The notes under the pieces were generated by a model. That model saw only the letters and a list, made by a program, of their open reading frames with translations, searched no databases and had not been told where the DNA came from. 45,705 nt of DNA, from NCBI GenBank assembly GCA_018384175.1, contig JAHAZB010000043.1, positions 1 to 45,705 of the forward strand, given 5' to 3'. Position 1 is the stretch's first letter; every line of letters starts with the position of its first letter. Below, piece by piece: positions 1 to 45,705 of this stretch. A program made the position numbers and the translations under genes. This stretch comes from Eubacteriales bacterium. GTDB taxonomy: Bacteria > Bacillota > Clostridia > UBA1381.

Positions 1-49
1 GTATCTTACAAAAAATAGCAAGTGAAATATATACTTCTGTATACGAATT

Positions 50-78
50 TTGACAGAATTGTTACAAATTTGTTATGG
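50..78 (+). promoter_or_regulatory. Possible sigma-A promoter for the first gene
   Basis: A perfect -35 TTGACA lies at 50-55, and a weak -10 TTATGG lies 17 nt downstream at 73-78. A second possible pair is CTGACA at 86-91 with TATATG at 109-114, also 17 nt apart. Either would give a short leader before the start at 141. Confidence 0.35.
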
Positions 79-140
79 AAATCGTCTGACATATGTGATA
101 AGATATTGTATATGGGGAATTATAAAGGGAGTATTATATT

Positions 141-1265
141 ATGAAAAGACTTTTGATTTTTATCATGGCTCTTATTGCAGCTTTACAAATTACTGCATAC
201 GCAGAGTCTGATATTTCTGTCAGCGTCAACGGCATCACTCTTTCACCGGAGCAGCCTCCGGTGGTTATAAACAATCGTACACTGGTACCTGTTCGTGCCG
301 TTTGTGAAGCCTTGGGACTTAATGTGGAATGGAATCAGAAATATCAGGAGGTAACAATAAAGGGCGGTGATACGTTTGTAAAACTTGGAATTGACTACCA
401 CACACTGAATGTAAATAATTTTCTCAGCTATATCGACGCATCACCAAAGATTGTAAACGGTGTAACCTGCGTTCCGATAAGATATGTTGTTGAACCATTC
501 GGTGCAATGGTAGACTGGGACAGCGAAACAAAAACCGTTATTGTTCGTTCCGACTTTTCTTCAGATGAAGAGGACATTACTGAAAGCAACCCCGAAAAAG
601 AGGAAGTAACAGAAAACACTCCGGAAAAAGAGGAAATTAAGGAAAATATTCCTGAAAAAGAAGAAATAACAGAAAACAGACCAGTTATTTTAAATCCACC
701 ATCGCCCTCAATTCAGTCAAAACCATTTACATTCTATTCACAGCCTGATACTGCATGGGGGTTTGAGGCAAATGGCAGAGGATACTGCTGGGTATGCTCA
801 TATGCAATGGTTATTTCAGATGCCACCGGAGACAGAGTAACACCGGTAGACATTGCAGAATATAACATCGAGAAAAGTGAAGGCGGCACAGGAAGTTATA
901 TTGCAAGTCATTTTGGCATTGTTGAAAAATACGGACTTAAATTTGTTCCGGCGCTTGCGGAGACCTCGCTGTATTTTGACCACTTTGACAGAACACACCG
1001 TGGAGCAACATACTTCAAAGCAGAAACAGAGGATGATGTAAGAAACGCACTCATTGAAGCATTAGACAGAAATCCTCACGGTATTATGGTGAGATTCGAG
1101 GGTTATCCGCATACTCTTGTTGCAACGGGATATCACGACGGAACAGTCTATTTCAATGACCCTGCTGCAGAAAATATGGAAAATGTAACCTTCGAGAAAA
1201 CCTGTCTCGGAAAAAACTTTTTGTTGACAGATTTAAGCTTTGTACAGGCAGTAGCAAAGAAGTAA
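141..1265 (+). CDS. Secreted protein: copper-amine-oxidase-N-like stalk domain plus C39-like cysteine peptidase domain
   Basis: The 374-aa product opens with a signal peptide (about residues 1-21). Residues 28-135 carry two stalk repeats typical of the copper amine oxidase N-terminal-like domain (NNRTLVPVRAVCEALG, then VTCVPIRYVVEPFGAMVDWD). An acidic repeat linker covers about 140-185. The rest resembles C39-like peptidases: GYCWVCSYAMV places Cys216 where the family has its catalytic Cys, HTLVATGY supplies the His and FNDPA the Asp. It probably acts outside the membrane on peptides or on the cell surface; the substrate is unknown. The start follows AAAGGGAG with good spacing. A Nudix gene begins 19 nt downstream and may be co-transcribed. 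The domain calls are firm, the enzymatic activity is inferred. Confidence 0.85.
   Translation: MKRLLIFIMALIAALQITAYAESDISVSVNGITLSPEQPPVVINNRTLVPVRAVCEALGLNVEWNQKYQEVTIKGGDTFVKLGIDYHTLNVNNFLSYIDASPKIVNGVTCVPIRYVVEPFGAMVDWDSETKTVIVRSDFSSDEEDITESNPEKEEVTENTPEKEEIKENIPEKEEITENRPVILNPPSPSIQSKPFTFYSQPDTAWGFEANGRGYCWVCSYAMVISDATGDRVTPVDIAEYNIEKSEGGTGSYIASHFGIVEKYGLKFVPALAETSLYFDHFDRTHRGATYFKAETEDDVRNALIEALDRNPHGIMVRFEGYPHTLVATGYHDGTVYFNDPAAENMENVTFEKTCLGKNFLLTDLSFVQAVAKK
589..678 (+). repeat. Three in-frame 30-bp repeats encoding an acidic linker
   Basis: Three copies of a 10-residue unit of the form xPEKEE(V/I)(T/K)EN separate the stalk domain from the peptidase domain of the first gene. The period is exactly 30 nt, so copy number could change by slippage without breaking the frame. 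Confidence 0.8.
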
Positions 1266-1284
1266 AATCACGAAAGGACAGCTT

Positions 1285-1692
1285 ATGAAATACGAAAAAT
1301 CTTGTGGCGCAATTCTTTGGCGCAATAACGGAAAACGAGAGTATCTGCTGATTTTGAACAAAAAAGGAAACGCTCTCGGACACTGGGGATTTCCTAAAGG
1401 GCACGTTGAAGGAAACGAAACAGAGGTTCAGACTGCAAGACGTGAAATCTTTGAGGAAACAGGTATAAAGGCAGGAGATTTTGCAGATGGGTTTCGTATT
1501 GTAGTGCATTACTCACCCGCTCCAAACATCGAAAAGGATGTAGTCTATTTCCTTTGCGAAATATCAGACACTAACATAGTCCTGCAAGAGAGCGAGGTCG
1601 CCGAATACAAGTGGCTCGATTATGATGCCGCGCAAAAACTTCTTACCTATGATACAGATATTTTAAGAAAAGCAGAAAGCTTTCTCGGTTAA
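1285..1692 (+). CDS. Nudix hydrolase (MutT/Ap4A-hydrolase-like)
   Basis: A 135-aa Nudix protein. The full Nudix box GX5EX7REUXEEXGU is present at residues 39-61 (GHVEGNE...REIFEETGI), and residues 31-39 (LGHWGFPKG) are typical of diadenosine tetraphosphate hydrolase-like members. It should hydrolyse a nucleoside diphosphate linked to another moiety, probably Ap4A or an oxidised nucleotide, in the cytosol. AAAGGA 9 nt upstream supports this ATG. It starts 19 nt after the peptidase gene, and its last codons form part of a terminator hairpin. Confidence 0.9.
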   Translation: MKYEKSCGAILWRNNGKREYLLILNKKGNALGHWGFPKGHVEGNETEVQTARREIFEETGIKAGDFADGFRIVVHYSPAPNIEKDVVYFLCEISDTNIVLQESEVAEYKWLDYDAAQKLLTYDTDILRKAESFLG

Positions 1693-1716
1693 ACGGGAAA
1701 GCTTTCTGCTTTTTTG
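1671..1716 (+). terminator. Rho-independent terminator
   Basis: AGCAGAAAGCTTTC pairs perfectly with GAAAGCTTTCTGCT, followed by TTTTT. The 5' arm overlaps the end of the Nudix reading frame. Confidence 0.9.
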
Positions 1717-1753
1717 TTTATACCTTTTTGCCACCATAACAGCAAGCTTACAG

Positions 1754-2497
1754 CTACTGTTCATCAACTCTTATAATTCCGGCTGTTTTTTCTATGCTTC
1801 TGATCGGTGCATCTGCCGCTGTACCCCACTCCATATCCTTGTTACGATAATCAAATTTAAGTGTAAATCTATGCACATCTTCGCTTATTCTTTTAAGCTC
1901 CTCCTTTTGCTTCTCATACAAAAATACCACAAATTCCGCTCTGTCCTTGTCCGGCATTTTCTCAGCCACCTCCAGTAACATTCTCATATGCGGCAGACAA
2001 AAGCCCTTAGATTCCTGCACTTTCTTCCTGAACTCAGGTTCGGTACGCCACATATCAGCAAAGACACTGATATATCGTCCCATTGTATAATTTATCTTAT
2101 CGCATATAATACAGCTGTCCTCACGTTTTTTTAGCATCTGTGCAATTCCTGATATAGTCTGTTTCGAGTCGCTTTTTTTGAAAAGTCCTTTTTTACAATC
2201 CTTCAGCGCTTCCACAGCCTTTTCGAACTCTTTCAGATGCTTTTCATTTTCTGCAAGATGCGTTTCCATAACAAGCGCCAGACTTAATTTGTTAGGTTTT
2301 TTGAACATCATTTCAAAATGCTTGTTGCAGTACCCCTTTTCATTTGACTCTATACGAAAATCAGGCTCCATCATAGCCGCCCCAAGCGCATAATCCACCG
2401 CTTCCTCCTCACATTTCCTATAAAGCATACAAAGAGGGCACTCGGTATCCGCTTCCATTGCCTCGTTAATCGGTATGGTATATATCTGCTCCTTCAT
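1754..2497 (-). CDS. DUF6062-type cysteine-rich protein of unknown function
   Basis: The 247-aa protein has paired cysteine motifs in two halves: CPLC near the N-terminus with CNKHF about 50 residues later, then CIIC with CLPHM. This C-x-x-C/C-x-x-H layout, repeated twice, suggests binding of two metals or clusters, and matches proteins labelled DUF6062 in clostridial genomes. The ATG at 2497 is preferred because AAAGGA lies about 9 nt before it; a longer frame from 2527 lacks such a site. It is transcribed toward the Nudix gene. Function is unknown; the family assignment is from memory. Confidence 0.75.
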   Translation of the reverse strand: MKEQIYTIPINEAMEADTECPLCMLYRKCEEEAVDYALGAAMMEPDFRIESNEKGYCNKHFEMMFKKPNKLSLALVMETHLAENEKHLKEFEKAVEALKDCKKGLFKKSDSKQTISGIAQMLKKREDSCIICDKINYTMGRYISVFADMWRTEPEFRKKVQESKGFCLPHMRMLLEVAEKMPDKDRAEFVVFLYEKQKEELKRISEDVHRFTLKFDYRNKDMEWGTAADAPIRSIEKTAGIIRVDEQ

Positions 2498-2603
2498 CAG
2501 TTCAATTCCTTTCAGCAGTTTGTGCATATTTAATTATATACCCCTCAAAAATAACTGTCAATTACCAATAATAAATAAAAATTAGAAATTTACAAAAAAT
2601 TCA

Positions 2604-2640
2604 TTGAAAAATTGAAATTTTGTGTTATAATGATTATAAT
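2604..2640 (+). promoter_or_regulatory. Two overlapping sigma-A promoters for pckG
   Basis: TTGAAA at 2604-2609 pairs with a perfect TATAAT at 2626-2631 (16-nt spacer). TTGAAA at 2612-2617 pairs with a second TATAAT at 2635-2640 (17-nt spacer). Either gives a leader of about 80-95 nt. Confidence 0.7.
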
Positions 2641-2728
2641 GGCGGAAAATTTGAAATTATTGACAGGTATGTGTGCGTATTTTGAGTTTTTTGCAAATAA
2701 TAATGATATAAATAAGGAGGAATTTTCA

Positions 2729-4504
2729 ATGACTTCAAACAAGACAGTATTAGCTTGGCTTGACGAAATGGCTGCAATGTGTACACCTGAAAAGATTGTA
2801 TGGATTGACGGTAGCGAAGAACAGCTTGAGGCTCTTCGTGCAGAGGCTGTTTCAACAGGCGAAATGATTAAGCTCAACGAGGAAAAGCTTCCCGGCTGTT
2901 ACTATCACAGAACAGCAGAGAATGACGTTGCTCGTGTAGAGGACAGAACATTCATCTGTACACCGACCAAAGAAGAAGCAGGTCCTATCAACAACTGGAT
3001 GGCTCCCGACGAGATGTATGCTAAGATGAAGGCTCTTTATGCAGGCTCAATGGCAGGTAGAACAATGTACGTTATCCCCTATTCAATGGGTCCTGTAGGT
3101 TCACCCTTCTCAAAGATTGGTATAGAGCTTACAGACAGCATCTACGTCGTTCTTAATATGGCTATTATGACAAGAATCGGTAAGGCTGTTATCGACCAGC
3201 TCGGCGATACACCTGATTTTGTAAAGTGCTTACACGCTAAAAAGGATGTAAATCCCGATGACAGATACATTGTTCAGTTCCCTCAGGATTCTACAATCTG
3301 GTCAATCAACTCTGCTTACGGCGGTAACGTGCTTCTTGGTAAGAAGTGCTTTGCTCTGAGAATTGCATCATATCTAGGTATGAAAGAGGGCTGGATGGCT
3401 GAGCATATGCTTATCCTCGGTCTTGAGAATCCACAGGGTGAAGTTAAGTACATCTGTGCTGCTTTCCCGTCAGCTTGCGGTAAGACAAACCTTGCAATGC
3501 TTATTCCGCCCGAGTATCTTAAGTCTCAGGGTTATAAAGTATGGACTGTTGGCGACGACATTTCATGGCTCAGAATAGGTCCTGATGGCAGACTTTATGC
3601 TATCAACCCAGAGGCTGGCTTCTTCGGTGTTGCTCCCGGTACAAGTGTTAAGACAAACTTTAACGCTCTTGAATCAACAAAGAAGAATACCATCTTCACA
3701 AACGTTGCTATCAACAATGACGATATGACAGTTTGGTGGGAAGGTCTTGACAAGAATCCGCCGGTTAATGCAACCGAGTGGAAGGGCGCTAAGGTAAACG
3801 GTGTTGAGTACACAGCAGAGGGCAACAAGCTCGCTCACCCGAACTCAAGATTTACTGCTCCTGCTGTAAACTGTCCTTGTATCTCCAAGGAGTTTGAAAA
3901 TCCCGCAGGTGTACCTGTTGAAGCTATCGTATTCGGTGGCAGACGTGCTAAGTGCGCTCCGCTCGTTTATCAGTCAAGAGACTGGACACATGGTACTTTC
4001 GTTGGTGCTACTATGGCTTCTGAGACAACAGCAGCTGCTGCAGGTGCAGTCGGCGTTGTAAGACGCGACCCGATGGCTATGAAGCCGTTCGTTGGTTACA
4101 ATATGGCTACCTACTGGAATCACTGGTTAGAGATGGGCAAGAAGCTCGGCGATAAGGCTCCGAAAATCTTCCACGTTAACTGGTTCAGAAAGGATGACAA
4201 CGACAACTTTATGTGGCCCGGTTTCGGCGACAATATGCGTGTTCTCCTTTGGATTCTTGACAGATGTGCAGGCAAGGTTGACGCTGATGAGTGTGCTATC
4301 GGTTACATTCCTAAGGCTGAAGATATTGACATTAAGGACCTTGATATGACTGTTGAAGACGTTAAGGCACTTCTTACAATCGACAACAAAGTATGGCTTG
4401 AGGATGTTGAAAACATTAAGGAATACTTCGCACAGTTCGGCGATAAGCTTCCGAAGGAAATGGCTGACGAGCTTGCAAAGCTTGAAGCTAACCTTACAAA
4501 ATAA
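2729..4504 (+). CDS. pckG: Phosphoenolpyruvate carboxykinase (GTP)
   Basis: The 591-aa enzyme interconverts oxaloacetate + GTP with phosphoenolpyruvate + CO2 + GDP. The GTP-type P-loop with its reactive Cys is present near residue 250 (FPSACGKTNLAML), followed by the metal/kinase-2 region WTVGDDISWLRI and the family block FGGRRAKCAPLVYQSRDW. Length fits GTP-type rather than ATP-type enzymes. ATG 2729 is chosen over an in-frame ATG at 2612 because AAGGAGG lies 8 nt before it and the longer form would put coding sequence on the promoters. The gene is monocistronic, with its own promoter and terminator. In anaerobic gut-type Clostridia it usually links glycolysis with C4 acids; here that is inference. 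Confidence 0.97.
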   Translation: MTSNKTVLAWLDEMAAMCTPEKIVWIDGSEEQLEALRAEAVSTGEMIKLNEEKLPGCYYHRTAENDVARVEDRTFICTPTKEEAGPINNWMAPDEMYAKMKALYAGSMAGRTMYVIPYSMGPVGSPFSKIGIELTDSIYVVLNMAIMTRIGKAVIDQLGDTPDFVKCLHAKKDVNPDDRYIVQFPQDSTIWSINSAYGGNVLLGKKCFALRIASYLGMKEGWMAEHMLILGLENPQGEVKYICAAFPSACGKTNLAMLIPPEYLKSQGYKVWTVGDDISWLRIGPDGRLYAINPEAGFFGVAPGTSVKTNFNALESTKKNTIFTNVAINNDDMTVWWEGLDKNPPVNATEWKGAKVNGVEYTAEGNKLAHPNSRFTAPAVNCPCISKEFENPAGVPVEAIVFGGRRAKCAPLVYQSRDWTHGTFVGATMASETTAAAAGAVGVVRRDPMAMKPFVGYNMATYWNHWLEMGKKLGDKAPKIFHVNWFRKDDNDNFMWPGFGDNMRVLLWILDRCAGKVDADECAIGYIPKAEDIDIKDLDMTVEDVKALLTIDNKVWLEDVENIKEYFAQFGDKLPKEMADELAKLEANLTK

Positions 4505-4516
4505 TTAAGCAAATTA

Positions 4517-4549
4517 AAACTGAGGTTGTTTGACACAACCTCAGTTTTT
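4517..4549. terminator. Bidirectional terminator between pckG and the RM-like locus
   Basis: AAACTGAGGTTGT pairs with ACAACCTCAGTTTT, with T-runs on both strands. It can end pckG on the plus strand and the 4586-5743 gene on the minus strand. Confidence 0.9.
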
Positions 4550-4585
4550 GTTATTCTAAACATTGATGATGTTTCTTGATATATA

Positions 4586-5743
4586 TCAAATTTCCAGACA
4601 TTGAGCAATAAATTTCTTCGATTGTTCGTAATCTATCTTAGCATCAAAAGCTTCTACAATATCCACTAAATTTCTTCCATCATACTGCGTTACTCCACGA
4701 GAATTTCGTCCTGCCCAATGCTTGATAATCCTTGTACCTGACAGAAGTTGACGATTAAACATCGAGCAAAGCCTCGTTTTAATCGTATTATCTTCGTCAA
4801 TAGCAACAACATATACCAGATAAACACTTTTCTCTTCTGCAAGAAACTCAAGAAGCTTATCAAGATTATAGCCCTTGGGATTACTCGACAAAAAGACTAC
4901 TTTTGTTTTAATGTCTGTTTCTGTACGGTAGTTGTCAAATTCCCGTTCATAATCTCCCAAGTCATCGGCGGTGTAAATTTCCGGCAACGGTTGTCTTAAG
5001 CGCAAGCATTTCATCAAAGTAGCTTTCAAATCATCTTCTGCTGTAATTAAATATTCTATAATTCTTCCGCGCAAATTAACGTTATCAATAAAAGCTGCAA
5101 TTGCAATTTCCGTTTCTACCGCACGAACACGATTGTTCAAATCCTCATTCAAAATCTCATATTCTTCAGAGCCTAAAAACGAAATCGCTCTCTCAACTGA
5201 CTCTTGGATACATTCTGTCTGCACCAAAGTTGGCTTAAACCGTTTTCCTGTAGGAGCGATATTATTTGTTGCTTCGACCAAACGTTCAAGGTTTTCTTCA
5301 AAGGTGAAATTTTCATGAGAGTTGTACAAAAACTCGAAATTCTCAGGAACGTTCTCGACACCTTCAAATTCCCTCATAATATCACTTCCGTTAAAGCTCC
5401 CCTTAATATTATCTCGCCGCAACATCTGCGATGAATGGCTTATTTTTTTGAGAAATGTCGTATTTGCCAACATTAAATAGTTTCGCATCGGTGTAACCAG
5501 ACAAACAACAAATGGTATATCGTCATATTTGTGCAGTGTAGATAGTGCCAAAACAGAATTGCTAAAGCTTCCGGAGGTAGTCTTACAAAACCTTACAGCA
5601 AACCACTCGCAATAAAGCACACTCCGTTCCTTTACCAAATGAAATTGCTGCTGTACCGAGGTTTGTAATTTGCTTTTATCCGCTATACCATCTCTACTTG
5701 TAATAAAAGCAACTAACTGTTCAATAATATCTCTATTATACAT
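4586..5743 (-). CDS. Unrecognised protein, candidate restriction endonuclease partner of the upstream methyltransferase
   Basis: This 385-aa protein has no motif I can name with confidence. It follows a DNA methyltransferase gene by 39 nt on the same strand, the usual layout of a type II restriction-modification pair. The N-terminal third contains a predicted mixed alpha/beta core, roughly residues 40-125: an acidic-hydrophobic-basic stretch (YCEWFAVRFCK), then PFVVCLVTP, then ANTTFLKKISHSS, which could be a divergent nuclease fold. The C-terminal part (HWAGRNSRGVTQYDGRNL) is rich in basic residues. ATG 5743 is preferred over a TTG at 5749 because GGAGGT is 6 nt upstream. Endonuclease activity is inferred from context only. 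Confidence 0.55.
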   Translation of the reverse strand: MYNRDIIEQLVAFITSRDGIADKSKLQTSVQQQFHLVKERSVLYCEWFAVRFCKTTSGSFSNSVLALSTLHKYDDIPFVVCLVTPMRNYLMLANTTFLKKISHSSQMLRRDNIKGSFNGSDIMREFEGVENVPENFEFLYNSHENFTFEENLERLVEATNNIAPTGKRFKPTLVQTECIQESVERAISFLGSEEYEILNEDLNNRVRAVETEIAIAAFIDNVNLRGRIIEYLITAEDDLKATLMKCLRLRQPLPEIYTADDLGDYEREFDNYRTETDIKTKVVFLSSNPKGYNLDKLLEFLAEEKSVYLVYVVAIDEDNTIKTRLCSMFNRQLLSGTRIIKHWAGRNSRGVTQYDGRNLVDIVEAFDAKIDYEQSKKFIAQCLEI

Positions 5744-5782
5744 TATCAAACCTCCACATATAATCTCTATAATATGCGCACA

Positions 5783-6739
5783 TTAAGTCTTGTTCTTTAC
5801 AGACTTTTGTTCAGACAAAGAATTGCGTTCCCAAAAAACACCATCTACATATCCTTGTATTTCTGTGTCATTGTCTGCCATTTCAAGACGTTTTTCTGCC
5901 CATACGCAATATTGAGCATCCATCTCAACACCAACATAATGACGATTAAGCTTTTTTGCAACCACGCTCGTCGTTCCTGAACCCAAAAAAGGGTCAAGCA
6001 CTACACCATCTTCCAAGGAGCTTGCGAGCATAATTTTCGCAATCAGTTTTTCGGATTTTTGTGTAGGGTGTGCTGTGTTTTCCGCCATAGACCAAAAAGG
6101 AATAGTAATGTCATCCCAAAAATTTGACGGACATGTGTCTCGGTAGTTACCGTTTTCAGTTTCATTCCAATCCTTTGGCTGTCCATCTACACGATAAGGG
6201 GCAATAACCTTCTTTCGTATTTTGACAGCATCAAGGTTGAAGATATAATCATTACTGTTTGTTGCAAACCAAATGTCTTCCATTCCATTTTTCCAGTTTG
6301 CTTTTGCACCCCTGCCCTTTTCCCGCTGCCATGTAATTCGGTTTTGAATGATAAAAAACTCACTCAGTATTTTTCCAACAATCAAACTTGTCTCCCAATC
6401 GCAGCAAACATATATTGAGCCATTATCCTTTAACAGAGGTTTGACTGCGCTCAACCATTGACGTGTATATTCCTCATAATCTGCTGTTTTTTTCTTTGCA
6501 AAGGTTGTACCATTAAAAGACTTTGTGAGATTATATGGTGGGTCTGCAATTATTAAATCCACACTTTTTTCAGGCAACATCGTACATACTTCAAGCATGT
6601 TCCCCATAATAGTTTTATCTATAACCTCGCTTAAATCTTGCTGTTTTTTTGTAACAGCAATACATCTGTCAAGATAATGTTGCCCCTCACTTAATGGTAT
6701 ATCAATTGTTTTATTTCTGCCAGCTTTTTCCGTTGCCAT
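5783..6739 (-). CDS. Site-specific DNA methyltransferase, beta-class N6-adenine/N4-cytosine type
   Basis: The 318-aa enzyme carries motif IV DPPYNL at residues 66-71, motif X HPTQK at 224-228 and motif I DPFLGSGTT at 249-257. Motif IV before motif I defines the beta class of amino-methyltransferases. The segment between them (about 75-220) holds the target-recognition part, including TWQREKGRGAKANWK. It transfers methyl from S-adenosylmethionine to an exocyclic amino group of DNA; the target site cannot be read from sequence. The start follows GAAGGAG and sits 15 nt inside a longer frame. It precedes the 4586-5743 gene, consistent with methylase-first order in a restriction-modification operon. 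Confidence 0.92.
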   Translation of the reverse strand: MATEKAGRNKTIDIPLSEGQHYLDRCIAVTKKQQDLSEVIDKTIMGNMLEVCTMLPEKSVDLIIADPPYNLTKSFNGTTFAKKKTADYEEYTRQWLSAVKPLLKDNGSIYVCCDWETSLIVGKILSEFFIIQNRITWQREKGRGAKANWKNGMEDIWFATNSNDYIFNLDAVKIRKKVIAPYRVDGQPKDWNETENGNYRDTCPSNFWDDITIPFWSMAENTAHPTQKSEKLIAKIMLASSLEDGVVLDPFLGSGTTSVVAKKLNRHYVGVEMDAQYCVWAEKRLEMADNDTEIQGYVDGVFWERNSLSEQKSVKNKT

Positions 6740-6793
6740 ACTACTCTCCTTCAAATGTAATGACTTTTTTTCATAGCCATCTTCTTACCGTTT

Positions 6794-6822
6794 ATTTTAC
6801 ACCATTTTCTTCTATTTGTCCA
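6794..6822 (-). promoter_or_regulatory. Probable sigma-A promoter of the methyltransferase operon
   Basis: On the minus strand, TGGACA (6822-6817) and TAAAAT (6799-6794) are separated by 17 nt. The start codon is about 55 nt downstream. Confidence 0.6.
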
Positions 6823-6958
6823 ATATATTATAGGAATTTATGTGAATTTTTTAATTTCTATCGGTTTATATGCAGCATCTTTGTATTCTTTGCTCATTAA
6901 AGCTGTTTTTCGGAATATAATTTAACCAAGAACACAAAAAAAAGGGGTGCTTGAAGAA

Positions 6959-7906
6959 TTGAATTATTTAATAAAGGAAAACGGAATTCTTACTCATTAT
7001 TTTTACAAATGTGGCGAAGGGCTTGTAAAGCGTGCCAAACGCGGAAGCTCGTGGCAGGAAAGTGAAGTTATTCTGAAAGATGCCACTTGCGTTTTCGGAA
7101 TATATCCTGACGACAACTGTGTTCACATCGTAACACAAACCACCGAAAATGAGCTGATGTACATAATTAATACCGCTCACCGAAAACGCAAATTTATACT
7201 CCAAAAGCTTTCTCCGGAATGTAATATCATCAAACTTTTTATCTATTCAATAAGAAACCGCCTTAATATGCTCTATTCGGTAAAACACGGAGATGACATC
7301 CTTCTTATGCATTGTATATTGACAGACAATGCACGTCCAAACACAGTTGCTAAGTTGAAGGACGGACATTTCTTTGTAATATCAGAACGTGTTTACTACT
7401 CCATCCCTGACGGAAGCTGTGGGTTCTCCGAGCTTTCCGACGAAAAGCCGGCATTTTACATCCGCATCGCACAAAATTGCTCCGTTCCATATCTTCACCG
7501 AGGACACATCGCATACCAATCCAACGGCAAAATTTACTTTGATAACCGCGAACTATGCAAAGATTCAGATGCAGAAGGTGTTATAATAACCGAGTACTCA
7601 TCAAGGCTCTTTGTAGTATGGCAAAGTAACGGTTATCTTCGTTATATGCCTGCCGACAGTCCCTCTAACCGTCCTCATGCAGTAATTAAGCCTCCTGCAG
7701 CTGCAGAGCTTTATGGTATATGGCATAATGAGGAATGCCACTATTTTTACGGGAATCACACCGGCTCCGACCTGACTTTGTATGTAAACCCTTCCCCATT
7801 TGACTCTCTGCCCGAAAAATCTCCCGAAGAATTTTTATCACGCAGAATGGAAAATATGAAAAAAGAAATTGACGAGCTTAAGCATCAACTATCCCAACTC
7901 GCATAA
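6959..7906 (+). CDS. Hypothetical protein with repeat-like beta-rich body and C-terminal coiled coil
   Basis: I do not recognise a family. The roughly 315-aa product has no signal peptide or membrane segment. The body contains regularly spaced strand-like segments (HIVTQTTENELMYII, GHIAYQSNGKIYFDN, RLFVVWQSNGYLRYM), suggestive of beta-propeller blades, and the last about 30 residues (RMENMKKEIDELKHQLSQLA) look like a short coiled coil. Two starts are possible: GTG 6947 and TTG 6959. AAAGGGG at 6941-6947 is well placed for TTG 6959 and overlaps the GTG, so TTG is preferred. A -10-like TATAAT lies at 6916-6921. The S24 repressor gene follows in the same direction but has its own promoter. Confidence 0.7.
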   Translation: MNYLIKENGILTHYFYKCGEGLVKRAKRGSSWQESEVILKDATCVFGIYPDDNCVHIVTQTTENELMYIINTAHRKRKFILQKLSPECNIIKLFIYSIRNRLNMLYSVKHGDDILLMHCILTDNARPNTVAKLKDGHFFVISERVYYSIPDGSCGFSELSDEKPAFYIRIAQNCSVPYLHRGHIAYQSNGKIYFDNRELCKDSDAEGVIITEYSSRLFVVWQSNGYLRYMPADSPSNRPHAVIKPPAAAELYGIWHNEECHYFYGNHTGSDLTLYVNPSPFDSLPEKSPEEFLSRRMENMKKEIDELKHQLSQLA

Positions 7907-7910
7907 TCGC

Positions 7911-7966
7911 ACTATGCAATTATTTTGTCGATTTTTCTTGCATTATGCAATTTTTTGTGATATACT
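7911..7966 (+). promoter_or_regulatory. Promoter with operator-like repeats upstream of the S24 repressor
   Basis: TTGCAT (7938-7943) and TATACT (7961-7966) are 17 nt apart. The -35 lies inside the imperfect dyad TTGCA-tta-TGCAA. A direct repeat, TATGCAATTATTTTG at 7913 and TATGCAATTTTTTG at 7944, is spaced 31 bp (three helical turns). An additional dyad GCATA/TATGC begins just upstream. The arrangement fits autoregulation by the downstream regulator. Confidence 0.6.
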
Positions 7967-8017
7967 GTCGTATGAAAAGGGAATTTTGTTACACTTAAAG
8001 AAGGAGTTGCGGGAAAT

Positions 8018-8665
8018 ATGGAGATGAACACACAAGACATCGGCAGGATAATTGCAGATAAAAGGCGTGAGCTTGATTTAACACTTGAAGAAGTCGGTCA
8101 AAGAGTAGGCGTTACAAAGTCTACTATTCAAAGATATGAAGCCGGACTTATTACAACACCCAAGATAGCTGTTCTGGAGTCAATTGCCAGAGCATTATCA
8201 TTAGACCCCGCCCTGCTTACAGGCAAAAAGGCAACCTTACCGGACAATGCTATGCCCGTAAATTCAGGCAGTCCGAAAATTGCGATACCTATTTTAGGCA
8301 ACGTAGCAGCAGGCGAAGGTGCTTTCGCTGACAGTAACGTAATCGGCTATATTATGGAAGACAGAAACAGTCTCTCCAGCGCAGAAGAATATGCATATCT
8401 CGTAGTAAAAGGCGACAGTATGTATCCGGAATTCAAGGATGGCGACAAAGTGCTTGTAAAATGCTGTCCAGCCGCAGAATCAGGAGAATATGCAGTAGTT
8501 ATGGTCGATGATGACAACGGCGTTGTCAAAAAGATAGAGTACGGAGAAAAATGCATAATACTTCATTCGGTAAATCCTATGTACCCTCCACGCAAATTTG
8601 AGGGAAAAGAAATGCTCAGAATAAGAATTTTCGGAGTTGTAAGAGGATTACGCAGAAGCTATTGA
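8018..8665 (+). CDS. XRE-family repressor with self-cleaving S24 (LexA/CI-like) domain
   Basis: The 215-aa protein has an XRE helix-turn-helix (about residues 8-62: LTLEEVGQRVGVTKSTIQRYEAG) and a C-terminal S24 peptidase domain. The Ala98-Gly99 scissile bond (NVAAGEGAF), the nucleophile Ser134 in KGDSMYP and the general base Lys171 in VVKKIEY are all present. The Ser-Lys spacing of 37 equals that of LexA. It should repress target promoters and be inactivated by RecA-stimulated autocleavage upon DNA damage. It differs from LexA in having an XRE-type DNA-binding domain, as in phage CI or HdiR-type regulators, but there are no phage genes nearby. AAGGAG precedes the start. Its own promoter is a likely target. 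Confidence 0.93.
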   Translation: MEMNTQDIGRIIADKRRELDLTLEEVGQRVGVTKSTIQRYEAGLITTPKIAVLESIARALSLDPALLTGKKATLPDNAMPVNSGSPKIAIPILGNVAAGEGAFADSNVIGYIMEDRNSLSSAEEYAYLVVKGDSMYPEFKDGDKVLVKCCPAAESGEYAVVMVDDDNGVVKKIEYGEKCIILHSVNPMYPPRKFEGKEMLRIRIFGVVRGLRRSY

Positions 8666-8673
8666 TATAAAAG

Positions 8674-8704
8674 GCATAACCACCGACAAAGTCGGTGGTT
8701 ATGT
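8674..8704. terminator. Strong hairpin between convergent genes
   Basis: ATAACCACCGAC pairs perfectly with GTCGGTGGTTAT around an AAA loop, with further pairs outside. A TTTT run follows on the minus strand, so it probably terminates the 34-aa microgene there. On the plus strand it lacks a good T-run. Confidence 0.7.
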
Positions 8705-8732
8705 ACGTCTTAAGGTAAATTATGTTCAGAAA

Positions 8733-8837
8733 TCAGTTGCAAACACAGCAAAGCACAACAAGGATTAAAAGAATCCAGAGTATTGTTTCGCAATCAAAGC
8801 TTCCGAGACCGCCATGGCAAAGTCCACATTCACTCAT
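8733..8837 (-). CDS. 34-aa cysteine-rich single-pass microprotein
   Basis: The short frame reads MSECGLCHGGLGSFDC, then an aliphatic membrane segment (ILWILLILVVL), and ends in CCVCN. The start codon follows a perfect AAGGAGG with 8-nt spacing, and a terminator lies just after the stop. The composition resembles small Cys-rich hydrophobic proteins of spore-forming Clostridia that annotations often label high-cysteine or spore coat-like. A second protein of the same architecture is encoded at 13353-13493. An AC-N16-CATAATATG motif upstream (8911-8886, minus) resembles a mother-cell sigma-K site. A role in spores is inference. Confidence 0.75.
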   Translation of the reverse strand: MSECGLCHGGLGSFDCETILWILLILVVLCCVCN

Positions 8838-8948
8838 TTCAATGCCCTCCTTATATTGTTCTTAAGGGAAAACCCTTGTAGTAACATATTATGCCGAAAC
8901 TCAAATTTGGTGAAAATGTTACGATTATATTTCTTTTTGCTAATATTG

Positions 8949-8977
8949 TTTACAAAAAATATAAAAGTTGATATAAT
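8949..8977 (+). promoter_or_regulatory. Sigma-A promoter of the MATE gene
   Basis: TTTACA (8949-8954) and a perfect TATAAT (8972-8977) are separated by 17 nt. The start codon is 31 nt further on. Confidence 0.75.
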
Positions 8978-9008
8978 ACGCAAAGACAATTATAAGGCAG
9001 GTTTAAAT

Positions 9009-10379
9009 ATGAACGAACTAAACTCCAGAGCTGAAAAAATCAGCTTTTACAAAACTGTTTTTGCCTTAGTTTTTCCCATGGCGATACAGAATCTTATAAA
9101 CGTAGGTGTTCAGGCAGCAGACGTTATGATGCTCGGCAGAGTTGGCGAGGTTGCAATTTCGGCATCTTCACTTGCAGGACAGATATATTTTGTGCTTACT
9201 CTTGTATTTTTCGGTCTTAATTCAGGTGCTGCAATTCTTACTGCACAATATTGGGGTAAGGGTGATACAAAAACAATAGAGAATATATTAGGTCTGGCTA
9301 TGCGTATAGCAATAGTTGCCGGAGCGGCATTTACCCTTGCAGCACTCCTATTCCCGACATATCTGATGAGGATTTTCTCGCACGAGCCGGATGTTATTGC
9401 CGCCGGTGCAGACTATATGCGGATAGTTGCTCTTGCATACATCCCTGCAGCCATAACATCAATCTACCTCGGTGTTGTCAGGAGTACAGAGCGTGTAATA
9501 ATCTCAACAGTTGTATATTTGGTTTCTCTTGTGGTAAATGTAATCGGCAATGCTATTCTTATATTCGGTCTTTTCGGCGCACCTGCTCTTGGTGTAAAAG
9601 GTTCCGCAATCGCTACTGCAATTGCACGCTATGTCGAATTTATAATAGTGCTGTTTTACGCATTCAAAATGAATAAAACTATACGTCTCAGACTTTCTGC
9701 TCTTATGCGTACTGACAAGCTTCTTACAAAAGACTTTATAAAATACAGTGTACCCGTTACCTTCAATGAAATAATGTGGGGCAGTGGCATTTCTTCCATA
9801 AATGCAATAATAGGTCATATGGGAAAGGCGGCAACCTCGGCAAACTCGGTAGCTCAGGTAGTGCGTCAACTTGCGATGGTTGTTGTTTTCGGGGTAGCAA
9901 ATGCAACCGCCATTATTCTTGGCAAAACAATAGGCGAAGGCAAGCTTGACCACGCAAAAACATATTCTCTACGTCTTATTAAACTAACCTGTATTCTTGG
10001 TGTACTCGGCGGAATACTTATCCTCTCCATCTCGCCTGTTATAAAAAACTTTATGGTTCTCGGTGAAGAAGCTGACAGTTATCTGTCTCTTATGATGTAT
10101 GTTATGAGCTATTTTGTGTTTTTTCAGGGCTTGACAACAGTTCTTATTGTTGGAGTATTCCGTGCCGGCGGCGATACCAATTTTGGACTTATTATGGATA
10201 TAGGTGCTTTGTGGTGTCTAATAATACCGATAGGAGCTATGGCAGCATTCTGGTTGAAGCTTCCGGTTACGATTGTTTATATTATACTCACATCTGATGA
10301 AATCCTTAAAATCGGCTTTGTAGTGTGGCGATATCGTTCTTACAAATGGCTTAATAACGTAACTCGGGATTTTAATTAA
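9009..10379 (+). CDS. MATE-family multidrug/cation antiporter
   Basis: The 456-aa polytopic membrane protein has about twelve hydrophobic segments and the MATE landmarks: FPMAIQNLINVGVQAADVMMLG near the N-terminus, AAILTAQYWGKGD at the first cytoplasmic loop, and the repeated half beginning YSVPVTFNEIMWG. Members expel drugs or metabolites in exchange for Na+ or H+. The ATG at 9009 is chosen because a longer frame from 8814 would run through the promoter; the ribosome site AAGGCAGG is moderate. The gene has its own promoter and terminator. The substrate cannot be predicted. Confidence 0.93.
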   Translation: MNELNSRAEKISFYKTVFALVFPMAIQNLINVGVQAADVMMLGRVGEVAISASSLAGQIYFVLTLVFFGLNSGAAILTAQYWGKGDTKTIENILGLAMRIAIVAGAAFTLAALLFPTYLMRIFSHEPDVIAAGADYMRIVALAYIPAAITSIYLGVVRSTERVIISTVVYLVSLVVNVIGNAILIFGLFGAPALGVKGSAIATAIARYVEFIIVLFYAFKMNKTIRLRLSALMRTDKLLTKDFIKYSVPVTFNEIMWGSGISSINAIIGHMGKAATSANSVAQVVRQLAMVVVFGVANATAIILGKTIGEGKLDHAKTYSLRLIKLTCILGVLGGILILSISPVIKNFMVLGEEADSYLSLMMYVMSYFVFFQGLTTVLIVGVFRAGGDTNFGLIMDIGALWCLIIPIGAMAAFWLKLPVTIVYIILTSDEILKIGFVVWRYRSYKWLNNVTRDFN

Positions 10380-10384
10380 AAACT

Positions 10385-10412
10385 AAACCACGCAATTATG
10401 GCGTGGTTTTTA
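10385..10412 (+). terminator. Terminator of the MATE gene
   Basis: AAACCACGC pairs with GCGTGGTTT, followed by a short T-rich tract. Confidence 0.85.
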
Positions 10413-10462
10413 TTATACAAAAAAGTGGGTAAAAAAACTGTGTTCTTTTACCCGCTGTGATT

Positions 10463-10825
10463 TCAATTATTAAATGACGGCTTTGAAACTTCCTTTTCTG
10501 TTACCGTTTCACCCGACGGTGATGGTTCAGACATACTGAAATACATTCTCGATGCTTCCGTTGTTCCAAAATCTCGGTTTGAGCCGGTATCCTGAACCTT
10601 ATTAAAAGCTTCTCTGAACATCGCGTTATGTGCTTCTTCACGGTTCAGGAGAAAATCTATTGTTTCTTTAACCTTCTTATCATCTATCTGTCGGTAAAGA
10701 TACTCGTATACAACCTTCGCTCTTTGCTCCGATGAAATATTTGACAACAAATCAGCACACAGGTCGCCGGTTACAGTTACATAATCACCCGTCCATGAAT
10801 ATCCCGATGCGTTTATAAAAATATA
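10463..10825 (-). pseudogene. 5'-truncated manganese catalase
   Basis: The open frame extends upstream to a stop at 10826-10828 without a credible start. It encodes about 120 residues matching the C-terminal part of clostridial Mn-catalases: YSWTGDYVTVTGDL, then SSEQRAKVVYEYLY, then NREEAHNAMFREAFNKVQDTGSNRDFG. The latter blocks carry Glu and His ligands of the second metal half-site. The ligands of the N-terminal half are absent, so the dimanganese centre cannot form. Frame usage downstream is intact, with no internal stops, which implies a fairly recent deletion of the first half. The FliB-like gene ends 37 nt upstream of the break. Confidence 0.8.
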
Positions 10826-10862
10826 TTACTATTGTTCCGCTAAGAGAGTATTTTTATTCCAA

Positions 10863-11777
10863 TTACCCCGCACCCATAAGTACATCAATATTCTCCTGCG
10901 AATATTCTACCTCAGACGAGTACATCCTTGCTAAATCAGTAAGCTTCTCAAAGCTGACACCGCCTATACTCAAATAATATTCCGCAAGCGCTCCTATAAG
11001 ATAACAGCTCATAAGTACAAAATTCACCCTCGTTGCATAATCTCCGTCCCAAACAGCATCACCAAGATGCCTGAACACAAAATACACTGCCATCTGTTCA
11101 AAAGGTATTTGGAATTCTTCGTCATCAAAAATTCTACCCTCAAAATTAAAGCTCTGTAACCTGTCAAGCTCATCTGTCCAGCTTTCATCAAGTCTTTCCA
11201 AAGACAAATACAGCTTGCAAAGCTTGTCAATTGAATATTCAAATTCCAATCCATACTCCCTTGCCAGACGTGAAAATCTATTCTTAATACTTTCGTCTCT
11301 ATCCTGCAAAATGCCAAAAATTCTCTGTCTTATCCCAAAAAGCTCCGTTTCTTCATCTGACAAATCTATATCATCAGGAACCTCGATACTGAATTTATTT
11401 TCTTCCGACAAAATTATTCTTGCCGCTTCTTCACAGCAAAGTCCAAGCCCTGTTTCAGCAAATGATGAATAGAAATTGCGAAATCTTGGGTGCAAGGTGC
11501 ATATATCACAAAGTGCATCCTCTCCACACTCACATATTATCTCACAAAGTCCGTTCTCTTTTAGAAACGGACATCTGTCGCCATCACTCAAAATAAAATG
11601 CGGTACATCCCCTTCAATGCTTTCCCTTATCCTCTTACCCAATTGAGTGTCCAGAGAATTATAAAACTGCATTGTGTCTTCATCTATATCTATTTCCCAA
11701 CCAATACAGCAATTATGGGTGCATTTATCTGCCATACACTTAAATTTATGATAGTAATTCGGTGTTACTTCAATCAT
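10863..11777 (-). CDS. FliB-like lysine N-methylase (flagellin lysine-N-methylase family)
   Basis: The 304-aa protein begins with the cysteine-rich signature of the FliB family: CMADKCTHNCCIGWEIDIDE, then CPFLKENGLCEIICECG and LCDICTLHPRF. These residues should bind a metal or iron-sulfur cluster. FliB methylates lysines of flagellin in Salmonella. No flagellar gene occurs in this window, and the family is common in non-motile Clostridia, so the real substrate is uncertain. A deoxyinosine glycosylase gene lies 23 nt upstream on the same strand, so the two may form an operon. Confidence 0.82.
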   Translation of the reverse strand: MIEVTPNYYHKFKCMADKCTHNCCIGWEIDIDEDTMQFYNSLDTQLGKRIRESIEGDVPHFILSDGDRCPFLKENGLCEIICECGEDALCDICTLHPRFRNFYSSFAETGLGLCCEEAARIILSEENKFSIEVPDDIDLSDEETELFGIRQRIFGILQDRDESIKNRFSRLAREYGLEFEYSIDKLCKLYLSLERLDESWTDELDRLQSFNFEGRIFDDEEFQIPFEQMAVYFVFRHLGDAVWDGDYATRVNFVLMSCYLIGALAEYYLSIGGVSFEKLTDLARMYSSEVEYSQENIDVLMGAG

Positions 11778-11800
11778 ACAACTGCCTCTTTATCCTTAAT

Positions 11801-12283
11801 TTACATAGTTTCTAAAATAATCCTCCATGCCTCAGCAAGCCGTTTCTCAGACCACGCCGCATTAGCAGGAGATGTTGACAGCAAGCAAACCGCATCTCTC
11901 CCTATCACTTTCTTGGTATCTTTATTATAGTACTTCTCCGCCGTCTTTCCGTTCACAAAAATCTTTCTTATGTCCGCCGAATTCAGTATACAGGAAATAT
12001 CATTAGCCACAACATTTTTAATTGAGCTGTCCGAGCTTCCGTTTATCTCACACGGTGCAATAACATCCCACAAGGCAATGCCGTGTTCCAGCAACAATCT
12101 TCTTTTTTCCTCAATTGTAGCAGGTGTATCACCTCCAAAAACCGACGAAATAACCTTCCAGAAACGGTTTTGCGGATGTCCGTAGAAAAACATCTGTTCA
12201 TGCGATTTAACCGACGGAAAACTGCCAAGTATCAGTATGTTCGAATTTTCGTCATACAACGGTGGAAATGGGTGTTGAACCAT
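11801..12283 (-). CDS. DNA-deoxyinosine glycosylase (uracil-DNA glycosylase superfamily)
   Basis: The 160-aa protein has the family motif ILGSFPSVKS near residues 18-27, HPQNRFWKV at 36-44 and the late block LLSTSPANAAWS. These match the hypoxanthine/deoxyinosine branch of the uracil-DNA glycosylase superfamily, which excises deaminated adenine from DNA. ATG 12283 is preferred to a GTG at 12307 because a GGAG sequence lies about 10 nt before it. It precedes the FliB-like gene by 23 nt. Confidence 0.9.
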   Translation of the reverse strand: MVQHPFPPLYDENSNILILGSFPSVKSHEQMFFYGHPQNRFWKVISSVFGGDTPATIEEKRRLLLEHGIALWDVIAPCEINGSSDSSIKNVVANDISCILNSADIRKIFVNGKTAEKYYNKDTKKVIGRDAVCLLSTSPANAAWSEKRLAEAWRIILETM

Positions 12284-12423
12284 ATAAGTATTTCTCCATA
12301 TTTTCACTTATGCTTATTATACCATACAAAAGACAAAATCGCAATGCCTAAGCATCGCCGCCTGATTTCCGTATTTGTTCAGCATTCATTATATAATAAA
12401 TCTCTCCCGAATTTGTCTTATTC

Positions 12424-13188
12424 TTATTGCCAGAACAGCTCCTCATTAAATTCAGCATCTTCTTCCGGCATATATTCAGATTCTTCATATTCATGAACAT
12501 AATTAAGTTGCCCAAGTTTATTCAATATGCTCGTAAATTTATTGTTAGCCACTATCACGTGGTCAACAAGTCTCACATTGATAAACGACAATCCGTTTTC
12601 GATTACTCTTGTAGCATTAAGGTCGGCGGCAGACGGTATAAGAAGTCCATTTGGATGATTATGTGCAAGAATTATATTACTGGCATTTGTTTCTAACGCC
12701 TTGCTCATTATTTCTCTGCTGTATATACCTGTACCATTGTTTGTACCCTCTGTTATTTTCTCGGTAGATATAAGAGAAAAGTCTGCATCAAGCATAATTG
12801 CAAAAAGCACCTCATGATTATATCCCAAAAAGAGTCTTTTTATGTAATCGCCTGCATTGTCAGGTGTAATCTTCATATTTTTTATTTCATACTTATCCTG
12901 CATATACATACGAAACATTGCAAGCTGTAATTTTATAAGTGTTGCAGAATGTTCCTTTATTCCGTTCACTTTGATAAGATCTGACAAATCCGCTTCCAAA
13001 ACTCCCGAAAGACTTCCGAATTTCTGCAAAAGCTCGTGAGCAATCGGATTGGTGTTCTTCTGAGGTAACGCATAAAACAAGAGTATTTCAAGCGCTTCAT
13101 GCGGCTCAAAGTTCTCGCTGTCCATATTCAAAAGCTTACGTTTGAGTCTGTTTCTGTGCCCTGCGTGTATATTCTTCTTCTCTGTCAT
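12424..13188 (-). CDS. radC: RadC/JAB-domain protein
   Basis: The 254-aa protein has the usual two parts: an N-terminal helix-hairpin-helix-like region (about 1-100) and a JAB/MPN metalloprotease-like domain with LAHNHPNGLLIPSAAD, matching the HxHPxG...SxxD zinc motif. The C-terminal tail is extended and very acidic (EYEESEYMPEEDAEFNEE). The biochemical role of RadC proteins is unsettled despite the DNA-repair name. It has no close co-directional neighbour. Confidence 0.93.
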   Translation of the reverse strand: MTEKKNIHAGHRNRLKRKLLNMDSENFEPHEALEILLFYALPQKNTNPIAHELLQKFGSLSGVLEADLSDLIKVNGIKEHSATLIKLQLAMFRMYMQDKYEIKNMKITPDNAGDYIKRLFLGYNHEVLFAIMLDADFSLISTEKITEGTNNGTGIYSREIMSKALETNASNIILAHNHPNGLLIPSAADLNATRVIENGLSFINVRLVDHVIVANNKFTSILNKLGQLNYVHEYEESEYMPEEDAEFNEELFWQ

Positions 13189-13269
13189 TATTTATTCCCC
13201 ACGTTCCAAACATATTTTATTATTTACATTATATCGCAAATAACCGCCTGTGTCAAACTTCGCAAATAC

Positions 13270-13329
13270 AAAAAATGAACCGACCCCCAAAAGTTAGACC
13301 AAAAATCTAACGATTGGGAGGTCGGTTCA
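13270..13329. repeat. Palindrome made of two IS3-like ends facing each other; also a terminator
   Basis: TGAACCGACCCCCAAAAGTT begins at 13276, and a nearly matching sequence on the other strand begins at 13329, only a 7-nt spacer lying between the arms. The outer 10 bp (TGAACCGACC/GGTCGGTTCA) and an inner 6 bp (GTTAGA/TCTAAC) pair perfectly. The arm sequence resembles the terminal inverted repeats of IS3/IS150-group elements. On the minus strand the hairpin is followed by TTTTTT, so it can terminate the 13353-13493 gene. Confidence 0.7.
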
Positions 13330-13352
13330 CAAGCAGCTCTTTTAGTTTCTTA

Positions 13353-13493
13353 TCAGCACTCGCAGCAGCCGTTATTGTTGGAGGAATTATTTCCGCAGCC
13401 ACCATCGCAGCAGCAATAAAGGATTACAATGATAATAAGAATCCAAATCCAGTTCTCGTTACCTGTGCCACAGCTATTACCAAACAAATTCAT
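13353..13493 (-). CDS. 46-aa cysteine-rich single-pass microprotein
   Basis: The product starts MNLFGNSCGTGNENW, continues into a membrane segment (IWILIIIVIL) and ends in a Cys/Asn/Gly-rich tail (YCCCDGGCGNNSSNN and GCCEC). An internal ATG at 13493 is chosen because AAAGG precedes it; the longer frame has an unlikely basic leader. The architecture matches the 34-aa protein at 8733-8837 with the Cys cluster moved to the C-terminus. A hairpin GTGCG/CGCAC lies in the leader and an inverted repeat CTATCAG/CTGATAG further upstream. A spore-surface role is plausible but unproven. Confidence 0.7.
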   Translation of the reverse strand: MNLFGNSCGTGNENWIWILIIIVILYCCCDGGCGNNSSNNNGCCEC

Positions 13494-13611
13494 ACTTTTA
13501 CCTTTCCTTTCCGTGCGGCATCGCACATTCCACAAGACTATCAGTTTTTACTGATTTCGTCTGATAGTACACTATACGCACCGGAAGGATATTTTGTGCT
13601 CAATTATTAAA

Positions 13612-13643
13612 ATAAAAAAGGGATGCTTCTTTAACATCCCTCA
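13612..13643 (-). terminator. Terminator of the NlpC/P60 gene
   Basis: On the minus strand GAGGGATG pairs with CATCCC(T), followed by TTTTTT. Confidence 0.85.
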
Positions 13644-13650
13644 AATTATC

Positions 13651-15066
13651 TTAACACACTCGTCTTGCACCAACGTACGTACTGTAACTGCACATATGCG
13701 AAAGTGTTGTATAGCATACCGAATATCCGGCGCTAGGAGAATGAATAACCTTATCATTTCCGGCATAAATACCTACGTGTGTAATGCTTCCGCCCTTAGA
13801 GAAGAATACCAGATCTCCCGCCTGGAGATCACTTCTTGCAACCGCAACACCGTTCTTATACTGGTCTCTTGATGTACGGTTTACATTTATGCCGACCTTC
13901 TTCATTGTGTACTGAACAAAGCCCGAACAGTCGAAGCCCGACGGCGAAGTTCCACCATAAACATATTTAACACCTATGTACTTTTCAGCCTCTGCTATTA
14001 TCTTTGCACCCATAGATGCATTATCAGGCTTAGAAGAAGCTTGCTTTGCTTCTGGCTGTGTTTCTGATGTTTTCTTTTTTGCTTCAGAAGCACGTGCTGT
14101 TGCCTCAGCCTTCTTTGCACTATAATCAGCTAATGCGGCATCGTCCAAAATAGCACTCGTAATTATGTAGGCTATCTCATTATTCGAGGTAAGTATCTTT
14201 GTCCATTTACTTCCCCTGCTGATAACAGTACACTGAATACCATTTTTAACAGTTGTAATAATATCTGCCTTTTCCGACGGAGCATTTCTTACATTAACAT
14301 ATTTTCCATCTGTAACAACTGTTCCCTTTTTCGCAACGCTATTTAATCTGTCTTTTCTGGCTTTATCAACATTGGTTTTATTTACCATATCGCCAGTGGT
14401 AACGTACCGAGCCATAACATAGCCCGAATCATAGTCCCTGCCAAAGATCACTTTATACCAACCGTCGGCAGTTATTTCGGATATATAAACAACCGCACCA
14501 TCACCAAGCTGATCAATAACTATACCCTGCTCGGTCGGTTTGTTTCTCACATTAAGATTTCCACCTGAAACAGAAACCTTTCCCGACAAATACATTGTGG
14601 TTGCAAGCATCTGTGCTCTTACAGCTTCATAGTCAAAGGAAATCAAATCGCACATCACATAACCGTTGGTACCATCTTCCAATGTTACAGCATACCACAA
14701 CCCATCATCTGTATCATCGGTTACCTGCATCGCATCACCCAAAGACAATGAACCCACTATATTCGCTTCCTTAGAAGCCGCACCACGCACATTGACACTA
14801 CCACCTGCGTAGCTTATGTATCCTGTTTTAACCTCAAAAGCTGATTCTGCCGCCACTGCCGCAAGCGGATTATCCTGACTATACTCAGCAAATACAGGAG
14901 TTTCTCCATCACCATCGCCTTCAAGAACTTCAATCTCAGTATCCGCCATATATTGTTCATCAGCCATAGCAGACATAGAACCGCTATACTGAACCGTTGC
15001 CATCGAAACAATAGTAACAACAGCACAAAGCGCCGCTGCTGTATGCTTCCAGTTTATTATCATCAT
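13651..15066 (-). CDS. Secreted NlpC/P60 peptidoglycan endopeptidase with three SH3b domains
   Basis: The 471-aa precursor has a signal peptide (about 1-36), then three bacterial SH3 domains (about 80-145, 160-225, 245-305; each with the NVRxxxS/P motif), an Ala/Lys-rich linker, and a C-terminal NlpC/P60 domain. The catalytic Cys lies in GFDCSGFVQYTM, the His in ITHVGIYAG and a further His in VIHSPS. The SH3b modules should bind the wall while the peptidase cleaves stem-peptide bonds, in cell separation or turnover. GAGGT precedes the start; two adjacent ATGs are possible. A perfect sigma-A promoter lies upstream. Confidence 0.93.
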   Translation of the reverse strand: MMIINWKHTAAALCAVVTIVSMATVQYSGSMSAMADEQYMADTEIEVLEGDGDGETPVFAEYSQDNPLAAVAAESAFEVKTGYISYAGGSVNVRGAASKEANIVGSLSLGDAMQVTDDTDDGLWYAVTLEDGTNGYVMCDLISFDYEAVRAQMLATTMYLSGKVSVSGGNLNVRNKPTEQGIVIDQLGDGAVVYISEITADGWYKVIFGRDYDSGYVMARYVTTGDMVNKTNVDKARKDRLNSVAKKGTVVTDGKYVNVRNAPSEKADIITTVKNGIQCTVISRGSKWTKILTSNNEIAYIITSAILDDAALADYSAKKAEATARASEAKKKTSETQPEAKQASSKPDNASMGAKIIAEAEKYIGVKYVYGGTSPSGFDCSGFVQYTMKKVGINVNRTSRDQYKNGVAVARSDLQAGDLVFFSKGGSITHVGIYAGNDKVIHSPSAGYSVCYTTLSHMCSYSTYVGARRVC

Positions 15067-15119
15067 ATTACCTCACTTAACAAAAAGTATCTTAAACAAA
15101 TCCAATCTATTATGTGTTT

Positions 15120-15148
15120 ATTATACTATACAGAACATAATTTGTCAA
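15120..15148 (-). promoter_or_regulatory. Consensus sigma-A promoter of the NlpC/P60 gene
   Basis: On the minus strand TTGACA (15148-15143) and TATAAT (15125-15120) both match the consensus perfectly and are 17 nt apart. Confidence 0.9.
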
Positions 15149-15244
15149 ACTTTTTTAACATTTTTTTGTTAGTTTCGTAATATTTTTGTAATGTGCAGTC
15201 TATATTTGCTAAAATATTGATACAATGTACTATATTTAGTAGTA

Positions 15245-15275
15245 CAAAAAAATACTGTCCTCCGACAGTATTTTA
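15245..15275 (-). terminator. Terminator of the CrtO-like gene
   Basis: On the minus strand AAATACTGTC pairs with GACAGTATTT, followed by a run of T. Confidence 0.85.
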
Positions 15276-15282
15276 TCTTTTG

Positions 15283-15825
15283 TTAATTATTTTGTAATAA
15301 TTTGCGATGGTGTTCTGAATATGACAGATTGGGTGTTTTGCTCATTCTTTCAAAAAGTCTTTTGAGTCTATATCTGTTATATCTCTGTATCATAGAAAAC
15401 GGAATATTCCCTACCATCATTGTAGTCGCTATGGCAAAATACACCTCAAACCAGTATTCAATATTCTCGCTTAAAAAGCTGAATAAAAGAGAGATATATC
15501 CCACAACGCCTATTACATAATGAATAATCTCTGCACGGCAGGTTACAAATATATATTTCGCAATATACTCTAATGTAATATCTTTAGCAAGATGCCTTTT
15601 CTCGAAATCACTATTATGCTGCGGTAGCTTATCCTTCCATTTCGGGAGCTTTATCTTCCTGTAAAATTGCATCTCACGTTCACTCACGTGATAAAATCTG
15701 CGGTTACTGTCAAAAAGCTTTTTTTGCCATTTTTTAGGAAGTGCCACAATTACACCGGCAGTACCATAGAATACGACTAACCAGAATACAATGTTTATAA
15801 TCGAAATGAAAACTGTCTTTGTCAA
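15283..15825 (-). CDS. CrtO-like integral membrane acyltransferase
   Basis: The 180-aa protein has hydrophobic segments at about 8-30, 102-122 and 126-142. Its conserved blocks, FYRKIKLPKWKDKLP, then RHLAKDITLEYIAKYI with TCRAEIIHY, then NIPFSMIQRYNRYRLKRL, correspond to the glycosyl-4,4'-diaponeurosporenoate acyltransferase family (CrtO of Staphylococcus aureus). CrtO attaches a fatty acid to a glycosylated carotenoid. No carotenoid genes are in the window, so the substrate here may be a different glycolipid. It is followed by its own terminator. Confidence 0.7.
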   Translation of the reverse strand: MTKTVFISIINIVFWLVVFYGTAGVIVALPKKWQKKLFDSNRRFYHVSEREMQFYRKIKLPKWKDKLPQHNSDFEKRHLAKDITLEYIAKYIFVTCRAEIIHYVIGVVGYISLLFSFLSENIEYWFEVYFAIATTMMVGNIPFSMIQRYNRYRLKRLFERMSKTPNLSYSEHHRKLLQNN

Positions 15826-15850
15826 TTATATCATTCCTTCCTGCCTTCAC

Positions 15851-16573
15851 CTAATTATTCATAAGATAATTTACCTCGTGAGTTGTAAGATAACGCCACC
15901 TGCCAAGAGGCAGATTTCCAAGCTCAACAGTGCCAATAGAAATGCGCCTTAGCCCCTTTACCTTGACACCTACCGCCTCAAACATCTTTCTCACCTGTCT
16001 GTTTCTTCCCTCATGAATTGTTATTTTCACAAGAGTCGCCGTGTTATCAGCATCAAGAATTTCAACTTCTGCCGGCGAGGTTTTATAATCGTCTATTTTC
16101 ACACCACGCCTTAGTGCATTTATTCCCGAAACTGTCAATCCACTGCCAACAGTTGCAAGATATGTCTTGGACATTTCAAACTTCGGATGTGTTACACGAT
16201 AGGTAAAATCTCCGTCATTTGTAAGTAAAAGCAGACCTTCCGTTTCATAGTCAAGTCTGCCGACCGGAAAAATTCTTGTTCTGATTTCCTCGGAGAGCAA
16301 GTCAATAACCGTAGGTCTGTCAAACTGGTCAGAAACCGTTGAAACATATCCGACAGGTTTATTAAGCATTATATAATACTTTTTACTAATCATTTCCAGT
16401 TCTTCACCATCAACAGCAATGCGGTCTGCACCAATTTCAACTTTTATTCCCTGTTCAACAGCCTTTTCACCATTAACGGTAACTCTGCCATCGGCTATTA
16501 GTTCTTCAGCCTTGCGCCTTGATGCCTTGCCGCACATAGCAATGTATTTTTGAAGTCTGACTATTTCGCCCAT
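15851..16573 (-). CDS. rRNA pseudouridine synthase, RsuA/RluB family
   Basis: The 240-aa enzyme has an N-terminal S4 RNA-binding domain (LQKYIAMCGKASRRKAEELI) and a catalytic domain with the active-site Asp in VGRLDYETEGLLLLTNDG. It should isomerise a uridine in rRNA, most likely 23S U2605 as in RluB. The ATG at 16573 follows AAAGGAGGG; a frame extended to 16618 would overlap the upstream terminator. The CrtO-like gene starts 25 nt after it on the same strand. Confidence 0.92.
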   Translation of the reverse strand: MGEIVRLQKYIAMCGKASRRKAEELIADGRVTVNGEKAVEQGIKVEIGADRIAVDGEELEMISKKYYIMLNKPVGYVSTVSDQFDRPTVIDLLSEEIRTRIFPVGRLDYETEGLLLLTNDGDFTYRVTHPKFEMSKTYLATVGSGLTVSGINALRRGVKIDDYKTSPAEVEILDADNTATLVKITIHEGRNRQVRKMFEAVGVKVKGLRRISIGTVELGNLPLGRWRYLTTHEVNYLMNN

Positions 16574-16598
16574 ATTTGCCCTCCTTTGATATAAAGTA

Positions 16599-16630
16599 CA
16601 AAAAGCGCCCTCTACCAAAGCAGAGAGCGC
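16599..16630 (-). terminator. Terminator of secD-secF
   Basis: On the minus strand GCGCTCTCT pairs with (A)GAGGGCGC with one wobble, followed by TTTTT. It lies between secF and the pseudouridine synthase gene. Confidence 0.85.
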
Positions 16631-16642
16631 ATATTAAATCAA

Positions 16643-17554
16643 TTATCTTTTAGCTGCTTCCTCTGCCTCAGCCTCTTTCCAAGCTGCCCAGAACGGACTT
16701 GCAATGAAAATTGAGCTGTATGCACCGGCAATAACACCGATGATAAGCGGGAATGCAAATTCCTTGATTGACGGAACACCAAGAATATAAAGGAGTACAA
16801 CTGTGATAAGCGTTGTGATAGTAGTGTTGAGTGTTCTGCCCATACTCTCATTTATACTGCGGTTAACAACATCAGAAACCTTTGCGCCGCCCTTCTTAGC
16901 CTTGAATCCACGCATATTCTCACGGATACGGTCAAATACTACGATTGTATTGTTGATTGAATATCCTACGATTGTAAGCATAGCCGCAATAAAGGTTGTA
17001 TTAAGCGGTGTATATGTGATTGCGTAAACTGCCATCATAACAAGGATGTTGAGCGCAAGCGCAAGTACCGCCATAACAGCAGAACGCCATTCGAAACGGA
17101 ATGCAATGTATACAAGGATAAGCAGAATTGCTATTAAAGTATACATAAATGCCTTGCCCTGTACCTCTTTACCAAATGATGCCGATGCAGAGTTAACTGA
17201 CATAGGAGCTTCAGATGTAAGAGCATACTTTTCTTTAAGTGATGAGAAAATCAAATCCTTCTGTGCATCATCAATAGGCTGAGTTTTGATAGTAGCGGTT
17301 GTTCCGCTGCCTGCCTGTACAATGACCGGTGAAATTCCAAGCTTTTCTTCGAGGAAATCTGATACTTCTTCATTATCGAAAGCCTTTTCCATCTCCACCT
17401 GCATCCTGACACCGCCCATAAACTCGATGTCATAGTTAAAGCCGCTGTCCTTAGTATTACTGTTTACAAAGAACATTATTACTCCCACAAGAACTACAAG
17501 AAGCGGCAAAAGAAGGAACTTTCCTTTATTAGCTGTTACGTTAATATTTTTCAT
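16643..17554 (-). CDS. secF: Protein translocase subunit SecF
   Basis: The 303-aa membrane protein has a first membrane helix (about 12-29), a periplasm-side domain, and five clustered helices. The SecF blocks YDIEFMGGVRMQVEM and GYSINNTIVVFDRIREN are present. With SecD it forms the proton-motive-force driven accessory complex of SecYEG export. It lies 15 nt after secD, so the pair is one operon of unfused genes. Confidence 0.96.
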   Translation of the reverse strand: MKNINVTANKGKFLLLPLLVVLVGVIMFFVNSNTKDSGFNYDIEFMGGVRMQVEMEKAFDNEEVSDFLEEKLGISPVIVQAGSGTTATIKTQPIDDAQKDLIFSSLKEKYALTSEAPMSVNSASASFGKEVQGKAFMYTLIAILLILVYIAFRFEWRSAVMAVLALALNILVMMAVYAITYTPLNTTFIAAMLTIVGYSINNTIVVFDRIRENMRGFKAKKGGAKVSDVVNRSINESMGRTLNTTITTLITVVLLYILGVPSIKEFAFPLIIGVIAGAYSSIFIASPFWAAWKEAEAEEAAKR

Positions 17555-17569
17555 TATTGCCGACCTCCT

Positions 17570-18841
17570 TTACGCTTTGCAGAAGAGCTTGCGGTTTTTA
17601 ACATTAAGTCCGACAAGCTGCTTAAGCAAGAACTTAGTGATAACGATTGCTGTGAACATACTTACAACAACACCAAGACCAAGTGTTACAGCAAAGCCTT
17701 TGATTGTACCGATACCTGAGAAGTAGAGTACAACACAAGTGATAATTGTTGTAATATTTGAGTCAAGGATTGCAGAGAATGCTTTCTTAAAGCCTGAATC
17801 AACAGATGCCTTGATGGTTTTTCCAATCTTAAGCTCCTCTTTCATTCTCTCGAATATAATTACGTTTGCGTCAACCGCCATACCGATTGAAAGAACGATA
17901 CCTGCAATACCTGAAAGGCTTAAGTTTACTCTCATAAGACCAAGTACCAAAGAAATGATACCAACATAGATTGCAAGTGCAAGGTCTGCTATGAGACCCG
18001 GGAGTCTGTAAATAATAATCATAAAGAACATTACTATCAGGATACCGATACCTGCTGCAAACAAGCTTGACGGAAGTGCCTTTGCACCAAGCTCAGGTCC
18101 GATTGTGTCCTTTGAAATTACTGAAAGGTCAAACGGAAGTGCACCTGATTTAATCTGGTTTGCAAGCTCAGCAGCACTTTCTGCTGTAAAGTTTCCTGAA
18201 ATAAAGCATGATTCAGAAGTAATCTTTTCATCAACAGACGGTGATGAGAGAATCTGATCATCCATCTTTATTGAGATATAGTTCTTATTCTCTGACTTCT
18301 TTGCAACAGCAGCTTCTGTTGCTACCGCAAATTTCTCAACACCCTCGCTTGTGAGTGTAAGCTCAACAATGTGCTGCTGATTTCCTGTCTTAGATGTCTG
18401 CTGATACTTATGCTCAGCATTCTTGATGTGTACTGCACCGTCTAAAACCTCGTTACCGTCTGCATCAACAAATGTAAGCTTTGCTGTTGAGCCGAGTAAT
18501 GATGCTGCCTTATCAGTATCAGTTTCTGACGGAATTTCAACTGTAATCTTACCAGTCTCATCTCTTGATATACGTGCTTCTGTATATCCTGCATTGTTAA
18601 GACGTGCTGTGAATATTGCCTCAACAATATCCATCTCTGCCTCTGAAGGACTGTCAGCATTTGCCTGGAAGGATATTACTGAACCTCCCGCAAGGTCAAT
18701 GCCTCGTCTGATACCTTTTTCCTCATCGAGCACTCCGCCCCAGCTCATATCGCCTACTGCCATTCCGAAGAATGCAATATAGTTCATTGCAACCGCAATA
18801 ACTATCATGAGGGCAAGTACCGCAATACTTTTCTTTTTCAT
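17570..18841 (-). CDS. secD: Protein translocase subunit SecD
   Basis: The 423-aa protein has the D1 motif RRGIDLAGGSVISF after its first membrane helix, a large extracytoplasmic P1-type region, and the membrane block SIGMAVDANVIIFERMKEEL. ATG 18841 is selected because AAAGGA is 9 nt upstream; the ATG three codons earlier overlaps that site. It is the first gene of the secD-secF operon. Confidence 0.96.
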   Translation of the reverse strand: MKKKSIAVLALMIVIAVAMNYIAFFGMAVGDMSWGGVLDEEKGIRRGIDLAGGSVISFQANADSPSEAEMDIVEAIFTARLNNAGYTEARISRDETGKITVEIPSETDTDKAASLLGSTAKLTFVDADGNEVLDGAVHIKNAEHKYQQTSKTGNQQHIVELTLTSEGVEKFAVATEAAVAKKSENKNYISIKMDDQILSSPSVDEKITSESCFISGNFTAESAAELANQIKSGALPFDLSVISKDTIGPELGAKALPSSLFAAGIGILIVMFFMIIIYRLPGLIADLALAIYVGIISLVLGLMRVNLSLSGIAGIVLSIGMAVDANVIIFERMKEELKIGKTIKASVDSGFKKAFSAILDSNITTIITCVVLYFSGIGTIKGFAVTLGLGVVVSMFTAIVITKFLLKQLVGLNVKNRKLFCKA

Positions 18842-19026
18842 GATTAACATTCCTTTCTGTGAAATATAAAAACATACTCATATATTATACATTTATTTTT
18901 CTGTTTCGTCAAGCATTTTTCGCCACTATGTCCCAAATATTATAATTTTTTATCATAAAGCTTGATGATTGACAGAAAATGAGATAAAATAAATACATAA
19001 CACAACTGTTCTAAGAAAGGCGAAAA

Positions 19027-21012
19027 ATGAAAAGAAGATATAAACCACAAAAAACCAAGAAAAAGCTTCCTCTCGCAGAAGGAGTTCTTTCCTGCGCCTC
19101 AAACGGAAACTTCGGTTTTGTTTCGACAGGCGACGGTAAAATGGATATATATGTTGACCATACTATGATGGGCGGAGCCAATCACGGCGACAAAGTTTTA
19201 GTAAGACCGACTACTAAAAAGCATCACGGCAAAAATATTGAGGGACGTATTATGAAGGTGTTAGAACGTTCTTTGGAAACCACTACCGCCGTTGTCTTTG
19301 CTGATTTCGGCGGTGTACTTGCCGCCAGAGCTGATGACCCTCGATTTTATCCGGTTATTCATATTTCTCAGCTTAGCGGAAATAAGGCTCAAAAAGGCGA
19401 CAGAATACTTGTGGAGTTTACAGGCTTTGATTCGTACGGTCAACCCGACGCAGAAATTATCAAAAATCTGGGGAATGCCGATTCTATTAAAAGCCGCATT
19501 GATTCCATTATATACACTCATGGCATAAAAACTGACTTTTCACCCGAAACACTTGCCGAATCGGAAAATATAACCGAGTCAATAAGTGAAAATGAGATAA
19601 ATTCAAGGCTTGATTTAAGAAACGAGAAGGTCATTACCATAGACGGAGACGATGCAAAGGACTTTGACGATGCCATAAGCATCAGAAAGCTTGCAGGCGG
19701 TTTTTATAAGCTTGGTGTCCATATAGCAGATGTTTCTCATTATGTAACCCCCGACTGCGCAATTGACTGCGAAGCTTTTGAGCGCGGAACAAGTGTGTAC
19801 CTTGCCGACAGAGTGATACCAATGTTACCGGAGCATCTTTCAAACGGTGTATGTTCGCTTGTTCCAAACGAGGACAGGCTGACACTTTCTTGTATTATGA
19901 CAGTCTCACCGTCAGGAAATGTCAAGGACTACCGCATTGAAAAATCGGTAATTCGTTCAAAACACAGGATGACCTATACTAATGTTGACAAAATCTTAAA
20001 TGGTGATAGCGCACTAAAAAAAGAGTACAAAGACATTTTGACACAGCTTGCTAATATGAACACGCTTGCTGATATATTGACCGAGAAAAGAAAAAAGCGC
20101 GGCAGTATAGATTTTGACCTGCCGGAAGCAAAAGTATCTATTGACAAGAACTATAAAGTGGGCGAGGTTGTGGCAAGAGAGCGACTTAAATCCCACAAAA
20201 TTATAGAGGAGTTTATGCTCCTTGCAAACGAAACGGTTGCCGAGCATGCTGTAAGACACGCCCTGCCACTCATATTCCGTACACACGCAGAGCCGGACAG
20301 TGAAAAGCTGGAGAATTTGAGTATCTTTCTGCATCATTTCGGTTTATCTCTTCCTGATATATCAACAGAAATAACACCAAAGCATCTGCAGGCACTTCTT
20401 GATAAAATCAAAGATGAACCATACGCAAAAGTTATTTCACGCAATATGCTCCGTTCTATGATGAAAGCAGAATACCGCCCAGAAAATGACGGGCATTTTG
20501 GCTTGGCTGCAGATTTCTACTGCCACTTCACCTCCCCTATACGCCGTTATCCCGACCTTATGGTACACAGAATTCTCAGTATGAAGGCAAAGAGGCAGGA
20601 CACAAATAAAATGACCGAGGTCATAAAAGAGGCGAGCATACAGTCAACCGAAACAGAACGTGCTGCAGAAGAATGCGAAAGAGATGTAGACACACTATTA
20701 AAGGTATTGTATATTTCGGAGCATATAGGCAACGAATTCAAGGCAGTAATCACCTCGCTTACCGAATACGGAATTTATGCAGAGCTTGAAAATACAATCG
20801 AGGGAATGATTCGTTTAGAGAGTATCGGTGGAGATTATTATATATATGACGAAAAAGCCGCTGTTACCAAAGGGCGACGCACTGGAAAAAGCTTTAAGGT
20901 AGGCGACAGCGTTGATATTGTAGTAACCGGTGCCGACACAAATTTACTGCGTGTTGACTTTATGTTGAAAAAAGACTATTACCACAAAGGGAGAGAAAAA
21001 AATGCAATTTGA
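19027..21012 (+). CDS. rnr: Ribonuclease R
   Basis: The 661-aa exoribonuclease has an N-terminal cold-shock/OB region (about 15-160), an RNB catalytic domain and a C-terminal S1 domain (about 570-640). The catalytic acidic motif is ITIDGDDAKDFDDAISI, and the RNB block RRYPDLMVHR is present. It degrades structured RNA 3' to 5' and takes part in rRNA and tmRNA quality control. AAAGG with 7-nt spacing supports this start. It overlaps the next gene by 11 nt, so the two are translationally coupled. Confidence 0.96.
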   Translation: MKRRYKPQKTKKKLPLAEGVLSCASNGNFGFVSTGDGKMDIYVDHTMMGGANHGDKVLVRPTTKKHHGKNIEGRIMKVLERSLETTTAVVFADFGGVLAARADDPRFYPVIHISQLSGNKAQKGDRILVEFTGFDSYGQPDAEIIKNLGNADSIKSRIDSIIYTHGIKTDFSPETLAESENITESISENEINSRLDLRNEKVITIDGDDAKDFDDAISIRKLAGGFYKLGVHIADVSHYVTPDCAIDCEAFERGTSVYLADRVIPMLPEHLSNGVCSLVPNEDRLTLSCIMTVSPSGNVKDYRIEKSVIRSKHRMTYTNVDKILNGDSALKKEYKDILTQLANMNTLADILTEKRKKRGSIDFDLPEAKVSIDKNYKVGEVVARERLKSHKIIEEFMLLANETVAEHAVRHALPLIFRTHAEPDSEKLENLSIFLHHFGLSLPDISTEITPKHLQALLDKIKDEPYAKVISRNMLRSMMKAEYRPENDGHFGLAADFYCHFTSPIRRYPDLMVHRILSMKAKRQDTNKMTEVIKEASIQSTETERAAEECERDVDTLLKVLYISEHIGNEFKAVITSLTEYGIYAELENTIEGMIRLESIGGDYYIYDEKAAVTKGRRTGKSFKVGDSVDIVVTGADTNLLRVDFMLKKDYYHKGREKNAI

Positions 21013-22120
21013 AATGATGATACCATGTCTGTTCGGGGTAGAGGCATTTTTATCAAGGGAATTGAAATCTATCGGCATTGAAGTAACCTCAACAGAGGAC
21101 GGCAGGGTTTGCTTTAACGGCGGATACGAAGAAATGGCGAAGGCGAATATCTGGGTAAGAACAGGCGAAAGAGTTCTTATCAAAGCCGCCGAATTCTATG
21201 CCGATAATTTTGATGCACTCTATGACGGTGTACGAAATGCTCCCTGGGGCGAATTTCTGCCACAGGATGCTAAGCTTTCAATATCCGGACATTGTCTTAA
21301 ATCAAAGCTTTCCAGCTCTCCACGATGCAGAGCAATAATCAAAAAAGCGATTGCCGACAGCGTCGGTGCGAAATATGGAATAACCCACCTCCCCGAAACA
21401 GGAACAGAATATCAAATCCGTTTTTCTCTGTTAAAGGACAGAGTAACCGTTTCAATTGACACAAGCGGCGAAAGCCTGCATATGCGTGGGTATAGACAGC
21501 TATCAAATGCTGCACCACTTCGTGAAACTCTCGCTGCCGCCATTGTTTATCTAAGTCGATGGCGATACGAAAATTCGCTTGCCGACCTGTTTTGCGGCTC
21601 AGGAACAATACCGATTGAAGCGGCTATGATAAAACGTAATATTGCACCGGGAATTAACCGCAGCTTTGCTTTCGAGCAATTCGAATTTGTGCCAGATGGT
21701 CTTGCAGACAGAATAAAATCTGAAGCAAAAGCTCTTATAAAGGATGTACCGCTCGATATAACAGCTATGGACATAAACCCCGAATATGTAGAACTCACAA
21801 AGGCAAATGCCGAAAAAGCCGGTGTCGGAGATTGCATCAAAGTAGTACTTGGAAATGCGCTCGATTTTAAGTCAAGCCTTTCAGGTGGTACTATAATCTC
21901 TAATCCCCCATATGGCGAAAGACTTTCTGATAAAGAGGAATGTTCTATGCTTTATAAAGAGTTCGGCAAAACATATTCCGCCCTTGATAACTGGGCGGCA
22001 TACATACTTGCCGCATCAGATGAATTCGAATCCGATTTTGGCAAAAAAGCCGACAAAACAAGAAAGCTTTATAACGGTATGATTCAATGCAGAGTCTATC
22101 AGTATTTTTCAAAAAGATAA
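21002..22120 (+). CDS. THUMP-domain class I SAM-dependent RNA methyltransferase (RlmL type)
   Basis: The 372-aa protein has an N-terminal THUMP domain (about 45-155) and a Rossmann methyltransferase domain. The SAM-binding motif is LADLFCGSGTIPIEAAM and the catalytic motif is IISNPPYGERL, the NPPY form used for methylation of exocyclic amino groups. Bacterial members make m2G2445 in 23S rRNA. GGGAG precedes the ATG within the end of rnr. A bidirectional terminator follows. Confidence 0.93.
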   Translation: MQFEMMIPCLFGVEAFLSRELKSIGIEVTSTEDGRVCFNGGYEEMAKANIWVRTGERVLIKAAEFYADNFDALYDGVRNAPWGEFLPQDAKLSISGHCLKSKLSSSPRCRAIIKKAIADSVGAKYGITHLPETGTEYQIRFSLLKDRVTVSIDTSGESLHMRGYRQLSNAAPLRETLAAAIVYLSRWRYENSLADLFCGSGTIPIEAAMIKRNIAPGINRSFAFEQFEFVPDGLADRIKSEAKALIKDVPLDITAMDINPEYVELTKANAEKAGVGDCIKVVLGNALDFKSSLSGGTIISNPPYGERLSDKEECSMLYKEFGKTYSALDNWAAYILAASDEFESDFGKKADKTRKLYNGMIQCRVYQYFSKR

Positions 22121-22152
22121 AAGAAAGCTGTTGCTTACGCAACAGCTTTCTT
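22121..22152. terminator. Bidirectional terminator
   Basis: GAAAGCTGTTGC pairs perfectly with GCAACAGCTTTC around TTAC. It separates the convergent RlmL-type and HtrA genes. Confidence 0.85.
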
Positions 22153-22154
22153 CA

Positions 22155-23372
22155 TTAGTTACTCTTTTGTGGCAAATCCTCACCGAGAATTACATTTACC
22201 GTCATAACATCTCCGTCTCTGATAACGGTAAGCTGCAGGTTTTCGCCTGCTTTTTTTGTATCACGAATTTCATTTAGTGCATCAACAGTTTTGACAACCT
22301 TGCCCTCAGCCTTTACTATCAAATCACCAACCTGAATTCCTGCCTGAGCGGCACCGCTGCCCTCGTTTACACTCTGCACCGATAAGCCATATCTGGTCTC
22401 ACTTGCCGTAATTCCAACAAGCGGTCTACCCGAAACATAGCCATTATTCTTCAAATCATCTATAATCGGTTTCGCTTCATTGCTTGAGATTGCAAATCCG
22501 ATTCCCTCAACACCGGTGGTTGAAATCTTAACAGAGTTAATTCCTATAACCTCACCATACTGATTAACAAGCGCACCACCCGAGTTACCTGGGTTAATTG
22601 CCGCATCTGTCTGAATAAGATTATATCTTTTATTATCAACGGTCATTGTTCTGTTGACAGCACTTATAACACCAACTGTAACAGTACCTGCAAATTCCTG
22701 ACCGAGAGGATTACCTATCGCAACAGCAAGCTCTCCGACCTGAAGCTGTTCAGAATCACCAAGCTCTGCGGCAATAAGATTCGGTGCATTGATTTTAAGC
22801 ACAGCAAGGTCTGATTTCTCATCCTCGCCAATCAATGTTGCTGTATGCTCATCGCCGGTATTAAGCACTACTGTAATCTCAGTCGCGCCTGCAATAACGT
22901 GCTGATTGGTTACAATATATCCGTCGGTTGACAAAATTATACCCGAGCCGCTTCCCTGCTCTACAAGCTCATCCGAATTAGGGTCAGATGTATAATAATA
23001 TCTACCTGAAAACGGGTCATAAAATCTTTGCGCCTGAACCTTGGCTTTATTGATAATACCAACACAGGAAGGACCGACCTTCTTTGCAATTTCAGGTACG
23101 GAAAGTGCATGTTTTCCATTGGCATCAGTCTCATTTGCAAGAGTGGAAACATTATATCCCGGAGCCGCAGTATATCCTGCATAGTATTTATTATTTTCAG
23201 CAATAGGTTCAATATATGCTTTGAAGCCTATACCACATGCACCTACCGTCAGCACACTTGCTGCCAGAGCAGAGCACAGGCACGGCACCCACGTTCTTTT
23301 CTTTCTGTGCTTTTTCTTTTTAGCTTCATATACTATTAAATCTGTAGTTTCTGTATAAGGATATTTTTTCAT
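22155..23372 (-). CDS. HtrA/DegP-like membrane-anchored serine protease
   Basis: The 405-aa protein starts with a basic cytoplasmic segment, then one membrane anchor (about 30-52). The trypsin-like domain carries His158 (TNQHVIAG), Asp188 (KSDLAVL) and Ser264 (NPGNSGGAL). A single PDZ domain occupies about 310-395. It should degrade misfolded exported proteins at the outer face of the membrane. ATG 23372 follows AAAGGA; a TTG two codons earlier is less likely. Confidence 0.94.
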   Translation of the reverse strand: MKKYPYTETTDLIVYEAKKKKHRKKRTWVPCLCSALAASVLTVGACGIGFKAYIEPIAENNKYYAGYTAAPGYNVSTLANETDANGKHALSVPEIAKKVGPSCVGIINKAKVQAQRFYDPFSGRYYYTSDPNSDELVEQGSGSGIILSTDGYIVTNQHVIAGATEITVVLNTGDEHTATLIGEDEKSDLAVLKINAPNLIAAELGDSEQLQVGELAVAIGNPLGQEFAGTVTVGVISAVNRTMTVDNKRYNLIQTDAAINPGNSGGALVNQYGEVIGINSVKISTTGVEGIGFAISSNEAKPIIDDLKNNGYVSGRPLVGITASETRYGLSVQSVNEGSGAAQAGIQVGDLIVKAEGKVVKTVDALNEIRDTKKAGENLQLTVIRDGDVMTVNVILGEDLPQKSN

Positions 23373-23520
23373 AATCAATTCGTCCTTTCAATCAGTATTC
23401 TCTCCAATTTCAATTCATATGATACAACACTTATTTGTCATGCGTATGAATAACTTGTAAAGAACTTTTAATCTTTTTATGAATATTTTATGAACACCAA
23501 AAACTTTCCTCTCAACCTGC

Positions 23521-23547
23521 ACAAGATTCCATTTTTTACATATTATG
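23521..23547 (+). promoter_or_regulatory. Possible sporulation sigma (E/K-type) promoter for the 53-aa gene and spoVM
   Basis: AC at 23521-23522 is followed after 16 nt by CATATTATG at 23539-23547, close to the CATAnnnTA form used by mother-cell sigma factors. It would give a very short leader. Confidence 0.4.
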
Positions 23548-23564
23548 TATTGAGGTGAGGAAAG

Positions 23565-23726
23565 ATGCGGCTTTGTTGCAAAATAGGATGCAAGCAAGCA
23601 GGCTTAACTGCTCTGGCATTCTGCATCGGTACACTGGCAGGATTATTACTGCCCATTTACATAGTTGCAGTTATTGAAACTGCTATGCTTATTATACTCG
23701 GTTATTGTTGTTTATTCAAGTGGTAG
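23565..23726 (+). CDS. 53-aa membrane protein upstream of spoVM
   Basis: The frame begins ATG after GAGGTGAGG and encodes MRLCCKIGCKQAGLTALAFC, then hydrophobic segments (about 12-31 and 33-48), ending YCCLFKW. The N-terminal CC...C and late CC suggest a small Cys-containing membrane protein. It ends 11 nt before the spoVM start, with GGAGG in the gap, so both are probably translated from one transcript. I do not recognise a named family. A spore-formation role is inferred from its partner. Confidence 0.75.
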   Translation: MRLCCKIGCKQAGLTALAFCIGTLAGLLLPIYIVAVIETAMLIILGYCCLFKW

Positions 23727-23737
23727 GAGGTAAAAAA

Positions 23738-23806
23738 ATGAAAATTGTTGTCTGGAAAATGCCAAAAATGTTGTCGGGTATTGTGCGTTCAATACTGAAA
23801 ATGTAG
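23738..23806 (+). CDS. spoVM: SpoVM-like spore morphogenetic micropeptide (22 aa)
   Basis: The 22-codon frame begins MKIVVWKMPKMLSGIVRSI. It lines up with Bacillus subtilis SpoVM, an amphipathic 26-residue helix (MKFYTIKLPKFLGGIVRAML): the initial MK, the K-x-P-K-x-L central turn and the GIVR motif are shared. SpoVM senses the curvature of the forespore membrane and anchors SpoIVA for coat and cortex assembly. A strong GGAGG stands 7 nt before the ATG, and a terminator follows at once. Such genes are often missed because of length. The match of motif, length and genomic setting is good. Confidence 0.85.
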   Translation: MKIVVWKMPKMLSGIVRSILKM

Positions 23807-23814
23807 TCCGGCTC

Positions 23815-23847
23815 GACTGTGTCATATCAAGGCACAGTCTTTTTTTG
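23815..23847 (+). terminator. Terminator after spoVM
   Basis: GACTGTG pairs with CACAGTC, followed by TTTTTTT. Confidence 0.85.
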
Positions 23848-23918
23848 TGCATTTGTGTATATTTTTCCTTATTAATGCCAAAAATATATCTGACAAAAAA
23901 CTTATAAGGAGGAAAAAA

Positions 23919-24566
23919 GTGAAAGGAAGAAGGTTAAAATTTACAGCTGTACTTATGAGCCTTGTGCTACTTATTCAGCCGCAGGTATATGCTCTTTCAA
24001 AACGTGGCTCAACCGGCTCAGAGGTACGACAAATTCAGCAGCGGCTTATACAATGGGGATATCTTTCCGGAACAGCAGACGGAGTTTATGGTGCTGAAAC
24101 CGAAGCCGCTGTAAAACGATTTCAGCGAAAAAACGGTCTTACACCTGACGGAATAGCCGGAGCCGCAACATTGGCAAAAATCGGAATCACATCGCAAACC
24201 ACTCAGACATCATCCAATAACAATGTCCGGCTTTTAGCAATGCTGATAAGCGGCGAAGCAAGAGGTGAAACTTATGAAGGTCAGGTAGCAGTCGGTGCAG
24301 TAGTCTTAAACAGAGTTAAACACTCGTCATTCCCAAACTCTATTGCAGGCGTTATATACCAGAACGGTGCTTTCACCGCAGTAGATGACGGTCAGATAAA
24401 TATGTCTCCGACCAACTCTTGTGTAAAAGCGGCAAAGGATGCTCTAAATGGATGGGACCCATCGGGCGGTGCAATTTATTACTACAATCCGGTTACGGCA
24501 ACAAATCAATGGATTCGTTCCCGACCGGTTATCAAAAGAATCGGTAAACATGTCTTTTGCAAGTAA
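23919..24566 (+). CDS. sleB: Spore cortex-lytic enzyme SleB
   Basis: The 215-aa precursor starts at GTG 23919 after AAGGAGG. It has a signal peptide (about 1-25), a peptidoglycan-binding domain (about 30-90: GSEVRQIQQRLIQWGYLSG) and a hydrolase_2 domain with the catalytic Glu in SGEARGETYEGQVAVGAV. SleB is a lytic transglycosylase that breaks down cortex muramic-delta-lactam peptidoglycan during germination. The usual ypeB partner gene is absent directly downstream, where a terminator follows. Confidence 0.93.
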   Translation: MKGRRLKFTAVLMSLVLLIQPQVYALSKRGSTGSEVRQIQQRLIQWGYLSGTADGVYGAETEAAVKRFQRKNGLTPDGIAGAATLAKIGITSQTTQTSSNNNVRLLAMLISGEARGETYEGQVAVGAVVLNRVKHSSFPNSIAGVIYQNGAFTAVDDGQINMSPTNSCVKAAKDALNGWDPSGGAIYYYNPVTATNQWIRSRPVIKRIGKHVFCK

Positions 24567-24570
24567 AAAA

Positions 24571-24611
24571 ACGAAACACAACTCATAATTTGAGTTGTGT
24601 TTCGTTTTTAT
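24571..24611. terminator. Bidirectional terminator
   Basis: ACGAAACACAACTC pairs perfectly with GAGTTGTGTTTCGT, with T-runs on both strands, between convergent sleB and the esterase gene. Confidence 0.9.
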
Positions 24612-24619
24612 CTCATATA

Positions 24620-25444
24620 TTAACCCACTCTGTTCTTATCGAACAACTCATTAAGCCACCTTACAGAAAGTCTCACCCATTCCTGAACATCCTCGTAAAT
24701 ATGTTCTTCAGCCATTGCGGTATCGGAATTTGCAAGTGAAAGTCCGTGAGGTCCGTGAGGATAAATGTGCATTTCACACGAGCCGCCTGCCTTTTTAAGT
24801 GCTTCTGCAAATCTTAAGCTGTTCTCAACAGGAACACAGGTATCCTCGAATGTATGCCATATAAAGCAAGGCGGAGTTTTATCTGTTACTCTTGTTTCAA
24901 GAGATAATTTTTTCTTCAGTTCAGCATCGTCGCCACAAAGATTATCAAACGAGCCCATATGTGCAATTGCCGGGTCGGAGCTTATTACCGGATATGAAAG
25001 AATTGCCGCATTAGGCTTATTTATGCCGTTATAACACTTAAACGGTTCTTCGTCCCACAATGTCGCAACAGATGCAGCAACATGTCCTCCTGCTGAAAAG
25101 CCGATAACCGCAATCTTTTCCTTGTATATACCCCATTCATCTGCGTGTTCTCTTATAAGCTTTATCGCATTAAAGGCATCCTTCTGAGGTTCCGGATAAC
25201 CTGCTGTCGGTGCAACTGTGTAATCGAGCACAAATGCAGAATAACCTGCCGCCATATACTGAAGCGCAATAGGCTCTGCCTCACGGTTTGAACAGAAAGC
25301 ATATCCACCACCCGGACATACAACGATTGCCGGACGCTTTCTTCCACCCTCAAAACAACTGTTATCATCAATTATGTATGCTGTAAGTGTCGGCATAAAG
25401 CCATTGATTGGTTCTTCTCTTAGATTAAATACCTGATATTTCAT
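24620..25444 (-). CDS. Alpha/beta hydrolase (esterase/acetylesterase-like)
   Basis: The 274-aa cytosolic hydrolase has CPGGGYAFCSNREAEPIA (oxyanion region), the nucleophile motif GFSAGGHVA, an Asp in HTFEDTCVP and a His in GPHGLSL. This is the endo-xylanase/acetyl-esterase-like group often found with polysaccharide use. The next gene upstream is a CE7-type deacetylase, 17 nt away on the same strand, suggesting that the two remove acyl groups from imported oligosaccharides. Confidence 0.88.
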   Translation of the reverse strand: MKYQVFNLREEPINGFMPTLTAYIIDDNSCFEGGRKRPAIVVCPGGGYAFCSNREAEPIALQYMAAGYSAFVLDYTVAPTAGYPEPQKDAFNAIKLIREHADEWGIYKEKIAVIGFSAGGHVAASVATLWDEEPFKCYNGINKPNAAILSYPVISSDPAIAHMGSFDNLCGDDAELKKKLSLETRVTDKTPPCFIWHTFEDTCVPVENSLRFAEALKKAGGSCEMHIYPHGPHGLSLANSDTAMAEEHIYEDVQEWVRLSVRWLNELFDKNRVG

Positions 25445-25461
25445 ATTTCTGCCTCCTCGTA

Positions 25462-26421
25462 TTATAAATCGCTTAAAAACTCAAAAATCTTATCATTAGA
25501 GCCCTGTAACCATTCATGTCCGAACTCAGGATATAACACAACATCCTTCTTTGAGGTTACTTTATTATATATAGCAAATTGTGTAGATGGTGGACAAATT
25601 GTATCTACAAGACCGGTGTACATACGAAATTCCGCCCTCATTCTCTTTGCAATATTCTGAAGGTCTATGTATCCAAGCCTTTCGAATATTTCATCTTCAC
25701 GCTCGTGATTCGGGTCATAGTGTCTGAAATAGTACTTAAGTCCCTCATAAGCATCCTTATTAAGATCCATTTCATAAACTCTCTTAAAGTCTGAAAGATA
25801 CGGATATGATGCGGCACACTTTGCTATTTCCGGCACAAGGCACGCACACGCAATACACAGACAGCCGCCCTGTGAGCCACCTGTTGTTGCCACTCTTTTC
25901 TCGTCCACACAGTCCATATTCATTATAATTTTCGCCAAAAGTGCAGTATCAAGATACACATCACGCATCAATAAATCGTGCTTATCACCGTCTATTCCCC
26001 TAATAAACGGATTGGAAAAGGTTGTTCCGGCTACTCCGCCTACATCCTCGGAATATCCGCCCTGACCACGTACGTCCATAAATGCTACAACATATCCCTG
26101 TGCCGCAAAGTTAAGCAATCCCTGCCATTCACAAGCAGAGCCTGACAAGCCGTGAAACATCAGAACTGCAGGCATTTTTCCATCTACGTTATTAGGAACA
26201 GCCACCTTTGCGTGAATTCTTGCGTTCTTAGTCCCCATATAATAAAGGTCGTACATATCGGTATACTTAGACGGAAATCCGTTCTTTATAAACTCTGCTT
26301 TGGGGTCAAGTGAATTCATTTCTGCCAAAGCCTCATCCCAATACTCGTCAATATCAGCAGGACATGGTGAAATTCCCTGATACTGTAATAATTTTTCAAC
26401 CGGCATATCTAATACTGGCAT
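25462..26421 (-). CDS. CE7-family acetyl xylan esterase / cephalosporin-C deacetylase
   Basis: The 319-aa enzyme has the family's RGQGG motif (MDVRGQGGYSED), the nucleophile motif GGSQGG, an Asp in GLVDTICPP and a His in FGHEWLQG. Members remove acetyl groups from xylo-oligosaccharides and also from cephalosporin C, and they work in the cytosol on small substrates. ATG 26421 follows GGGAG. It forms a two-gene unit with the downstream esterase. Confidence 0.92.
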   Translation of the reverse strand: MPVLDMPVEKLLQYQGISPCPADIDEYWDEALAEMNSLDPKAEFIKNGFPSKYTDMYDLYYMGTKNARIHAKVAVPNNVDGKMPAVLMFHGLSGSACEWQGLLNFAAQGYVVAFMDVRGQGGYSEDVGGVAGTTFSNPFIRGIDGDKHDLLMRDVYLDTALLAKIIMNMDCVDEKRVATTGGSQGGCLCIACACLVPEIAKCAASYPYLSDFKRVYEMDLNKDAYEGLKYYFRHYDPNHEREDEIFERLGYIDLQNIAKRMRAEFRMYTGLVDTICPPSTQFAIYNKVTSKKDVVLYPEFGHEWLQGSNDKIFEFLSDL

Positions 26422-26533
26422 CAATAATCATCTCCCGATTTTCCATTCTCCTGCCTATTCTATCACAGTTCTTTCTGTTTTTCAAGACACAAGCAAAAAT
26501 TGTTGAATAAAATGTGTCCGAATTCTAATAAAT

Positions 26534-26561
26534 CGGGACGTAGAGGACGCAGTCCCCTACA
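26534..26561 (-). repeat. REP-like hairpin repeat, copy A
   Basis: The copy reads GGGACG, a 10-nt loop, AGTCCC, then CTACA on the plus strand (five of six arm pairs). It shares arms, loop length and tail with copies at 42618-42645 and 43815-43842. On the minus strand its TGTAGGG supplies the TAG stop codon of the 42-aa gene. Confidence 0.75.
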
Positions 26562-26685
26562 AATCTGCATCATCTCCGTTACTTACACACTTTTCTTCCA
26601 TTTTAAGCTGTATATCCTTAAGCTCGTCAATAACGTCGGTTAACTTATTAAAAAGCTCAAAATACATTTCCTTATATTCAGGCAT
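26557..26685 (-). CDS. 42-aa acidic helical protein, conserved-hypothetical-like
   Basis: The frame encodes MPEYKEMYFELFNKLTDVID, a long amphipathic helix, and an acidic tail (NGDDADL). AAAGGAG precedes the ATG with good spacing. The helix resembles short hypothetical proteins of Clostridia that begin with a YKEMY-LFN motif; their function is unknown. The stop codon lies in a REP-like repeat, so the original C-terminus may have been altered. A promoter and a terminator-like hairpin lie upstream. Confidence 0.65.
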   Translation of the reverse strand: MPEYKEMYFELFNKLTDVIDELKDIQLKMEEKCVSNGDDADL

Positions 26686-26719
26686 AATATTTCTCCTTTC
26701 AAAATCAGCTCACACAATT

Positions 26720-26751
26720 AAAAAATGCGTGGCACAAACCTGCACCACGCA
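26720..26751 (-). terminator. Hairpin with T-run in the leader of the 42-aa gene
   Basis: On the minus strand TGCGTGG pairs with CCACGCA and is followed by TTTTTT. It lies between a possible promoter (26820-26792) and the 42-aa gene, so it could be an attenuator or a second terminator behind dpaB. Confidence 0.7.
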
Positions 26752-26791
26752 AAAAACGAGCGTTCACTAAAAAAACATAAAAATATGTACA

Positions 26792-26820
26792 AAAATAAAA
26801 CGTAAATATTCAACTGTCAA
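26792..26820 (-). promoter_or_regulatory. Possible sigma-A promoter upstream of the 42-aa gene
   Basis: A perfect TTGACA (26820-26815) is followed after 17 nt by TATTTT (26797-26792). Confidence 0.5.
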
Positions 26821-26887
26821 GGAACAACAAACATAGTTTGTGATGTGTGGTTGATTTTAGTATAGCACAGCTTTCAAAATAAATCAA

Positions 26888-26927
26888 CACAAAAAATTGA
26901 GGGTTAAGAAAAATCTTTCCCTCAATT
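26888..26927 (-). terminator. Terminator of dpaA-dpaB
   Basis: On the minus strand AATTGAGGG pairs with CCCTCAATT, followed by TTTTTTG, just after the dpaB stop. Confidence 0.85.
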
Positions 26928-26933
26928 ATATGT

Positions 26934-27515
26934 TTAACCCAACAGCACCGGCTGAATTTGTTTTCCGTCCAGAGCAAATCTTGCGGCAGGTATAATCGAC
27001 GGCATATCCGCCACCAGCGAGGTTGGCTTATTGATGCAATCGTCCTGACGGAACGGAACAAAGAATACATTCTTATAGTTTAGCAATGCACCTATATTTT
27101 TTGCTGCATTGGCAAGGCCGTCATTTGTCGAAACCGCCAGAAGCACAGGCTTTTGATTTCTTAAATGTGCCTTTGCCGCCATAGTAACCGATGTATCAGC
27201 TATGCCCGAAGCAAGCTTTGCAAGAGAATTGCCCGTACATGGCGCAACAATGAGCAAATCAAGATAGCCTTTGGGTCCTATCGGTTCTGCCTCCTTGAAG
27301 GTCGAGATTATACCTCTGCCACAGATGTCTTCAATTCTCGCTTTTATTTCCTCTGCATCACCGAAGCGTGTATCTGTTGTATATGCCGCCTGACTCATAA
27401 TAGGTACCACCGTTGTATTTAGCGATTTAAGATATTCCATCTCCTTAATGACCTTTTTGAAGGTGCAAAATGAGCCGGTGATTGCAAAGCCTATCGTCTT
27501 CCCCTCAAGCTCCAT
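26934..27515 (-). CDS. dpaB: Dipicolinate synthase subunit B
   Basis: The 193-aa flavoprotein-like subunit has the family start IGFAITGSFCTFKKVI, the central block LLIVAPCTGNSLAKLASGIAD and FFVPFRQDDCINKP. With DpaA it makes dipicolinic acid from a dihydrodipicolinate precursor in the mother cell. It begins 2 nt after dpaA, so translation is probably coupled. A terminator follows. Confidence 0.96.
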   Translation of the reverse strand: MELEGKTIGFAITGSFCTFKKVIKEMEYLKSLNTTVVPIMSQAAYTTDTRFGDAEEIKARIEDICGRGIISTFKEAEPIGPKGYLDLLIVAPCTGNSLAKLASGIADTSVTMAAKAHLRNQKPVLLAVSTNDGLANAAKNIGALLNYKNVFFVPFRQDDCINKPTSLVADMPSIIPAARFALDGKQIQPVLLG

Positions 27516-27517
27516 CT

Positions 27518-28384
27518 TTACCCCACCTCCAGTTCACAAAGGATGTTTTTGACAGTATCCTTAATTATACAACCTGCGCTGATGGGTGCAGTTTTACCCG
27601 GCAATGATAAAGCCCAGATTACACGTCTGTTAAGGCTTTTAGCTGTTTCCAAATCGACACCGCCCGGTACTGATGCGAGGTCAATTATAAGAGCATTGTC
27701 ATTCATTGCTCCAAGCTCTGTTTCGCCAAGCACAAGGCTCGGTACGGTATTGAAAATAACATCGTATTTATTCATACCCACAGCAATTTTGGCAGTATTG
27801 ACCGCTTTTGCTCCGGCACATTCAATCCATGCCAAATCACCCCACCGTCTTGCGCTGACCGTTACATCACAACCTAACGCAATCAGCATTTTTGTAAGTA
27901 TTTTTCCAATCCGCCCATAACCTATAACAAGCGCCGACGCACCTGAAAGTGTAATCGGCATCTCCGACAGGGCAATCTCCAATGCGCCCTCTGCCGTGGG
28001 AATTGCATTCTTCACCATAAGCTCCTCACGGTTATAGTAGTCAATCAACGCAATTCCTTCCCTGTCGAACCTTGCGGCAAGAACAGGCGAAATATGTCCT
28101 GCAAGCACCAGCTTTGACGAGCCAACCATTGAAATGAAGTCTTCAATGAGAATCGGCTTTTGGCCATACGGTGCATTTATAGTGATATCATCTCTGCTCG
28201 CCGGAATAGGCAAAATTATAACCTCTGCACTGAGAGCTTTGTACATATCAGAGGCAATATCAATTCCTGAAGTATCAATATCCTTTTCAAAGCCAAAGGC
28301 TGAAACCTTATATCCGTCTTCACTCAAAAGCCTTGCAAGCGTAAGAGCACGCAAATCTCCGCCTATGACCGATATTGTTTTCAT
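27518..28384 (-). CDS. dpaA: Dipicolinate synthase subunit A
   Basis: The 288-aa subunit has an N-terminal domain starting ISVIGGDLRALTLARLL and a Rossmann NAD(P)-binding domain (ALVIGYGRIGKILTKML), followed by IIDLASVPGGVD. It supplies the spore's dipicolinate together with DpaB. ATG 28384 follows AAGGAAGGGAG; the preceding TTG is less likely. A sigma-K-type promoter lies about 60 nt upstream, as expected for a late mother-cell gene. Confidence 0.96.
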   Translation of the reverse strand: MKTISVIGGDLRALTLARLLSEDGYKVSAFGFEKDIDTSGIDIASDMYKALSAEVIILPIPASRDDITINAPYGQKPILIEDFISMVGSSKLVLAGHISPVLAARFDREGIALIDYYNREELMVKNAIPTAEGALEIALSEMPITLSGASALVIGYGRIGKILTKMLIALGCDVTVSARRWGDLAWIECAGAKAVNTAKIAVGMNKYDVIFNTVPSLVLGETELGAMNDNALIIDLASVPGGVDLETAKSLNRRVIWALSLPGKTAPISAGCIIKDTVKNILCELEVG

Positions 28385-28441
28385 CAATTATCTCCCTTCC
28401 TTTCTGCACGCCGGAAAAATTCCGCACGCTTATTCACTAAT

Positions 28442-28469
28442 TATAATATGTGAATTGCAGAAATTTGGT
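28442..28469 (-). promoter_or_regulatory. Sigma-K-type promoter of dpaA
   Basis: On the minus strand AC (28469-28468), a 17-nt spacer and CATATTATA (28450-28442) match the sigma-K consensus AC-N16/17-CATAnnnTA at every defined base. The homologous spoVF operon of B. subtilis is sigma-K controlled. Confidence 0.75.
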
Positions 28470-28560
28470 TCGGTCCGTCTTAGGTGAAATTAGAGCTTTG
28501 GTCTTCGGTGTTCTTCACAAAATTATAACCTTTCACATAGCTTAAAAACGAAAATCAATA

Positions 28561-28589
28561 TCGACACACGTATTAATACGTGTTATAAT
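28561..28589 (+). promoter_or_regulatory. Palindromic operator-promoter of a lost hicAB operon
   Basis: TCGACA (28561-28566) and TATAAT (28584-28589) have a 17-nt spacer. The perfect 18-bp palindrome ACACGTATTAATACGTGT (28566-28583) fills this spacer, so a bound repressor would block RNA polymerase. Downstream are AAGGAG and a hicA-like start. Confidence 0.75.
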
Positions 28590-28622
28590 ATGCCTATACT
28601 AATGATAAGGAGTCAAAAAGCT

Positions 28623-28658
28623 ATGCCAATGACACCAAAAGAAATGTTACGGCTTTTA
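28623..28658 (+). pseudogene. hicA: Relic of hicA toxin gene (first about 12 codons)
   Basis: Codons from 28623 read MPMTPKEMLRLL, the usual N-terminus of HicA mRNA interferases. After that the sequence runs straight into the 3' end of holA on the opposite strand, and the double-stranded RNA-binding-like fold with its catalytic His is missing, as is hicB. The frame stays open beyond this point only because it reads antisense to holA. Promoter, operator and ribosome binding site remain intact. Confidence 0.7.
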
Positions 28659-28660
28659 TA

Positions 28661-29671
28661 TCATGCGCCAAGCGCCTCGAAAACAAATTTGTACAAAGCA
28701 TCCCACTCTGCTATTTTGCCCTGCTTGATTGCAAGGTCAAGCTCAGGTACTCTTGATACCCTTTCTGCAAGAAAGTCCTCCGAAAAACGTTTTGCTCCTT
28801 CATAATACTTTTTAGCAATGAATCCCGGCAGTCCAAGACGTTTTTCCACTTCTGCCGACGTTGCACCATCAGCAAACATCAGCTTTGACAAAAGCATCTT
28901 ATCAAATGCAGAATTGAGCAGATACATAACGGTAAATGCCGATTCCTTAGCCGTTTTAAGTTCTGCCAAAATCTGAAAAGCACGGTCGTTTTGTTTTTCC
29001 ATAATACAGTCGGTAAGCTCAAAAACCTGTACATTCACAGACCTCGACACCATCTTCTTTACATCAGTCTCGGTTATTTCCTCCTCGGAAGTAAGCAAAA
29101 GCTTATCAAGCTCATTTTTTAAGTTAATCAATCCATCCTGACAAACCGACACAAAATACTCAATAACATTTTTGCTCATCTTTTTCTTTGCCTTCAAAAC
29201 CTCGCCCTGCACCCATGCAGTAAGCTCATAAGGCTTCAAATACGCAAATTCCACCACAGTACCGACCTTTGACATAGTCTTATATACCGACGAGCGTTTA
29301 TCAACATTGTCCTCTATAAACAGTAGTATACAGTAGTCGGGAAGTCTTTTAAGCTCCTCATTCCAGAAAGCTGCCACGTCCTCCTTCGGCTTTTTGAAAA
29401 TGCCACTATCTCTTACGATAACAAGCTTCTTTTCACTTATCATAGGATAGCTTTCAATCGCATCTGCAATCTCATCTGTCGGTGTTTCCTTACCATCAAT
29501 TGTTATAAGATTAAACTCCTCAAAGCCGTCCTCCGGTATCACTTCACGTATTTTTTCTATATACAAATCACGCATATACAGTTCCTCGCCATAGAAAAGA
29601 TATGCGCCCGATACTCCTTTTTCCTTAAGCTCACGCTTCAATCGCATTACGTCGCTTTCTTTTACTGCCAT
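28661..29671 (-). CDS. holA: DNA polymerase III subunit delta
   Basis: The 336-aa clamp-loader subunit has the typical start with YLFYGEELYMRDLYIEKI, LVIVRDSGIFKK in the first domain and the C-terminal collar helices (AKKYYEGAKRFSED...LDLAIKQG). It opens the beta clamp during replication. It overlaps the end of comEC by 10 nt. Its 3' end abuts the hicA relic. Confidence 0.95.
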   Translation of the reverse strand: MAVKESDVMRLKRELKEKGVSGAYLFYGEELYMRDLYIEKIREVIPEDGFEEFNLITIDGKETPTDEIADAIESYPMISEKKLVIVRDSGIFKKPKEDVAAFWNEELKRLPDYCILLFIEDNVDKRSSVYKTMSKVGTVVEFAYLKPYELTAWVQGEVLKAKKKMSKNVIEYFVSVCQDGLINLKNELDKLLLTSEEEITETDVKKMVSRSVNVQVFELTDCIMEKQNDRAFQILAELKTAKESAFTVMYLLNSAFDKMLLSKLMFADGATSAEVEKRLGLPGFIAKKYYEGAKRFSEDFLAERVSRVPELDLAIKQGKIAEWDALYKFVFEALGA

Positions 29672-31980
29672 TTAAGCACCTCCCCAAACCATGACGCTCC
29701 GATTCTATCTTTATCGCACATAAGTGTTATATCACACATTGTATCTGTTCGTAAAATCTTTGCGCCGTGTTTATAATATCTTTCAACCACTTCTTCGTCA
29801 GGATGTGAATACATATTATTCCTTCCCACGCAAAACACCGCAAAATCAGGACTCGTTTCAGCCACAAACCTCTCTGATGAAGAAGTTTTCGAGCCGTGAT
29901 GTGATACCTTTATTATATCCACCTCACCGATATTGCCGACAAGCCTCTTTTCTATATTTTCACTCATATCGCCACCAAAGAACATAGTTGTATCGTTATA
30001 ATTCATTCTGAGCGCAAGAGAATAATCATTTTCTTCATCAAAGCTGTCATTTTTATAAGGTGAAAGAACTTCTATCAACAACCCCGATTCAAACTCAAGC
30101 TTATCTCCTGCATTAACATACAAGATTTCCGTTTCATTAGCTTCCGCTGCAGCTACCACTCTTTCACGATATTCTCCGCCCTCATTACATCCGGACAGCA
30201 TAACCGTATGAACATCAAGATTTTCTATCGCCGCTATGATACCTTCGACATGGTCTCTGTGGCAATGTGATACAATTGCAAGGTCTATCTTTGAATAGCC
30301 TTTAGCCGTAAGATACGGCAAAAACACTTTCTCTCCGATATTATACTCGCTGTCTGCCATACCACCGCCACCATCTATAAGTATTCTGTCCTTTCCTACT
30401 ATATCTAATATTGCACCATCGCTCTGTCCTACATTTACAAAAGTAAGCTTCATCTTACCAAAATCAGAAAACACGTCAACAGTATAGCCAACAATTATCA
30501 CCGCAAGTCCTATTGTTGCAGCTTTAAACCCTGCTTTCCCCGTATCCCTGTCAACCGCACACTTGATAAGATATACTGCAATAACAAAAACGGCAAAGCC
30601 TACCACCGTTGTCTTTGCCAGTGCCAAATGATAACCCGGCAAAAGTGATACCATCTGCGGCAGCTTTTGCATCAAATCAATTATCACATCAACAACAATC
30701 CCGAAAATACCGGCAGAACCAAATATCTCGTAAAACATCAACGTAACCGGTGATATTATAAATAACAACAGCGATAACGGTGTATAAAGAAAGGTAAATA
30801 TAATACTGTAAAGTGATGCACCGTTAAAGAAGTATGCCGACAGAGGAGTAAGTCCTACTGTACCTATTATCCAGACCGACACCATCGTTCTTATCTTCCT
30901 GTTTTTGATAAAGCCCAGTCTTTCTTCAAGCGGTAGTCTGAACCAATTCAAAATTATTCCTATCGCAACTGACATAACAAAGCCTGAATTATACAGCAAA
31001 AGCGGATTTGCCACAAGACATACCGATACAACCATGGCTGCAATATCGGTATAATGCGAAAAGCCACGCAGTCTGCGATATATTATAATTCCTGCCAATA
31101 TAAGTGCCGACCGCACAAATGACATATAATTTCCATAGAAAAGTGCAAAGCATAAAAGTGCTACTGCAATAATAATATCACGTTTGCGTTTAGGAATTGC
31201 CGCAAACAGCAATTCACATACCGAAAGCAAAAAGAAAATATGCAGAAATGAAGGGTACAAAAACCTCAACGCTGACGTACTTACCAAGATTTTCTGAAAT
31301 TCATCTGTAAACTCCGACTTTTGTCCAAGTAAAACTGCTTTTATCATTCCGGCATCATCGTCGGTATAAAATCTGTCAATCGCAGCTGATATACGGCATT
31401 TTACATATTCGACAGCATAAATGGGCGAAAACAAAAATGCCCTTGCATCAATCAGTTGCAGTTCATCTGCATGGAGAGAAAAACCAATGCCCTTACTCTT
31501 AAAATATCTTTTATAATCAAATTCCGTACTGTTTTCAGGCGAATCAATTTCCTTCAAAAACCCACGAAATGCAACTCTGTTTCCGGTAGAAAGTTCGTTT
31601 TCACACGTGATACGAAGCTTATTCTTCAGTTTAGCTTCTTCGTTATTATATCTAAGTTTTTCTGTTCTCAAAACATATGAATAGTATTCATTATGCTCAT
31701 CAGGCACTTCACTTATAACACCCTCAATTTCTATGTAACGTCCTACATAATTATCAAGTATCGTTGCCGATGGCTCTGTCGCAAACGAAAAACCTATCAC
31801 CCCAACCAATGCACCGACAGCACAAATCAGTCTTCGACCGTCCAATCTTTTGGCAAATACACCCATTGCCGTCAACAGCATCAACACAAACGCAAAAAGA
31901 AAGGATATTCCTGTCCCTGCAATACTGTAAACAAACACAGCAATAAGATACCAACACAAGAAACCAGCAAACACAGACAT
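29662..31980 (-). CDS. comEC: ComEC/Rec2 DNA-uptake channel protein
   Basis: The 772-aa protein has an N-terminal membrane and OB-fold part (about 1-190), a polytopic competence domain (about 200-490) and a C-terminal metallo-beta-lactamase-like domain (VNVGQSDGAILDI, SHCHRDHVEG, KVSHHGSKTS). It conducts single-stranded DNA through the membrane during natural transformation. comEA and other competence genes are not in the window. holA follows with an overlap, a common clostridial arrangement. Confidence 0.95.
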   Translation of the reverse strand: MSVFAGFLCWYLIAVFVYSIAGTGISFLFAFVLMLLTAMGVFAKRLDGRRLICAVGALVGVIGFSFATEPSATILDNYVGRYIEIEGVISEVPDEHNEYYSYVLRTEKLRYNNEEAKLKNKLRITCENELSTGNRVAFRGFLKEIDSPENSTEFDYKRYFKSKGIGFSLHADELQLIDARAFLFSPIYAVEYVKCRISAAIDRFYTDDDAGMIKAVLLGQKSEFTDEFQKILVSTSALRFLYPSFLHIFFLLSVCELLFAAIPKRKRDIIIAVALLCFALFYGNYMSFVRSALILAGIIIYRRLRGFSHYTDIAAMVVSVCLVANPLLLYNSGFVMSVAIGIILNWFRLPLEERLGFIKNRKIRTMVSVWIIGTVGLTPLSAYFFNGASLYSIIFTFLYTPLSLLLFIISPVTLMFYEIFGSAGIFGIVVDVIIDLMQKLPQMVSLLPGYHLALAKTTVVGFAVFVIAVYLIKCAVDRDTGKAGFKAATIGLAVIIVGYTVDVFSDFGKMKLTFVNVGQSDGAILDIVGKDRILIDGGGGMADSEYNIGEKVFLPYLTAKGYSKIDLAIVSHCHRDHVEGIIAAIENLDVHTVMLSGCNEGGEYRERVVAAAEANETEILYVNAGDKLEFESGLLIEVLSPYKNDSFDEENDYSLALRMNYNDTTMFFGGDMSENIEKRLVGNIGEVDIIKVSHHGSKTSSSERFVAETSPDFAVFCVGRNNMYSHPDEEVVERYYKHGAKILRTDTMCDITLMCDKDRIGASWFGEVLKWQ

Positions 31981-31997
31981 TGTTACGCTCCCATATT

Positions 31998-32996
31998 TTA
32001 TATTTTCTTAACCGACTCTCTCTCAATGACTTTTGTGCAATGAACACAAATATTCTCCGTTTCAACGTCTCCGTCAATCATTTTGATAAGAAGCGATACT
32101 GCTTCCTCGCCCATCTTACACTTATCTATTTCCACAGTAGTTAAAGCCGGTGTTGCATATTTTGCAATGACAATATCATCAAGTCCGCATACAGATACAT
32201 CATCAGGCACTTTAATATTATGCTTTGTAAGCTCCTTCATAAAATTAACTGCGATAATATCGGTTGCACACAAAACAGCAGTAATGCCCTTATGTGATAA
32301 TATACTTGAAAAATCACCAAAATCATCCTCGTTATCTACACCATAAATCCATTCTTCGTCTAAAGCTATCCTTGAATCCTCAAGTGCTTTTCTGTAACCG
32401 TTCAGGCTCGCGGCAAAGAACTCCGGTATCGCTTTCATACCTACAAAGCCAATTTTTCTGTGCCCCATAGAAACAAGATATCTAAAAGATGCATAAGATG
32501 CCTCGCTATAATCACAAAATACTGTACTGCTGCCGTTGTCTGTCATATGTGCATCAAGAACAACATAAGGAATATCGTTCTCCTTAAGACATTGAACAGC
32601 CGCCGGTGTCGCACTTAGCAAAAATATAACACCATCAACATCTCTTTGCGATATAGAATGTAGCAGTCTTGAATTCTCAAAGTCCTCAGTATTTGACAAA
32701 ACAAGATTGTATCCATTTTTCATACAAATCTCCATCATACGCTTGATTGCTGTATTATAAAAAAGGTTGTCAAAGGATGTATACTCCGAGCTGACAACTA
32801 TATGAATATTAAAGCTTTTGTTAAGAACAAGCTTTCTTGAACTCAAGCTCGGATTATATCCGGTCTCCTTAATAATTTTCAGGATAGTATTGCGTTTTTC
32901 CTCACTTACTCCCGGACGGTTATTGATAACATAAGAAACCGCCGCAGGTGTAACATTTGCCAATCTTGCAATATCCTTGATTGTGATATTCGCCAT
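31998..32996 (-). CDS. LacI-family transcriptional regulator
   Basis: The 332-aa regulator has the LacI helix-turn-helix (TIKDIARLANVTPAAVSYVINN, with the hinge region after GYNPSLSSRKL) and a periplasmic-binding-protein-like sensor domain ending with ATPALTTVEIDK. It probably senses a sugar or nucleoside. ATG 32996 follows AAGGTGGAG; a GTG four codons earlier is possible. The divergent region contains a strong LacI-type double operator, but the operon it should control is gone (see 33117-33157). Confidence 0.93.
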   Translation of the reverse strand: MANITIKDIARLANVTPAAVSYVINNRPGVSEEKRNTILKIIKETGYNPSLSSRKLVLNKSFNIHIVVSSEYTSFDNLFYNTAIKRMMEICMKNGYNLVLSNTEDFENSRLLHSISQRDVDGVIFLLSATPAAVQCLKENDIPYVVLDAHMTDNGSSTVFCDYSEASYASFRYLVSMGHRKIGFVGMKAIPEFFAASLNGYRKALEDSRIALDEEWIYGVDNEDDFGDFSSILSHKGITAVLCATDIIAVNFMKELTKHNIKVPDDVSVCGLDDIVIAKYATPALTTVEIDKCKMGEEAVSLLIKMIDGDVETENICVHCTKVIERESVKKI

Positions 32997-33026
32997 CTGC
33001 TTCTCCACCTTTTTCCTAATGTACTA

Positions 33027-33055
33027 AGTTTATCATTTTGCCTGTAATTTGTCAA
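33027..33055 (-). promoter_or_regulatory. Sigma-A promoter of the LacI gene
   Basis: On the minus strand TTGACA (33055-33050) and TAAACT (33032-33027) are 17 nt apart. Confidence 0.75.
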
Positions 33056-33091
33056 TAATATTGTACTTTGACAAAAAATTTATAATATCTA

Positions 33092-33120
33092 TTGACAAAA
33101 TCCGCAAATAAGTGTAATAT
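33092..33120 (+). promoter_or_regulatory. Divergent promoter under LacI-type control
   Basis: TTGACA (33092-33097) and TAATAT (33115-33120) are 17 nt apart. The operator palindrome starts inside the -10 and covers the transcription start. Confidence 0.7.
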
Positions 33121-33157
33121 TTACTTAAACGATTAAGTTAATCGTTTAAGTAAATAT
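33117..33157 (+). promoter_or_regulatory. Perfect 41-bp palindromic LacI-type double operator
   Basis: Two 20-bp arms around a central G are exact reverse complements. Each arm contains a LacI-type site with central CG: TTAAACGATTAA on the left and TTAATCGTTTAA on the right. Position over the start of the divergent promoter fits repression by the adjacent LacI-family protein. Confidence 0.85.
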
Positions 33158-33174
33158 ATGGAGGTGCATATAAA

Positions 33175-33216
33175 ATGCCACTTTATGCTTACTATTATTT
33201 AGCAAAAAAAGATTGA
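33175..33216 (+). pseudogene. 13-codon ORF behind the LacI operator, probably the stub of a lost operon
   Basis: GGAGGT lies 9 nt before an ATG that opens MPLYAYYYLAKKD followed by TGA. The strong translation signal and regulated promoter imply a real gene once stood here. The stop codon TGA is part of the TTGACA of the tRNA promoter, so the junction lies at or before 33213. A genuine 13-aa peptide or leader cannot be excluded. Confidence 0.5.
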
Positions 33217-33241
33217 CACAAACTAAATTTTATAGTAAAAT
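33213..33241 (+). promoter_or_regulatory. Sigma-A promoter of tRNA-Leu
   Basis: A perfect TTGACA (33213-33218) and TAAAAT (33236-33241) are 17 nt apart; the tRNA begins 33 nt later. Confidence 0.85.
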
Positions 33242-33274
33242 ATCTATTGTTCTTTGTTTGAACAATATTTATAT

Positions 33275-33361
33275 GCGGATATGGCGGAATTGGCAGACGC
33301 GCATGGTTCAGGTCCATGTGAAAGCGATTTCATGCAGGTTCAAGTCCTGTTATCCGCACCA
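33275..33361 (+). tRNA. tRNA-Leu (anticodon CAG), CCA encoded
   Basis: The acceptor arm GCGGATA pairs with TATCCGC, followed by A and CCA. The anticodon arm is CATGG-TTCAGGT-CCATG, giving anticodon CAG. A long variable arm (TGAAA/TTTCA) identifies a class II tRNA, and the T arm is CAGG-TTCAAGT-CCTG. All 87 nt, including the CCA end, are present. Confidence 0.95.
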
Positions 33362-33363
33362 CG

Positions 33364-33395
33364 TCGGAACGGACTTTGCTTCGTTCCGATTTTTC
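33364..33395 (+). terminator. Terminator of tRNA-Leu
   Basis: TCGGAACG pairs with CGTTCCGA, followed by TTTTT. Confidence 0.85.
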
Positions 33396-33598
33396 TTTAC
33401 AGAAAAATCAGTCACGCGCTCCGTCGTTCCTCCTCTTTCGTGAAAAGGCACGCATCAAGCTCGCCTGCTCGTTTGTAAACGCACTCGCGACGGCTCACAA
33501 TTGCTACCAACTTTTCACGATATTGCGCACTCTGTGCGCCCGAAAGCCCTTGATTTTACTGCGTCTCTGACTAAATCCTATAAGAACACTCGCACCAT
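33396..33598 (+). other. Structured, GC-shifted stretch between two terminators; no gene seen
   Basis: About 200 nt without a credible protein frame. It contains several inverted repeats: GATTTTTC/GAAAAATC near 33388-33409, CGTGAAAAG (33439-33447) with CTTTTCACG (33511-33519), and GCGCAC-TCT-GTGCGC (33525-33539). It is bounded by the tRNA terminator and a second strong terminator. It could be a small RNA, a decayed insertion at the tRNA, or a dispersed repeat. Confidence 0.35.
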
Positions 33599-33637
33599 AT
33601 CAGAGCAAGCTATATATTAGCTTGCTCTGTTTTTTCA
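33599..33637 (+). terminator. Second strong terminator downstream of tRNA-Leu
   Basis: CAGAGCAAGC pairs perfectly with GCTTGCTCTG, followed by TTTTTT. Confidence 0.85.
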
Positions 33638-33680
33638 AAAATCAGATATCGTCCATTCCTATGTTCTTTCTTTATCGCAC

Positions 33681-33719
33681 AAAAATATCCACCCCAAAGA
33701 AACACTTTGGAGTGGATAT
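33681..33719 (-). terminator. Terminator of the stalk-domain gene
   Basis: On the minus strand ATATCCACTCCAAAG pairs with CTTTGGGGTGGATAT (one wobble), followed by TTTT. Confidence 0.85.
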
Positions 33720-33736
33720 CAATGTTCATTAAAATC

Positions 33737-34723
33737 TTACGCTCTTGTGAGTGTCATAACGCCGTCAGCGATTTCAGCTGTGCAATTAAGCACCTGTGTA
33801 AAGAAGCTTACAGGAACGTATGTTACGCCACCTGCCTCTGTCTGTTCTGCAATCGGAGCTACCTCAAGCTCAAACGGAGTCATTCTTGCCTTATTATATA
33901 CATTTGTACCAATCTGGAAGTTTACACCCATAGGAACTGTACCGATTGTTACCGCATTAAAGTTGCTATCCCAGTTAACTTCAAGACCAAGTGCCTCAGA
34001 AACTGCTCTTACCGGCAACATATCAACACCGTCTTTTTCAACGATTTCAAACTTCTTGTCGCCAACCATCGCTTCTGTTGCTGTTTCTGCAGGAAGAACT
34101 TCCTCGGGTCTTGCCCCTGCATCACCAAGAACAATTACCTTCTCAGGAATAGCAATCGGAGGAATACTTCTTGTTGTGATACCGTAGATTGCTATAACCT
34201 CTTTACCGTCGATATCACCCTCAAAGTTGCTTCCATCCTTGTTTACAACCTTCTCCGGATCAACTGCAAGGGCAAGAGTATTTGCTGCATTTACATATGT
34301 TTCTTCTGTCTTTGTAAATACATCTGCATCAGCCTGAAGCTCGGCTTCTGTATCAATTACAATAGCATCGGGAGTGTAAACAGGAGGAAGTACCAACGGT
34401 GCAGGAGTATCCCAGCCTACAAATGCTGTGAATGATGCATCCTTTTCAATTTCTGCCTTTTCGCCCTTTTCGTTTACGATAACAGTGTCTTCAGTAAGGA
34501 TAAAATGAATTTCATTCTCATACTCATCAATACCCTTAACGTACTTAATTCCATGTTCCTCATAAAGTTCAGCACCCGTAACAACAGACTTTACAAACAT
34601 CTGCTGAGCAAGAGTTGTTTCTTCCTCATTTATAAGCATTATGTCCTTTTCTGCCATTTCCTGTGCTAATACTGTTGTTGATGCCATTGCGGCGGTAAGT
34701 AAAAATGCAATAACCTTTTTCAT
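33737..34723 (-). CDS. Secreted stalk-domain (copper-amine-oxidase-N-like) protein
   Basis: The 328-aa precursor has a signal peptide (about 1-20, MKKVIAFLLTAAMASTTVLA). The first 200 residues contain no family I recognise; they include strand-rich segments (EIHFILTEDTVIVNEKGEKAE) and an acidic Ala-rich stretch. The C-terminal 110 residues form the stalk domain (VDMLPVRAVSEALGLEVNWD, then GGVTYVPVSFFTQVL). It is probably exported and may bind the wall or other stalk proteins. The internal ATG 34723 follows GAAAGGAA; the longer frame is an untranslated upstream region. No partner gene is close on this strand. Confidence 0.85.
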   Translation of the reverse strand: MKKVIAFLLTAAMASTTVLAQEMAEKDIMLINEEETTLAQQMFVKSVVTGAELYEEHGIKYVKGIDEYENEIHFILTEDTVIVNEKGEKAEIEKDASFTAFVGWDTPAPLVLPPVYTPDAIVIDTEAELQADADVFTKTEETYVNAANTLALAVDPEKVVNKDGSNFEGDIDGKEVIAIYGITTRSIPPIAIPEKVIVLGDAGARPEEVLPAETATEAMVGDKKFEIVEKDGVDMLPVRAVSEALGLEVNWDSNFNAVTIGTVPMGVNFQIGTNVYNKARMTPFELEVAPIAEQTEAGGVTYVPVSFFTQVLNCTAEIADGVMTLTRA

Positions 34724-34890
34724 TTTTTTGATTCCTTTCATTTTTTTGATTTTTTTATATATTTTTGTTGTCCAACACCTATATAGACGATACCTTTTCA
34801 AAAAAGTTCCGTAATTTACAAAAAATTTTATAATATTTTTTACGTATCGGTTATATAATAATTCTGTATCAAATAAGAAAGGACCATGGT

Positions 34891-35199
34891 ATGATGAAAA
34901 CAATTAAATTGATACTTGCTGCAACATTGACTGCAGCTATGCTTGCAGGCTGTGGTTGCACCGCTAACGATAACAGCAATATCACACCATCGCCGTCATC
35001 AAGTCCTATGACCGACAATATGCAAAACGGCAATTCAGGCAATAATATGCAAAACAGCAATGCAGCCGACAATGCAAAGAACGGTATGGATAATATAGGC
35101 GATGCTGCAAACGACCTCACAGAAGGTGCTGGCAATGCTGTCAAGGGTGCTGTTGATGGTGTAGAAAACGCTGTCGGCAATATTACAGGCAACAAATAA
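34891..35199 (+). CDS. Small lipoprotein with Asn/Gly/Ala-rich low-complexity body
   Basis: The 102-aa product has a signal peptide with a lipobox (MLAGCGC, Cys at about residue 22). The mature part is low complexity, rich in Asn, Met, Gly and Ala, with repeats of the form MQNxNSxxNN and a helical tail (DAANDLTEGAGNAVKGAVDG). It should be lipid-anchored outside the cell; function unknown. AAAGGA precedes the start and a -10-like TATAAT lies at 34854-34859. It is divergent from the stalk-domain gene. Confidence 0.8.
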   Translation: MMKTIKLILAATLTAAMLAGCGCTANDNSNITPSPSSSPMTDNMQNGNSGNNMQNSNAADNAKNGMDNIGDAANDLTEGAGNAVKGAVDGVENAVGNITGNK

Positions 35200-35202
35200 G
35201 AA

Positions 35203-35239
35203 AAAAATTCCGACATTTCATTCTGTCGGAATTTTTTTT
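35203..35239. terminator. Bidirectional terminator
   Basis: AAATTCCGAC pairs with GTCGGAATTT, with long A and T tracts on both sides. It overlaps the 3' end of dtd. Confidence 0.9.
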
Positions 35240-35679
35240 GGTTTGCTGTCAATTATAAGTGTAACAGGTCCGTTGTTTAATAAATCGACCTTCATATCTG
35301 CACCAAAGATGCCATGCTCTACCTTACCAAATGTTTTTTTGACATAATCAAGGAACTTTTCATACATTTCCTCAGCAAAATCAGGCTTACCCGCCTTGTC
35401 AAAGCTCGGTCTTTTTCCCTTTTTACAATCACCGTAGAGTGTAAACTGACTTACAACCAGCACCTCACCGCCAATATCTGCAACCGACAAATTCATTTTA
35501 TCATTTGCATCACGGAAAATTCTAAGCCCCAATGCCTTATCGGCAAGATATTTAATATCTTCCTCCGTATCGCCATCAGCAACACCTAAAAGTATCAGTA
35601 TTCCTTCCCCTATCTTACCGACAATTTCATTATCAACGGTAACAGATGCGTGGGATACTCTTTGTATTACTATTCTCAT
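35218..35679 (-). CDS. dtd: D-aminoacyl-tRNA deacylase
   Basis: The 153-aa enzyme has the SQFTLYGD motif and the cross-subunit NNGPVTLIIDS block that carry the DTD active site. It removes D-amino acids, and glycine mischarged on tRNA-Ala, from tRNA. It lies 10 nt after folE on the same strand, at the end of the que-fol gene set. Its last codons form part of the terminator hairpin. Confidence 0.96.
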   Translation of the reverse strand: MRIVIQRVSHASVTVDNEIVGKIGEGILILLGVADGDTEEDIKYLADKALGLRIFRDANDKMNLSVADIGGEVLVVSQFTLYGDCKKGKRPSFDKAGKPDFAEEMYEKFLDYVKKTFGKVEHGIFGADMKVDLLNNGPVTLIIDSKPKKIPTE

Positions 35680-35689
35680 TTTTCTTTAC

Positions 35690-36268
35690 CTACTTTATCA
35701 GACTGTAAAATTCATTTCTAAGCTCGTGGTCGCTGTCAAAAAGACCTCTGATTGCGGCAGTTCTGGTTTTAGCACCACTTGAACGAATTCCTCTTGCCGT
35801 CATACAGCTATGCTCGCCCTCGATGACAACTATCACATCTTGTGAGCCCGTAACCTTCATCATAATCTCTGCAATATCCGAGCCAAGTCTTTCCTGAAGC
35901 TGAAGTCTTTTTGCTGCCATATCACAAATCCGTGCAATCTTTGAAAGTCCCAAAACCTTACCACACGGGATATATCCGACATGGACTCTCATATTATACA
36001 TAAGTGCAAGGTGATGCTCACAGTGCGAAAAGACCTCAATATCCTTTACAACAACAAGGTCATTGTTTTCAGGCATTTCAAATGACTTATCAAACATTTG
36101 GGCAATTTCGTCATTTGAGTATCTCATACCCTCGAAGACCTCAGCGTACATTCTTGCAACTCTTTCAGGAGTTTCTTTAAGCCCTTCGCTTTCAATATCA
36201 CCGCCAAGCTCTCCAATGAGTTCTTTAACAAGCTCTGCAATTCGTTTTTCGTTAAATTCTTTTTTCAC
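35690..36268 (-). CDS. folE: GTP cyclohydrolase I
   Basis: The 192-aa enzyme converts GTP to dihydroneopterin triphosphate, the entry to both folate and queuosine. The zinc ligands lie in HCEHHLALM and [10 protein letters not shown], and [10 protein letters not shown] is typical. GTG 36268 is preferred: a TTG at 36295 would place the strong AAAGGAG inside the coding region. The distance from that site to the GTG is long, so the start is not certain. With queD, queE and queC directly upstream, its product probably feeds preQ1 synthesis. Confidence 0.94.
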
Positions 36269-36310
36269 AACTCTACCTATATCTCCTTTCGTCAACCCTA
36301 AGGCTAAAAG

Positions 36311-36393
36311 AAATTTTCGCAGATTGCCACTTTGAACAGCGACGGCGTACGTAGTTACTCCAAGCTGTGATAAGCGGTGAGATGCGGAAATTT
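36311..36393 (-). other. Symmetric imperfect hairpin in the folE leader
   Basis: Three nested helices can form on the minus strand: an outer 11-bp stem (AAATTTCCGCA/TGCGAAAATTT, one mismatch), a middle stem CCGCTT/AAGTGG and an inner stem ACAGC/GCTGT. They are separated by equal-sized internal loops of 5+5 and 3+3 nt and capped by a 23-nt loop. It lies between queE and folE, where no protein is encoded. It does not fit the preQ1 or THF riboswitch patterns I know. Confidence 0.45.
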
Positions 36394-36401
36394 ATTTAGA
36401 C

Positions 36402-37085
36402 TTATACTCCTCTTTTATTTGCATCCCATATAATTTTATGCAACTGAAGTTGCAGATTAGCTTCTTCCAAAATCGGTTCTTTTACAATTCGTTCCGCCAA
36501 AGCCTGCAAATCGTATTTTCCGTAAACTGCACCGATAAATATTCTCGGCATTACGTCATAGATTCGTTTCATTCTCTCTACCACTTCAAGCATTTTATCA
36601 AAGTCCTCATCACTGCCGACAACGAACTTCACCACATCCTGAGGCATCAGGCTTTCAAAATTGCTCCAGAGCATTTTGTCCTCCACTCCGCTTGTTGGTA
36701 ACTTGTAGTCAATGGTAAAAAACAGCTTGTCCTCATCGTGTATTCTCAAATCACGCATAAACTCCATAATGTCAGTCGCACCATTTGTTTCGATATTAAC
36801 CTCGTGCCCTCTGATTAAAAGCTCATCGGCAAGTTCTGCAATACCATCAGCAATAAGCGGTTCTCCGCCGGTTAAGGTTACATATTTTTTTATATCCCTA
36901 TTTAATATGTCCCCAATCGTCATCTCTGTAAATTTACATTCTTCCTTTTCACCAAAAAGTGCATAAAGCGTATCGCAATAGCTGCATCTTAAATTACAGC
37001 CTGCTAAACGAATGAATGTAGCAGGGCTTCCCGCTCTTTTGCCTTCGCCCTCTATACTGTCAAAAATCTCTACTACCTTATACAT
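36402..37085 (-). CDS. queE: 7-carboxy-7-deazaguanine synthase (radical SAM)
   Basis: The 227-aa enzyme has the radical-SAM cluster motif GCNLRCSYCDT near residue 30, the substrate-binding start MYKVVEIFDSIEGEG and TLTGGEPLI. It turns carboxytetrahydropterin into 7-carboxy-7-deazaguanine. ATG 37085 lies inside the end of queD and overlaps its stop region by 8 nt, showing translational coupling. A longer frame from 37118 is not needed. Confidence 0.95.
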   Translation of the reverse strand: MYKVVEIFDSIEGEGKRAGSPATFIRLAGCNLRCSYCDTLYALFGEKEECKFTEMTIGDILNRDIKKYVTLTGGEPLIADGIAELADELLIRGHEVNIETNGATDIMEFMRDLRIHDEDKLFFTIDYKLPTSGVEDKMLWSNFESLMPQDVVKFVVGSDEDFDKMLEVVERMKRIYDVMPRIFIGAVYGKYDLQALAERIVKEPILEEANLQLQLHKIIWDANKRGV

Positions 37086-37410
37086 AGTACACCGCCTTGT
37101 TGTTTTCGCTTTCCTCAACCTCTACACGATAGCAAAAAGGTGCAAGCTCTTCTAAAATAAACTTTGCCATATTCTCAGCTGTTGGGTTAAAGTCAACCAC
37201 ATCGTTTATCACCTTATGGTCAAGCTTATCGGAAATCTTTTTCTTAATCTCAGTAAAGTCCATAATCATTCCGTTTTCATTAAGAGTTTCGCTTCTTAAA
37301 TAAACGGTTACCATCCAGTTATGACCATGAAGATTGGAGCATTTGGACTCATAGTTAAGCTTAAGCTGATGCGCCGCACTGATTTCAAGTCTTTTTATAA
37401 CCTCGTACAT
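37078..37410 (-). CDS. queD: 6-carboxytetrahydropterin synthase
   Basis: The 110-aa enzyme has the zinc-binding His in SAAHQL and HGHNW, and a late catalytic Glu-rich block (VEVEESENN). It converts dihydroneopterin triphosphate, the FolE product, into 6-carboxytetrahydropterin. It starts directly after the queC stop and overlaps queE. Confidence 0.95.
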   Translation of the reverse strand: MYEVIKRLEISAAHQLKLNYESKCSNLHGHNWMVTVYLRSETLNENGMIMDFTEIKKKISDKLDHKVINDVVDFNPTAENMAKFILEELAPFCYRVEVEESENNKAVYYV

Positions 37411-38073
37411 TTAGTTTTCCTTCCTTTTCATATATTCGTCATAGCCTCTTTTTCTCAAAAAGCAAGCAGGACAATCACCACAGCCCTCGCCAATGATTCC
37501 ATTGTAACAAGTGAGGGTTTCGTTATACACAATATCAAGTATTCCAAGCTTGTCCGCAAGCTCCCATGTATCTGCTTTTGTAAGCCACATAAGCGGTGTA
37601 TGGATAACAAAATTATAATCCATAGCAAGATTAAGTGTTACATTAAGCGATTTTACAAACATATCCCTGCAGTCAGGGTATCCCGAAAAGTCGGTTTCAC
37701 ATACACCTGTTACAAGCTCGGTCATACCGTGAGTTTTTGCATATATTGCCGCATAGCTCAAAAAGAGTAAATTTCTTCCTTCAACAAAAGTGTTAGGAGG
37801 TGTCCCCTCCGGCTTTTCCTTCTCAACAGGAATATCCTCACGTGTAAGTGAATTCGGTGAAAGCTGATTTATAATCGGTGTTTCAACTATCTCAAACTCA
37901 ATACCAACATCAGCACAGATTTTCTCTGCACAGACAAGCTCCGCCTTATGTCTTTGACCGTAATCAAAACCAATAGCCGCCGTATTCTCCTTGCCAAATC
38001 TCTCTATTGCCCAAAAAAGGCAGGTTGTAGAATCCTGTCCACCGGACAGAACCACAAGTGCTTTTTTATCCAT
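37411..38073 (-). CDS. queC: 7-cyano-7-deazaguanine synthase
   Basis: The 220-aa ATP-dependent enzyme has the PP-loop [15 protein letters not shown] at its start and four zinc-binding cysteines near the C-terminus ([20 protein letters not shown]). It makes preQ0 from 7-carboxy-7-deazaguanine. It is followed immediately by queD. Upstream, a 600-nt zone of gene relics separates it from queF. Confidence 0.96.
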
Positions 38074-38106
38074 AAATCATCTTGCTCCCTTATATTCTTA
38101 TATCTT

Positions 38107-38316
38107 TTAATAATCAAAACTCTCTATCATAACCGACACACCGTCCGGAATTGCGGTAATCTTTACTTTATCTCTTCCCAACTGTTCTTTAGCCATTGAA
38201 ATAGCCTCATCTATGGAATGAGCCGGAATCATGTGCATATTTCTAATAACTTCATCAGTCATCTCAGAAACGTAACTCACTTTAGTTTTTCCGTATGGAA
38301 ATAATACTTCTTTCAT
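38107..38316 (-). pseudogene. larA-like gene with in-frame deletion of its middle (only both ends remain)
   Basis: The 69-codon frame begins MKEVLFPYGKTKVSY, like the start of nickel-dependent lactate racemase LarA. It then jumps to a segment matching the LarA C-terminus: DEVIRNMHMIPAHSIDEA, ITAIPDGVSVM. Some 330-350 residues, including the nickel-pincer ligands and the catalytic His pair, are missing. The frame is open with its ATG intact, so a short protein could still be made. The fit is by memory of the family; alternative is a genuine small protein. Confidence 0.65.
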
Positions 38317-38337
38317 ACATAATCCCTATTATCTGGC

Positions 38338-38571
38338 TTACTTTTTTACATAATCAGTTACTCTTATTATTAACGGAATCACTATCAGCTGCAACAGTAT
38401 TCCGGGAATTGCATCTACAAATCCTCCATATGCAGCAAGTTCAAATGCCATCCATATCGCATTGGGATATAACGGTGGCATATTAAAGCATACCGCACGC
38501 AGTAAAGGTAACACAAATCCGACTATCGCACCATACCCATTGACAGAAAGACTGCCGATAGTATCATTCTT
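38338..38571 (-). pseudogene. Remnant of an ECF-transporter S component
   Basis: The frame is open from after a stop at 38572-38574 and has no start. It encodes YGAIVGFVLPLLRAV, then NMPPLYPNAIWMAFELAAYG, then directly GFVDAIPGILLQLIVIPLII. The first two parts resemble the middle of ECF S components and the last their final helix, so about 60 residues between them, and the N-terminus, appear lost. It ends 21 nt before the larA-like stub, suggesting both belonged to one operon. Confidence 0.5.
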
Positions 38572-38587
38572 TCATTTTTACGTTTCA

Positions 38588-38677
38588 CTATACACCTGCT
38601 GCTCCCGTTCCGGGTGTACCGGCATCAGATGATGGCAAAACTTTTTTAGTAAGTTTCGCATAATTTCCCAGCCACTC
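38588..38677 (-). other. Short open stretch, possible third gene fragment
   Basis: A 29-codon open frame without a start reads WLGNYAKLTKKVLPSSDAGT and ends PGTGAAGV followed by TAG. A hairpin TACACC/GGTGTA overlaps its end. I do not recognise it. With the two relics next to it, it may be another decayed gene end. Confidence 0.25.
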
Positions 38678-38694
38678 TCATTAAACCAATTTCC

Positions 38695-39171
38695 TTACTT
38701 TATATCAAAAGATGCAAACAATCTGTCTTCTGCAAGCTTTTCGTATTTAGTACCCTTTCTGCCGTAATTTGCGAAAGGATAAATCGCAATACCTCCTCTT
38801 GGGGTAAATACTCCCTTTACTTCAAGATACTTAGGGTCCATAAGCTTTACGAGGTCTTTCATTATGATATTAACACAGTCCTCATGGAAATCACCACGGT
38901 TTCTGAAGCTGAACAGATAAAGCTTTAAGCTCTTACTTTCAACCATTCTCTCGTCGGGGATATAGTTTATAACAATCTTCGCAAAATCCGGCTGTCCTGT
39001 TATCGGACAAAGAGATGTAAACTCAGGACAGTTAAATGTTACCATATAGTCATTTTCCGGATGCTTGTTTATAAAGGTTTCCAAAACCTCAGGTGCATAG
39101 TCATCACGGTAAACTGTTTTCTTGTTTCCTAAAAGGGACAAGCCCTCTGTTTCTTTATCATTTCTCGGCAT
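38695..39171 (-). CDS. queF: NADPH-dependent 7-cyano-7-deazaguanine reductase
   Basis: The 158-aa short-type QueF has the nucleophilic Cys in [14 protein letters not shown] and the general acid Asp/His block GDFHEDCVN. It reduces preQ0 to preQ1. It starts 14 nt after the Nif3-like gene, and belongs with trmK and nif3 in one transcript. The other que genes lie 620 nt downstream beyond the relic zone. Confidence 0.95.
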
Positions 39172-39185
39172 TTATAATCACTTCC

Positions 39186-39956
39186 TTATATAAATTGAAA
39201 TATGTCTTTATTCTTTGATTTTACCATTTCAAGACCGGTATCCTTTAATACACGCTCAAAAATATCTATCGACATTATCTCTGTGGGATAATGCCCTGCA
39301 TCTATCATCACAGCACCAAGTGCCACGATATCCTGTGTTCTGTGATACTTAAGGTCGCCTGTTACAATCAAGTCAGCCCCCATCGAAACCGCCGTTGCCG
39401 CAATATCATCACTTGCACCGGAGCCTACTGCAACTTTTTTTATCTTCTTTTCCATATTACCAGAAACTCTTACCGACGTTTTAAGCACGACTTTTACAAG
39501 CTCTGCAAACTCCGCTGCTGTCATTTCCTTGTCCAAATCTCCAATTCTTCCAAGCCCTGCTCCCGCTATATCCGTTTTAAGAACAACCTGTGCATTTTTT
39601 AGTCCAAAAAGCTCTGCAAGCTCATCATTCAAGCCACCTTTTGCGGAATCAAGATTTGTATGTGCCGCAAAAACTGCAATATCTGCATCTATTAAATCAA
39701 GCAGCATCTTACCCTCTACTGTATTATCGGTAATTCTGTTTATGCCCGAAAACATCATAGGGTGATGCGAAACAATCATATCCACCTTTTCCGATACCGC
39801 CTCTTTTACAACAAACGGTGTAATATCAAGAGTTAAAAGCACCTTTTTAACCTCTTTATCACTTCTGCCAACAAGGAGTCCAATATTATCCCATTCCTCA
39901 GCGCACTGAGGCGGAAATGCTGTTTCTATAAGTTCTTTAATAGCTGATACTTTCAT
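39186..39956 (-). CDS. Nif3-like dinuclear metal centre protein
   Basis: The 256-aa protein has the metal-binding HHPMMFSGINRI, AHTNLDSAKGGLND and, near the end, DAGHYPTE. Family members bind two metals; some act as GTP cyclohydrolase-like or remain unassigned. ATG 39956 follows GGAGGG and overlaps the trmK stop by 4 nt (ATGA), the standard trmK-nif3 pairing in Firmicutes. Confidence 0.93.
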   Translation of the reverse strand: MKVSAIKELIETAFPPQCAEEWDNIGLLVGRSDKEVKKVLLTLDITPFVVKEAVSEKVDMIVSHHPMMFSGINRITDNTVEGKMLLDLIDADIAVFAAHTNLDSAKGGLNDELAELFGLKNAQVVLKTDIAGAGLGRIGDLDKEMTAAEFAELVKVVLKTSVRVSGNMEKKIKKVAVGSGASDDIAATAVSMGADLIVTGDLKYHRTQDIVALGAVMIDAGHYPTEIMSIDIFERVLKDTGLEMVKSKNKDIFQFI

Positions 39957-40630
39957 ACTCTTCCCTCCAGTTTGCATACACGTTCAAGCAATTTCGTGTA
40001 TCTGTCAATCTCAGCAAGGTTTTTCTCCTTAGCCTTCTTAAGTCCGGTTAATATCTTCTCAAATTCACGTTTTTTCTTAGCAAGCAGCTTGGGGAATTTT
40101 TCGTGGCTATAAAGGTATTCCGGCAAATGTAGATCAAACTCGTCCTTATATTCGTAGCCTATACCTTTCTTTGCAATAATCAGATTATACACCTTAAATC
40201 CTTCGGTTGTGATATCCTCAGAAACTATTTCATAGCCGCTATCCGAAAGAAAGCTTCTTAGTAAATCCTGCGAATTCATAGGCTGCAGCAACAGCATTTC
40301 AGCCGATTTTGCAACAACTTCTCCTTCTTCGAGAATAGTTCTTATCAGCTCGCCACCCATTCCTGCTATTATAACAGTATCACACTCTCCCTCTGAAAGC
40401 GGTAAAAGACCACTACCAAGTCTTAGCTCTATCTTATCTTCGCAACCATTGGCTTTTACATTACATTCAGCAGAATGAAGCGGACCTTTATTATAATCGG
40501 TAGCAATAATTCTTTCTGCTTTACCACAAAGCGCAAGCTGCACAGGGATATATGCGTGGTCGGTGCCAATATCTGCAACCGTTCTTCCCTCTATATGTGA
40601 AATTATCATATTCAGTCTGTCAGTAAGCAT
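39953..40630 (-). CDS. trmK: tRNA (adenine22-N1)-methyltransferase
   Basis: The 225-aa enzyme has the SAM motif TVADIGTDHAYIPV, IIAGMGGELI and LLLQPMNSQDLLR, all typical of TrmK. A C-terminal coiled coil (about 180-220) completes it. It methylates A22 in the D-loop of tRNAs for Ser, Tyr and others. It is the first gene of the trmK-nif3-queF set. Confidence 0.95.
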   Translation of the reverse strand: MLTDRLNMIISHIEGRTVADIGTDHAYIPVQLALCGKAERIIATDYNKGPLHSAECNVKANGCEDKIELRLGSGLLPLSEGECDTVIIAGMGGELIRTILEEGEVVAKSAEMLLLQPMNSQDLLRSFLSDSGYEIVSEDITTEGFKVYNLIIAKKGIGYEYKDEFDLHLPEYLYSHEKFPKLLAKKKREFEKILTGLKKAKEKNLAEIDRYTKLLERVCKLEGRV

Positions 40631-40649
40631 AGATAATTCCTTTCTCTAA

Positions 40650-40680
40650 TCAAAATGGGAACGGGCTATACCCCATTCCC
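40650..40680 (-). terminator. Weak terminator of the 216-aa membrane protein gene
   Basis: On the minus strand GGGAATGGG pairs with CCCGTTCCC (one wobble), followed by ATTTTG. The imperfect T-run suggests partial read-through into trmK. Confidence 0.5.
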
Positions 40681-40682
40681 GT

Positions 40683-41333
40683 TTAGTCAATCACTTCACG
40701 TTTTCTTCTTAAAAGACGTATATTAGTCTTAAACTCCAGTCCTGCAGCAATATGCTCCACAATATCAACGATTCTGTAGAGTGCATCAACATCAAAGTCA
40801 GTTACCGACATCACATACATTCTGTCATCATTAAGACGTATGTACAAAATATCACTGCGCTTCATAACCGATGCGAGTCTGCGGTTTACAGCCGATACAT
40901 CATTTATTCTTTTGTCAAGTTCAAAATCTTTAACAGCACGGGAAAGGAAAGCCTTTGTTCCTATTGCCATATCCTTGATATCAGACACTTTGATTTCTTC
41001 TGTTATAGTTTTTGCCGGAACAAAATCCGCAAAAAAACGTGGTCTGAAATCAATAACATATGGAAAGAATCCGTTTTCCCATCTTCTTATTATCAATTTT
41101 TCACCATCACAGACTACCGACTGCGGAAAGGTGGAATTGATTTTTATAACTGTATACATCACCCCGAGTATGCCGCCAATAAAGTATGCCGTAGCAAACA
41201 GAAATGAACTGTTTATAACACTAACCGCCGCAAGCATAAGTCCTATAACAGACACCGCCGCAACAATTGCTATTTTTATCATATTCATTCTCTTTTTATT
41301 TGCGGCAAGCTCTGCTTTAATAAGCTTTGCCAT
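40683..41333 (-). CDS. Hypothetical membrane protein with two transmembrane helices
   Basis: The 216-aa protein has two adjacent helices (about 20-38 and 44-65), then a cytoplasmic domain of about 150 residues with strand-rich segments (DILYIRLNDDRMYVMSVTDF). The layout resembles small membrane proteins with a PH-like domain (bPH), but I see no diagnostic motif. It lies upstream of trmK on the same strand, separated by a weak terminator. Function unknown. Confidence 0.7.
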   Translation of the reverse strand: MAKLIKAELAANKKRMNMIKIAIVAAVSVIGLMLAAVSVINSSFLFATAYFIGGILGVMYTVIKINSTFPQSVVCDGEKLIIRRWENGFFPYVIDFRPRFFADFVPAKTITEEIKVSDIKDMAIGTKAFLSRAVKDFELDKRINDVSAVNRRLASVMKRSDILYIRLNDDRMYVMSVTDFDVDALYRIVDIVEHIAAGLEFKTNIRLLRRKREVID

Positions 41334-41453
41334 ATTCTTATCCTCTTTAACCGATTATTCTTCACATAATTATCTGTACCATTTTGACATAACAATACAG
41401 AATATATTATATTATAATATTCATTGAAAATCAATATTTATTTGATAAAAAGA

Positions 41454-41482
41454 TTGAATTATGCCAAAAAATACTGTATAAT
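41454..41482 (+). promoter_or_regulatory. Sigma-A promoter of prfA
   Basis: TTGAAT (41454-41459) and a perfect TATAAT (41477-41482) are 17 nt apart. Confidence 0.8.
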
Positions 41483-41514
41483 AGATATGATTTATTTTTT
41501 ACGAGGTGCGAAAA

Positions 41515-42585
41515 ATGTTTGATAAACTTGAGGCTCTTGAAGAAAGACTTGCATTGGTTACAGAAAAGCTATCCGACCCTGAGGTTATAGCAGACCAGAA
41601 GGCTTTTCGTGATTTTTGTAAGGAAAATTCCGAGCTTACTCCCATTATTGAAAAATACCGTGAATACAAAAATGCAAAAAAGACCATCGCGGACGACAAA
41701 GAGATGTTAGCCGCAGGCGAGGACAAGGATTTGGAGGAGCTTATCCGCCTTGAGCTTCAAGAAGCTGAGGAAACTTTAGAAAAATGTGCAGAAGAACTTA
41801 AAGTCCTTCTTCTCCCCAAAGACCCTAACGACGACAAGAACGTAATCATCGAAATCAGAGGCGGCACAGGCGGCGATGAAGCAGCTCTTTTTGCAGCTGA
41901 TTTGATGCGTATGTATTCTATGTACGCAGAAGCTATGCGTTGGAAGATAGAAATATTAAACTCCAATCCCACCGATATCGGCGGCTACAAGGAAGTTTGT
42001 TTCTCAATCGAAGGTCAGGGCGCATATTCAAGATTTAAGTTCGAAAGCGGAGTTCACCGTGTTCAGAGAGTTCCCGAGACCGAATCAGGTGGCAGAATTC
42101 ATACATCTGCGGTAACGGTCGCAGTTTTGCCTGAGGTTGAAGAGGTCGAAGTCGAAATTAACCAGAACGATTTAAGAATTGATGTATTCCGTGCAGGCGG
42201 TCCCGGCGGTCAGTGCGTAAATACCACCGATTCCGCTGTAAGAATCACCCACCTGCCAACCGGAATTGTTGTTTCCTGTCAGGATGAGAAATCGCAGTTT
42301 AAGAACAAGGACAAGGCAATGAAAATCCTTCGTTCAAGAATATACGAGGTTATGGAAGCTGAACGTCATAAGGAGATTGCAGACGAGAGAAAATCTCAGG
42401 TCGGCTCAGGCGACAGAAGCGAAAGAATACGTACCTATAACTTCCCTCAGGGACGTGTAACCGACCACAGAATTAACCTCACTCTCTATAAGCTTGAGCA
42501 AATTCTAAACGGCTCTTTGGATGAGCTTATGGAGGCTTTAATCACTGCCGACCAGGCTGCAAAGCTTGCAAAAGCTGAAAATTAA
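41515..42585 (+). CDS. prfA: Peptide chain release factor 1
   Basis: The 356-aa factor has the GGQ motif ([18 protein letters not shown]) and the stop-codon reading tripeptide P-x-T, here PET in [15 protein letters not shown]. It terminates translation at UAA and UAG. ATG 41515 follows GAGGTG and gives the family length; a GTG nine bases earlier overlaps that site. prmC, often downstream of prfA, is not present here. Confidence 0.97.
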
Positions 42586-42617
42586 CAACAAAAAAAGCTG
42601 TGTGTAAACATTTTTTT

Positions 42618-42645
42618 CGGACAGTCGGGGACGCCTGTCCCTACA
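42618..42645 (-). repeat. REP-like hairpin repeat, copy B
   Basis: On the plus strand the copy reads GGACAG, a 10-nt loop, CTGTCC, then CTACA. Relative to the other copies, the arm bases have changed in pairs, so the stem is conserved. It is followed by a second inverted repeat CTACATATA/TATATGTAG (42641-42673). It lies upstream of the recombinase gene, inverted with respect to copy C. Confidence 0.8.
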
Positions 42646-42782
42646 TATACAGTAACTATTATATTATATGTAGTGATAGGTGTTCTACAATATCTCACAA
42701 CGAGATTTCATATAATAACATCATAAAATAGAATGTGTTGTTTTATATGCTATTACACGGATTTACAAACAGATAAGGCACA

Positions 42783-42818
42783 AATAGCTTGCACCAACGC
42801 AAGCTATTATTTTTTTTG
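42783..42818 (+). terminator. Terminator-like hairpin in front of the recombinase
   Basis: AATAGCTTGC pairs perfectly with GCAAGCTATT, followed by eight T. It ends any prfA read-through and lies 32 nt before the recombinase start. Confidence 0.85.
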
Positions 42819-42849
42819 GTAAAATAATACTGAAAGGAGGTCTTTCGGT

Positions 42850-43653
42850 ATGACAGAAAATTTTGAAAGACATTTAAGAACATCCGCATTTGCGGAAAAC
42901 ACAATTTCGGCGTACATTTATGCACTTAGGCAGTATTCTAATATGTACGGCGAAGTAACCTTAAAAAATCTCAGACAGTACAAGGTGTGGCTGATTGAAA
43001 ATTACAGTCCGAAAACGGTAAATCTAAGGCTTAGAGCAATTAACTGTTACTTAGACAGTATAGGAAAAGAAAATTGGAAATTACCTTTTATTCGTATTCA
43101 GCAAAAAGCCTTTCTTGAAAACGTGATAAGCGAGGCAGATTATGAGTATTTCAAAAATTGTCTAAAAAAAGATGGTGAAATGTACTGGTATTTTGTAATA
43201 CGTTTTCTTGCAGCAACAGGTGCAAGAATCAGTGAGCTTATAAAAATCAAGGTCGAACATATAAAAATAGGGCACCTCGACCTGTATTCCAAGGGCGGAA
43301 AGCTAAGACGTATATATTTCCCTAAATCTCTGCAGCAGGAAGCACTTGAATGGCTTGATGAAAACAGAATTGAAAGTGGTTTTTTCTTTCTTAACAGATA
43401 TGGTAACAGAATTTCCACGAGGGGGATTTCAGGTCAGTTAAAGAAGCTTGCTGACATCTATGGCATTGATACTGCGGTTGTTTATCCCCATTCCTTCCGA
43501 CATCGTTTTGCCAAAAGCTTTCTGGCACGTTCGGGGGATATTGCATTCCTTGCATACCTTATGGGACACGAGAGCATAGAAACAACTCGCATATACCTCA
43601 GAAAAACTGCAACAGAGCAAAGAGAAATTGTAGATAATCTTATAGATTGGTAA
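42850..43653 (+). CDS. Tyrosine recombinase (XerC/D-like integrase)
   Basis: The 267-aa enzyme has an N-terminal SAM-like core-binding domain (about 1-85) and a catalytic domain with all six active-site residues: Arg126 (GARISEL), Lys148 (YSKGGK), His214 and Arg217 (HSFRH), His240 (MGHES) and Tyr249 (RIYL). It should cut and rejoin DNA at paired sites. AAAGGAGG precedes the start. The gene stands alone between two inverted REP-like repeats, with no cargo genes or excisionase. It is too short to be a standard phage integrase and lies away from dif-like context. Confidence 0.92.
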   Translation: MTENFERHLRTSAFAENTISAYIYALRQYSNMYGEVTLKNLRQYKVWLIENYSPKTVNLRLRAINCYLDSIGKENWKLPFIRIQQKAFLENVISEADYEYFKNCLKKDGEMYWYFVIRFLAATGARISELIKIKVEHIKIGHLDLYSKGGKLRRIYFPKSLQQEALEWLDENRIESGFFFLNRYGNRISTRGISGQLKKLADIYGIDTAVVYPHSFRHRFAKSFLARSGDIAFLAYLMGHESIETTRIYLRKTATEQREIVDNLIDW

Positions 43654-43718
43654 TAAAAAAGTTCTGATTAGAAGCACCGTCTGCGGGCGTAAGAATAAGG
43701 TAGCAATTTTGTTATTCC

Positions 43719-43749
43719 AGAAATTACAACATAAAAGCAGTAATTTCCT
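43719..43749 (+). other. Inverted repeat downstream of the recombinase
   Basis: GAAATTAC and GTAATTTC form a perfect 8-bp inverted repeat with a 12-nt spacer. Without a clear T-run it is a doubtful terminator, and it may be a recombination-related site. Confidence 0.4.
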
Positions 43750-43814
43750 TCATAATAAAAAACGGTTCACCTGGGATGCCATACCCTACATTCTACCGTA
43801 TTAAATACAGTATA

Positions 43815-43842
43815 TGTAGGGGACGGCCTCCCGGACGTCCCG
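43815..43842 (+). repeat. REP-like hairpin repeat, copy C
   Basis: The copy reads TGTAG, then GGGACG, a 10-nt loop and CGTCCC on the plus strand, with perfect arms. The adjacent inner side carries CCCTACAT/ATGTAGGG, as in copy B. It sits 21 nt from the trpB stop and may serve as its terminator. Confidence 0.8.
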
Positions 43843-43862
43843 CAATAATCATTTATTACCTA

Positions 43863-45104
43863 TCATACCTCATAATCAAGCTTAAACTTTTCACCACAGC
43901 CATAGTTTTCGTAAACATAGTCGATATCCTTATCGCCTCTGCCAGAAAGACAGCCGAGGATTGAACCTGACTTATTCTCCTTTGCATAACGGATAGCATA
44001 TGCAACAGCGTGTGCACTTTCAATAGCCGGAATAATACCCTCGTATCTTGAAAGCAGGAAGAATGCCTCCATTGCCTCCTCATCGGAAACAGTTTCGTAC
44101 TGAACTCTGCCTACATCTCTTAAGTATGCATGCTCCGGACCAACTCCCGGATAATCAAGTCCGCTCGCAATTGAATATACAGGAAGCGGCTCGCCGTCTT
44201 TATCCTGAAGAACATAAGTATCAAAGCCGTGAATACGTCCCTTTGTACCAAACTTCATAGTAGCTGCATGGTCGCCCACCTTTTCACCTCTGCCAAGAGG
44301 CTCTATACCGTAAATCTTAACAGGGTCTGCCAAAAACGGTGTGAACATACCGAGTGAATTAGAACCACCACCAACGCAAGCACAAACAGCATCAGGCATA
44401 ATGCCCGTCATTTCAACAAACTGTTCTCTCGCCTCAATACCGATTACCGACTGGAAATCTCGCACCATTTTCGGGAACGGATGTGGTCCTAACGCAGAGC
44501 CGATACAGTAGATAGCATTGTCATATTCATTGAGATATGCCTCAAATGCCGCATCAACTGCCTCTTTCAAGGTCTTAAGTCCATGGGTTACAGGGATAAC
44601 GTTCGCACCAAGCATCTTCATTCTGACAACATTAGGATGCTGCTTTTCGATGTCAACCTCACCCATATAAACATCACATTCCATACCGAAATATGCCGCT
44701 GCAGTCGCAATAGCAACGCCATGCTGACCTGCACCTGTTTCGGCAATGAGCTTTTTCTTACCCATATATTTCGCCAAAAGTCCTTCGCCCATACAGTGAT
44801 TGAGCTTATGCGCACCTGTATGATTTAAGTCCTCTCGCTTTAAGTAAATCTGGCAGTTTCCGAAAATCTTGGAAAGTCTTTCACAATGATACACCGGTGT
44901 CGGTCTTCCCTGAAATTCCTTTCTTATTCTGCGAAGCTCGTTGATGAACTGTGCCGAATGGCAGATTGCCTCATAAGCATCGTCAGCCTCCTTAAAAGCA
45001 GGGATAAGCTTTTCCGGCAGATATGTACCGCCGAACTCACCAAAGTATCCGTCCTTGCTCGGAAACTCTTTTAAGTAGTTGTCAAAGTCCTTGTAGTTTT
45101 TCAT
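43863..45104 (-). CDS. trpB: Tryptophan synthase beta chain, stand-alone
   Basis: The 413-aa PLP enzyme has the lysine that binds PLP in [10 protein letters not shown], the phosphate-binding [12 protein letters not shown], and the TrpB1-type block [20 protein letters not shown]. It joins indole and L-serine to tryptophan. No trpA or other trp gene is adjacent, so it may use free indole taken up from outside or act with a distant trpA. GAGGAG precedes the start. A hairpin GCTTTTCC/GGAAAAGC (45132-45153) lies in its leader. Confidence 0.96.
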
Positions 45105-45350
45105 AGTCTATTCTCCTCTATTCTTTTATTTGCTTTTCCCTCTCAGGAAAAGCCTAATCTTTGTATATGATATCACATCCATTTCAAAATGTCCATATTT
45201 TTTCGCAAAAAATGCAATTCAAAGAAAATATAATTTTTTTGAAAATGTTGTGATACAATTGATGGGTGACAAATAAAAAGGAAAATGAACTCCAAATATG
45301 ATATAATGTTTAACGACCAAGAAAAACATTAGTCAAAGGAGTCATTTTCC

Positions 45351-45705
45351 ATGAATATTTTAACATCAAATGCTCACTTTCGTCAACGGGTAGTTAAAAA
45401 AAGTTACAAAATAGGTGTGACAGAAGCATCGAAATATTACAGAGTAAGTCGTCAGGCAATCTATGAATGGCGTGCAAAGTATGACGGCAAGAGCTGGAAA
45501 AGCTTGCTTGACAAAAGTCATAGACCGCACCATCATCCCAACGAGCATACTGCTGAAGAAAAACAAATGATACTAAGGCTTTACCCATATCATAAAGATG
45601 ATATGATAATGCTTTGGGATGCGTTAAGAAAAAAAGGATATACTCGCAGTTATACAAGCTTGGTAAGGGTTGTAAACAAGTGGATAAAGCCTGAAATCAA
45701 GCAAA
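45351..45705 (+). CDS. Transposase, N-terminal part (IS481/IS3-like), cut by the window end
   Basis: The open frame of 118 codons runs off the window. It starts MNILTSNAHFRQRVVKKSYK and continues with a helix-turn-helix (VTEASKYYRVSRQAIYEWRAKYDG) and the linker SLLDKSHRPHHHPNEHTAEE typical of IS481/IS3-like transposases, whose DDE domain would follow. AAAGGAG precedes the ATG. The left end of the element is not clear; it should lie within 45180-45340. Confidence 0.85.
   Translation, partial: MNILTSNAHFRQRVVKKSYKIGVTEASKYYRVSRQAIYEWRAKYDGKSWKSLLDKSHRPHHHPNEHTAEEKQMILRLYPYHKDDMIMLWDALRKKGYTRSYTSLVRVVNKWIKPEIKQ

Follow-up and report, generated by a model that had tools for sequence, protein, structure and literature searches.

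What does a seemingly complete LacI-type switch control when the reading frame behind it is only 13 codons long? In the window, by which we mean the whole 45,705-nt stretch of DNA analysed here, a promoter, a palindrome, a Shine-Dalgarno sequence and this short ORF are flanked on one side by an intact, divergently oriented lacI and on the other by tRNA-Leu(CAG) (Table 1). A sequence-only reading had described the promoter, a perfect 41-bp double operator, a strong ribosome binding site, a translation stop after 13 codons, overlap of the tRNA promoter with the stop codon and an intact divergent LacI-family gene, and each of these could be located: the ORF, MPLYAYYYLAKKD*, stops at 33216, the -35 element of the tRNA promoter opens at 33213, one base before the stop codon, and the 332-aa product belongs to the LacI family, with matches to PF00356 (N-terminal HTH, 6.6e-16) and PF13377 (Peripla_BP ligand domain, 6.7e-30). 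Comparison with relatives points to the regulatory end of a sugar-catabolic operon that has lost its structural genes, leaving an orphan LacI switch, a reading to which we give a probability of about 0.85.

Table 1. Coordinates of features at the locus, numbered from the first base of the window.
Feature	Position	Strand	Remarks
holA (DNA polymerase III delta)	28661-29671		downstream of comEC
comEC-type competence gene	29662-31980	-	starts 17 nt after lacI stop
lacI-family repressor gene	31998-32996	-	332 aa, intact; Pfam LacI and Peripla_BP_3; closest relative 62% identical
lacI promoter-like site TTGACA-17-TAAACT	33027-33055	-	
promoter TTGACA-17-TAATAT, ascribed to the lost operon	33092-33120	+	TTGACA 33092-33097, 17-nt spacer, TAATAT 33115-33120; same promoter layout in relatives
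perfect 41-bp palindrome	33117-33157	strand-neutral	two overlapping central-CG LacI-type sites
Shine-Dalgarno GGAGGTG	33161-33167	+	upstream of ATG 33175
MPLY (ATG CCA CTT TAT), putative first four codons of lost phosphomannose-isomerase-like gene	33175-33186	+	MPLY/MPMY/MPVY starts in G145, G284, G042, G140, G261
junction, neither side assigned with certainty	33187-33202	+	gene match absent; G003 homology starts at 33203
13-codon ORF MPLYAYYYLAKKD*, apparent fusion of truncated gene and tRNA flank	33175-33216	+	
A-tract and tRNA-Leu promoter TTGACA-17-TAAAAT	33203-33241	+	-35 TTGACA 33213-33218, -10 TAAAAT 33236-33241; conserved with G003; promoter also in G001
tRNA-Leu(CAG)	33275-33361	+	sole copy found in this assembly

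The operator palindrome

The palindrome has 20-bp arms around a 1-nt centre with zero mismatches, and is the only one in the window with arms of at least 11 bp. The best palindrome arm in Markov-simulated windows (n=30) was 7-10 bp, and an arm of 20 bp is far beyond chance. Within it lie the 16-bp site ACTTAAACGATTAAGT (33123-33138), just downstream of the -10 element, and a second central-CG site, AGTTAATCGTTTAAGT (33136-33151), with one mismatch to the consensus; because their centres are 13 bp apart and the sites overlap, both may not be occupied simultaneously. The first is an even palindrome with central CG near a promoter, as LacI-family operators are defined in a survey of 1303 regulators, most of which have an operator of this kind (PMC4052901). 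The locus resembles the local LacI-family sugar-utilization regulons of that survey in having the repressor beside its target and an even central-CG operator near the promoter, but differs from them in that the target operon appears to be gone, with promoter, operator and four codons left.

ACTTAAACGATTAAGT is the same sequence as the operator in G145, one of the genomes with a related repressor (see below), and closely matches those of G284, G140 and G042. Identity between the window and G145 extends over 19 bp (CTTAAACGATTAAGTTAAT), and the conserved flank includes ATTAAGTTAAT, itself an 11-bp palindrome, past which G145 diverges and the window continues as the mirror image of its upstream arm. 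Such a perfect palindrome would arise in one step through a template switch (quasipalindrome mutation). As this mutation class is described in PMC7202029, an imperfect inverted repeat becomes perfect by extension, and the conserved ATTAAGTTAAT would be its core here; the difference is that the event at this locus is a proposal from the comparison of the window with G145 alone. Since the same site lies beside related repressors, LacI probably still binds 33117-33157, where it would control no catabolic gene.

Two further roles were considered and rejected. The palindrome is no terminator or attenuator, as no T-run follows it. A wider LacI regulon was also discarded: operator-like sites elsewhere in the genome are no commoner than reversed-pattern controls, and those whose surroundings were examined lie inside or beside unrelated genes. 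In another genome (G078:C33, L137 13020-13070), a DegT-like gene, close to a further member of this LacI subfamily, is preceded by a pair of LacI-type operators 32 bp apart.

A gene with an MPxY start near relatives of the repressor

The closest relatives of LacI that we found are those of G140 (contig G140:C100, 62% identity), G145 (40%), G042 (39%), G284 (37%) and G261 (36%), and all five have nearby a ~600-aa phosphomannose-isomerase-like gene with the start MP[LMV]Y, here called the MPxY gene. In G140, G145, G284 and G042 it is the next gene after lacI, its product starts with MPMY or MPLY, and the order is lacI, a TTGACA-type promoter, a ACTTAAACGATTAAGT-type operator or near variant, a Shine-Dalgarno sequence and ATG-CC. 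The operator of G261 is a weaker version, and the gene (start MPVY) there is the first of an operon whose far end adjoins lacI. This operon also encodes a D-lyxose isomerase (PF07385), which accompanies the MPxY gene in G140 as well. The MPxY protein has no Pfam or NCBIfam match, and its match to solved phosphomannose isomerases is weak (E 8e-5). Family members at L133 3723-5540 and L134 9614-11419 are LacI-linked, and G186 has an MPxY gene, with the start MNIY, without detected lacI or operator.

Across 391 genomes of the class, using cut-offs of E<=1e-62 for the LacI subfamily and E<=1e-120 for the MPxY gene, each was present in six, five of them shared (hypergeometric P about 5e-10, a descriptive value as the genomes are related). 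Only in the window's genome does LacI occur without the MPxY gene, and no homologue was found at the locus or elsewhere in this draft (G000, 88% complete). The window has ATG-CCA-CTT-TAT, in agreement with the start of the gene in relatives, and so shows the promoter-operator-Shine-Dalgarno-start layout of a LacI/MPxY sugar operon, but not an intact MPxY structural gene. The loci with D-lyxose isomerase (G140, G261) and the LacI/MPxY loci of G145, G284 and G042 are alike with the window in LacI subfamily, promoter, operator (weaker in G261) and MPxY start. They differ from it in that their genes are intact and in the orientation of lacI, which is divergent in the window, in tandem with the MPxY gene in four of them, and convergent with it at a distance of ~3.7 kb in G261.

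On the tRNA side, DNA homology between the window and G003, a genome of the same genus, begins at 33203 and spans the A-tract and the tRNA promoter, a promoter layout also found in G001; the last codons of the ORF fall in this conserved DNA. The origin of the 16 bases that separate the end of codon 4 (33186) from 33203 is uncertain. Codons 5-9 match the MPxY gene of no relative; codon 10 (GCA) matches, perhaps by chance. Because of the MPLY match and of the G003 homology from 33203, we take the ORF to be the truncated start of a gene joined to DNA that flanks the tRNA. Misassembly at the junction is unlikely, 33187-33202 having no shared repeat beyond a 7-A tract.

Probable loss of the operon

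The start state would have been a lacI divergent from the operon promoter, the operator, the Shine-Dalgarno sequence and a first gene encoding the ~600-aa phosphomannose-isomerase-like protein. The remainder of the operon would then have been removed, up to a point at most about 16 bp short of the tRNA-Leu(CAG) promoter region, so that translation now enters tRNA-flanking DNA and stops after 13 codons. Operon loss, the first option of the sequence-only reading, is well supported, and the first gene of the operon, absent from the genome, can be named from the promoter, operator and MPLY start of relatives. In relatives, LacI/MPxY loci were found elsewhere, and an intact operon between lacI and tRNA-Leu in no genome examined. 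Against operon loss, the match to the lost gene consists of four codons and the promoter/operator layout, an intact MPxY copy could lie in the part of the genome missing from the draft, and lacI is divergent in none of the five related loci.

The lacI set was probably acquired horizontally and then decayed, since genomes of the same genus lack it in this slot and the closest relative of LacI, in G140, belongs to another family of the same class. These two observations, and the failure to see an intact operon at the locus, also fit a variant in which the insert (lacI, promoter and four codons) arrived already truncated, the operon being lost either way. Deletion in place and truncated arrival are inseparable because no genome was found with the intact operon at this locus; nonetheless, it is more parsimonious to assume an insertion and a later deletion that stopped at a tRNA promoter the cell needs than a fragment that ends four codons into a gene and happens to land beside that promoter, and we hold truncated arrival to be a possible but lesser contender.

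In G003 and G001, comEC adjoins tRNA-Leu and lacI is absent, the slot being taken by a broken TIM-barrel gene in G001 and by tRNA-Leu fragments and a recombinase gene in G003. As same-genus genomes also have no close LacI match, lacI looks like a lineage-specific arrival. A scan of contigs for LacI homologues gave at best 34% over the full length, with no informative locus. The broken gene of G001 (G001:C122, L087 1900-2758) is xylose-isomerase-like. In G003 (G003:C226, L085 6600-7033) the tRNA promoter is separated from the intact tRNA-Leu(CAG) by two broken tRNA-Leu copies, and the recombinase-like gene is just downstream, which suggests repeated integration at tRNA-Leu in that genome.

Retention of lacI and possible re-use of the switch

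LacI keeps 92 of 164 conserved positions, compared with 94 of 164 in G140, with no sign in its sequence of relaxed constraint relative to that homologue, and hence either the operon was lost recently or lacI is still needed. The lacI stop precedes comEC on the same strand without a terminator (31978-32000), and the window lacks the promoter-like site TTGTCG-17-TACAAT found ahead of comEC in G003; weak promoter-like sites exist within lacI. From this arrangement, lacI, comEC and holA may form one transcript, with lacI as its first gene. If the lacI promoter drives comEC and holA, lacI could not easily be lost, and it has probably been kept either in this way or because operon loss is recent. 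If promoter capture is the reason, the locus would show how a useless regulator can become hard to lose. It is a clean instance of decay of an operon whose regulator, operator, promoter and ribosome binding site outlast the genes, with an end point set beside a tRNA promoter, and its relatives define a type of LacI-controlled locus with an operator and a ~600-aa phosphomannose-isomerase-like family.

Transcripts from 33092-33120 might instead cross the 13-codon ORF into tRNA-Leu(CAG), so that part of the expression of the tRNA answers to the sugar ligand of the repressor. No terminator-like site was found between operator and tRNA, both promoter and operator seem intact, LacI shows no decay and the assembly contains one copy of the tRNA; yet the tRNA has its own near-consensus promoter (11/12), conserved in same-genus relatives without lacI, and the layout is expected as a by-product of operon loss. 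We found no direct literature precedent for the regulon, for LacI-tRNA control or for orphan regulators, and no positive evidence for read-through control, which is possible in principle and in our view improbable. Slightly less probable still is the recruitment, after operon loss, of a sugar-responsive LacI promoter to modulate tRNA-Leu(CAG) and, through co-transcription with lacI, comEC and holA; if true, it would link sugar status to the tRNA and to competence and replication genes. The locus clearly exemplifies operon decay rather than a novel form of control.

That the ORF encodes a functional leader or small peptide, as the second option of the sequence-only reading in part proposed, is very hard to credit despite the good Shine-Dalgarno sequence and start codon, as only codons 1-4 are conserved in relatives, where they begin a long gene, codons 5-13 as a block match none and the 3' codons lie within conserved tRNA-upstream DNA. 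We also rejected a riboswitch or any other Rfam element, as there was no Rfam match. The predicted transcript leader (33127-33274) folds better than shuffles (z -3.2), mostly owing to the palindrome and to a hairpin just before the tRNA that is seemingly common to G003.
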